Shown here: positions 1-46,900 of the stretch, piece after piece | How the letters are laid out: every line of letters starts with the position of its first letter | How positions within the stretch are numbered: the stretch's first letter is position 1 | From: Pseudomonadales bacterium | Lineage (GTDB): Bacteria > Pseudomonadota > Gammaproteobacteria > Pseudomonadales > Pseudohongiellaceae | Direction: 5' to 3' | Assembly: GCA_022821865.1 (NCBI GenBank) | Contig: JAJECW010000022.1 | Location: 1 to 46,900 of the forward strand | DNA length: 46,900 nt | The notes under the pieces: model-generated | What the model saw: the letters and a program-made list of their open reading frames with translations, nothing else | Told to the model about the DNA's origin: nothing | The model's database searches: none | Made by a program: the position numbers and the translations under genes

Positions 1-294
1 TATGATCAGGCCAACGGTCGTAAGATTCATCCCCGCCATTTTCCAGAGCAGTCTCGATTCCATGGTCTTCATGTCCGCCCGGAGCAGCTCTTCCATGGAT
101 TTCATATCCTTGCGAATCGACTTTCCCATGGCCTTCATTTCCTCACGAAGAGACTCTCCCAGGGCCTCGACTTTTTCATTGGTCGCCAGTGGCGCGGTCA
201 CGGTTCGCATGAGGCCAACCACCGCTTCCGCCTCGGATCGGGTCATGCCGGATTTCTCCAATTGCCGCGCCGCCAATATATCTGGTGTGGTCAT
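1..294 (-). CDS. Partial DUF1640-like coiled-coil protein
   Basis: The reading frame starts at ATG 294 on the minus strand and runs off the window start, leaving 98 codons. An AAGGAAC ribosome binding site lies about seven bases upstream. The N-terminus (MTTPDILAARQLEKSG) is followed by a long charged heptad-like stretch rich in E, K, M and R, which then enters a hydrophobic segment at the window edge. This layout (short N-terminal helix, coiled coil, C-terminal membrane helix) resembles small bacterial DUF1640/CCDC90-type proteins. The assignment is from layout only; the C-terminus is missing and no function can be inferred. Confidence 0.6.
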   Translation of the reverse strand, partial: MTTPDILAARQLEKSGMTRSEAEAVVGLMRTVTAPLATNEKVEALGESLREEMKAMGKSIRKDMKSMEELLRADMKTMESRLLWKMAGMNLTTVGLII

Positions 295-455
295 TTCAGT
301 TCCTTATAACATGAAATTACGGATATGGAGAAGAAAACCGTCGGCAATGTGGCAATTCACCCGGAACAGTCTCGGTCTCCGGACTTAACCTTAGTAAACA
401 TTTTCAGAGATGCACTGAAATTGACGTGAAATTTATCTGGCGCCTGTCAGGTCCA

Positions 456-475
456 GGAGCCTGCGGCGCAGGAAT

Positions 476-477
<2 letters not shown>
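456..477. repeat. GC-rich palindromic repeat, copy A
   Basis: The 13-base palindrome CCTGCGGCGCAGG (460-472) is flanked by GGAGC on one side and GAATTC on the other. The same 22-base unit occurs inverted at 12072-12093 with a single central difference, and a diverged copy sits at 43263-43283. This copy overlaps the last codon and stop of threonine synthase. It looks like a REP-type dispersed element or a terminator core. Confidence 0.5.
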
Positions 478-4212
<3,735 letters not shown>

Positions 4213-4232
4213 TTCCAGGCAAGCCCTCCTGA

Positions 4233-4282
4233 ATCGGAACCGCCGCCGTGGCGCTTTCATGCGCCACGGCGGCGGTTCCGGT
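4233..4282 (+). terminator. katG terminator, about 20-bp perfect hairpin
   Basis: The arms 4236-4254 and 4261-4279 are perfectly complementary over 19 bases with a TTTCAT loop; one more C-G pair and two weaker pairs extend the stem. A short ATTTTC follows. It starts about 20 bases after the katG stop. Confidence 0.75.
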
Positions 4283-4375
4283 ATTTTCATGCCCGGAATC
4301 CGCTTTGCCTCGCACAGTTCAGATGCTATCTTACCCACATTGAGTAGAATTTCCCCCTGAATTCTGAGATCAGCG

Positions 4376-5665
4376 GTGAACGGGGCGCCGCAAATCGGGA
4401 AAATGATGGACTTTGACGCGGCCCGCGCAATATTGCGAGGCAATGATCTGGGAACATATACGGTTCCGACAAAAGGGCTATATCCGTTCCAGTGGAATTG
4501 GGATTCCGCCTTTACCGCTCTCGGCTGGCTCACCTTCGAGGAAGGGCGCGCATGGAAAGAAGCGCAGGTGATGTTCAGTGGCCAATGGGACAACGGCATG
4601 GTGCCGCATATCCTTTTTCATGGTCCTTCGGATTCGTATTTTCCCGGGCCCGGGATTTGGGGGGCCGAATCCGGCATTCCCTCAAGCACGATCTCGCAGC
4701 CACCGGTCTGGGCCACGGCAATCAAGCTGATGCTGCGGCGTTCATCGGCAAGCTCGGCAGCCCGCGCCGCGGTGCGGGATCTGCTGCCGCAACTGATCGA
4801 CTACCATCTTTGGTGGTACCGTGACCGCGATCTCGATAACACAGGGCTGGTGGAGAGTTACCATCCCTGGGAATCGGGTATGGACAACAGTCCGGCCTGG
4901 GACGCTCCACTGGCCCGTGTGCCGCGGGTTGAATGGGGCTATCAGCGCCGCGACCTGAACCATGTCGATCAGGCACAGCGGCCAAGCGACGCGGAATATG
5001 ATCGTTACCTCCATCTCATCGAATTGAACAGACAGCACCGATTCGAACCCCGGCGAGTGGCGCCCGCCTCGCCTTATCGAGTCATCGACATCGGCACGGT
5101 CGCCATACTGCACCGCGCCACCCACGACTTGATCAGCCTTTGCAGGGAATTCGGGCAAGAGGAATCCGTGCCGGAACTTGAGGTGGAACTCGTTCGCACC
5201 GGCAAGGCGGCCAGCCGCTGCTGGTCTGGCGAATATCGCTGTTTCCTCAATTGGGACAAAATTTCCGATGCGCCGCTGCGGGAACACACTACCGCCGCGC
5301 TACTGCCACTTTTCGGCTATCTGGCCGATGCGGGCCAGGCTGGAGAAATGGCTTCACTGACGGAGCAGTGGCTGGCGGCAAGTGAATTTTCCCTGGCTTC
5401 AACGCACCCGAGAAGTCCGTTCTACGAGCCGCAACGATATTGGCGCGGCCCGGTATGGCTGCATGTGAACTGGATGATCGCCGATGGTCTGCGCGCCTAT
5501 GGTTATACTGAGCTGGCCGACCGGATCAAGCAGGAAAGCCGCAAATGCATCATGGCTGCCGGGGGGTACTACGAGTACTTCAACTCGGAAACGGGCAAGG
5601 GCTGTGGAGGCGCCAATTTCTCCTGGACAGCGGCGGTGGCGCTGTTCTGGTTCCAAGCCGGATGA
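4376..5665 (+). CDS. GH63/MGH1-like glycoside hydrolase
   Basis: This 429-residue protein has no signal peptide and the (alpha/alpha)6-barrel signatures of the GH63 clan that includes mannosylglycerate and glucosylglycerate hydrolases: PFQWNWDSAF near residue 38, ESYHPWESGMDNSPAWD near 160, RYWRGPVWLHVNW near 350 and YYEYFNSETGKG near 398. Candidate general acid and base are Asp170 and Glu400, by analogy with the Asp/Glu pair of glucosylglycerate hydrolase. GTG 4376 is the longest start; ATG at 4403 or 4406 are alternatives and the ribosome site is weak for all. It converges on the symporter gene 14 bases away and probably degrades a compatible-solute glycoside or an imported disaccharide. 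Substrate is inferred, not shown. Confidence 0.75.
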   Translation: MNGAPQIGKMMDFDAARAILRGNDLGTYTVPTKGLYPFQWNWDSAFTALGWLTFEEGRAWKEAQVMFSGQWDNGMVPHILFHGPSDSYFPGPGIWGAESGIPSSTISQPPVWATAIKLMLRRSSASSAARAAVRDLLPQLIDYHLWWYRDRDLDNTGLVESYHPWESGMDNSPAWDAPLARVPRVEWGYQRRDLNHVDQAQRPSDAEYDRYLHLIELNRQHRFEPRRVAPASPYRVIDIGTVAILHRATHDLISLCREFGQEESVPELEVELVRTGKAASRCWSGEYRCFLNWDKISDAPLREHTTAALLPLFGYLADAGQAGEMASLTEQWLAASEFSLASTHPRSPFYEPQRYWRGPVWLHVNWMIADGLRAYGYTELADRIKQESRKCIMAAGGYYEYFNSETGKGCGGANFSWTAAVALFWFQAG

Positions 5666-5679
5666 TTGCGCGATTGAAA

Positions 5680-7257
5680 TTATCCGCCAAATAGCTGTGG
5701 TATCAGCCAACCGATCAGCAACATGGCCGCGAACGCCAGCAACAGCGTGGCGGTTTCGTCGCGACGCCAGACTCCGGCAATCCCACCCGCATCCACTGGC
5801 CGTATTGCTGCTTTCATGCCTCCGGAAAACGCCGAGGTCAGCAGGGCGGCGCCGAGGGCGGCAAGCAGGCCAGTCACATTCCACCACAACCAGAATATCT
5901 GCGGCTGGGCGATCCAGAGATACAGATTCAAGCCCACTCCCGTCAGCAGGCCTGTGTTCGCGCCTCGGGAGCCGACTCCGGGACGCAGAATCGCGAGCAG
6001 GAAAGTTGCCAGGATCGGCCCGTAAAATACCGAACCGACCATGTTGATGGCCTCTATGACAGTGGGAGCGATGGCGCCGCCGAATACCGACAGGGCGACA
6101 ATCAGAATGCCCCAGAACAAAACCGCCGCGCGGGACCAGAAGACATAGCTGTCCGGCTCCAGCTTCTTTCCCGCCAACCGCGTGTAATCCTCGATGCTGA
6201 CGGCCGAAAGCGAATTGACCACCGAACTCAGGGAAGACATCGATGCTGCGAGCAAGGCCACGATAAGCAAGCCGATCAACCCGTTGGGCAAGTATTGGAC
6301 AATAAACAGCGGAACCAGGGTATCGGGGGATTGCGGGTCCACCTGGGCAAGAAAGTCCGGATTCATCACCGCGAAAGCGCCAAGCGCCAAGCCGGTTACG
6401 CAATACAGCAGCACGATGGGAAATCGCGCCAGTCCGTTCAGCATGAGAATCCGCCGCACCGAGTTTTCGTCTTTCGCCGAAAGCGTGCGCTGGGCTTGGG
6501 TCTGATCGCAGCCATAATACGAGGCGTACAAGACAATACCGCCGAAAATCATCGGCCACAGCCCCCATTCATCACCCGCCAGACCCCAGGAACCGGTACG
6601 CAGCACGGTGAGGCGGGTTGGGTCGATATTGGCCAGGAAAGCATCCAGCCCGCCCATGTTGCGCAGGGAGAACAGCAGGATCATGGCGACGCCGGAGAAA
6701 ATCAGAACCATCTGCGCCGCGTCGGAATATACTACCGCCTTCATGCCGCCCTGGAACGAATAGATGAGCGTAATCACGCCGATTACGGCAATGGCGATGA
6801 AAAAATCAACGCCCATGGCGACATTGAGGATGAGCGCGGTGGCGTATATGGCTATGCTTGTGGCCAGGGCGCGGCTGATCAGAAACACGAAGGAAATCAG
6901 CAGTCGCGTGGATAATCCGAAGCGGCTTTCGAGGAAGTCGTAGATACTGACGACTCCCGAACGGTACAGCACGGGCAGCACGTAGACCATGAGCAGCAGC
7001 ATGGCCAGCGGCACGGCGAATTCGTATGACAGCCAGACCATGCCGCCGCCTTCCCGCAGCCCGACGAAAGCCGGGGCGGAAATGAAGCTGATGGCCGAAA
7101 GCTGGGTGGCCATGGTCGACAGGGTCAGGGGCAGGACGCCAAGTTGCCGCCCGCCGAGGAAGTAATCCTTTTTGGAATGCTGCTCCTTGAAGAAATATCC
7201 CAACCCAAGCAGCATCCCCAGGTAAGCGGCGATGATTGCGTAGTCGAAGGCGTTCAT
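5680..7257 (-). CDS. Sodium:solute symporter (SSS family)
   Basis: This 525-residue inner-membrane protein has about 13-14 hydrophobic segments and starts MNAFDYAIIAAYLGMLLGLGYFF. Conserved pieces of the SSS (SGLT-like) family are visible: KDYFLGGRQLG near residue 30, the unwound TM1 region with SAISFISAPAF, and SMSSLSSVVNSLSAVS in the region of the second sodium site. It lies directly downstream of the TonB receptor on the same strand and likely imports a sugar or sugar derivative from the periplasm with Na+. The closest likely group is sugar/sialic-acid-type SSS carriers; the true substrate is unknown. Confidence 0.88.
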   Translation of the reverse strand: MNAFDYAIIAAYLGMLLGLGYFFKEQHSKKDYFLGGRQLGVLPLTLSTMATQLSAISFISAPAFVGLREGGGMVWLSYEFAVPLAMLLLMVYVLPVLYRSGVVSIYDFLESRFGLSTRLLISFVFLISRALATSIAIYATALILNVAMGVDFFIAIAVIGVITLIYSFQGGMKAVVYSDAAQMVLIFSGVAMILLFSLRNMGGLDAFLANIDPTRLTVLRTGSWGLAGDEWGLWPMIFGGIVLYASYYGCDQTQAQRTLSAKDENSVRRILMLNGLARFPIVLLYCVTGLALGAFAVMNPDFLAQVDPQSPDTLVPLFIVQYLPNGLIGLLIVALLAASMSSLSSVVNSLSAVSIEDYTRLAGKKLEPDSYVFWSRAAVLFWGILIVALSVFGGAIAPTVIEAINMVGSVFYGPILATFLLAILRPGVGSRGANTGLLTGVGLNLYLWIAQPQIFWLWWNVTGLLAALGAALLTSAFSGGMKAAIRPVDAGGIAGVWRRDETATLLLAFAAMLLIGWLIPQLFGG

Positions 7258-7264
7258 CAGAAGC

Positions 7265-7288
7265 GCAGGAGCCGGAGCCGGCTCCTGC
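7265..7288. terminator. GC-rich hairpin between receptor and symporter
   Basis: The arms GCAGGAGCCGG (7265-7275) and CCGGCTCCTGC (7278-7288) are perfectly complementary with a two-base centre; fewer pairs would form in practice. It lies in the 42-base gap between the TonB receptor stop and the symporter start and may be an intra-operon attenuator or mRNA stabiliser. Its GGAGCC/GGCTCC blocks recur in the repeats at 456 and 43263. Confidence 0.4.
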
Positions 7289-7299
7289 GGCGCCAGTTC

Positions 7300-9798
7300 C
7301 TAGAAATCATAACTCATTCGAAGCGCCAACCTGCGGGGCAGAATCGGCCGGCCGACGAAGAACTGCGCGGGCTGGCCCGACTGGGCATTGCCTTGCCGGG
7401 GCGAGCCTTCGGTGATTCCCTGCGTGTCGGTAAGGTTGAACACATGCAGGCTCACGCGGATATTGTCATCGCCCTCAAGCGGGAACGAATATCCGGCTTC
7501 CAGTCGCCACAAGCCGTAGGAATCAAGGCTGACGGTGTTCGAATCGTTGGCGAAGTTGTCACCGTGATAGTTATACATCAACAAGCCTTCGAAATTCTCC
7601 AGCGCGAAACGGGCGCCGAAATTGGCCATTTCGGTGGGTTGCCGCCGCAATTCGTTTCCGACGATCGCGGGATTGCCGTCGGCCTTGGTGAACTCATGCT
7701 CGCGCAGCGTGACATTGCCGTTCAAGGAAACAAAGTCGTTCAGGTACCAGGTCAGACCGGCCTCGACTCCAAAAGCCTCGGTGGATTGCAGCGACACGTC
7801 TTCGATGATGTTGCCGGGATTGTTCGGATCATTGATGAAATCGACGTTGCGCCGATCATCCAGGGTTGATCGGAACAGGAGCGCCTGGGCGGTGATTGCC
7901 TGATTCTCATACTTCACGCCCGCTTCGATGGTATCGATGATTTCACCTTCGTAGGAAGCAAGCCTGCCCTGATTGAAAGGCACGCTGCGTATCTGCGGGA
8001 AGAAAAATCCGCGGGATGCGTTGGCGAACAGATTGACCTCGTCGCTCAAGCGGTACAGCGCGCCGGCTGAAAAGGCCCATTCGGTGGCGCCGAGAGAGTC
8101 GCTGGTGAGCGAGCCATTGGTGTAACTGACGACCTCAAGGTGGTCGCTGACGTTCGGGTCGTTGCTCATCACATGGGATGAAGTATTGAATTGCCTGACA
8201 TCGCCCTCAAGCCGCTCGAGCCGGACGCCAAGGTCATAGGACCAGCGGCCGCTTTCGATCTGATCGGCAATATAGAACGCGGCGCGCCGCGCGCCGCGGT
8301 CGCGGTACCCGGTCAGCCCGTTGGTTCTGGCGAGGCCGTTGCGTGTCCAGTGATACATCGCGGCGGGGTCGTCAGCCATCACGAGTTCACCGGATGCGTC
8401 TTCAACGACTCCCATCAGTTGCACGTCCACCATCAGGGGCGCATTGCGGAAATCGCCCAGATAGGTGGTGATGTAATTGAGATCATCGGCCTGGGAATTC
8501 GAGAAGAAACCTCCGATAGTCAGGCCATGGGTTGCGTCACCGACAAAAAATTCGTTTCCGAGGCTCATCTCCACCGACATGTCGGTGGCGTCACGCCAGC
8601 GGTCGAGCGTGCGGTTGCCGAACACGAGGTGATCCGGCGCCAGATTCCCGCCGGTCTGGGAATACTTGAAACGGGCATGGCCATGGAACGCCGGATCGAT
8701 GCCCCGCCGGGTGAGATACTCGGACTGCGTTTCGGGCGTGTTCGGCCCAAGGGCGTCGCCGTCGAGGAACAGATTGAATTGATGATCGTAGCGCGCGTAG
8801 CGCAGTTTCGCGTTGAGGGTCCATTCGTCATTCAGGTCCCGGTCGAGCACGGCGGCAAGCATGTGCCCGCGGGTGACGACGCCGTCGCCTATGGGCGTCT
8901 GGAAACGTCCACCGGGAGTGTCGTAGGCAAGGCCGACCGCTTCCACGGTGTTCATGGTGAAAACTTCGGCTCCATCGTTGCCGGTGACGCGCTCCCGGGA
9001 GCGGCCGTCGACAGGCAGGGGAAGGAAAAACTGCACGCTGTCGTCGATCAATTGCGTATACAGCGTCAACGAGCCGGAGCCGTCATCGAACTCGTGCCTG
9101 ATGTTCCCCCTGATCTGGAAGCCCTGGGTGTCGAGCCCGGACTTGAGTGGGCCTTCGTCATTGCGGAAATAGCCGGACAATGCGTAGAAGGTGCTGGAAT
9201 CGGCGCCGCCGATCGGGCCGCTGAAGAAGTAGTCTCCCCGGAACCTGCCTTCTTCGGCGGTTTCAATCTGTACCGTGCCGGTTGGCTCCGGTCCGCCGGT
9301 GGCGGAAATATAGTTGATGATGCCGGCCACCGAACCGGGGCCGAACAGGTTCGACACGCCACCGCTGACAAACTCCGATCGCTCGATGCCGAGGTCGTTG
9401 CGGAAATAGACATCGAAAGCCGAGGAATTCAGGCCGAAAGTCGTAAACGCCGGCATGCCGTCATACAGCAGTGGCGTGAACGAGAACTGTCCCCCTGACG
9501 GCAGGGCGCGGTGGAAGACGTTGGTGGCGACTTCGCCGCCGCCGCCTTCGGCGCTGATGCCTGGCAACTGGGTCAGGATATCCGCCTGACTCGACGAATT
9601 GAAAGATCTGAGGTCCTCCTCGGTGAACTGGGAAACCGACTGCGGCGTGTCAAAGCCCGTCCGTTCCACGCCGGTGCCGGTTACGATGATTTCTTCGATA
9701 ACGCCGCCTGCCTGGGTCGGCGACTGCCCGGAAGCCGCGCTTGATACCGCGCAGATGGTCGCGGCGGACAGGGCCGCGGTCAGGAAAGAGTGGTTCAT
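7300..9798 (-). CDS. TonB-dependent outer-membrane receptor
   Basis: This is an outer-membrane gated channel powered by TonB. A signal peptide (MNHSFLTAALSAATICAVSSAASGQ) is followed by a TonB-box-like segment EEIIVTGTG, a plug domain (LTQLPGISAEGGGGE, and SGGVSNLFGPGSVAGIINYI near residue 150), and a long beta-barrel ending RLALRMSYDF with the required terminal Phe. There is no STN signalling domain. I chose ATG 9798; the frame extends to a GTG at 9822, which would put residues before the signal peptide. About 832 residues. Its place upstream of the symporter and downstream of a ROK regulator suggests uptake of an oligosaccharide or glycoside rather than siderophore iron. Confidence 0.92.
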   Translation of the reverse strand: MNHSFLTAALSAATICAVSSAASGQSPTQAGGVIEEIIVTGTGVERTGFDTPQSVSQFTEEDLRSFNSSSQADILTQLPGISAEGGGGEVATNVFHRALPSGGQFSFTPLLYDGMPAFTTFGLNSSAFDVYFRNDLGIERSEFVSGGVSNLFGPGSVAGIINYISATGGPEPTGTVQIETAEEGRFRGDYFFSGPIGGADSSTFYALSGYFRNDEGPLKSGLDTQGFQIRGNIRHEFDDGSGSLTLYTQLIDDSVQFFLPLPVDGRSRERVTGNDGAEVFTMNTVEAVGLAYDTPGGRFQTPIGDGVVTRGHMLAAVLDRDLNDEWTLNAKLRYARYDHQFNLFLDGDALGPNTPETQSEYLTRRGIDPAFHGHARFKYSQTGGNLAPDHLVFGNRTLDRWRDATDMSVEMSLGNEFFVGDATHGLTIGGFFSNSQADDLNYITTYLGDFRNAPLMVDVQLMGVVEDASGELVMADDPAAMYHWTRNGLARTNGLTGYRDRGARRAAFYIADQIESGRWSYDLGVRLERLEGDVRQFNTSSHVMSNDPNVSDHLEVVSYTNGSLTSDSLGATEWAFSAGALYRLSDEVNLFANASRGFFFPQIRSVPFNQGRLASYEGEIIDTIEAGVKYENQAITAQALLFRSTLDDRRNVDFINDPNNPGNIIEDVSLQSTEAFGVEAGLTWYLNDFVSLNGNVTLREHEFTKADGNPAIVGNELRRQPTEMANFGARFALENFEGLLMYNYHGDNFANDSNTVSLDSYGLWRLEAGYSFPLEGDDNIRVSLHVFNLTDTQGITEGSPRQGNAQSGQPAQFFVGRPILPRRLALRMSYDF

Positions 9799-9850
9799 TT
9801 TCAACCCCGCTGTTTGTGACACTAGTGCAACCCAATACTATACCCATATT

Positions 9851-9898
9851 GCGTAAATAACAATGCAAAAAATGCGGATACCGGGGTTTAATTTACGC
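9851..9898. promoter_or_regulatory. Candidate ROK-regulator operator pair
   Basis: GCGTAAAT at 9851-9858 and ATTTACGC at 9891-9898 form a perfect 8-base inverted repeat 32 bases apart in the AT-rich 122-base gap upstream of the TonB receptor. Read on the minus strand the first is TTATTTACGC, which resembles NagC/Mlc-type sites. The pair spans the expected promoter of the receptor gene. The assignment to the adjacent ROK protein is an inference. Confidence 0.4.
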
Positions 9899-9920
9899 GT
9901 CATGAATACATACTGCGGCT

Positions 9921-11111
9921 TCAACAGAAAAAATACTGCGTGAAAGGAAGCGCCGCGGCGCCGACAGAGGCCGATTCACCATGGGCCTCGGCAGCGATGA
10001 CGGGAGGCAGGGGGCGCTCATAGGAACGCCGCCGCTGGTCAAAAATTTCAATGTGGGGAATGATTTTTCGCGTCAGGGATTCGGGAATGCGACCGCCGAT
10101 CACGATTGCCGCCGGGTCGAGCAGCGCCGCGCTGGCCGAGACGATCAGCGAAAGCGAGTCGCGCACCCGCTCAATCCAGTCATCGACCCCGGGCCAGTCG
10201 GGGTTGAAATTCAGCACCAGATCCGAGACTGATTCGACTGCAATTCCGCGGCGGCGGACGAGTTCGCGCAACAGTTTGAGATTCGGATGCGGATAGATCA
10301 GTGGCGGCAGCAATTGCCCCACCTCGCCGGCATTGCCGAAAACGCCCCGCACAAGCCGTCCGTCCTGGATAACGCCGCCCCCCACTCCAGTGGCAATGTA
10401 AAGGTACACGAAACTGCGCGCACGGCGTCCCACGCCGAACAGGCTCTCGCCGATAGCCGCGGCGTTGCCGTCGTTTTCCACCCAGACGGGAAGTTCCAGA
10501 TCGTGGGACAACGCCTCCTCCAGGTTGATATTGGTCCATTCTTCAAGGATCAGGGGCGTATTGACCTGGCCCGTCTCACGCATGAAGGTGCCCGGAATGC
10601 CCACGCCGGCCGCGAAAACCCTGTGGGAGTCTATCGAACATTGCCGCGTCAACTCTCCGATCATGCGGCGCACCTCAACCACTACGGCATCGTGCGACAT
10701 CGTCGTCATGGCGCGCTGCCTGCTGCCGATGATTTCTCCCTTGAAATTCATCAGGGTCACGGCTACCGCGTCCCACAGGATTGCGACGCCAAAGGACCAG
10801 GCGTAATCCGGCACGATCTCGACCTTGACGCTAAGTTGACCCCGTTTGCCGGTTGACACCCGTTCGCCGGGTCGCAGCGACCCACGTTCCACCAACCGCG
10901 ACAACAGCCGTGAGACGGTTTGCTGGGGGCGGTTGATCTCCCGTGATATCTGCGCCTGGGTCATGGCGCCGCGTCGCAGCACGAGGGCGGCTATCGCCCG
11001 CTCGACTTCGCTGGACGGGAGGAAAACATCATCGCGAAAATACTTCACGGCGGCGGGATCGAATCCCTGAATCGGAGCTTGTCCGCTGTCTGGCATGTGG
11101 TCTGCGCTCAT
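9921..11111 (-). CDS. ROK-family transcriptional regulator
   Basis: This 396-residue protein pairs an N-terminal winged helix-turn-helix (about residues 35-85, including MTQAQISREINRPQQTVSRLL) with a ROK sugar-kinase-like domain (GVGIPGTF near 170, WVENDGNAAAIGE near 205, ATGVGGGVI near 235). It would bind DNA near sugar genes and release on a sugar or sugar phosphate. The region after GNAGEVGQLL, where ROK proteins usually carry the CxCGxxGCxE zinc motif, reads IYPHPNLKLLREL and has no cysteines, so zinc binding appears lost. ATG 11111 is 32 bases after the reductase gene and no clear ribosome site is seen, so coupling is possible. The likely target is the receptor promoter just downstream. 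Confidence 0.88.
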   Translation of the reverse strand: MSADHMPDSGQAPIQGFDPAAVKYFRDDVFLPSSEVERAIAALVLRRGAMTQAQISREINRPQQTVSRLLSRLVERGSLRPGERVSTGKRGQLSVKVEIVPDYAWSFGVAILWDAVAVTLMNFKGEIIGSRQRAMTTMSHDAVVVEVRRMIGELTRQCSIDSHRVFAAGVGIPGTFMRETGQVNTPLILEEWTNINLEEALSHDLELPVWVENDGNAAAIGESLFGVGRRARSFVYLYIATGVGGGVIQDGRLVRGVFGNAGEVGQLLPPLIYPHPNLKLLRELVRRRGIAVESVSDLVLNFNPDWPGVDDWIERVRDSLSLIVSASAALLDPAAIVIGGRIPESLTRKIIPHIEIFDQRRRSYERPLPPVIAAEAHGESASVGAAALPFTQYFFC

Positions 11112-11143
11112 AACGGGTCGATATCAGGGGGGTCCGCGCCGCA

Positions 11144-12010
11144 TTATTGGCGGGTGTGGCGCCGCAACAGACTCGAAGTATCCCATCGCCCTCCGCCCAT
11201 CGCCTGCACTTCCCCGTAAAACCCATCCACCAGCGCCGCCACCGGCAACTCCGCGCCGATACGCTCCGCCTCCTCCATGGCGATTCCCAAATCCTTGCGC
11301 ATCCAGTCCACCGCGAAGCCGAAATCGTATTCATCCCGCAACATGGTCTGATAGCGGTTGCTCATCTGCCAGGACCCGGCCGCGCCCTTTGATATCGTCT
11401 CGATCACCGCCTCCGCGTCGAGTCCGGCGCGAAGCGCGAAATTGAGCGCCTCCGCCAGACCCTGAACCACCCCCGCGATGCAGACCTGGTTGACCATCTT
11501 GGCCAACTGGCCGCTGCCCACCGGGCCGATCAACTTGCTGAAAGCCGCATAGGCGGCGAGCACCGGTTCGGCCCGCTCGAAACTGTCCTTCTGGCCGCCG
11601 ATCATGATCGTCAGCTTGCCGTTTTCGGCCCCCGCCTGGCCGCCGGATACCGGCGCGTCGAGAAATCCCACGCCCCGCGCCCGGGCCGCCGCGTCGAGTT
11701 CCCGGGCCAGGGTGACCGACGCCGTGGTGTGATCGATCAGGATGGCGCCGGTCGACATTCCCGCCAGGGCGCCGCTCTCGCCGAGCGCCACCGAGCGCAC
11801 ATCGTCGTCATTGCCCACGCAGAGCATGACCATGTCGCAGCCGCTGGCCGCCTCGGCCGGCGTCGGGGCGCTGCTTCCGCCGTGCTCCCCGCGCCATTGC
11901 CGGGCTTTCGAGGCAGTGCGGTTGTACACGCAAACTTCCCCCGCCTTTTGTTGCAAATGACCCGCCATGGGATAGCCCATGACGCCAAGACCGATAAATG
12001 CAAGTTTCAT
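11144..12010 (-). CDS. 3-hydroxyisobutyrate/tartronate-semialdehyde reductase family enzyme
   Basis: This cytoplasmic NAD(P)-dependent beta-hydroxyacid dehydrogenase has 288 residues. It has the Rossmann motif GLGVMG (residues 7-12), the substrate-binding signature DAPVSGG (118-124), the catalytic Lys171 in GSGQLAKMVNQ and a KDLGIA cofactor segment near the C-terminus. A clear AGGAGC site precedes ATG 12010. Members interconvert 3-hydroxyisobutyrate, tartronate semialdehyde/glycerate or related pairs, and sequence alone does not settle which. Being first in a run with the ROK regulator, TonB receptor and symporter, and near a putative glycosylglycerate hydrolase, glycerate/tartronate semialdehyde chemistry is an attractive but unproven reading. 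Confidence 0.85.
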   Translation of the reverse strand: MKLAFIGLGVMGYPMAGHLQQKAGEVCVYNRTASKARQWRGEHGGSSAPTPAEAASGCDMVMLCVGNDDDVRSVALGESGALAGMSTGAILIDHTTASVTLARELDAAARARGVGFLDAPVSGGQAGAENGKLTIMIGGQKDSFERAEPVLAAYAAFSKLIGPVGSGQLAKMVNQVCIAGVVQGLAEALNFALRAGLDAEAVIETISKGAAGSWQMSNRYQTMLRDEYDFGFAVDWMRKDLGIAMEEAERIGAELPVAALVDGFYGEVQAMGGGRWDTSSLLRRHTRQ

Positions 12011-12071
12011 GAATGCTCCTCATGGATTCACTGATCAACTGGTTTCCGGGCTTGCGAATTTTCGCTTTCGC

Positions 12072-12093
12072 GAATTCCTGCGGCGCAGGCTCC
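12072..12093. repeat. GC-rich palindromic repeat, copy B
   Basis: This is the inverted copy of the 22-base unit at 456-477, identical except for the central base of the palindrome. It lies between the reductase start and the kinase stop, so transcription from the kinase gene passes through it. Confidence 0.5.
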
Positions 12094-12096
12094 CGG

Positions 12097-13056
12097 TCAC
12101 ACCAGGTCCGAGCGCCAATCCTGGCGCAGCGCCCTTACCATGTCGCTCATGCTGTCGAAGCGGTTGGCGGGCTTTTTTTCCAGACAGCGCATGGCGACCT
12201 GCTCGAGCAGGGTCGGCACATGAATCTGCGTCAGCTCCGAAGGCGTCGGCGGCGTGTCCTTGAGCACGCTGTCGATAATCTGGTGCATCTTCTTCCCTTT
12301 GGCCGGCGGTTTGCCGCAAAGCACTTCATAGAGCACCGCGCCGAGGCTGAAAACATCGGTGCGGTAATCGATTTCCGGGTCCTGGTTGATCTGTTCCGGC
12401 GACATGTACCAGGCCGAGCCCTGGGCCTTGTGCTTGCCCGTGATATTGACGTCCGCCACCGAAATCGCCGGACGACCGGCCACATCCCGCATGTCCTCGC
12501 CGGCGGCGCCCCAGACCTTGGCCAGGCCCCAGTCGAGCAGCAAGACCTCGCCATAGGGCCCGGCCAGGATGTTCTCCGGCTTGATGTCCCGGTGCGCCAC
12601 GCCATGCTGGTGGGCGTACTCCAGGGCGTAGCCGATCTGCATCACCACTTCCATCAACTGGGTCAGGTCGTAGCGGGCGCGATAGTCGAGAATCTCGCGC
12701 AGGGTGTAACCGTGAACGAGCTTCATGGTGAAGAAGGGATTGCCGCGGACGTCCCGGCCCAACTCGTAAGTGGGCACGGTATTGGGGTGCTGCAGCATGG
12801 CGGACACCCGCGCCTCGCGGATCAGCCGCTGCTGTTCCACCTCATCCCGGGCGAATTCCGGGCGCAGGGTCTTGTAGCAGACAAAACGCGACAAGTGCTG
12901 GTCCTTGCAGGACTTGATCAGCGACTTGCCGCCTTCGGCGATGGTGCTGAAAAAAGCGTAGCGGGTGCGCTGATCGATCTTCTTCGGCAGGGCCTTGTCG
13001 GTCTCTTCCAGGAAGATCGAAGCGTACTCCCTGGGCGGCTCGGGGAAATTCAGCAT
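12097..13056 (-). CDS. Hanks-type serine/threonine protein kinase
   Basis: This is a 319-residue stand-alone kinase domain with no membrane segment or PASTA repeats. Visible elements are the ATP lysine in FVCYKTL (Lys62), a helix-C Glu in REARVSAML (Glu81), HRDIKPEN (155-162), DWGLAK in place of DFG (Asp175) and YMSPEQ in place of APE. The glycine loop is atypical: IAEGGKSLIKS lacks the GxGxxG spacing. I chose ATG 13056 (MLNFPEPP); the open frame continues upstream to 13152 but that part is basic, unlike the family, and overlaps a repeat. Substrates are unknown. Its neighbours are a metabolic reductase and a divergent thioesterase, with no phosphatase or FHA protein nearby. Confidence 0.85.
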   Translation of the reverse strand: MLNFPEPPREYASIFLEETDKALPKKIDQRTRYAFFSTIAEGGKSLIKSCKDQHLSRFVCYKTLRPEFARDEVEQQRLIREARVSAMLQHPNTVPTYELGRDVRGNPFFTMKLVHGYTLREILDYRARYDLTQLMEVVMQIGYALEYAHQHGVAHRDIKPENILAGPYGEVLLLDWGLAKVWGAAGEDMRDVAGRPAISVADVNITGKHKAQGSAWYMSPEQINQDPEIDYRTDVFSLGAVLYEVLCGKPPAKGKKMHQIIDSVLKDTPPTPSELTQIHVPTLLEQVAMRCLEKKPANRFDSMSDMVRALRQDWRSDLV

Positions 13057-13141
13057 GTTCTGGAGCCCGCCTTCGGGATTCGGCCAACTGGACAGCCCCC
13101 ACCCTACCAAATCCCGACCCGGTTCGCAGCAGCGCCGCCTC

Positions 13142-13181
13142 CTTCCCGTCATTCCGCGACTACGCGCGGAATTACGGGAAG
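13142..13181. repeat. Hairpin repeat of the GTCATTCCGCG family
   Basis: Arms CTTCCCGTCATTCCGCG (13142-13158) and its near-perfect complement (13165-13181, one mismatch) enclose a six-base loop. The GTCATTC...CGCG core matches the repeat arms at 23489-23574. It sits between the kinase start and the divergent thioesterase promoter. Confidence 0.6.
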
Positions 13182-13192
13182 GGGAATTCGAC

Positions 13193-13198
13193 TATAAT
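13193..13198 (+). promoter_or_regulatory. Consensus -10 box immediately upstream of thioesterase start
   Basis: A perfect TATAAT ends six bases before ATG 13205, so the predicted transcription start coincides with the start codon. No good -35 box is visible and there is no Shine-Dalgarno between the box and the ATG. This suggests a leaderless transcript, unless the box is fortuitous. Confidence 0.4.
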
Positions 13199-13204
13199 CC
13201 GCCC

Positions 13205-13705
13205 ATGTCCGGCACCCAGGCCAAACAGCGCGACTCCCGCCAGTGCGTCGAGAGCATTTTCCATGTCCGCTATGCCGAGACCGACAACATGGGCATCGTG
13301 CATCATTCGACGTATCTGGTGTATTTCGAGGAAGGGCGCAGCCAGTACATGCGCGAGATGGACAGCGACTACGCCCATGTGGAGGAAAGCGGCTACCAGT
13401 TGCCCGTCACCGAAGCCCGGGTGCGATTTTCCGGCAGCCTCCGCTATGGCCAGCAAGTGCGCGTTCGCACCTGGATCGCCGAAAGCCGCAGCCGCCGGCT
13501 CACTTTCGCCTATGAAATCACCGCCGGCGACAATCCCCGGGTGCTCGTGACCGGATACACCCATCACGTCTGGACTGACCGGAACGGCAAGGTCACCCGG
13601 CTTCCCGAGCGCTGGCAGAGCCATTTCCAGCCGAAGTTCGCGCAAGCCCGCCCAGGGACTGCACCTGCCCGTAGAGAAAATCCGTCAGTTCCTGGCGGCC
13701 TTTGA
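13205..13705 (+). CDS. 4HBT-superfamily acyl-CoA thioesterase (YbgC/FadM-like)
   Basis: This small hot-dog-fold thioesterase (166 residues) hydrolyses acyl-CoA or acyl-ACP thioesters in the cytoplasm. The family motif is VRYAETDNMGIVHHSTYLVYF, with the catalytic Asp27 in the usual YxxTD position, and VRFSGSLRYGQQVRVRTW follows as the conserved central strand region. ATG 13205 was chosen because the frame upstream runs through the hairpin repeat. The C-terminal tail (after about residue 140) is Pro/Arg-rich and antisense to the acyltransferase gene. Its 3' end overlaps that gene by 113 bases. Substrate is unknown; a role in lipid metabolism fits the neighbouring acyltransferase. Confidence 0.85.
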   Translation: MSGTQAKQRDSRQCVESIFHVRYAETDNMGIVHHSTYLVYFEEGRSQYMREMDSDYAHVEESGYQLPVTEARVRFSGSLRYGQQVRVRTWIAESRSRRLTFAYEITAGDNPRVLVTGYTHHVWTDRNGKVTRLPERWQSHFQPKFAQARPGTAPARRENPSVPGGL

Positions 13706-14519
13706 GGCCGCGCATGGATTCCCAGCTGATGGGCCTGCCGATTTCCACCCGCAAGGTCTTGCCGAACTTGTTGCGCGCCTCGTGGATCAGCAGCGCCATG
13801 CGCAGGGGCTCGGCGATATGCGAGGCCACGTGGAACTTGCGGCTGTTGCGGCCGTGGAAATAGACCGGCGCCACCGTCGCCTTCGCATCGCGCACGAGTT
13901 TGGCGGCGAAATTGGTCCAGGGCGCATCGCGCACCGCGCCGAAGCCGAGCCGGTTCGCCGTGGACACCGCCCCGGACGGAAAGATCAGCACTGGCACATT
14001 GTCCGCCAGTGCTTCGAGGGCAAGCTGCCGCGAGCGGATATTGGTCTTGCGGGCCTGGGGCGCCGCGGTGAAATCAATGGGCAGGAAATAGGGCGCAAGT
14101 TCTCGATCCTGGCAGAGCAGGCTGTGCAGCATGATGCGGAAATCGCCCCGCAACTTCACCGCGATATCGCACAGCACCATGCCGTCCACCACGCCGAATG
14201 GATGATTGGCCACAAACACCAGCGGCTGGCCGGGAGCCAGGTCCGCCAGCGGCGAACGGTCCATCGCCAGCTTGATGCCGGCCTCCTGCAAGCCCTCGGC
14301 AAAGAAATTCTCCACTCCCAGCTTCCGGTCCTTGAGTTCCCGGTAGATGCGCTCGATGCGGCGGCGCCCGGAGAGGGCTTCCAGGGCCGTGATCAGCTTC
14401 CGTTCCAGCCAGGTATCTTCCGGCTGCACATAGGAAACCCTGGGCGGGTCCCGCAGGTAGCAGGCGAACTGCGGATCCACTTTCCGCGGCGGGGCAGCGC
14501 TGCAATGATCAGTTTGCAC
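13593..14519 (-). CDS. Lysophospholipid (1-acylglycerol-3-phosphate-type) acyltransferase
   Basis: This protein transfers an acyl chain to a lysolipid at the inner membrane. The acceptor-site motif VANHPFGVVDG (His106, Asp112) and the FPSG block (180-183) match the PlsC-like branch that includes ornithine-lipid OlsA and hemolysin-type acyltransferases, where NHPFGxxDG is common. The start is uncertain: GTG 14519 overlaps the TGA of the upstream monooxygenase-like gene, which would give coupling and 308 residues. The frame is open further upstream but there lies inside that gene. Another GTG at about 14483 is possible. The 3' end overlaps the convergent thioesterase gene. Whether it makes phosphatidate or an aminolipid cannot be told. 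Confidence 0.75.
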   Translation of the reverse strand: MQTDHCSAAPPRKVDPQFACYLRDPPRVSYVQPEDTWLERKLITALEALSGRRRIERIYRELKDRKLGVENFFAEGLQEAGIKLAMDRSPLADLAPGQPLVFVANHPFGVVDGMVLCDIAVKLRGDFRIMLHSLLCQDRELAPYFLPIDFTAAPQARKTNIRSRQLALEALADNVPVLIFPSGAVSTANRLGFGAVRDAPWTNFAAKLVRDAKATVAPVYFHGRNSRKFHVASHIAEPLRMALLIHEARNKFGKTLRVEIGRPISWESMRGLKGRQELTDFLYGQVQSLGGLARTSAGNGSASAREAG

Positions 14520-16209
14520 GATGGTAGGTGAAGTACCCGGTGAACATTTCTTCCCAGCTTTCCACGCCAAACCGCAGTTCGCTGTCCGGGTTGGGGTTGT
14601 TGGGATTGGAAATCGAATTGTCAAAGGCGCCGCTCGCATGCAGCACCGCGCCGGCGGGAATCGCCACGGGCTCGTCGAGGCGGTAGTAGGGCTGCCAACC
14701 GTAGTTGTAGGCCGGCACCGAAAAGACGTGGCGCGGGGGCTCGCCAGGGGTCTCCACGGCGAATTTCATGCGCTTGCCGCGAAAATTCATGCGCGCCCGC
14801 ACGCCCAGAAGCACCGCGTCGTGGTCAAGCCGGAAACTCGCCTCCAGGGGAAAATCGGCGGTATTGGGGGGCAGCACAAAGCGGGTGGAAACCGCCGCGG
14901 TGGCCAGCTCCCGTTCGGGCGGCGCATCGTGAAAATACAGGCCGATGCGACTGGCGTCGCTGGTGGACTGGCCATTGGTTACATAGTGGAATTGCATGGA
15001 CAGCTTGTCTCCGGGGGCAATGCGGACTCCAACTCCGGCGGGAAATTCGCGCAGCAGGTCCTGCCCCGGGGCATAGCCATCGAGAAACTTGCGGACGCTG
15101 TTTTCCCGCCGCCTCTCTTCGCCCCAGAAATCCTCGCCCTCGCCGGTGACGAAAATCATCAGATGGTGCAATACCGACTCATCGCCCGGCAGGTATTGCA
15201 GGGCGCGCACCCATTTCTCTTCGGCGAAATCAAGCCCGGCGGTTTCGTAGGTGTAATCGAGCACGCCGGTGGGGGGGATGTCCTGCCGCGGCGCCTCGAC
15301 GACATGGTCGGGCTCGCCGAGGCGCCAGTCGATGGCCGGCGCCGCGGAAAGCGCCCGCAGCGGGTCGTTCCCTCCCGCCATGCCCGGCGCGCCGGCGTCA
15401 ATCCAGTTCACCAGCAGCTGCAGGTCTTCGTCGCTGATGTGGCGGGCGTCCCGGGACTGGCCGATGCCGGAGTCCACCTGCATCGGCGGCATGCGCTTGT
15501 TGAGCAGCACCTCGCGGACCATCGGCGCCCAGCCGAGCAGCATCAGGTAGCTGTCCAGGGCGAAAGGCCCCACCCCGCCCCGGCGATGGCACATGCCGCA
15601 GTTGTCGATGATTCGCGGCGCCACTTCGCTTGTGTAATCCGGCGGCTCGGCCAGCATGGCGTCGCGCAGGGGATAGGCGATGGGGCATTCGTCGGGCGCC
15701 GGGGCATGAATGCTGTCGGCGATGCCGCCCCCGGACAGCGCCGCCAGGGCATGCTCGAAATCGGCGCCGGAGTCGCCCTGGTAGAACAGCGAAAGGCGTT
15801 CGGGATTGAGCAGCGCCACCTCGCCCGCCCCGCTCAGATCCAGCGCCGCGGAAACGAGCTGCCCGGCATCCATGAGCAGGGGCAACGCGAGGCCCTCCGC
15901 AGCCGGAACGTCACCGCCGGCGCCACGGGAATCGACGAAGACAAAGGCGATTTCACGATTCGCATGGCCGCCCGCGGCAGCGGAGAATTGCGCCGCCATG
16001 GCGGGCATGGCCGGGCAGTCGGCATCCCAGGCCATGAGCGCCAGGGCCCGCAGATGACGATAGCGGCTCAACTGGTGAAATCCGCCGCCGGTATCGAGCA
16101 GCGCAAAATCGTCAACCCGCTCCAGCGCCGCCCGGGATTGGGCGCAAAGCGCGAACAGCAAAGCTGCGGCGAGGATTTGCGGCAGACGCCTGGCGGGCGT
16201 ATTTTCCAT
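14509..16209 (-). CDS. Exported redoxin-like / heme c / copper type II monooxygenase-like fusion
   Basis: About 566 residues. An N-terminal signal peptide (RRLPQILAAALLFALCAQSRA) leads into a thioredoxin-like segment with one cysteine (WDADCPAM, Cys65), then a cytochrome c motif CGMCH (204-208), then a domain resembling ascorbate-dependent type II copper monooxygenases (PHM/DBH). The CuH histidine pair is in SVLHHLMIF (His348-349) and another His is in MQFHYV (408). The HxH pair expected for the CuM site reads RMN (473-475) before FRGK, so this copper site looks lost, although a Met in SWEEMF near the C-terminus remains. ATG 16209 is 11 bases after GGAG; a GTG at 16218 is too close to it. It is divergent from the exported protein at 16451. 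Confidence 0.75.
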   Translation of the reverse strand: MENTPARRLPQILAAALLFALCAQSRAALERVDDFALLDTGGGFHQLSRYRHLRALALMAWDADCPAMPAMAAQFSAAAGGHANREIAFVFVDSRGAGGDVPAAEGLALPLLMDAGQLVSAALDLSGAGEVALLNPERLSLFYQGDSGADFEHALAALSGGGIADSIHAPAPDECPIAYPLRDAMLAEPPDYTSEVAPRIIDNCGMCHRRGGVGPFALDSYLMLLGWAPMVREVLLNKRMPPMQVDSGIGQSRDARHISDEDLQLLVNWIDAGAPGMAGGNDPLRALSAAPAIDWRLGEPDHVVEAPRQDIPPTGVLDYTYETAGLDFAEEKWVRALQYLPGDESVLHHLMIFVTGEGEDFWGEERRRENSVRKFLDGYAPGQDLLREFPAGVGVRIAPGDKLSMQFHYVTNGQSTSDASRIGLYFHDAPPERELATAAVSTRFVLPPNTADFPLEASFRLDHDAVLLGVRARMNFRGKRMKFAVETPGEPPRHVFSVPAYNYGWQPYYRLDEPVAIPAGAVLHASGAFDNSISNPNNPNPDSELRFGVESWEEMFTGYFTYHRAN

Positions 16210-16450
16210 GTGGCGCACAACTCCGGCGGTATGGAACGAAGGCGCTACTGTACTATCCCGGCGGCCAGCATTTCCAGCCCGCAGGCCCGCCTCCCGCGTA
16301 ACACTTGCTTACAATTCAAGCGCTTCCCGTTCCATGTGTTTACTGGACGATTCGCGGCCTTGCCATTATGCTTTGCGTCTGCATTCCACGGGCGGGCATC
16401 GCCATGGCGCGCCCCCGTGTGTTTTCGTCCGCACCAAGAGGAACCAATCG
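16210..16450. promoter_or_regulatory. Divergent intergenic region
   Basis: These 241 bases separate two divergent exported-protein genes. It must hold both promoters, but I see no convincing -35/-10 pair; the AT-richer part is about 16300-16370. The AGAGGAACC ribosome site of the plus-strand gene is at 16437-16445. Confidence 0.3.
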
Positions 16451-17386
16451 ATGCATCGCTTGTACAAATCCTTGCCGGCGCTTTCCACCCTGTTGCTGCT
16501 GGCCATTGCCCTGCCGTCCCAGGCGCAGGACGACCAGCCCCGATTCCTGTCCCTGACGCCGCCCGAAGGGCTGCCGATCATTCCCCTGATGGAAGGCTGG
16601 GTCGCCAACGAAGACGGCACCACCACCATTTCCTACGGCTTCATCAACCGCAATTCCGATCAGGACGTGGATATCCCGCTGGGGGAAAACAACTATATCG
16701 AGCCTGCCGAATTCGACGGCATGCAGCCCACCCATTTCCCGTCGGGCCGCGGCACCGGCGTATTCACGGTCAACCTGCCCGAAGGCCGGGAAGACACCGA
16801 TGTCTGGTGGTATCTGAAGACCGGCGAAGCCGAGGTCTTGCAGGTTCCCGGCCGGCGCGGCGCCTCGGCCTATGAGCTCGACTTCATCCGTCCCCGCCCC
16901 CAGGGCTCGCTGCAGCCGCTGGCGGCCTTTGGCGACAATGATCCGGCCGCCGGCCTGTTCGCGGGAATCAGCGATCACGCCACCGCGGTCGCGGCGGGCG
17001 AGCAGGTGGAACTCGTGGTTAACGCCAGGGACCCGGCCGAGCGCGACCCGGAAGACCCCCGCTTTGGCGAGCCGCTGGACATGAACGTGGCATTCAACCT
17101 GCACCAGGGGCCAGGCCAGGTGAGCTTCGCGCGCGACCCGGGCGCTCCGGTGCCGGAAAACCCCTTTGACGAGGACGACCCGCGCTTCGAGTTCTTCACC
17201 GGGCCCGAAGACAACGAGGCGATCATCGAAGGCGGGGAAGGCGCCGCCATGGTGCTGGCCACTTTTTCCGAACCCGGCGAGTACATTATCCGCGCCGTGG
17301 TCAACGTGCATACGGCGCCGGACAGTTCCTACGGCGACCAGTGCTGCTGGACCAATGTCTACTCGCGGATCATGGTCACCGACTGA
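16451..17386 (+). CDS. Exported protein of unknown function
   Basis: This 311-residue protein is not recognised. It has a clear signal peptide (SLPALSTLLLLAIALPSQAQ) and then reads as an all-beta, acidic extracellular or periplasmic protein: repeated PEG/DxxD turns, a PAERDPEDPRFGEP segment near residue 195, a C-terminal Cys pair in DQCCWTNVYS, and alternating strand patterns such as EPGEYIIRAVVNVHT that suggest an immunoglobulin-like sandwich. An AGAGGAACC site precedes ATG 16451. It sits between the monooxygenase-like gene at 14509 (divergent) and the tandem heme-c/copper proteins (same strand, 130 bases on), so it may be an accessory or structural partner of that group. Confidence 0.7.
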   Translation: MHRLYKSLPALSTLLLLAIALPSQAQDDQPRFLSLTPPEGLPIIPLMEGWVANEDGTTTISYGFINRNSDQDVDIPLGENNYIEPAEFDGMQPTHFPSGRGTGVFTVNLPEGREDTDVWWYLKTGEAEVLQVPGRRGASAYELDFIRPRPQGSLQPLAAFGDNDPAAGLFAGISDHATAVAAGEQVELVVNARDPAERDPEDPRFGEPLDMNVAFNLHQGPGQVSFARDPGAPVPENPFDEDDPRFEFFTGPEDNEAIIEGGEGAAMVLATFSEPGEYIIRAVVNVHTAPDSSYGDQCCWTNVYSRIMVTD

Positions 17387-17392
17387 GGCCTG

Positions 17393-17407
17393 TTGCAAAA
17401 TGTTGCA
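17393..17407 (+). promoter_or_regulatory. TTGCA direct repeat upstream of first tandem gene
   Basis: TTGCAAAATGTTGCA lies 124 bases before the start of the first tandem heme-c gene. A related TTGCAATTGCAA palindrome lies 118 bases before the second (18932-18943), so the two could be copies of a shared operator. A weak ATTCGCC...GGCGAAT stem (17407-17435) follows. Confidence 0.3.
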
Positions 17408-17516
17408 TTCGCCGACAGGGAAAATCCAGGCGAATCGTGGACTTGAGGCGGGGAAAAATTTAGTATCCGGCGGGTAATTCCGTCGGAAACAAACCATTCA
17501 TCCGAGGAGAACGATT

Positions 17517-18869
17517 ATGAAACTGGCGCAAGCTTTGGTCCTGATCGGTGGCGCGGCCGCTTTTGGCGTCCAGGCCCAAACCACGAATGAGCATCACGAC
17601 ATCACCTACAACGGTGAGGTCGCAAGAATCATCAATGAGAACTGCGTGGTCTGCCACCGGGAAGGCGGCATCGGCCCAATGCAGTTCGAGAACTTCGACC
17701 AGGTCCGCCCCTGGGCGCCCCTGATTTCCCTCAAGGTCGCCACCCGGGAAATGCCTCCCTATGCCTATGACCACGGCATCGGCATCCAGCAACTGGAAGG
17801 CGATTGGCGGCTGGCCCAGGATGAGATCGACACCATCGTCGCCTGGGTCGAACAGGGCGCTCCCCTGGGCGATCCCGATGTCGTGCCTCCCATGCCGGAA
17901 CTGCCCGATCCCAGCGCCTGGAACTTCGAGCCCGAACTCGGCGCGCCGGACCTGATCATTCCCTCGATTCCCATGGACATTCCCGCCAACGGCAATGACC
18001 TGTGGAGCAAGCACTACGTCCCCAGCACCCTGAACATGGACCGCTGCATCAAGGCGGTGCAGGTCAAGCCCCGGGGCGACGCCACAGCGGTTGTGCATCA
18101 TGCCAACTCCTATATCGAGGCGGAAAATGAAGAAGGCGAGTTCGAGCGCTTCGGCCAGCTCACCGAGTACGCCATGGGCAAGTGGGGCGAATTGATGCCG
18201 GAAGGCGTCTGCCGCACCATTCCCGCCGGCTCCCGCGTTTCCTGGGACATCCACATGTTCCCCGGTGGCGTTGGCGCCACTGCCGAAGGTCAGATGATCA
18301 AGGACAATGTGGTGGAAATCGGCCTCTGGTTCCACGATGAAGACTATGCTGAAACCGAAAGCCCCTACAAGCAGGACCTGCGCCTCTATCCCATGCGCTC
18401 CGGTTATGAAGGCGGCCATCTGATCGTGCCCCCGAATGGTTACACCATGACCCAGGGCTTCCACTCCTTCGACCACCCGGTTCGCATCGACAGCTTCCAG
18501 CCACATGGCCATCTGCGCATGAACGCCGCTTCGCTGGAAATCTTCTACCCCGAAACCGGCCGTACCGAGCAGATCAGCCAGATCTCCAACTGGAGCGCCA
18601 CCTGGCATCACAGCCACATCTATGAAGCCGATGTGGCGCCGCTGCTGCCGACTGGCGCGGTGCTCGTGATCAAGCAGTGGTACGACAACACCGCCAACAA
18701 CCCCAATAATCCCGACCCGGACCAGTGGGTATACGGCGGCAGCCGCACCGGCGACGAGATGTCCCATGCCTGGATCGCCATCACCCATCTGGACGAGGAA
18801 GGCTACGAGAAAATCGTTGCCGAGCGCGGGGCCAGGGAGCAGCGTAGTCTGGCGGCATCCGACGACTGA
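17517..18869 (+). CDS. Exported heme-c/copper type II monooxygenase-like protein, tandem copy 1
   Basis: 450 residues with a signal peptide (MKLAQALVLIGGAAAFGVQA), a cytochrome c motif CVVCH (43-47) in a small N-terminal c domain, and a C-terminal domain with the ligand order of PHM/DBH-type copper enzymes: His-His in AVVHHANS (194-195), His246 in WDIHMFPGG, HxH in PHGHLRM (330, 332) and Met415 in TGDEMSHAW. An extra WHHSHIY cluster (364-367) is unusual. It would act in the periplasm or outside, with the heme possibly feeding electrons to copper. GAGGAG precedes ATG 17517. It is about 80% identical by eye to the next gene. The substrate is unknown; a bare hydroxylating role is inferred from the fold. 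Confidence 0.78.
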   Translation: MKLAQALVLIGGAAAFGVQAQTTNEHHDITYNGEVARIINENCVVCHREGGIGPMQFENFDQVRPWAPLISLKVATREMPPYAYDHGIGIQQLEGDWRLAQDEIDTIVAWVEQGAPLGDPDVVPPMPELPDPSAWNFEPELGAPDLIIPSIPMDIPANGNDLWSKHYVPSTLNMDRCIKAVQVKPRGDATAVVHHANSYIEAENEEGEFERFGQLTEYAMGKWGELMPEGVCRTIPAGSRVSWDIHMFPGGVGATAEGQMIKDNVVEIGLWFHDEDYAETESPYKQDLRLYPMRSGYEGGHLIVPPNGYTMTQGFHSFDHPVRIDSFQPHGHLRMNAASLEIFYPETGRTEQISQISNWSATWHHSHIYEADVAPLLPTGAVLVIKQWYDNTANNPNNPDPDQWVYGGSRTGDEMSHAWIAITHLDEEGYEKIVAERGAREQRSLAASDD

Positions 18870-18894
18870 TTTTCGCGCAAGCGGTTCAAACCTG

Positions 18895-18925
18895 AAAGGG
18901 GCGGCCCATGAGCCGCCCCTTTTTT
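18895..18925 (+). terminator. Rho-independent terminator
   Basis: AAGGGGCGGC (18896-18905) pairs with GCCGCCCCTT (18912-18921) around a CCATGA loop, followed by a run of T to 18925. It starts 26 bases after the stop of tandem copy 1, so copy 2 probably has its own promoter. Confidence 0.9.
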
Positions 18926-18931
18926 GTCCGG

Positions 18932-18943
18932 TTGCAATTGCAA
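18932..18943. promoter_or_regulatory. TTGCAATTGCAA palindrome upstream of tandem copy 2
   Basis: This is a perfect 12-base palindrome just after the terminator and 118 bases before the start of copy 2. It echoes the TTGCAAAATGTTGCA element in front of copy 1 at nearly the same distance, and is a candidate operator. Confidence 0.3.
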
Positions 18944-19049
18944 TTTGGCACACTTGGGCCGTTTCCGCCTCCCCGAAAACTGAAGTAGACTTGGGGGTGG
19001 ATATCGCATCCAGCCCGAAAACCAGACAGGCAACAGAGAGGACAAGCAG

Positions 19050-20384
19050 ATGAAGCTGATCCGGACGCTTTCCCTGGCGGCGCTTGGTCTTCCCGCTGCG
19101 GCACTGGCGCAGCAGGACCCAAGCTACAACGAGCACATCGCCACCATCATCAACGAAAACTGCGTGGTGTGCCACCGCGAAGGCGGCATTGGCCCCATGC
19201 GGCTCGAAAACTACGACCAGGTCCGTCCCTGGGCGCCGCTCATCTCGCTGCGGGTGGCAAGTCGAGAAATGCCTCCCTACTCCTACGACCACGGCATTGG
19301 CATCCAGGACCTGAAAGGCGACTGGCGGCTGAGCCAGGAAGACATCGATGCCGTGGTTGCCTGGGTTGAGCAGGGTTCGCCCCGGGGCGACCCGGACATC
19401 GTCCCGCCAGCGACTGATCTGCCCGACCCGGACGCCTGGAACTTCGAGCCCGAGTTCGGCTCGCCGGACCTGATCATCCCTTCCGTGGCCATGGACATTC
19501 CCGCCAGCGGCAATGACCTCTGGAGCAAGCATTTCGTGGAAAGCGGCCTCGCCGCCGACCGCTGCATCAAGGCGGTGCAGGTAAAGCCCCGGGGCGACGC
19601 CAAGGCCGTTGTGCATCATGCCAACTCCGACATCTGGGCGCCGGATGAAAACGGCGAGTACCAGGAACTCGGGCAATTGACCGAATACGCCATGGGCAAG
19701 TGGGGCGAGTTGATGCCGGAAGGCGTCTGCCGCATGCTTCCCGAGGCGGCGCGCATCCGCTGGGATGTTCACATGTATCCGGGCGGAGTCGGCGCCACCG
19801 CGGAGGGCCAGATGATCCGTGACAATGTGGTGGAAATCGGCCTCTGGTTCCACGATGAGGACTTCATGGAGCGCGAGCAGCCCTACAGGCAGGACCTGCG
19901 CCCCTACCTCATGCGTTCCGGCTACGAAAACGGCGAACTGATCCTGCCGCCCCATGGCTACACCATGACCCAGGGTTTCCACTCCTTCGACCACCCGGTG
20001 CGCATCGACAGCTTCCAGCCACACGGCCACCTGCGCATGAACGCCGCTTCCTTCGAGATTTTCTATCCCGAAACCGGTCGCACCGAGCAGATCAGCCAGA
20101 TCTCCCACTGGAGCGCCACCTGGCACCACAGCCACATCTACGAGCCCGACGTGGCCCCGCTGGTTCCCACCGGCGCCGTGCTCGTGATCAAGCAGTGGTA
20201 CGACAACACCGCCAACAATCCCAACAATCCCGACCCGGACCAGTGGGTTTACGACGGCAGCCGCACCGGCGATGAAATGTCACACGCCTGGATCGCCATC
20301 ACCCACCTCGACGAGGAAGGCTACGAAAAACTCCTCGCCGAACGCGAAGCCAGCCGGCAACGCTCGCTGGCAGGCTCCGACTAG
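19050..20384 (+). CDS. Exported heme-c/copper type II monooxygenase-like protein, tandem copy 2
   Basis: 444 residues, colinear with copy 1 and about 80% identical by eye, with the same signal-peptide type (MKLIRTLSLAALGLPAAALA), CVVCH heme motif (38-42), VVHHAN, DVHMYPGG, PHGHLRM, WHHSHIY and GDEMSHAW ligand motifs. Differences cluster in the signal peptide, the linker after the c domain (PATDLPDPDAW) and the loop after HHANS (IWAPDENGEYQE), as expected for a duplication under purifying selection of the core. AGAGAGGAC precedes ATG 19050. Separate transcription is suggested by the terminator before it. All predicted copper and heme ligands are kept, so both copies should be active. Confidence 0.78.
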   Translation: MKLIRTLSLAALGLPAAALAQQDPSYNEHIATIINENCVVCHREGGIGPMRLENYDQVRPWAPLISLRVASREMPPYSYDHGIGIQDLKGDWRLSQEDIDAVVAWVEQGSPRGDPDIVPPATDLPDPDAWNFEPEFGSPDLIIPSVAMDIPASGNDLWSKHFVESGLAADRCIKAVQVKPRGDAKAVVHHANSDIWAPDENGEYQELGQLTEYAMGKWGELMPEGVCRMLPEAARIRWDVHMYPGGVGATAEGQMIRDNVVEIGLWFHDEDFMEREQPYRQDLRPYLMRSGYENGELILPPHGYTMTQGFHSFDHPVRIDSFQPHGHLRMNAASFEIFYPETGRTEQISQISHWSATWHHSHIYEPDVAPLVPTGAVLVIKQWYDNTANNPNNPDPDQWVYDGSRTGDEMSHAWIAITHLDEEGYEKLLAEREASRQRSLAGSD

Positions 20385-20392
20385 GGAAGCTC

Positions 20393-20432
20393 CGATAATG
20401 AAAAACTCCACGGATGGAGTTTTTCATTATCG
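20393..20432. terminator. Perfect 17-bp hairpin (first of four)
   Basis: CGATAATGAAAAACTCC and its exact complement surround the loop ACGGAT. The stem carries an A-tract on one side and a T-tract on the other, so it could end transcription on either strand. It begins nine bases after the stop of the tandem copy 2 gene. Confidence 0.65.
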
Positions 20433-20512
20433 CAAAACAAAAGCGTGGTTTTGTTTTGCTTACGAATTCAATGGCTTACGCCATCGAATTCGGCGGCACT
20501 TCCATGTGCCGC
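20432..20512. other. Three further abutting hairpins
   Basis: Directly after the first hairpin come three more with almost no spacer: 20432-20459 (perfect 11-bp stem GCAAAACAAAA, loop GCGTGG), 20463-20492 (13-bp stem CGAATTCAATGGC with one mismatch, loop TTAC) and 20493-20512 (perfect 7-bp GCGGCAC, loop TTCCAT). The stems are unrelated in sequence and base composition. The remaining 130 bases to purE hold no gene; they include a small AACCT/AGGTT stem and the AGGAG site of purE. Confidence 0.6.
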
Positions 20513-20645
20513 AGGGCTGGCCTTTGTCTCGTGCGCCTTCCACTTCCAGACAGAATGGGAATTGCTGCGGGAAAAGCGTCAAGCAGCTTGCACGGAACCT
20601 GCTACTAGGTTAGTTTCCCCGGTTTTTGGCAGGAGATTGGGGTTG

Positions 20646-21142
20646 ATGAGTTCGCCTTTTGTCGCGATTTTGATGGGGTCCAAATCAGATCTTGAAGCCA
20701 TGCGGGCCGGGGCCGATGTGCTGAAGAAATTCGGCATTCGCTACGAGATCAGGATCAGTTCGGCGCATCGTACGCCGGAAGCGACCAGGGAATACGTGGA
20801 AGCCGCCGTGGAGCGCGGCTGCCAGGTTTTTATCGCCGGCGCCGGCCTTGCCGCGCATCTTGCCGGCGCCATTGCCGCCCATACCACCAGGCCCGTCATC
20901 GGCGTACCCATGGACGCCGGTCCCCTGCGGGGAATGGACGCTCTGCTTTCCACAGTGCAAATGCCTTCCGGGGTGCCAGTGGCTTCCGTGGCCATCGGCA
21001 GGACCGGCGCCAGGAATGCCGCCTATCTGGCGGCGCAGATTCTGGCCCTGGCCGATGCTGCGCTTGCGGGCCGGGTTGCCGCCGACCGCAAGGCCGACGC
21101 CGAAAGAGTGCAGGCCCAGGATCGGGAGTTGCAGGCACAGCA

Positions 21143-21146
<4 letters not shown>
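20646..21146 (+). CDS. purE: N5-carboxyaminoimidazole ribonucleotide mutase
   Basis: Class I PurE (166 residues) moves the carboxylate of N5-CAIR to form CAIR in purine synthesis. The signatures GSKSD (11-15) and SSAHRTP (38-44, with the catalytic His41) are present, as is the glycine-rich AGAGLAAHLAGAIAAHT segment. I chose ATG 20646, preceded by AGGAG; the frame extends upstream only through the hairpin region. Its stop overlaps the tsaC start (GTGA). purK, its usual partner, is not in this window. Confidence 0.95.
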
Positions 21147-23488
<2,342 letters not shown>

Positions 23489-23518
<30 letters not shown>

Positions 23519-23574
23519 CAGGCTGAAGCCGCGCAACGCAAACTACCCGTCATTCTGCGCGAAGTCGCGGAATC
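23489..23574. repeat. Long inverted repeat of the GATTCCGCGACTTCGC family
   Basis: The left arm starts GATTCCGCGACTTCGC (23489-23504) and ends CAGAATGAC (23511-23519). The right arm (23549-23574) is its exact complement except that the left arm has a six-base insert where the right has one base. About 29 bases separate the arms. The element overlaps the 3' end of aroE and faces the coxD stop, so it may terminate both; the hairpin at 13142-13181 shares its core. Confidence 0.7.
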
Positions 23575-23618
23575 CCATGCAGGATGCTTCGTTTCCTGAA
23601 GAAACACCCTGTTCGGTT

Positions 23619-24020
23619 TCAGTGCGCTTCCTCTTCCCCGTGTTCGCCGCCCGTGCCATGCACCTCCGCCGGTGTCAGCGCCACGGCGTCGCGATCATGC
23701 CCCATGTAGTCGAAGCGCGCTTCGGTGGTGTAATCGCCTTCCACCGCCATGAAGGCGATCAGGATCAACAACACCCCCGGTGGGCCGAGAATGGTCAGCA
23801 CCAGGGCCAGCCGCTCCCAGAAGGCATGCATGAAGATGGCGATGATAAAGCCCGCTTTCACCAGCATGAAAACGATGACCAGGGTCCAGCGCATGGCGCC
23901 CTGCACGTCGAAATAGTCCACCGCGTAGGAAGCGGCGCTGACCACGAACAGCAGAATCCAGATCTGGTAGTAGATGCCCAGTGGATGCTGTTGTCCCGCG
24001 GTGTCCGATGATGATGCCAT
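23619..24020 (-). CDS. coxD: Cytochrome c oxidase subunit IV
   Basis: 133 residues with three hydrophobic helices (IYYQIWILLFVVSAASYAV, TLVIVFMLVKAGFIIAIFM, LVLTILGPPGVLLILIAFM) and a hydrophilic, His/Glu-rich tail, the layout of the bacterial CoxD/CyoD-like subunit IV family. It is the last gene of the minus-strand cox operon, 12 bases after the second subunit III. Its role is accessory to assembly or stability of the oxidase. Confidence 0.8.
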   Translation of the reverse strand: MASSSDTAGQQHPLGIYYQIWILLFVVSAASYAVDYFDVQGAMRWTLVIVFMLVKAGFIIAIFMHAFWERLALVLTILGPPGVLLILIAFMAVEGDYTTEARFDYMGHDRDAVALTPAEVHGTGGEHGEEEAH

Positions 24021-24032
24021 TGCCGTACCCTC

Positions 24033-24713
24033 TTACAGCAGATAGAAGAATGCGAAGATGAATACCCACACGAGATCGACGAAGTGCCAGTAGAGCCCGG
24101 CGATTTCGACGATCTCGAAGCCTTTCTTGTCGTAGTAGCCCGCCCAGATGCGCCGCGCCACCCACAACAGGTAAATCACCCCGGCCGATACGTGCAGGCC
24201 GTGGAATCCCGTGACCATGAAGAACACCGAGCCGAACTGCGGCGCCCCGAAGGGATTGCCCCAGGGCCGCACGCCTTCCTCCAGAATCAGCTTGGACCAT
24301 TCGTAGGCCTGCATGCCGACGAAGGTGGCGCCGAAAAAAGCGGTCGCACAGATGAACACGATCGTCCTGAACTTGTCCCTGCGATAACCATAGTTCACCG
24401 CCAGCGCCATGGTGCCTGAACTCGTGATCAGCACGAAGGTCATGATTGCGATCAGAATCAGGGGAATGGGCGCGCCGCCGAAACTCAGGGCGAAGATTTC
24501 GCTCTGGGGCGGCCAGGGCTGGGTGGTGGTCATGCGGACATTCAGGTAACCCGTCAGGAAGCAGGTGAAGATGAAGGTGTCGCTGACCAGGAAGATCCAC
24601 ATCATGGCCTTGCCCCAGGGCACATGATAGGTCTGTTTGTCCGCCGCCCAGTCGTCGACCAGTCCGGTTACCCCGTCCGAGGGGGCCATGCTTGTTGCAG
24701 CAGCTTCACTCAT
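24033..24713 (-). CDS. coxC: Heme-copper oxidase subunit III (second copy)
   Basis: 226 residues, seven hydrophobic segments, with the subunit III hallmarks PWGKAMMWIFLVSDTFIF (first helix), a Glu in AYEWSKLILEE, GFHGLHV and the C-terminal IAGLYWHFVDLVWVFIF. It is the better match to classical CoxC of the two subunit-III-like genes in the operon. It helps stabilise the catalytic core and its proton uptake. It lies 22 bases after the first copy and 12 bases before coxD. Confidence 0.88.
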   Translation of the reverse strand: MSEAAATSMAPSDGVTGLVDDWAADKQTYHVPWGKAMMWIFLVSDTFIFTCFLTGYLNVRMTTTQPWPPQSEIFALSFGGAPIPLILIAIMTFVLITSSGTMALAVNYGYRRDKFRTIVFICATAFFGATFVGMQAYEWSKLILEEGVRPWGNPFGAPQFGSVFFMVTGFHGLHVSAGVIYLLWVARRIWAGYYDKKGFEIVEIAGLYWHFVDLVWVFIFAFFYLL

Positions 24714-24735
24714 GCTTGGTTATTCCCGTTGCTTG

Positions 24736-25350
24736 TCAGGTATTGGAAAGAATCGCGAACATCACCAGCCACACCACCAGCAGGAAGTGCCAGTAGAGCG
24801 TACACAACTCGATGCTTAGCCGCAGGTCCTTCGGTTCGCTGCCCGAGGCGAGCTTGAGCGAGGTATTTCCCCAGACCCCCAGGCCGCCGAGCAGGTGTAT
24901 GGCGTGGATGCCGGTGAGCAGGTAGTAGAACGAAGCGGCGGGATTCGGCGTCAGGTACACTCCCGAATCCTGCAAACCGCCCCATACCAGCAGTTGCCCG
25001 ACGATAAAGCCCAGGGCGAGCAATCCGCCAGCCAGGAACAGGGCGAATACATTGCGGGACTCCCCCCGCCCCACCTTGTTCCGCGCAAGCTGGAAGGCCA
25101 CGCTGCTGAGCAGGAGCACACCGGTGTTAAGCCACAATTGCCGGGGTTCGGTCAGCGGGCGCCAGTCGGGCAGTTCCATGCGGATGAAATAGCTGACGGT
25201 GAACAGGCTGAAGATGATCGTTGCAATGATCAGGAAAAAGCCCAGCGCCACCTTCTCCGCCGCGGAGTCGAAGGCGCCCTCGGGCTTGAGCCCGCCGATG
25301 ATGCCCTTGCGCTCCCAGGGCTTGTCGGCAAGATGCTTGAAGGATTTCAC
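24736..25350 (-). CDS. Heme-copper oxidase subunit III-like protein (first copy)
   Basis: 204 residues. After a 30-residue cytoplasmic N-terminus come about five hydrophobic segments. The C-terminal part carries GIHAIHLLGG and ELCTLYWHFLLVVWLVMF, both subunit III signatures, but the N-terminal helix motif (PWxxxxW...SD) of classical CoxC is replaced by KVALGFFLIIATIIF. The GTG start at 25350 overlaps the coxA stop (GTGA), so they are coupled. It is a divergent paralogue of the next gene rather than a fragment; such two-gene subunit III arrangements occur in some caa3/aa3 operons. Confidence 0.8.
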   Translation of the reverse strand: MKSFKHLADKPWERKGIIGGLKPEGAFDSAAEKVALGFFLIIATIIFSLFTVSYFIRMELPDWRPLTEPRQLWLNTGVLLLSSVAFQLARNKVGRGESRNVFALFLAGGLLALGFIVGQLLVWGGLQDSGVYLTPNPAASFYYLLTGIHAIHLLGGLGVWGNTSLKLASGSEPKDLRLSIELCTLYWHFLLVVWLVMFAILSNT

Positions 25351-27131
25351 AGATCCGCCTTGGACTGGTCCTGGTCCGGGTCGAAATGTTCTTCATCCAC
25401 CGTGGGCTCGACGCTTTCCGGGGTGTTCTGGGGGATGAAATCCTCGTGGGCGCCGGGGACGCTGTAGTCATAGGCCCAACGGTACACCGTGGGCAGCTTG
25501 TCGCCCCAGTTGCCGTGAATCGGCGGCGTGTCCGGAGTCTGCCATTCCAGGGAATTGGCGCCCCAGGGGTTGGGGTCGGCCTTCTCGCCATTGCGCAGGC
25601 TCCAGAACACATTGATGAAGAACAGCAACTGGGAAATGCCCACGAACAATGCGGCGATGGTGATGGCGGTATTGGCGTCCTGGGTGGCCGGCGCCATGAA
25701 TTCGGTGGTGCCCAGGGCATAGTAGCGCCGCGGCACGCCGTGAATGCCGAGATAGTGCATGGGCAGGTAGATGGCGTAGGTGCCGAGGAAGGTGCACCAG
25801 AAATGCAGCTTGGCCATGCCTTCGTGATACATGCGGCCCGACATCTTCGGGAACCAGTGGTACAGCGCCGCGAACAGCACCAGGATCGGCGACACGCCCA
25901 TCACCATATGGAAGTGGGCGACCACGAAATAGGTGTCCGACAGGGGCAGGTCAATCACCACATTGCCGAGGAACAGCCCGGTGAGACCGCCGTGGATGAA
26001 GGTGAAGATGAAGCCGATGGCGAAATACATGGGCGCGTTCATGCGGATATCGCCTTCCCACAGCGTCAGCACCCAGTTGTAGACCTTGAGCGCCGTGGGC
26101 ACCGCGATGATCAGCGTGGTGGTGGCGAAGAAGAAGCCGAAATAGGGGTGCATGCCGCTCACGTACATGTGATGCGCCCAGACGATGAAGCTGAGCAGGC
26201 CGATGGCGATGATCGCCCAGACCATCATGCGGTAGCCGAAGATATTCTTGCGGGCGTGGGTGCTGAGCACATCGGAAACCAGGCCGAATGCGGGCAGGGC
26301 GACGATATACACCTCGGGGTGGCCGAAGAACCAGAACAGGTGCTGGAACAGGATCGGGCTGCCGCCGTCATAGTCCAGCGCCGTGCCCGACTCGATCACC
26401 GCCGGCATGAAAAAGCTGGTGCCGAGCAGGGTGTCGAACAGCATCATGATCGCCGCCACGAGCAGGGCGGGGAAGGCGAAAAGGCCCAGCACGGTGGCGA
26501 CGAAGATGCCCCATACCGCCAGCGGCAGGCGCATCATGGTCAGGCCGCGGCAGCGGTACTGCAGCACGGTGACCACATAGTTCAGGCCGCCCATGGTGAA
26601 GGCGACGATGAACACCGCCAGCGAAAGGAGCATGAGGACAATGCCCATGTCGTGCCCCGGAGTTCCCGCCATGCTCGTCTGGGGCGGGTACAGGGTCCAG
26701 CCGGCCCCCGTGGGGCCTCCGCCGACAAAGAAACTCGCCAGCAGGATGATCACCGAAACCAGGTACACCCAGTAACTGAGCATGTTCATGAAGGGAAACA
26801 CCATGTCCCTGGCGCCGCACATGAGGGGGATGAGGTAGTTGCCGAATCCGCCTAGGAACAGGGCGGTGAGGAGATAGATCACCATGATCATGCCATGCAT
26901 GGTCACGGACTGGTAATATGAATTGGGGTCGATCAGGTCAAAGGTTTCCGGAAAGCCGAGTTGCATGCGCATCAGCAGCGACAGCACCAGGGCCACGAGT
27001 CCCACGGCGATTGCCGTGCCGCCATACTGGATGGCGATCACCTTGTGATCCTGACTCCAGACGTACTTCGTCACCCAGCTATGCGGGTGATGCAGTTCGA
27101 GTTCCTGATCCGCCAATGGTACGTATGCCAT
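25347..27131 (-). CDS. coxA: Cytochrome c oxidase subunit I
   Basis: 594 residues with twelve predicted helices. The binuclear-centre motifs are intact: WFFGHPEVYI (CuB His and the cross-linked Tyr), WAHHMYVSGM (the CuB His pair) and AHFHMVMG (heme a3 and heme a ligands). GHPEVY identifies a type A oxidase with the Tyr in the K channel. AGGAGACAG precedes ATG 27131. It reduces O2 to water while pumping protons. It overlaps the first subunit III by four bases and follows coxB by 48 bases. Confidence 0.97.
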   Translation of the reverse strand: MAYVPLADQELELHHPHSWVTKYVWSQDHKVIAIQYGGTAIAVGLVALVLSLLMRMQLGFPETFDLIDPNSYYQSVTMHGMIMVIYLLTALFLGGFGNYLIPLMCGARDMVFPFMNMLSYWVYLVSVIILLASFFVGGGPTGAGWTLYPPQTSMAGTPGHDMGIVLMLLSLAVFIVAFTMGGLNYVVTVLQYRCRGLTMMRLPLAVWGIFVATVLGLFAFPALLVAAIMMLFDTLLGTSFFMPAVIESGTALDYDGGSPILFQHLFWFFGHPEVYIVALPAFGLVSDVLSTHARKNIFGYRMMVWAIIAIGLLSFIVWAHHMYVSGMHPYFGFFFATTTLIIAVPTALKVYNWVLTLWEGDIRMNAPMYFAIGFIFTFIHGGLTGLFLGNVVIDLPLSDTYFVVAHFHMVMGVSPILVLFAALYHWFPKMSGRMYHEGMAKLHFWCTFLGTYAIYLPMHYLGIHGVPRRYYALGTTEFMAPATQDANTAITIAALFVGISQLLFFINVFWSLRNGEKADPNPWGANSLEWQTPDTPPIHGNWGDKLPTVYRWAYDYSVPGAHEDFIPQNTPESVEPTVDEEHFDPDQDQSKADL

Positions 27132-27179
27132 GTTCTCTGTCTCCTGATTCGGTATCGCTCGCCTGGCCCGAAGCCCCGC

Positions 27180-28580
27180 TTATTCCCCTACCTCGATTCT
27201 ACTCGACGAAAGCGTGTTGATGTACGCCGCCACGTCCCGGATTTCTTCCTCGTCGGCCATGGCCGTGGCCATCTGCACCATCTGCTCGCCGAAAGTGTCG
27301 TCCGGGTGCATGCCGCGGACTCTCGACTTGAAATTGCTGAGCTGGGTGACGAGATACCAGTCGTTCTGGCCTGCCAGCGGCGGCGCGTCGGTATACCAGG
27401 TGCCGCTGCCGTCGTCGAGATGGCAGGCGGCGCAATTGCGGTCGTAGATGTCCTGGCCGTTCGCGATATCGCCGGTGACCGTGCGTTCGGCAGGCTCGTC
27501 GGGCAGCGAAGCGATATAGGCCGCCATGTTGCGTACGGCCTCGTCATCTATCAGCGTCGCCGCCATCTGCGCCATCTGCGCCATCTGCTGGCCGAAGACA
27601 TCGCCCTCGCCGCCGCGCACGCCGGTCTTGAAGTACTGGAGTTGCCGTTCGACATACCAGGCCGGCTGGCCGGTGAGCTTGGGGCTGTTCAGGGCCAGAT
27701 TGCCTTCGCCCCGCTGGCCGTGGCAGGTCGCGCAAAGCGCGTATTGCGCCTGGCCCGCCGCGGGATTGGCGGCGACCATGTTCCGGGTTTCGGCGAAAGT
27801 GGGCTGGTCGGCGAGCCAGGCGTTGAAGTCTTCTTCGGTTTGCACCACCACCTGGCCGCGCATGATGAAATGGCCGATGCCGCAAAGTTCTTCGCAAAGC
27901 ACGTCATAAGTGCCGGTTTCGGTGGGGGTGAACCACATGTAGGAAATCAGGCCCGGCACCAGGTCCATCTTGACGCGGAACTGGGGCACGGTGAAATTGT
28001 GCAGCACATCGTTGGAACGGAACAGGAAGTGGGCGTCCTGATTGACCGGCAGGCGCATCTGGGGGTCGTTGACCACCACGTCGTCCTGGCCGTTGGGGTC
28101 TTCGGGATTGATGCCGAAGGGGTTGCTTTCGGAAACGAAGGAAGTGTCGGCGGTGCCGAGCAGGCCGTCGGCGCCGGGATAGCGGTACTGCCACTGCCAC
28201 TGCTGGGCCAGCACTTCGTAGTCATTGGCGTCTTCCGGCACATTGACGAAAATCGCCCAGTAGTAGAGCCCCGGCGTCAGCATCAGCACCACGCCGATGG
28301 CGGTGATCACCGACAGCCAGATTTCCATCTTGTGGTTTTCCGGCTCATAGACCGCCTTGTGGCCCTGCTTGTGGCGAAAGCGCCAGACGCAGTACGCCAT
28401 GAAGGCATTGATCGCCACAAAAACGATGCCGGTAACCCAGAGGGTGATGTACACCGTGATGTCGATGCCGGCCCAGTCGGCGGCGAGATCGGTAAACCAC
28501 CAGTCAAAATAGTAGGCGAAGACGAAGTGCAGCACCACGGTGGCAATGACAAGCAGGAACAGCGCGATTGCTAATGACAT
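27180..28580 (-). CDS. coxB: Cytochrome c oxidase subunit II fused to two cytochrome c domains
   Basis: 466 residues. Three hydrophobic segments (about 2-24, 41-68 and 87-111) come first, one more than usual. The CuA site is complete: His194 in DVLHNF and CEELCGIGHFIM (Cys229, Glu231, Cys233, His237, Met240). Two class I cytochrome c domains follow, with CATCH (283-287) and CAACH (383-387). They would relay electrons to CuA from outside donors. ATG 28580 is chosen since the upstream frame is repetitive and basic. The first c domain has a short tandem (MAQMAQMA) from three 9-base repeats at 27561-27587. It opens the cox operon. Confidence 0.92.
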   Translation of the reverse strand: MSLAIALFLLVIATVVLHFVFAYYFDWWFTDLAADWAGIDITVYITLWVTGIVFVAINAFMAYCVWRFRHKQGHKAVYEPENHKMEIWLSVITAIGVVLMLTPGLYYWAIFVNVPEDANDYEVLAQQWQWQYRYPGADGLLGTADTSFVSESNPFGINPEDPNGQDDVVVNDPQMRLPVNQDAHFLFRSNDVLHNFTVPQFRVKMDLVPGLISYMWFTPTETGTYDVLCEELCGIGHFIMRGQVVVQTEEDFNAWLADQPTFAETRNMVAANPAAGQAQYALCATCHGQRGEGNLALNSPKLTGQPAWYVERQLQYFKTGVRGGEGDVFGQQMAQMAQMAATLIDDEAVRNMAAYIASLPDEPAERTVTGDIANGQDIYDRNCAACHLDDGSGTWYTDAPPLAGQNDWYLVTQLSNFKSRVRGMHPDDTFGEQMVQMATAMADEEEIRDVAAYINTLSSSRIEVGE

Positions 28581-28663
28581 GAGCGGGCAATCCTTGGAAT
28601 GACTCGCCGCGATCCGGTGTGGCTCGCGATGACGGGTATGGCCTGAATTTTTGCGGGGCGCAT

Positions 28664-28690
28664 GGTATAGAATTTTGCCCTGCGCTGCAA
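28664..28690 (-). promoter_or_regulatory. Candidate sigma70-type promoter of the cox operon
   Basis: On the minus strand TTGCAG (28685-28690) and TATACC (28664-28669) are spaced 15 bases apart, about 80 bases before the coxB start. The spacing is short, so this is tentative. On the plus strand the same place reads TATAGAATTTTGCC, and a similar TATAGAATAATGCC stands at 43307 before another gene. Confidence 0.35.
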
Positions 28691-28836
28691 GCGGAATGCG
28701 TCGTCGCGGAGCGCGCAACCGCGAGGCGGAGTTATGGGGCAGCGGTCTCTGGCTTCCCCGGGGGTATGGTCATGCGCCCCGATTCATTGGATAATCCGCA
28801 GTCCCCGATTTCCGATCCCCATACAGAGGAAACGCC

Positions 28837-30000
28837 ATGCGTCGTTATCTAGTGGAAATTGCCGCCGCCGGGCTGCTCGCAAGCCTTGCGGTTTCGGCAA
28901 GCGCACAATCCGACATGTACTACTCGGCCCATCATGATTACCGGGTGGTGGAAGTCGCCAACGGCCTGATCCAGCCCTGGTCCATGGCCTGGCTGCCCGG
29001 CGGCGACATGCTGATCACCGAGAAACCCGGCCGTCTGCGGGTGGTTCGCAATGGCGAACTGCTGCCGGAAGCGGTTCCCGGCGTGCCCGAAGTGCATTAC
29101 CGCGGCCAGGGCGGGCTGTTCGAGGTCGTCCCGCATCCCGATTTCGCGGAAAACCGCTGGCTCTACCTCACCTACGCCAAGCCGGTGGGCGACACTTCCA
29201 CCACGGCGATCATCCGCGGTCGTTTCGAGAACGACGAACTCGGCAATGTGGTCGAGATCTTCGCCGCCGAGTCGGTGGGCTTCGGCCACTATGGCGGCAA
29301 GCTTGTCTTCGACGGCAACGGTTACCTGTTCCTCGTGGTGGGCGACCGGCAGGCCCCCGCCACAGGCGATTTGCCGGCCCACCCGGCCCAGGACACTTCC
29401 AACCACAACGGCGTGGTCATCCGCCTGCGCGAAGACGGCAGTGTGCCCGACGACAATCCCTTCGTCGGCGGCAACGACATTCTTCCGGAAATCTGGAGTT
29501 ATGGGCACCGCAGCCCGCAGGGCCTGGCGATTCATCCGGAAACCGGCGACCTGTGGGAAACCGAGCACGGCCCCCAGGGCGGCGATGAACTCAACCGCAT
29601 CGAACCCGGCAACAATTACGGCTGGCCCGTCATCGGCTATGGCGTCAACTACGGCGCCGCGGGCAGCCCGATCCATGTGGGCATCGGCCAGGACGGCATG
29701 CGGGCGCCGGCCCATATCTGGGTGCCTTCCATCGCCGCGTCCGGCCTGATGATCTACGATGGCGACCGGTTTCCCATGTGGCGAGGCAGCATTTTCGCCG
29801 GCGGTCTCATGGGCGAGCAGTTGGCCCGCCTGCACATGAGCGACGACTATCGCGAAGTCATCGTGGAAGAAACCCTGGCCTATGACATGGGCCGCATCCG
29901 CGATGTGCGCCAGGGCCCGGACGGCTACATCTATCTGGCGATTTCCGACCGCGCCGGCGAGGAGGAAACTCCCATCGTGCGTCTGGAGCCGGTTGAGTAA
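28837..30000 (+). CDS. PQQ-dependent aldose sugar dehydrogenase (YliI/Asd-like)
   Basis: 387 residues with a signal peptide (IAAAGLLASLAVSASAQ) followed by a six-bladed propeller of the soluble glucose/aldose dehydrogenase family. The catalytic His candidate is His151 in GFGHYGGKLVF, and SYGHRSPQGLA and TEHGPQGGDELN are the conserved PQQ/calcium-site segments. It would oxidise aldoses at C1 in the periplasm and pass electrons to the respiratory chain. GAGGAAACGCC precedes ATG 28837. It is divergent from the cox operon; no PQQ synthesis genes are in the window. Confidence 0.9.
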   Translation: MRRYLVEIAAAGLLASLAVSASAQSDMYYSAHHDYRVVEVANGLIQPWSMAWLPGGDMLITEKPGRLRVVRNGELLPEAVPGVPEVHYRGQGGLFEVVPHPDFAENRWLYLTYAKPVGDTSTTAIIRGRFENDELGNVVEIFAAESVGFGHYGGKLVFDGNGYLFLVVGDRQAPATGDLPAHPAQDTSNHNGVVIRLREDGSVPDDNPFVGGNDILPEIWSYGHRSPQGLAIHPETGDLWETEHGPQGGDELNRIEPGNNYGWPVIGYGVNYGAAGSPIHVGIGQDGMRAPAHIWVPSIAASGLMIYDGDRFPMWRGSIFAGGLMGEQLARLHMSDDYREVIVEETLAYDMGRIRDVRQGPDGYIYLAISDRAGEEETPIVRLEPVE

Positions 30001-30005
30001 GACCC

Positions 30006-30032
30006 AGCCCGGTCGACGCGGCCGGCCGGGCT
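30006..30032. terminator. Convergent-gap hairpin
   Basis: AGCCCGG (30006-30012) pairs with CCGGGCT (30026-30032) around a GC-rich 13-base loop, followed by TT. It fills the 32-base gap between two convergent genes and is likely a bidirectional terminator. Confidence 0.5.
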
Positions 30033-30506
30033 TTACCAATCACCCCGGCTGGCCGCTCTCAGGGTTTCCAGGTCGAATTTGATCATGGTGTTCATGGCGG
30101 CCATGACGCGGGCGTTCTGTTGCTGGTCGGCGCTGTTCATCAATTCGAAGATTTCCCGGGGCGTGATCTGCCAGGACAGGCCGTAACGGTCCTTCAGCCA
30201 GCCGGCGGCGAGTGATACGCCGCCTTCCAGCAGCTTTTCCCAGTACTCGTCGATTTCCTCCTGGGTATCGCAGGCCACCATCAGGGAAATCGCCTCGTTG
30301 AACTGGAATTGCGCCCCGCCATTGAATGCGATGAATTCCTCGCCCCGCAAGTTGAACTCGATGGTCATCACGGATCCGGCCCCGGGCTCATCGGGCTTGA
30401 GTGTGGTCCGGTTGATTTTCGATTCCGGAAAAATCGAAACGTAGTACTCCACGGCCTCCTGCGCATTGCCGTTGAACCAGAGAAAGGTGGCGATGGAACT
30501 GTTCAT
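30033..30506 (-). CDS. PhnB/YjdN-type VOC-superfamily protein
   Basis: 157 residues of the glyoxalase/VOC fold, family once named 3-demethylubiquinone-9 3-methyltransferase. ATFLWFNGNAQEAVEYYVSIFP at the N-terminus, EFIAFNGG in the middle and DRYGLSWQITP at the C-terminal half are typical. GGGAGCC precedes ATG 30506. The function of this family is poorly known; it is monocistronic and convergent with the sugar dehydrogenase, and its divergent neighbour starts the RiPP cluster 138 bases away. It is probably not part of that cluster. Confidence 0.9.
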   Translation of the reverse strand: MNSSIATFLWFNGNAQEAVEYYVSIFPESKINRTTLKPDEPGAGSVMTIEFNLRGEEFIAFNGGAQFQFNEAISLMVACDTQEEIDEYWEKLLEGGVSLAAGWLKDRYGLSWQITPREIFELMNSADQQQNARVMAAMNTMIKFDLETLRAASRGDW

Positions 30507-30644
30507 GTTTGGCTCCCATGGGTGCGGGTTGCCTATTCCGCCCTGAGTTGTCCCAGACTCCCAGTCGCTGTCGCGTGGATGTTTCCTTATTGGGCAGGGA
30601 CAGGGATTTTCGTTGATTCACGCTGATGTTACCATAGCCCCTGC

Positions 30645-32705
30645 ATGGCAAACCGCCAGGACGATGCAATGCCACAAGATAGCGCGGCGACTGGAGCGCC
30701 AAGCCTGCCAGAGGCCATAACACCCAGGCTGATCGAGCCCTCGCTGCTCAACGCCCTGCCCCATTACTTGCCACTCGGCATTTTTCCACTGATCTTCGCC
30801 GCGATCCTGTACGGCGGCTGGTGGCTGTTGCCGCCGTTTCTGTTCTTCGCCACTGTCGGCGGCGGCATCGACAGGCTGATCGGCCTGGACGGGCGCAACA
30901 TGGATCCGACCAGGACCCCCGAGCGAAAGCTGCGCTGGCATAACATTCCGGTGTGGGTCTGGGCGGTGTTGTGGCCCCCCACGCTCATCTTCGGCATGTG
31001 GCAGATACTTGTGGCCAATCCTTTCGCCGTCTGGGAAGAGGTTCTGCTGGCGCTGATTCTGGTAACCGAGGCCCAGGCGGTTTTCATCGTCGGCCACGAA
31101 CTCGTGCATCGCCGCACGACCTGGGAAAGGCGCCTTGCGGAATTCCTGCTCGCCTCCGCCTCGTATCCGCAGTACGCCACCGAGCATGTCTATATCCATC
31201 ACGCCCAGGTGGGTACGCCTTACGATGCGGGGTCCGCCCGCAAGGGGGAGAGCTTCTGGGCCTATCTGCCCAGGGAAATCGCCAGTAATCTGACCCAATC
31301 CTGGAGAGTCGCCCGCGAGCGGCTGGCGCGCAGGCAACTGCCGGTCTGGCACGCCAGCAATCCCTTCTGGCGCTATGGCCTGGGTCTGGCGTTCTGGTTC
31401 GGGCTGACGTACTGGATGGGAGGCGTCTGGGCCTTGCTGGTCTTTATCCTGCTGGGCTACGGCTGTGTCTTTTCGATGAAGATCAGCAATTACCTGCAGC
31501 ATTACGGGCTGCGCCGGGTCCGCCTGCCGAACGGACGCTGGGAAAAAGTCATGCCCCGCCACTCCTGGAGCGCCGACTGGAAGTACAGCAACTGGATGTT
31601 CTTCAACATGCAGCGCCATGCCGACCATCATGCCCTGGCGAGCCGGCACTATCCCCTGCTGCAATTCCGCAATGCCGACGAGTCGCCCCAGTTGCCGGGC
31701 AGTTACGGCGATCTGATGTCGATGGTGCTGTGGCCAAAGCGCTGGTTCCGGTTGATGGACCCGCTGGTGGATCAATGGCGCAGGCACTTTTACCCGGAGA
31801 TCGAGGACTGGAGCCCCTATGACAGTTCGGTGGCCGTCTCCCGCCCGGAGGCTTTCGACGCCATCGTCGAGATTTTCGCCGCCGAGCCGAGGCTCGCCCG
31901 GTGGATGGAATCCAACCCGGAACTGCTCGACAACCTCCAGGAGCGGGAGTTCACCGATCTGGACCTGCCCAGAGGTTTCGGCCCGGACCCGGAATCCGAG
32001 TCCATTGCCCGCCGCGGCCTGACGCGGCTGTACTGGACCCGGGAAATGGACGTGGCGGAAATGCGCAGCCAGATCGCCGAAATCCCCATGGCGGACGCCG
32101 GGGACGCCGCGGAAACCCTGCGCAACTGGTCGAATGACAAGGCGTTTCAAGTCGGCATGCATGTGGTGCGCGGCAACCTGTCGCCGGATGAGGCGAAAAT
32201 CGCGCTGTCGAATCTCGCCGAAGCTTCGATTGTCACCGTGCTGTCCGCCGTGGTGGCGGATTTTGTCGACCGCCGCGGGCCGCTGGGCGAAGGCGGTTTG
32301 GCGGCGATCATCCTTGGTGATCTCGCCAGCCGGGAGGCGTTTCCCGAAACGCGGCTCGAGTTGCTGCTGGTGCACGACGGCCTGTCCCCGGCAAGCAGCG
32401 AACGTCTGTGCCGGCGCTGCCGTGAAACCCTCGGCAGTCTGAGCCGGAACAGCCTGCTGTTTTCCCACTCGCCGCGGGAGGTCGAAAAAAACACGCTGAT
32501 TCTCACAACGCCGCTTGACGAATTGGCCGAGATACGCAATAGCTCCGGAACCGAACTTCCCGACCTGACCGGGGCGCGCTGTGTCTATGAGGCCGGCGAT
32601 TCATCCCTTGGCGGCCGAAGCCGCGAAATCCTCGAACAAATGCGGAAGAACGGATCGAGGGCGGAACCATCGCCCGGGCCGGCCGAAACCAAACCGGAAC
32701 AATAA
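30645..32705 (+). CDS. AlkB-type di-iron monooxygenase fused to degenerate GlnE-like domain
   Basis: 686 residues. Residues 1-390 are an integral-membrane monooxygenase of the alkane hydroxylase (AlkB) type with all histidine boxes: HELVH (151-155), EHVYIHH (180-186), NYLQHYG (282-288) and MQRHADHHA (322-330), and about six hydrophobic segments. From about 400 the sequence switches to features of glutamine synthetase adenylyltransferase (GlnE): PRLARWMESNPELLDNL, WSNDKAFQVGMHVVRG and GLAAIILGDLASRE. Where GlnE has GSDLDL the protein has ETRLEL (568-573), so the metal-binding aspartates are missing and the domain is likely non-catalytic. The stop overlaps the YcaO start (TAATG), placing it in the RiPP operon, where it may hydroxylate the peptide or make a lipid precursor. 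Confidence 0.8.
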   Translation: MANRQDDAMPQDSAATGAPSLPEAITPRLIEPSLLNALPHYLPLGIFPLIFAAILYGGWWLLPPFLFFATVGGGIDRLIGLDGRNMDPTRTPERKLRWHNIPVWVWAVLWPPTLIFGMWQILVANPFAVWEEVLLALILVTEAQAVFIVGHELVHRRTTWERRLAEFLLASASYPQYATEHVYIHHAQVGTPYDAGSARKGESFWAYLPREIASNLTQSWRVARERLARRQLPVWHASNPFWRYGLGLAFWFGLTYWMGGVWALLVFILLGYGCVFSMKISNYLQHYGLRRVRLPNGRWEKVMPRHSWSADWKYSNWMFFNMQRHADHHALASRHYPLLQFRNADESPQLPGSYGDLMSMVLWPKRWFRLMDPLVDQWRRHFYPEIEDWSPYDSSVAVSRPEAFDAIVEIFAAEPRLARWMESNPELLDNLQEREFTDLDLPRGFGPDPESESIARRGLTRLYWTREMDVAEMRSQIAEIPMADAGDAAETLRNWSNDKAFQVGMHVVRGNLSPDEAKIALSNLAEASIVTVLSAVVADFVDRRGPLGEGGLAAIILGDLASREAFPETRLELLLVHDGLSPASSERLCRRCRETLGSLSRNSLLFSHSPREVEKNTLILTTPLDELAEIRNSSGTELPDLTGARCVYEAGDSSLGGRSREILEQMRKNGSRAEPSPGPAETKPEQ

Positions 32706-35008
32706 TGACAATGGCAGGTTCCGGGAGCGGTATCCTGGCGAAGACCACTCCCGCGGACCAGGGGCTGGTCGAACTTCCCGCGCTAACTCCCCATTTGCGA
32801 TTCCATGTGATCGACGAGGGGCAGACCCTGCTGGTCTCGGAAACCTTCAACACCCTGCTCCACGGCGAACTCTATTGCGACCTGCTGCCCCTGCTCGATG
32901 GCTGGCACAGCCAGCAGCAAATCATGGCCGCGCTGGATTCTTCCCACGACGCGCTGAATATCCTCACGACGCTGGTTTCACTCTCCCGCAAGGGTTATCT
33001 GGTATCCGCCGATCACGGCATGGACCGGGAGCGGGCCGCCTGGTGGTCATCCCTGGGCGCCTCGCCGCGCTGGGCCGAGCAGCGGCTGGCGGAATCGCGC
33101 ATTGCGGTAAGCGGCGAAGGCGATTCATTCATCCCGCATCTAGAAACGTTCGGCTTGCGGTTGACACCGGAAAACCCGGCTCTGACGGTGTTTCCTTGCG
33201 GGGATTATCTGGAAGAACGCTTTGCGACAGTGAATCGACAGCAGCTTGCCGCGGGCTCACCCTGGATGCTGCTTCGCGCCCGGGGAATCATGCCCCTGTT
33301 CGGCCCCGTTTTCCGCGCCGACGGCGAAGGCCCCTGCTGGACCTGTCTGGCCTACCGCCTGCGCAGCCACCAGGAGGTTCACAATTTCCTGCGCAACAGG
33401 GGCGGCGAAGAGCTTGCCTTCAAGCCCTTCGCGGCAGAGCCTGCTGCTGTGGATGCGCTGCTTGGGTTCGCTGCCGCGGAGGTCGCCAAACACGTGGTGT
33501 TCGGCGAGGCGGCGCCGCTGCACGATTCGGCAATGGCGCTGCACATGGGGCGGTTCGAAAGTTCCCGGCATCCGGTCATGCGGCGTCCGCAATGCCCGGC
33601 CTGCGGCGATGAGAATCTGTACCGGCCGGATCGGCCACCGACTCCCCTGCGCCTGCAAGCCAGCCCCAAAACTGTCAGCAACAGCGGCGGCGCGCGCTCG
33701 GTGGACCCGAAAGCCACCCTGGCCAGATACCGTCATCTGGTAAACCCGGTCAGCGGCGTGGTGAGCTGGCTCAATCGCGCCACCGATGAAAGCGATTCCT
33801 GGCTCCATGTCTATTGGGCCGGCAGCAATGTGGGCATCCGCGGCAGGCAACTCAATTCCCTGCGGCGCAGCCTGCGCAGCAAGAGCGCCGGCAAGGGCAG
33901 TGACCGGGAACAGTCCGAGGCCAGCGCGCTCTGTGAAGCCGTGGAACGATATTGCGGCGTCTTGCACGGCGACGAAATCCGCAAGCGCGGGCGCTTCCGG
34001 GACTTCGACGACGAGGCGATCCATCCCAACCGCGTGCAATTGTTCAGCGAGACGCAACTCGACAATGCCGAGAACATCAACGCCAAAGGACACCCATACA
34101 ATGTGGTTCCGCCGCGCCTGGACCCCGAGGCGGAAATAGACTGGAGCCCGGTGTGGTCCTTCACCCGGAAACAGCATCGCTGGCTGCCCACTTCCATGCT
34201 GTACGGCGTTCCGGCGGAACTGCGCGGGGTTTCTGATCAGGTCGCGGACTCCAACGGCTGCGCCGCCGGCAATACGCTGGAAGAGGCGATCCTGCAGGGC
34301 TTTTACGAGCTTGCCGAGCGGGACGCCTTCGCCATCTGGTGGTACAACCGGTTGCGAATGCCGTCTGTGGATCTGGACAGCTTCGAAGACGGCTACCTCA
34401 GGTCGGCGGCAAATTACTACCGCCAGCGGGATCGCGAAATGTGGATGCTCGACATCACCGCGGATCTGGACATCCCCACTTTCGTCGCCCTGTCCCGCAG
34501 GCCCGGCGCCGACAGCGAAGACATCATCTACGGCGCCGGCGCCCATGCCGACCCCCATATCGCCGCGCTGCGGGCAATCTGCGAACTGAACCAGTGCCTG
34601 ACCTGGTTGCCGCGCCCCGGATCCGGCGACGGCAAGCCCACGATTGACGATCCCCTGGCGCTATGGTGGTGGAAAACCGCGCGTCTGGCCGATTGCGACT
34701 GGCTGGCGCCGAAGGTGGGCACACCGCCGCGCAAGGCCGAAGATTACCCACAGATCAATATGGCGGACACCCGCGACGATGTGGAATACTGTCGCAGCCT
34801 GGTGGAGGCCCGGGGCATGGAGTTGCTCGCGCTGGATCAAACCCGGCCCGACATCGGCATGCCCGTGGTCCGGGTCATTGTCCCGGGAATGCGTCATTTC
34901 TGGGAAAGACTGGCGCCGGGGCGCCTGTATGACGTACCGGTGAGCATGGGGTGTCGCGCCGAACCATTGACCGAATCCGAACTCAACAACATGCCGGTAA
35001 TCGCTTGA
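32705..35008 (+). CDS. Fused E1-like/YcaO TOMM cyclodehydratase
   Basis: 767 residues. The N-terminal part (about 20-110) looks like a PqqD-like leader-recognition element, next comes an E1-like (Ocin-ThiF-type) region with a four-cysteine zinc site (CWTC 211-214, CPAC 297-300), and residues about 380-760 are YcaO, with the ATP-site helix SAGKGSDREQSEASALCEAVER. Such fused CD proteins convert Cys, Ser or Thr of a precursor to azolines with ATP. The C-terminus ends ESELNNMPVIA and lacks the PxPxP tail of many TOMM YcaOs. It is coupled to the gene before it and followed nine bases later by the orphan gene. Confidence 0.93.
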   Translation: MTMAGSGSGILAKTTPADQGLVELPALTPHLRFHVIDEGQTLLVSETFNTLLHGELYCDLLPLLDGWHSQQQIMAALDSSHDALNILTTLVSLSRKGYLVSADHGMDRERAAWWSSLGASPRWAEQRLAESRIAVSGEGDSFIPHLETFGLRLTPENPALTVFPCGDYLEERFATVNRQQLAAGSPWMLLRARGIMPLFGPVFRADGEGPCWTCLAYRLRSHQEVHNFLRNRGGEELAFKPFAAEPAAVDALLGFAAAEVAKHVVFGEAAPLHDSAMALHMGRFESSRHPVMRRPQCPACGDENLYRPDRPPTPLRLQASPKTVSNSGGARSVDPKATLARYRHLVNPVSGVVSWLNRATDESDSWLHVYWAGSNVGIRGRQLNSLRRSLRSKSAGKGSDREQSEASALCEAVERYCGVLHGDEIRKRGRFRDFDDEAIHPNRVQLFSETQLDNAENINAKGHPYNVVPPRLDPEAEIDWSPVWSFTRKQHRWLPTSMLYGVPAELRGVSDQVADSNGCAAGNTLEEAILQGFYELAERDAFAIWWYNRLRMPSVDLDSFEDGYLRSAANYYRQRDREMWMLDITADLDIPTFVALSRRPGADSEDIIYGAGAHADPHIAALRAICELNQCLTWLPRPGSGDGKPTIDDPLALWWWKTARLADCDWLAPKVGTPPRKAEDYPQINMADTRDDVEYCRSLVEARGMELLALDQTRPDIGMPVVRVIVPGMRHFWERLAPGRLYDVPVSMGCRAEPLTESELNNMPVIA

Positions 35009-35017
35009 GGCAGAGCA

Positions 35018-36142
35018 ATGATGGAATATGACGAAGGACGGGAATTCACCCAGCGGCGGCTGGCGGATGAAACCGGCACCATGGCCGAGCTGCTTGGGAA
35101 TTTCAGGCCGCAAATCCCGACCAGTCTGGTGGGTGAGCGGGAATTGAAGGCGATTTGCGACCGGCTCGGGAATCTGCCGGCAACCTTCGCGGCCTTCCCT
35201 TTCGGGTTCGAACTGCCGCTGAACGACAGCAGGCCCGCAGCAGACTTCGGCCTCTCGCTTGCCGGTGGGACGCCAATAGCAGCCTTTTTCCAGCACCAGG
35301 TGGAACCCGCCCAGGCAGATGCGGACTCTCGCCATATCAACAATCTGCTGGCGGAAACCGATCACGAGAGTTCACGGTTGCGCGAAATCGTCGGTCGCAA
35401 GCTGATGCTCGAGTACGATGTCGCATCCGCCGCCAACGGCAGGCGGGAGGTTCCCGGAATTTTCATGCGGCCCTACGAACGACCGATGATTGCCGGCTGC
35501 CGGGAAAGTGCGGAGGATGTGGGCACGGTGGTGAGGGCACTGGTCTCCGCCGTGGACTGGGAGCCCGATTCGGCGGAACGGAGAAATGTGGAAAACGTAT
35601 TCCTCGCCCTGCAAGACGACACCCGGCTCGAATCCATTGGCGCTTTCCCGGCGCGGGAACGTTCGATTCGTCTGGCTGCCATGAAATTCCGCAGCTTTAC
35701 GCAGATTCTGGATTTCCTGGAGCGCATCGGCTGGCCCGGCGACATTTCCGTATTGGCGGATTCCATCTCGCAATTCGAAGCCATCGGAGGATTCAAGAGC
35801 CTTGGCGTGCATCTGGACGTTCGCCGGAGTGGCGTAGGCCCCGTCCTGGGCCTGGGCTTCTACAACAACCACCGCCTGGCCGACGACCCGAAATATTGGC
35901 TGGACGACCCCAATGACTGGGACGCATTCCTGGAAGCCCTGACCGGAACGGGAGTGGCGCTCCCGGAAAAACTGGCGGCGCTGGCGGGCTGGCCGGCTGA
36001 ACCCACCCCGATTTTTGGCCGGGCGGGGCCATACATGCTGCTACGCGGCATCCACCATATCAAGGTTGTAGTGTCGGAGGGCAGGCTGACAAGGGGAAAG
36101 GCCTACGTATTCATGTTGTTGAACGGCGCGATGTTCGCCTGA
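35018..36142 (+). CDS. Unrecognised RiPP-cluster protein
   Basis: 374 residues, soluble, no signal peptide or membrane helix. I do not recognise the family. Visible pieces are MLEYDVAS near 129, IFMRPYERPMIAGC near 148, GVHLDVRRSGVGPVLGLGFYNNHR near 265, and a C-terminal IHHIKVVVSEGRLTRGKAYVFM. The C-terminal pattern recalls uncharacterised proteins found beside YcaO or other RiPP genes, from memory only. There is no flavin/nitroreductase motif, so it is not an obvious SagB-type azoline oxidase. GAGG precedes ATG 35018, nine bases after the YcaO stop, and it converges on the methyltransferase. It could be a tailoring or partner protein for the cyclodehydratase. Confidence 0.75.
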   Translation: MMEYDEGREFTQRRLADETGTMAELLGNFRPQIPTSLVGERELKAICDRLGNLPATFAAFPFGFELPLNDSRPAADFGLSLAGGTPIAAFFQHQVEPAQADADSRHINNLLAETDHESSRLREIVGRKLMLEYDVASAANGRREVPGIFMRPYERPMIAGCRESAEDVGTVVRALVSAVDWEPDSAERRNVENVFLALQDDTRLESIGAFPARERSIRLAAMKFRSFTQILDFLERIGWPGDISVLADSISQFEAIGGFKSLGVHLDVRRSGVGPVLGLGFYNNHRLADDPKYWLDDPNDWDAFLEALTGTGVALPEKLAALAGWPAEPTPIFGRAGPYMLLRGIHHIKVVVSEGRLTRGKAYVFMLLNGAMFA

Positions 36143-36160
36143 AGCTGAAGTTGCCCAAGG

Positions 36161-36991
36161 TTACTGTTCCGGTTTGGTCCCCGACAGGAACCGGTAGGTG
36201 AATACTTCTTCCCGCAATCCCTGGTCAAAGGCAACCATCGCTTCCGTGAATTCCCGGACGGCCGGAGTGATCTTATCCCGACCCGGGCCAAACAATTCAA
36301 GCAACATATAGCTATCGCGAATCCCCTTGGTCGAGGGTAAGACTTCGGCGTCGAGATCCCGGGCGCCTGCTTGCGCGAACCCCGCCTCCGCAATGGCATC
36401 CAGAACCTCGCGCCACGGCTCCAATGGCGGCATGCGCCAGCCCCGTTGGGAATTGGCGTGAAGTTCCCGCTGGGATTCGGAAAGGGGTGCGCCGCTGCGG
36501 AGGCCCTCCAGCGCCTGCCAGCGTCCTCCCGCCTTGAGCACCCGATGCACACCGCGCAGATAGGCGAGTTTGTCCGGCGCGTAGCAGAAGGATTCGTGAT
36601 TCAGCACGGCGTCGAATGAGGCGCCAGGGAAAGGCAGATCCATGAAGTCCGCATGGTGGAATTCCACCAGATGGGCCACGCCGCGCTGCTTCGCATGGTT
36701 TGTCGCCACTTCGATATGGGGTTCGCAGTTCGTCACGCCGGTAACGCGGACCCCGTATCGCCCGGCCAGCCAGATGGCCGTGCCGCCGATTCCGCAACCG
36801 GAATCCAGGAAATGCTTTCCGGAACCAGGCTGCAGGCCTTGCGCCAGCGTCTCGTTGGCCCGGATCAGACCTTCCCGATGAGATGTTGTTTCCGGTCCCC
36901 ACAGGCCGCAATGACAGCACAGCAGATCGCCGCCGAAGATCTCCATGCGCTCGGTCATGGCGGTGTAATGTTCGGCGACGGTGGTTTCCAT
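36161..36991 (-). CDS. SAM-dependent methyltransferase
   Basis: 276 residues of class I methyltransferase fold, closest in style to the UbiE/tocopherol-sarcosine methyltransferase group. Motif I is FLDSGCGIGG (61-70), the acidic second strand is VTGVTNCEPH and the post-motif FDAVLNHESFCYAPD is normal. A Cys-rich LLCCHCGLWGP lies before motif I. It is downstream of the precursor gene on the same strand, 163 bases away with a hairpin between. It may methylate the peptide N-terminus, a side chain or the C-terminus; the substrate cannot be told. The start at ATG 36991 has only a weak AGG site. Confidence 0.85.
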   Translation of the reverse strand: METTVAEHYTAMTERMEIFGGDLLCCHCGLWGPETTSHREGLIRANETLAQGLQPGSGKHFLDSGCGIGGTAIWLAGRYGVRVTGVTNCEPHIEVATNHAKQRGVAHLVEFHHADFMDLPFPGASFDAVLNHESFCYAPDKLAYLRGVHRVLKAGGRWQALEGLRSGAPLSESQRELHANSQRGWRMPPLEPWREVLDAIAEAGFAQAGARDLDAEVLPSTKGIRDSYMLLELFGPGRDKITPAVREFTEAMVAFDQGLREEVFTYRFLSGTKPEQ

Positions 36992-37079
36992 GAAATGCGG
37001 CCTGCGGGTTTCAGGGTTTCAGTGAGGGATTCGGCATCGGCGACACCGGAAATTCCTCACGAAAAAGGCGACTTGCGAA

Positions 37080-37100
37080 CCCGGAGCCTGACGCTCCGGG
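37080..37100 (-). promoter_or_regulatory. Hairpin between precursor and methyltransferase genes
   Basis: CCCGGAGC (37080-37087) and GCTCCGGG (37093-37100) form a perfect 8-bp stem with a five-base loop. On the minus strand it stands 55 bases after the precursor stop and is followed after some bases by CTTTTTC. It may attenuate or stabilise, giving more precursor than enzyme. Confidence 0.4.
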
Positions 37101-37154
37101 CCACATGCCGCCGCAAGGGTCGAAAACCGGATAACCGGCTGTAGCGGAACGAAA

Positions 37155-37406
37155 CTACAGGCAGCAACTCAGGCCGGCAGAGATGGCCTCAAGCTGCTCT
37201 TCGGTCATATCCCCGGTCACAGGCAAGGCGAGATGCACGGTCTGGAGACTGCTCTCATGTACCTTGATCTCCATGCTGTCGGGAATGGTGATACCCAGTT
37301 CGCTGTTCAGCGCGCCTTTCGGGTCATCAATGAGCCGCTGGCGGAACTCCGCGTCCTCTGCGGCTTTCCGGGTCAAGTGCGTACGCATTTCTTCTGCTGT
37401 TTGCAT
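37155..37406 (-). CDS. NHLP-type RiPP precursor peptide, core LSCCL
   Basis: 83 residues from ATG 37406, with GAGGATAACGAAC upstream. The leader is nitrile-hydratase-alpha-like: KAAEDAEFRQRLIDDPKGAL, then LGITIPDSMEIKVHES and HLALP, then TGDMTEEQLEAISAG. The Ala-Gly at 77-78 is the expected C39 cut, leaving LSCCL as the core. An earlier in-frame ATG region (to 37472) is not leader-like and overlaps a hairpin. The core holds one Ser and two adjacent Cys, the residues a YcaO enzyme heterocyclises. It is encoded between the methyltransferase and the divergent export genes. Confidence 0.92.
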   Translation of the reverse strand: MQTAEEMRTHLTRKAAEDAEFRQRLIDDPKGALNSELGITIPDSMEIKVHESSLQTVHLALPVTGDMTEEQLEAISAGLSCCL

Positions 37407-37433
37407 GTTCGTTATCCTCAAGAGTAAACATTC

Positions 37434-37465
37434 TTTGGCACTGTGGAGATTCCCGCAGTGCCAAA
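37434..37465. promoter_or_regulatory. 13-bp hairpin upstream of precursor gene
   Basis: TTTGGCACTGTGG and CCGCAGTGCCAAA pair with one G-U around a six-base AGATTC loop, 28 bases before the precursor start. It may be a leader-RNA structure or an operator. Confidence 0.5.
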
Positions 37466-37472
37466 CCCCCAA

Positions 37473-37492
37473 CTCAAATCATCTGATCTGAG
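37473..37492. promoter_or_regulatory. 20-base near-perfect palindrome, candidate operator
   Basis: CTCAAATCATCTGATCTGAG is a dyad with only one mismatched pair outside its centre, in the divergent region between precursor and transport genes. It has the length of a dimeric-regulator site; no regulator gene is seen in the cluster. Confidence 0.45.
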
Positions 37493-37554
37493 CCGATGGA
37501 CTGGATTTTATATACAGGGGGATGGGTGGGCAAGTTGCATTTTTTTAAGTTGGC

Positions 37555-37571
37555 GATAAGATTTTCTTATC
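37555..37571. promoter_or_regulatory. GATAAGA/TCTTATC dyad before transport genes
   Basis: GATAAGA (37555-37561) and TCTTATC (37565-37571) form a perfect 7-base inverted repeat with a three-base centre, 21 bases before the GTG start of the HlyD-like gene. It is in an AT-rich block (37503-37570) that likely carries the promoter. Confidence 0.4.
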
Positions 37572-37591
37572 CCCCGCAGTCTGGAGACTTC

Positions 37592-38113
37592 GTGTTCATC
37601 GATCCGTTTCAGAAAATGGCGGCCGAAGCCAAGGATGACCGAGAAAAACTCGACCGCCTGCTGACTGTGTCAGCGCCCCATGAGCGAGTGCTGATAGCGA
37701 CAGTGACTCTAGCCCTGATTGCCTTTTGTGGCTGGCTTGTTTTCGGCAGTATCGCCCGCAGTATCGCCGTGGACGGCGTACTGTCCGAAGCACCGGACGA
37801 TGGGCGCACGCTCCAGGTGCTGGTATGGCTGGAGCACGACCTGGCCCGGAATATTGATCCGGGCGCTGAACTCAGCATAGCGCTTGTTGATGGCGCTGGA
37901 GCCTTGCGGCTTTCCGGCGAACTCTCCTCGCTTGTCGTGGCGGCAGTTCCCGGCTGGCCGGAAGCTATGGGTTCCCCGTCGCCGGCTGCGCTGTACCAGA
38001 TCACCATTTCCCTGGAACAGGGTCGGCAACTGGAGCTTCCGCCATCTGCGCCCTGCCGGATAGAAATTACGCTTGGCAGACAATCTCCCGCAGCGCTATT
38101 GGGTTTGGGGTGA
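37592..38113 (+). CDS. Short HlyD-like NHLP secretion protein
   Basis: 173 residues from GTG 37592, chosen because GGAG stands five bases before it. FQKMAAEAKDDREKLDRLLTVSAPHERV is followed by one membrane helix (VLIATVTLALIAFCGWLVFGS) and a small periplasmic beta domain (LQVLVWLEHDLARNIDPGAEL, and LPPSAPCRIEITLG). The LDRLLTVxxP start is typical of NHLP-system HlyD proteins, but the coiled-coil hairpin and lipoyl half-motifs usual for membrane fusion proteins are absent. It probably helps the two ABC subunits rather than spanning the periplasm. It is seven bases before the first ABC gene. Confidence 0.78.
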   Translation: MFIDPFQKMAAEAKDDREKLDRLLTVSAPHERVLIATVTLALIAFCGWLVFGSIARSIAVDGVLSEAPDDGRTLQVLVWLEHDLARNIDPGAELSIALVDGAGALRLSGELSSLVVAAVPGWPEAMGSPSPAALYQITISLEQGRQLELPPSAPCRIEITLGRQSPAALLGLG

Positions 38114-38119
38114 CTCTGA

Positions 38120-40339
38120 ATGGCGTCGCAGGGATCGGAAAACCCGGCCCGGGAGTCGGCCAGGCAGAGAATCAGGACGCCTCTCATTCTGCAAATGCAC
38201 GCCACCGAGTGCGGCGCCGCCTGTCTCGGTAGTGTATTGGCCCATTTCGGGCGTTGGGTGTCATTAAGCGAACTCCGCGACAAATGCGAAGTGAGTCGCG
38301 ATGGTTCAAGCGCTGCGGGACTCCTCCGCGCGGCCAGATCCTACGGCCTGGAATGTTCGGGAAAATACCTGGCGCCGGACAAGCTGCGGGCAATGCAGAT
38401 GCCCCTGGTCCTGTTCTGGGAATTCCGTCATTTCGTGGTGCTCGAAGGATTCGATAGTGAATCCTGGTACCTCAACGACCCTTCATTCGGGCGGCGACGC
38501 ATTTCCAGCGAGGATTTCCAGCGAAGTTTTTCCGGCGTGGCGCTGGCTTTCAAGGTCGGACCCGATTTCCGGCCCGGAGGCAACCGCCCCGGCATCCTGA
38601 AGCGGCTCCGCGGCTGGCTCGGCAAGTCCCGGGACCTGCTCGCCGGCGCCTTCGCCTGCGGCTTGCTGCTGGCCTTGCTGGCGCTGCTCGTACCGGCGTC
38701 CCTCGGCGCCTTTCTGGATCGGATTCTCGATGGCCGGGAATCCCAGGGAGTGGTTCTGGCATCGGTAATGTTGCTTGCCGGCATCATGGCCTACTGCCTG
38801 GCCCTGCTGAAACAGCAACTGTTGGGAAAGCTGGCGGTTCGCATGTCCATTGTCATGAGCAACCGGCTGATCTCGGGTTTGCTGCGGCTTCCGGTGGAAT
38901 TTTTCAGCCACCGCATGGTGGGCGACCTTACCCAGCGCATCCTGTCCATAGACCAGATCGCCAAAGACCTGACTGGCCGGTTTCTTGCTTTGCTGATCGA
39001 AGTTTCCATGAGCCTGGTGTTGCTCGCCGCCATGGCCTTTATCGATGGAACGCTGACCTTGATCGTGCTGGGGCTGGCGGCGCTTTACGCCGGGCTCAGC
39101 CACGCCATCCTGCGCCTTGGCGCGGAGCGGATGTATTCGCTCCGGCGCGAACGAGGCCTTCTGGTGGGAATCGGGCTGCAAATGTTGAGCCACGCCGACA
39201 ACCTGCGCATGATTGGCGCCGACGACCGGATGTATTCGCGTTGGAGCGGTCAGCAGTCCCTGGAACTGAACATGCGCCAACGCGCCTCGGAACTGGATCA
39301 TCTGGGTTCGGCCCTGTCGGGTCTTGCCGCCGCCATGGTCAGCGTGGCGATTCTCGCTTTCGGCGCCATTCGGGTCATGTCCGGCGACATCACTCTTGGC
39401 GCATGGGTGGGGTTTTATGTGCTCGCGGCAATGTTTTTCGCACCGGTTGGCCGTTTTGTCGCTTTGGCCAACCGGCGTCAGAGCCTGGAAACCGACATGC
39501 ATCGCCTGGGAGACCTGGCCGAAGCGGTTGCGGAAGTGGTTCCCGCGCCCCTGGGTCGGGACCCGCGCCGCGGAGAGGATTCGATTTCCACTTTCAACGG
39601 CCGACTGCAACTAGCCGGTCAGGTCGAGTTGCGCAACATCACCTTCGGCTATAACCGAAACAAGCCGCCGCTGATCAAGGACTTCAATCTGCGAATCAGG
39701 CCGGGGCAAAGAGTCGCCATCGTCGGGCCGAGCGGCTCTGGAAAATCCACCATTTCGCGGTTGGTTGCCGGGCTGAACGAGCCTTGGGCGGGTGAAATCC
39801 TGTTTGACGGCAAGCCGCGGCGGGAGATTCCCGCCGAAGTGCTGAGCCGGTCCATCTCCATGGTGGATCAGGACGCCGTGCTGTTTTCCGCCTCGGTGCG
39901 CGAGAACATCACCCTGTGGAATCCGGCCATTCCCGATGAAACCATCATTGCGGCGGCCCGGGACGCCTGCATGCACGAGGAAATCCTGCGCCGCCCGGGT
40001 GGCTACTCGGCCCGGGTGGAGGAAGGCGGAGTGAACTTCAGCGGTGGTCAGCGGCAGCGTCTCGAAATCGCCCGGTCCCTGGTGGGCAATCCCGCCATAA
40101 TCATCCTCGATGAGGCCACCAGCGCATTGGACGCCGCCACCGAGGAATTTGTCGATGACGCCTTGCGGCGGCGCGGCGCCACCTGCCTGATTATCGCCCA
40201 CCGGCTCAGCACCGTGCGTGACTGCGACGAAATCATCGTGCTGAACAAGGGCGTGGAAGTGCAGCGAGGCACCCATGACAGCCTGATTGCGGACCCGGAC
40301 GGCGCCTATTGCAAGCTGGTGAAGGCTTCTTCGCAATGA
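38120..40339 (+). CDS. NHLP family C39 peptidase/ABC transporter
   Basis: 739 residues. The N-terminal C39 peptidase has LQMHATECGAACL (Cys31), His104 in FRHFVVLEGF and Asp120 in LNDPSFG, a complete triad for cutting leaders after a Gly-Gly-type site. A six-helix membrane domain lies at about 180-460. The ATPase has GPSGSGKST, the signature FSGGQRQRLEIARSL and IIILDEATSAL. It would cleave the precursor and export the product. It follows the HlyD-like gene by six bases, and its stop overlaps the next gene (ATGA). Confidence 0.95.
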   Translation: MASQGSENPARESARQRIRTPLILQMHATECGAACLGSVLAHFGRWVSLSELRDKCEVSRDGSSAAGLLRAARSYGLECSGKYLAPDKLRAMQMPLVLFWEFRHFVVLEGFDSESWYLNDPSFGRRRISSEDFQRSFSGVALAFKVGPDFRPGGNRPGILKRLRGWLGKSRDLLAGAFACGLLLALLALLVPASLGAFLDRILDGRESQGVVLASVMLLAGIMAYCLALLKQQLLGKLAVRMSIVMSNRLISGLLRLPVEFFSHRMVGDLTQRILSIDQIAKDLTGRFLALLIEVSMSLVLLAAMAFIDGTLTLIVLGLAALYAGLSHAILRLGAERMYSLRRERGLLVGIGLQMLSHADNLRMIGADDRMYSRWSGQQSLELNMRQRASELDHLGSALSGLAAAMVSVAILAFGAIRVMSGDITLGAWVGFYVLAAMFFAPVGRFVALANRRQSLETDMHRLGDLAEAVAEVVPAPLGRDPRRGEDSISTFNGRLQLAGQVELRNITFGYNRNKPPLIKDFNLRIRPGQRVAIVGPSGSGKSTISRLVAGLNEPWAGEILFDGKPRREIPAEVLSRSISMVDQDAVLFSASVRENITLWNPAIPDETIIAAARDACMHEEILRRPGGYSARVEEGGVNFSGGQRQRLEIARSLVGNPAIIILDEATSALDAATEEFVDDALRRRGATCLIIAHRLSTVRDCDEIIVLNKGVEVQRGTHDSLIADPDGAYCKLVKASSQ

Positions 40340-43254
40340 TCACTCGAGAGACAAGTCTGGCCGCACTCGCCGCAGGTCACAGTGAACCCGTACCCTGCGC
40401 CGGCAATCAACCCGTCAGCCTCGACGATCCCGATTGTGTGTGGTTTATCGAACAGGGCGCGGTGGATCTTTTCCTGGTGGAGTTTCTCGATGGCGTCGAA
40501 CAGGCGGCTGCGCAACATTTGCTGCGGGCAAAGTCGGGCAGGATTTTGCCCGGAATTGCCCCGGACGAGGATGGCACGACCCTGAGCCTGCTTGCCAAGG
40601 GAGTTCCCGGAACGGTGCTGAGGCGTCTGCCGCGGGGCGCTTTCGCCCAGGCGGAGCCTCTGGAACTTGCGGGTCAGGCGGATATCTGGCTGACCGAGCT
40701 GGCGGAGACGCTGTCGCGTTATGTGGGATATCGTCCAAGGCCCGATTCGCTGGCGGTTCCGGAAACGACTTCCGTCCAGGCGGGTAACCTGTCGGTCCGG
40801 CGCGGCGTGGTCTGGATGGCCGAAGCGCCGCCAGGCTCGAATCTGTACATGGGTCTGGTGGACCTGTCTGAGTTTGCCGGGACGGGAAAATCTCCCGGCG
40901 GCGCTGTTCCGCTGACTTCGGCGACCTGGCTGAGCCTGTTCGATGAAGCGGAGCTGGAATTCAAATCTTCGGCGGCGCTGGCGCGGGAAGGCGCCCTGCT
41001 GCAGGCGCTGGCCTCCTTTCACCGGCTGGCCTTTTCCCTGGAGCGGCTGAATCGCCGGCTCGCCGTGGTTGATCACGCCAACCTCGAGCGAGCCCGGGCA
41101 AGCAGTCGCCGGGCAGATGAACAGGCGGCCCGGCAACGGCTCTTCAATATCCATGATCTTCCTCTCGAAAAATACGACGGCGCCGAAGACGCGGCCCTCG
41201 CCGACGCCCTGGGCATGATCGGTCGCCGGGAAGGAATCGGGTTCCGTATTCCGCCGCGTCCGCCCGCGTCCGAAACTCCCCTGACTCTCGGCGATGTGAT
41301 CGACGCATCGCTGGCGCGTTCCCGGCGAGTCCAGCTCAAGGTCGAAGATCAATGGTGGCGCGGCGACAGTAACGCGATGCTGGCCTTCCGCGCCGAGGAC
41401 AGCCAGCCAGTGGCGTTGCTGCCGGGCCTCTTTGGTCGTTATCGAATGTACGATCCGGTCAGCAAGCGCCAGTTCCGGGTTACCGCCGCACGCGCCAGCG
41501 AACTGGCTGAGGACGCCTGGGTCTTCTACCGCCCATTGCCGGCGGAAAGCGTCGGCGCCGGCGAAATGCTGCGCATGGGGCTGCGGGGGTCAGCCGGCGA
41601 CCTGGTCAAGCTTGTACTGGCCGGGCTTCCGGCGGGGCTCATCAAGCTGGTTCCGGGGCTTGGCCTGGGAATTGCGGCGAATCATTTCATTCAGGGTGGA
41701 AATGCGGGCGTCATCTACGCGCTTGCCGCGGCTGTGGCGGGTTTTGCCCTGCTTGGAGCGTTGCTGCACCTGTTGCAGGGCATGGCGATGATGCGACTGG
41801 AAGGCCGTTTCTGGACCCGCGTTGAAGCCGCATTCTGGGACCGGCTGCTGCGGCTGCCCCCGCATATCCTGCATCGCCATCCCGCCGGCGATCTCGCCAT
41901 GCGGGGGATGACGTTCCAGAATCTGCGCGACAGCATTCAGGGCGCGGTGGCGGACAGCGTGCTTGCCGTCATTTTTCTGCTGCCGGTTTTCGGCGTCATA
42001 TCCCTCTACGACTCCAGGCTTGGTCTGGTCGCCCTCGCTTTCAGCCTGGCTTCACTGCTGCTGACCCTGGCGTTGGGGCTGCGCCAGATCTCGCCATACG
42101 GGAGAATGGCGAGCGGAGTGCGCAGTATCGCCGGCAGACTGTTCCAGATCGTTGGCGGAATCGCCAAGATTCGCGTGGAAAGCGCGGAAGGATCGGCTTT
42201 CGCCATCTGGGCTCGGGACTATCGCGAACAGAAGCGCGCGGAGCTGAGACTCGGCGCGCTCGAAGGGCATTTGCAGGCCTTCGGCGCCGCGCTGCCGTTC
42301 CTGGCCGGAGCGGTGCTGTTTTATGCAGTGGCCAGCGGCGAAGGGCCTTTGCTTCCGGTGGGTGATTTTCTGGTGATCTACACCGTGTTTATCGTATTCC
42401 AGTCAGCTTTGGCCCGACTCGGAGAATCTTTTGGCGCAATCGCCGCAGCCTTGCCCGGGCTCGAACAGACGCGCCCTCTGCTTGAGGCTGTTCCGGAAAC
42501 TTCCATGGCTGGAGAATCCATTTCCCATCTGGGCGGAGAAGTGCTCTTTGACCATATCTCGTTCCGCTACGACGCCGATGGCCCATGGATTCTCGATGAC
42601 GTCACGATTCACGCCAGACCGGGGGAATTCATCGCCATCGCCGGCGAGTCGGGCGCCGGGAAAAGCACCCTGTTTCGCCTTGCCCTCGGGCTGGAAACCC
42701 CGACCTCAGGTGCGGTCTATTTCGATGGCCGCGATCTCCGGCGACTCAACCTGAAGCAATTGCGCCGGAAAATCGGCGCGGTTCCCCAGTCGGTGCGGCT
42801 GCATCCGGAAGACATCTGGGACAATATCGTCGCCCATCACGAGGACGCGACCGATGAGGAAGTCTGGCAATCCGCCGGCGCAGCGGGCATCGATGCGGAA
42901 ATCAGGGCCATGCCCATGGGAATGATGACGCCGGTGGGTGCCAGCGGCAGCGTGCTCTCGGGCGGCGAAGGCCAGCGCGTCACCATCGCCCGCTCTCTGA
43001 TCCGCAGCCCCCGCGTCATGTTGCTCGATGAAGCCACCAATTGGCTCGACAACGAAAGCCAGGCCCAGGTGATGAACAAGCTCGCCGCCCTTACCTCTAC
43101 CCGCATCGTCATCGCCCACCGTCTATCCACCCTCGAACAGGCCGACCGCATCTACGTCATGAAAGCGGGCAAGGTCGTGGAAAGCGGCTCCTTTGAAGAA
43201 CTCATGGAAACCCCCGGCGTCTTCCACGACCTCGTCAAACGCCAAATCGCCTGA
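40336..43254 (+). CDS. NHLP bacteriocin export ABC permease/ATPase
   Basis: 972 residues from ATG 40336, which overlaps the previous stop; an earlier TTG at 40309 is less likely. The N-terminal 350 residues have no peptidase; instead VWFIEQGAVDLFLVEF near 36 is the segment typical of the second ABC subunit of NHLM systems. Membrane helices lie at about 410-680, and the ATPase has GESGAGKST, LSGGEGQRVTIARSL and VMLLDEATNWLDN. It probably forms a heterodimer with the C39 transporter. No gene follows on the same operon; a GC-rich repeat comes right after. Confidence 0.93.
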   Translation: MITRETSLAALAAGHSEPVPCAGNQPVSLDDPDCVWFIEQGAVDLFLVEFLDGVEQAAAQHLLRAKSGRILPGIAPDEDGTTLSLLAKGVPGTVLRRLPRGAFAQAEPLELAGQADIWLTELAETLSRYVGYRPRPDSLAVPETTSVQAGNLSVRRGVVWMAEAPPGSNLYMGLVDLSEFAGTGKSPGGAVPLTSATWLSLFDEAELEFKSSAALAREGALLQALASFHRLAFSLERLNRRLAVVDHANLERARASSRRADEQAARQRLFNIHDLPLEKYDGAEDAALADALGMIGRREGIGFRIPPRPPASETPLTLGDVIDASLARSRRVQLKVEDQWWRGDSNAMLAFRAEDSQPVALLPGLFGRYRMYDPVSKRQFRVTAARASELAEDAWVFYRPLPAESVGAGEMLRMGLRGSAGDLVKLVLAGLPAGLIKLVPGLGLGIAANHFIQGGNAGVIYALAAAVAGFALLGALLHLLQGMAMMRLEGRFWTRVEAAFWDRLLRLPPHILHRHPAGDLAMRGMTFQNLRDSIQGAVADSVLAVIFLLPVFGVISLYDSRLGLVALAFSLASLLLTLALGLRQISPYGRMASGVRSIAGRLFQIVGGIAKIRVESAEGSAFAIWARDYREQKRAELRLGALEGHLQAFGAALPFLAGAVLFYAVASGEGPLLPVGDFLVIYTVFIVFQSALARLGESFGAIAAALPGLEQTRPLLEAVPETSMAGESISHLGGEVLFDHISFRYDADGPWILDDVTIHARPGEFIAIAGESGAGKSTLFRLALGLETPTSGAVYFDGRDLRRLNLKQLRRKIGAVPQSVRLHPEDIWDNIVAHHEDATDEEVWQSAGAAGIDAEIRAMPMGMMTPVGASGSVLSGGEGQRVTIARSLIRSPRVMLLDEATNWLDNESQAQVMNKLAALTSTRIVIAHRLSTLEQADRIYVMKAGKVVESGSFEELMETPGVFHDLVKRQIA

Positions 43255-43262
43255 CTGGCGGC

Positions 43263-43292
43263 AATTCCCACGGCGCAGGCTCCCAGGAGCCT
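43263..43292. repeat. GC-rich repeat, diverged copy C, with hairpin
   Basis: AATTCCCACGGCGCAGGCTCC (43263-43283) differs in two bases from the unit at 12072-12093, and AGGCTCC/GGAGCCT (43277-43292) form a short hairpin. It starts nine bases after the last transporter stop and may end the RiPP export transcript. Confidence 0.45.
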
Positions 43293-43367
43293 CGCGGGAC
43301 TTATCGTATAGAATAATGCCGCATGGTCGCCAGTGGCGCGGCATTCGGACGTTACAAGGTTCAGAAC

Positions 43368-44600
43368 ATGAATAGACTGGTCGTGCCGGTTTTTCTGGCC
43401 GCGCTGGCCGCATGCGATCCAGCGCAGGAGACGGAGCCGCCTGCGGCGACCTCCGCGGCGGCCACAGCTGCGGGATCGGCTGCGGCGGAGTCCTCTGCCG
43501 GGAGCAGCCCCGAAAGCTACGCCGACGGCGTCGCCGGCGCCACCGTGACCATCGATCCGATGCCGGACAATTTCATCGACGGCGAATTCGAACCCATTCT
43601 GCTTTCCAACACGCGGCAACTGATCACCGACGGCCTGCGTTCGGGCGAAGGCTATTTCAGCGCCGACGGCAATCGATTCATCTATCAGGCGGAAGTGGCC
43701 GGCGACAATCCCTTCTACCAGATTCACCTGATGGACCTCGTTACCGATACCGCTTCCGTCGTTTCGCCGGGCATCGGCCTGACCACCTGTTCCTGGATCC
43801 ATCCGACGCTCGACCGCATCATGTTCTCCTCGACTCACGAAGACCCGGACGCCCTGGCGAAACAGGCCGAGGAGATCGAAATCCGGCTCAGCGGGATCGA
43901 CCGCGCCTACGGCTGGGACTACGACCGCCACTACGAGATCTACCAGGCCGACAGCGACGGCGGCAACCTCGTCAATCTGACCAACGCCGACGGCTACGAC
44001 GCCGAAGGCTCGTATTCCTCCGACGGAGCGAAAATCCTGTTCGCTTCCAATCGCGAAGCCTACAGCCGGCCCCTGAGCCGCGCCGAACGGGCGCTGCTCG
44101 AAGACGACGCCTCGTATTTCATGGACCTGTATATCATGGACGCCGACGGCGGCAATGTGACCCAGCTCACCTTCTCGCCGGGATACGACGGCGGCCCGTT
44201 TTTCAGCGCCGACGACAGCAAGATCGTCTGGCGGCGGTTCAACCCCGACGGCAACAGCGCCGAGATCTGGACCATGAACGTCGACGGCAGCGAAGCGCGG
44301 CAACTGACCGCCGAGGCCATGGTCGCCTGGGGGCCGTATTTCCATCCGAGCGGTGAATACATCATCTATTCGAGCAACCTGCTCGGCCACGCCAACTTCG
44401 AACTGTTCCTGATCGACGTAGACGGATACGGTCCGCCGGTGCGCGCCACCAATACCGAGGGCACCGACATCCTGCCGGTGTTCTCCCCCGATGGAAACCG
44501 GCTGGCCTGGAGCACCACCCGCACCCCCGATGGCGCTTCGCAAATCCACATCGGCGACTGGAACCACGCCGCGGCACTGGAGTTGCTTGGCCTGAACTGA
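43368..44600 (+). CDS. TolB-like beta-propeller lipoprotein
   Basis: 410 residues from ATG 43368 (AAGG upstream). The lipobox is in LVVPVFLAALAAC, so the mature protein would be lipid-anchored. An Ala/Ser/Glu-rich linker (about 20-50) leads to a six-bladed WD40/PD40-type propeller with repeats ending SADGNRFIYQ, SSDGAKILFASN, SADDSKIVWRR, HPSGEYIIYSSN and SPDGNRLAWST. A longer frame from 43323 would add residues before the lipoprotein signal. Such proteins bind partners or peptides. The next gene begins 12 bases after its stop, and the two probably form a secreted pair. Confidence 0.85.
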   Translation: MNRLVVPVFLAALAACDPAQETEPPAATSAAATAAGSAAAESSAGSSPESYADGVAGATVTIDPMPDNFIDGEFEPILLSNTRQLITDGLRSGEGYFSADGNRFIYQAEVAGDNPFYQIHLMDLVTDTASVVSPGIGLTTCSWIHPTLDRIMFSSTHEDPDALAKQAEEIEIRLSGIDRAYGWDYDRHYEIYQADSDGGNLVNLTNADGYDAEGSYSSDGAKILFASNREAYSRPLSRAERALLEDDASYFMDLYIMDADGGNVTQLTFSPGYDGGPFFSADDSKIVWRRFNPDGNSAEIWTMNVDGSEARQLTAEAMVAWGPYFHPSGEYIIYSSNLLGHANFELFLIDVDGYGPPVRATNTEGTDILPVFSPDGNRLAWSTTRTPDGASQIHIGDWNHAAALELLGLN

Positions 44601-44612
44601 CCTGGAGCGCCC

Positions 44613-46900
44613 ATGCGGACCCGGATGCAGACGCTACCGCGAATCCTGTTACCCGCCCTGTGCGGCAGCCTGTCCCTGTTGGCGCAGGCGCAGCCTGCCG
44701 GGTCCGGGGAAACCATTGATTACGATTTGCGGGTAAGCCTCGACCCGGCCGCAAGCCGCATTGAAGTACAGGCCAATATCACCCTGCCGCCGTCAATGGC
44801 GGGAGGCCCGGTCGAATTCCGGCTCAACCGCAATCTCGCGGTCGCTTCCGGCGCGGCCAGCCTGCAATCTTCGCCGGAGCTTCCGCCGGGCATGCTGCTC
44901 AACACCATGAGCGGCGAAGCGGCGCCGACCCATGCCTATGAAGTCCTTGCCGGCGACGATGGCCGCTTCAGCCTCAGCTACAGCGGCCGGATCAACGACG
45001 CCATGGAGCGGCAGGGCGTCGAATATGCCCAGAGTTTTTCCGAAACCACGGGCATCATCGATTACCGCGGCGTGTATCTGGGCAAGGCGAGCTATTGGGT
45101 CCCCGACTTCGGCGAGGCCCTGGTCCGCTTCGACCTGTGGGTGGATTTCGCGGATTCCGCCAGGGACTGGTTGGCGGTCAGCCAGGGCGACCGCAACGGG
45201 CCCAATGGCTGGAGCGCCGGGAACCCCATGGAAGAAATCTACCTTATCGCCGCCGCCTTCACCGAATACTCGCAGATGGCTGGCGACACCGAAGCCCTGG
45301 CCTACCTGCGCACTCCCGACCCCAATCTCGCGGTCCGCTATCTCGACGCCACCGAGCGCTATCTGCAACTCTACGAACCTTTGCTTGGGGAATATCCCTT
45401 CAGCAAGTTCGCACTGGTGGAAAATTTCTGGGAAACCGGCTACGGCATGCCCTCATTCACCCTGCTCGGCTCCCAGGTCATCCGCTTTCCCTTCATTCTG
45501 GAATCTTCCTATCCACACGAGTTGCTGCACAACTGGTGGGGTAACGGGGTGTATCCGGATTACGCCAGCGGCAACTGGAGCGAAGGTCTGACCACCTATC
45601 TCGCCGACCACCTATTTCGGGAAATGGACGGACGCGGCGAACAGTACCGCAAGGACACCCTGGCGCGCTATCGCAACTACGTGGCCGAGGAAACCGATTT
45701 CCCCCTGATCGATTTCACCACGCGCAACTCAGCCGCCACCCAGGCGGTGGGCTACGGCAAGACCCTGATGCTGTGGCACATGCTGCGGCTGGAACTCGGC
45801 GATGCACTGTTCCTTGACGGCCTGCGAAGATTCTACGCCGGGTACCGCTTCCAGCGGGCCGGCTTTGCCGAAATCATCGCCTTGTTCTCGGAAGTGGCGG
45901 GCATGGATTTGTCGCCTTTCTTCGCCCAATGGGTCGAGCGAACCGGCGCGCCGGAAATTGCGGTCAGCGTCGATGAAATCGGCAACAACCAGGCCCAGAT
46001 CCTGTTCGCCCAGATTCAGCGCGGCGAGCCCTATGCGCTGACCGTGCCGGTAGCGCTGTACTATGCCGGCGCGGACGAACCCGAGATTCACCACCTGCGC
46101 CTGTCACAGAAGCTCGAAGGCGTGGTGGCGCCGGATTATGACCGCCTCGAAGCCGTGCTCGTGGACCCCTGGTTCGATCTGTTCCGCAAGCTCGACCGGG
46201 AAGAGACGCCTCCCACGGTGGGAGAATTGTTCGGCGCCCGGCAGATCACTTTCCTGCTGCCCGAGCAGAACCGCGCCGACTGGACCCGTCTCGCGGAAGC
46301 CTTTGCCGCCGGCGTCGATGCGCGCATCGCGCCAGTGGAAACCCTGGCGGAATTGCCCGCCGATACTTCGGTCTGGGTGCTTGGGCGCGATAATCCCTTT
46401 GCCGAAGAAGCTTTCAGCGCAGCGGCGGCTTACGGCGCGGAAGCCACTGGAGCGGAGATCAGCCTCGCCGGAGAATCCCTGCCCTATGCGGACCGCGGCA
46501 CCGTACTCGTGGGCCGCCATCCCGCCAATGGGGAGCTTGCCATTGGCCTGATCCATATCGACGGCATGGCGGCGGTTCCCGGCATGATCGAGAAGCTGCC
46601 GCATTACGGCAGGTATTCGTATCTGAGCTTTTACGGCGATGAGCCCACCAATGATGTCTCCGGCATCTGGACAAGCCCGGATTCCCCCCTGCAATGGCTG
46701 CATCCCGAGCTTGCCGCGGCACCGGATTTCCGCTTGCCTCCGCGTCCGCCACTGGCCGAATTGCCGCCAAAATATCTGCCGGGCCAGTTCCTGCGCCACA
46801 CCGAATATCTGGCAGGGCCGGAATTGCGGGGCCGGGGCCTTGGCAGCCGCGAACTCGGGCAGGCGGCGCGGTACATCGCCGATCAGTTTCGCGCCGCGGG
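44613..46900 (+). CDS. Exported M1-type/M28-type metallopeptidase fusion (3' end cut)
   Basis: At least 762 codons, open to the window end. GGAG precedes ATG 44613 and a signal peptide (ILLPALCGSLSLLAQAQ-like) follows. The first domain is M1-like: HELLHNWWGN (His302, Glu303, His306) and NWSEGLTTYLAD with a Glu (324) as third zinc ligand. A central spacer follows, and at about 727 begins FLRHTEYLAGPELRGRGLGSRELGQ, which is the opening of M28-family aminopeptidases. The catalytic residues of the M28 part would lie beyond the window. It probably degrades peptides outside the cytoplasm together with the lipoprotein before it. Confidence 0.85.
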   Translation, partial: MRTRMQTLPRILLPALCGSLSLLAQAQPAGSGETIDYDLRVSLDPAASRIEVQANITLPPSMAGGPVEFRLNRNLAVASGAASLQSSPELPPGMLLNTMSGEAAPTHAYEVLAGDDGRFSLSYSGRINDAMERQGVEYAQSFSETTGIIDYRGVYLGKASYWVPDFGEALVRFDLWVDFADSARDWLAVSQGDRNGPNGWSAGNPMEEIYLIAAAFTEYSQMAGDTEALAYLRTPDPNLAVRYLDATERYLQLYEPLLGEYPFSKFALVENFWETGYGMPSFTLLGSQVIRFPFILESSYPHELLHNWWGNGVYPDYASGNWSEGLTTYLADHLFREMDGRGEQYRKDTLARYRNYVAEETDFPLIDFTTRNSAATQAVGYGKTLMLWHMLRLELGDALFLDGLRRFYAGYRFQRAGFAEIIALFSEVAGMDLSPFFAQWVERTGAPEIAVSVDEIGNNQAQILFAQIQRGEPYALTVPVALYYAGADEPEIHHLRLSQKLEGVVAPDYDRLEAVLVDPWFDLFRKLDREETPPTVGELFGARQITFLLPEQNRADWTRLAEAFAAGVDARIAPVETLAELPADTSVWVLGRDNPFAEEAFSAAAAYGAEATGAEISLAGESLPYADRGTVLVGRHPANGELAIGLIHIDGMAAVPGMIEKLPHYGRYSYLSFYGDEPTNDVSGIWTSPDSPLQWLHPELAAAPDFRLPPRPPLAELPPKYLPGQFLRHTEYLAGPELRGRGLGSRELGQAARYIADQFRAA

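Follow-up and report, generated by a model that had tools for sequence, protein, structure and literature searches.

Clusters of the srp type are reportedly widespread in sponge microbiomes, as set out in a founding study of 2021. In the published plan, the precursor SrpE carries first a leader of the NHLP type, about 80 residues long, and then the five-residue core LCCCW (PMC10286304), in which the YcaO protein SrpC forms thiazolines, and SrpI is a leader-guided brominase (PMC10286304, PMC10858898, PMC12615548). Similar clusters have been described in further sponges (PMC9426513), and the final product is given as unknown in the portions of these sources that were consulted (PMC10286304, PMC9426513). 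In the literature searched, whose scope did not include the founding 2021 paper, srp clusters were not found described with a prenyltransferase, a terpene cyclase, an oxygenase of the AlkB type or a methyltransferase.

Here, we analyzed a stretch of 46,900 nucleotides from a Pseudomonadales bacterium of a kind that occurs in marine sponges; this stretch, hereafter called the window, is an entire contig of a 3.38-Mb assembly in 153 contigs. With a probability of roughly 0.6, we read its eight-gene cluster as a variant of the srp proteusin clusters of sponges that has no brominase but has a methyltransferase. The route proposed for it runs, in this order, through azoline formation, prenylation, oxidation, methylation, and leader cleavage with export. 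Its product is probably a ring-modified, prenylated, oxidised and methylated five-residue peptide.

Gene content of the cluster

The initial annotation, made from the sequence alone, had proposed that eight genes form one coherent NHLM/TOMM pathway. All eight were recovered by ORF and profile evidence on the strands proposed (Table 1), and the two overlaps described were also seen: TAATG, at 32705, joins the AlkB-like and E1-YcaO genes, and ATGA, at 40336, joins ABC1 and ABC2. The set is not a chance assembly, because the same genes recur together across many genomes, and the reading as one coherent pathway holds. The two transporter genes have NHLM-type models as their best matches, with both scores below the respective cut-offs, and the short protein called HlyD-like gave no match at E 0.001 in Pfam and NCBIfam; an in-frame GTG at 37592 is an alternative possible start of its gene. 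The precursor coordinates, the HlyD-like start and a marginal GlnE match (see below) are small corrections to the first description. Profile searches of the host genome found YcaO once and a single precursor scoring above the cut-off for NHLP. A scan of promoters and terminators gave 1 site against 2.7 expected and 15 against 12.3 expected, respectively.

Table 1. Genes of the cluster and halogenase homologues elsewhere in the host genome. Scores are in bits, with model cut-offs in parentheses.
Feature	Position	Strand	Evidence
AlkB-like di-iron oxygenase of the membrane, 686 aa; C-terminal part GlnE-like, degenerate	30645..32705	+	PF00487 89.2 (29.7)
TOMM leader-binding E1 fused to YcaO cyclodehydratase, 767 aa, SrpC-like	32705..35008	+	TIGR03604 277 (219.25); TIGR03882 138.5 (36.9); PF02624 313.2 (25.7)
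ORF374, predicted PT-barrel (ABBA/DMATS-fold) prenyltransferase, 374 residues	35018..36142	+	AlphaFold2 model, PDB fold matches
Class I SAM methyltransferase, 276 aa	36161..36991	-	PF08241 75.6
NHLP precursor, 83 aa, core LSCCL	37155..37406	-	TIGR03793 72.7 (50.9); alignment with the leaders and cores from related loci
Short membrane/periplasmic adaptor-like protein, start uncertain	37496..38113	+	Homologue adjoins ABC1 in most relatives
ABC1, NHLM type: C39 peptidase, permease and ATPase	38120..40339	+	PF03412 111.9 (22); TIGR03796 809 (853.3)
ABC2, second NHLM-type permease/ATPase	40336..43254	+	TIGR03797 671.1 (709.4)
Three tryptophan-halogenase homologues in the host genome (L085-L087)	G000:C58:41204-42571; G000:C26:17019-18371 and 20335-21723		

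Related loci and their core peptides

A scan of genome contigs with the YcaO protein confirmed 93 relatives, from which 80 loci were kept, 79 of them titled as metagenome-assembled genomes (MAGs). Their YcaO proteins are 55-90% identical to that of the window, and the genes are shared in a similar order. Sponge is named in the source titles for L060 and L069; a sponge origin of the other loci is suggested by the srp literature. YcaO was matched at E 0.001 in 12 of the 137 genomes of the window's family, and 11 of these 12 belong to its genus.

The comparison set of 85 loci comprised the 80 loci, the window and four stretches from genomes of the same genus. An AlkB-like gene was present at 73 and an ORF374 homologue at 71 (41 and 44, respectively, among the 48 whose flanks extend 9 kb or more in either direction), which rules out that these two are chance neighbours. 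The initial annotation had held that YcaO loci lacking its partner genes throughout would refute the pathway, and this outcome was not seen. The window's methyltransferase was found at only 11 and is an accessory gene. An SrpI-like halogenase was found at 41, where "SrpI-like" means similar to the PF04820 protein of L016 (146.9 bits), taken as representative in place of the published SrpI. The initial annotation had further considered that the combination of genes matched no known RiPP class. This was not supported: the YcaO relatives found in the scan rule out a class without known kin and place the cluster beside srp.

The cores obtained were LCCCW (52), LCCCGW (2), LSCCL (3), LSCCV (2), LSCCM (1), LCCC (2), RCCC (1), LCCCGI (1), MCCCGI (3) and WCCCGN (1); 21 of the 85 loci, several of them cut by contig ends, gave no core. 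Some loci carry more than one precursor beside a single YcaO gene: LCCCW and WCCCGN in L016 (13541-13888 and 17230-17520), and LCCCW and MCCCGI in L067 and in L015 and L081 (13539-13790 and 16200-16454). A distant YcaO locus (L076:7709-9748, 55% identity) has five tandem NHLP precursors whose cores are rich in Ser, Thr, Ala and Gly; no further srp gene was found there. A frame of about 294 residues in L003 and L004 (G000:C138:4796-5161) resembles NHLP precursors weakly in two stretches, both of which score under the cut-off of the family.

Precursor and azoline formation

As in srp, the precursor has an NHLP leader (78 residues, ending in EAISAG) directly followed by a short Cys-rich core, LSCCL in place of the Trp-terminated LCCCW. 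The YcaO protein combines the cyclodehydratase domain with a leader-binding E1 part, as expected of a TOMM enzyme; judging from these families, the E1 part would bind the folded leader, and the YcaO part may cyclise the two Cys residues, and perhaps the Ser, of LSCCL. The absence of a flavin azoline dehydrogenase, claimed from the locus, extends to the whole host genome, where no match to the SagB-type model TIGR03605 was found (five candidates were scored, and the controls matched). Thiazolines rather than thiazoles would therefore be expected, and they would stay unoxidised because no azoline dehydrogenase was found. As the last step proposed, the C39 domain of ABC1 may cleave after AG, and the ABC pair may export the product.

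ORF374, a predicted prenyltransferase

The 374-residue protein had been described as unrecognised, and at the level of sequence families it is: searches of Pfam and NCBIfam gave no match at E 0.001, nor did any sequence-level match to a prenyltransferase appear. Its alignment found only two designed proteins among PDB sequences (E 0.6-0.7), and the best Pfam hit was a DUF (E 0.0031, in 7 of the 55 members). The predicted fold, on the other hand, is recognisable. The AlphaFold2 model (pLDDT 88.5) is a barrel of repeated helix-helix-strand-strand units that finds PT-barrel folds in the PDB, with modest Foldseek TM-scores of 0.38-0.56 over alignments about 10% identical. Against a viral fold library, three matches reached E 0.001, and cyanophage proteins accounted for two. 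PF11991 (Trp_DMAT) had 0 matches in 299 genomes of the phylum in a search whose controls were likewise without a match. Four charged residues on the barrel strands, K128, R218, K361 and E65, are nearly or fully invariant among 55 homologues, which in the model is consistent with diphosphate binding.

ORF374 thus looks, from its predicted structure, like a PT-barrel prenyltransferase, which would attach an isoprenyl group to the core. Because no residue of LSCCL is aromatic, and LCCC, the core in L068 and L069, offers no hydroxyl either, the acceptor common to all cores would be one end of the peptide or the thiol of a Cys left uncyclised; most likely it is the N-terminal amine or the C-terminal carboxylate. 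Tandem pairs of ORF374-like genes, 28-40% identical to that of the window, were seen in L131 (11114-12232 and 12271-13353) and L132 (9410-10510 and 10589-11716), and the second gene may encode a different prenyltransferase.

Alternatively, ORF374 could keep a PT-like barrel without prenylating and act as a partner protein, keeping the tiny core in place for the YcaO protein or the oxygenase, the product then being only an oxidised, methylated thiazoline peptide. We consider this rather unlikely. The missing aromatic acceptor in LSCCL and LCCC would fit it, as would the missing sequence match to known prenyltransferases; however, charged barrel residues conserved across 55 homologues argue against it, and a class II terpene cyclase fold at the same loci suggests isoprenoid chemistry.

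The AlkB-like oxygenase

An AlkB-GlnE fusion had been proposed, of which the AlkB part was confirmed. Nine His residues, which we assign to the AlkB-type motifs, are invariant in all 120 best-listed homologues of 1047 hits, the pattern of a di-iron oxygenase. The match of the GlnE part was marginal (24.2 against a cut-off of 24). Two aligned columns presumably correspond to the catalytic Asp pair of the GlnE nucleotidyltransferase motif. Among the same 120 best-listed homologues, the first has Asp in at most 3 and Arg in the window, and the second has Asp in 63 and Glu in 31, with Glu in the window. A working GlnE domain is ruled out by this loss of the catalytic Asp. The oxygenase would hydroxylate an aliphatic carbon, and a methyl of the prenyl group or the Leu residue is our guess for its substrate.

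The methyltransferase

Compared by sequence with solved proteins, the methyltransferase was most similar to a D-glucose O-methyltransferase (94.8 bits), followed by an unnamed methyltransferase and then by MitM, at about 80 bits; scores were 34.8 bits for LahSB, which methylates RiPP C-termini, and 32 for CypM, which acts on the N-terminus. Geranyl diphosphate (GPP) 2-C-methyltransferase gave 62.4 bits in NCBIfam (cut-off 400) and 41.5 bits in the PDB. These similarities do not decide the choice of substrate. Our first guess is that the enzyme caps a peptide end, as a C-terminal O-methyl or an N-methyl group, because aeruginosamides are N-prenylated, C-terminal thiazole methyl esters (PMC7551963, PMC11285071). 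In the common type of cluster, Trp bromination and probably terpene cyclisation would stand in place of this capping.

Methylation of the isoprenyl diphosphate donor, in the manner of GPP 2-C-methyltransferase, or of Cys thiols instead of a peptide end appears distinctly unlikely. The weak matches to that enzyme are in its favour, and a proteusin S-methyltransferase, PtyS, is known (PMC11285071), yet the sugar O-methyltransferase and MitM outscore them and the sequence bears no specific sign of either activity.

Trp-type and non-Trp loci

The methyltransferase accompanies mainly non-Trp cores. Among the 54 loci with a Trp-terminal core, SrpI was found at 34, a terpene-cyclase-fold protein at 50 and the methyltransferase at 2, against 0, 0 and 9 of the 10 loci with only non-Trp cores (Fisher p 2.0e-4, 6.6e-9 and 1.9e-8, respectively); these p values ignore kinship, and five of the ten loci are the window's own clade. 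Absences at the non-Trp loci L006 and L007, on contigs shorter than 4.7 kb, carry no meaning. At the tenth non-Trp locus, L064, a 61% identical methyltransferase and the precursor share one contig, some 37 kb apart. When whole genomes were searched at E 1e-40, the methyltransferase was present in all six with LSCC[LVM], LCCC, LCCCGI or WCCCGN as an extra or only core. The two systems occur together in L016, where LCCCW goes with SrpI and WCCCGN goes with the methyltransferase. Counter-examples are L041, where the methyltransferase stands beside LCCCW and SrpI and the genome gave no second simple precursor, and L015, L067 and L081, which have the second core MCCCGI and no methyltransferase; the E 1e-40 search also found none in the whole genomes of L015 and L067. 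Eleven Trp-type loci with full flanks have no SrpI within 10 kb.

Fifty-eight ORFs in the relatives, L015:6537-7838 and 57 others, encode fusions in which an NHLP-like leader precedes a terpene cyclase fold of class II. They sit in most Trp-type srp loci, and the window has none.

In the YcaO tree (84 rows), two label changes are needed, and the starred branches force one. For a 50-row subset, from which 24 named long, near-duplicate or other loci, core-less rows and short matches had been dropped, the better score went to the tree in which the eight non-Trp rows form one group (AU p 0.669), and the independent pairs were too few to support a test. One clade of non-Trp YcaOs is thus not rejected, and we do not claim repeated, independent exchange of precursor and methyltransferase. 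Among the loci listed in the scan, those of the Trp type have YcaOs 57-74% identical to the window's, and its kinship with SrpC is drawn through these LCCCW loci.

A separate RiPP lineage that shares only the chassis with srp, and to which the LCCCW type is not close kin, is highly improbable: although the core, SrpI and the cyclase-fold partner differ and the leader tree (76 columns) parts Trp-type from non-Trp leaders with 100/99 support, the window's place within it being weak, the nearest YcaOs in the tree after the window's own clade are those of the Trp-type loci L009, L078, L133 and L083, L016 has both systems beside one YcaO, and the AlkB-like, ORF374 and ABC genes are common to both types.

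Implications and comparison with known systems

More generally, srp clusters may be RiPP-isoprenoid hybrids. In this tentative picture, which we put at somewhat less than an even chance, a core of four to six residues is prenylated at a non-aromatic site by a hitherto unrecognised enzyme of the PT-barrel fold. In the Trp type, the chain would be folded by a class II terpene cyclase bearing an NHLP tag, whereas methyl capping would have replaced bromination and cyclisation in the lineage of the window. New relative to the literature searched are the assignments, from predicted folds, of the prenyltransferase barrel and its terpene-cyclase partner, which would make the srp product testable. If the orphan is a prenyltransferase and its neighbour a terpene cyclase, short, lipophilic thiazoline peptides bearing an isoprenoid should be sought. 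The methyltransferase variant without Trp and brominase is, in addition, a natural experiment on the residue that each enzyme modifies.

With srp, the window shares the NHLP precursor, the tiny Cys-rich core after AG, the fused E1-YcaO protein and relatives from MAGs of a similar kind, and its Trp-type relatives combine a PF04820 halogenase with the LCCCW core known from print. It differs in its LSCCL core, its added methyltransferase and the lack of a terpene-cyclase-fold partner and an SrpI-like gene; the three halogenase homologues of the host genome share only 22-25% identity with the SrpI-like protein from L016. Because no SrpI-type brominase was found, the cluster is filed as a variant and not as a typical srp cluster.

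Cyanobactins are defined by their own precursor and protease set, and in aeruginosamide-type pathways the methyltransferase and prenyltransferase are a single fused protein. The window has an NHLP precursor and a C39 transporter-peptidase instead of the cyanobactin set, and an AlkB-like oxygenase. What it would share with these linear cyanobactins (AgeMTPT), short thiazole peptides with an N-terminal prenyl group and a C-terminal methyl ester (PMC7551963, PMC11285071, PMC13290415), is a prenyltransferase and a methyltransferase in one pathway, which is an analogy and not membership. The mpr proteusin cluster (MprE, MprC, MprD) has in common with the window the NHLP leader and an azoline-making YcaO protein; it differs in ten precursors with longer cores, in two to six azolines and in the flavin azoline oxidase MprD, which is missing in the window (PMC12455567). 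PalQ/PalX likewise represents a prenylated RiPP with an NHLP-type precursor, whereas PalQ is a member of the isoprene-synthase superfamily that modifies a Trp at the C-terminus, in contrast to the predicted PT barrel and Trp-less core of the window (PMC10853753). Finally, a published study concerns, by its title, RiPPs with cyclised isoprenoids, similar to what we propose for the Trp-type relatives.
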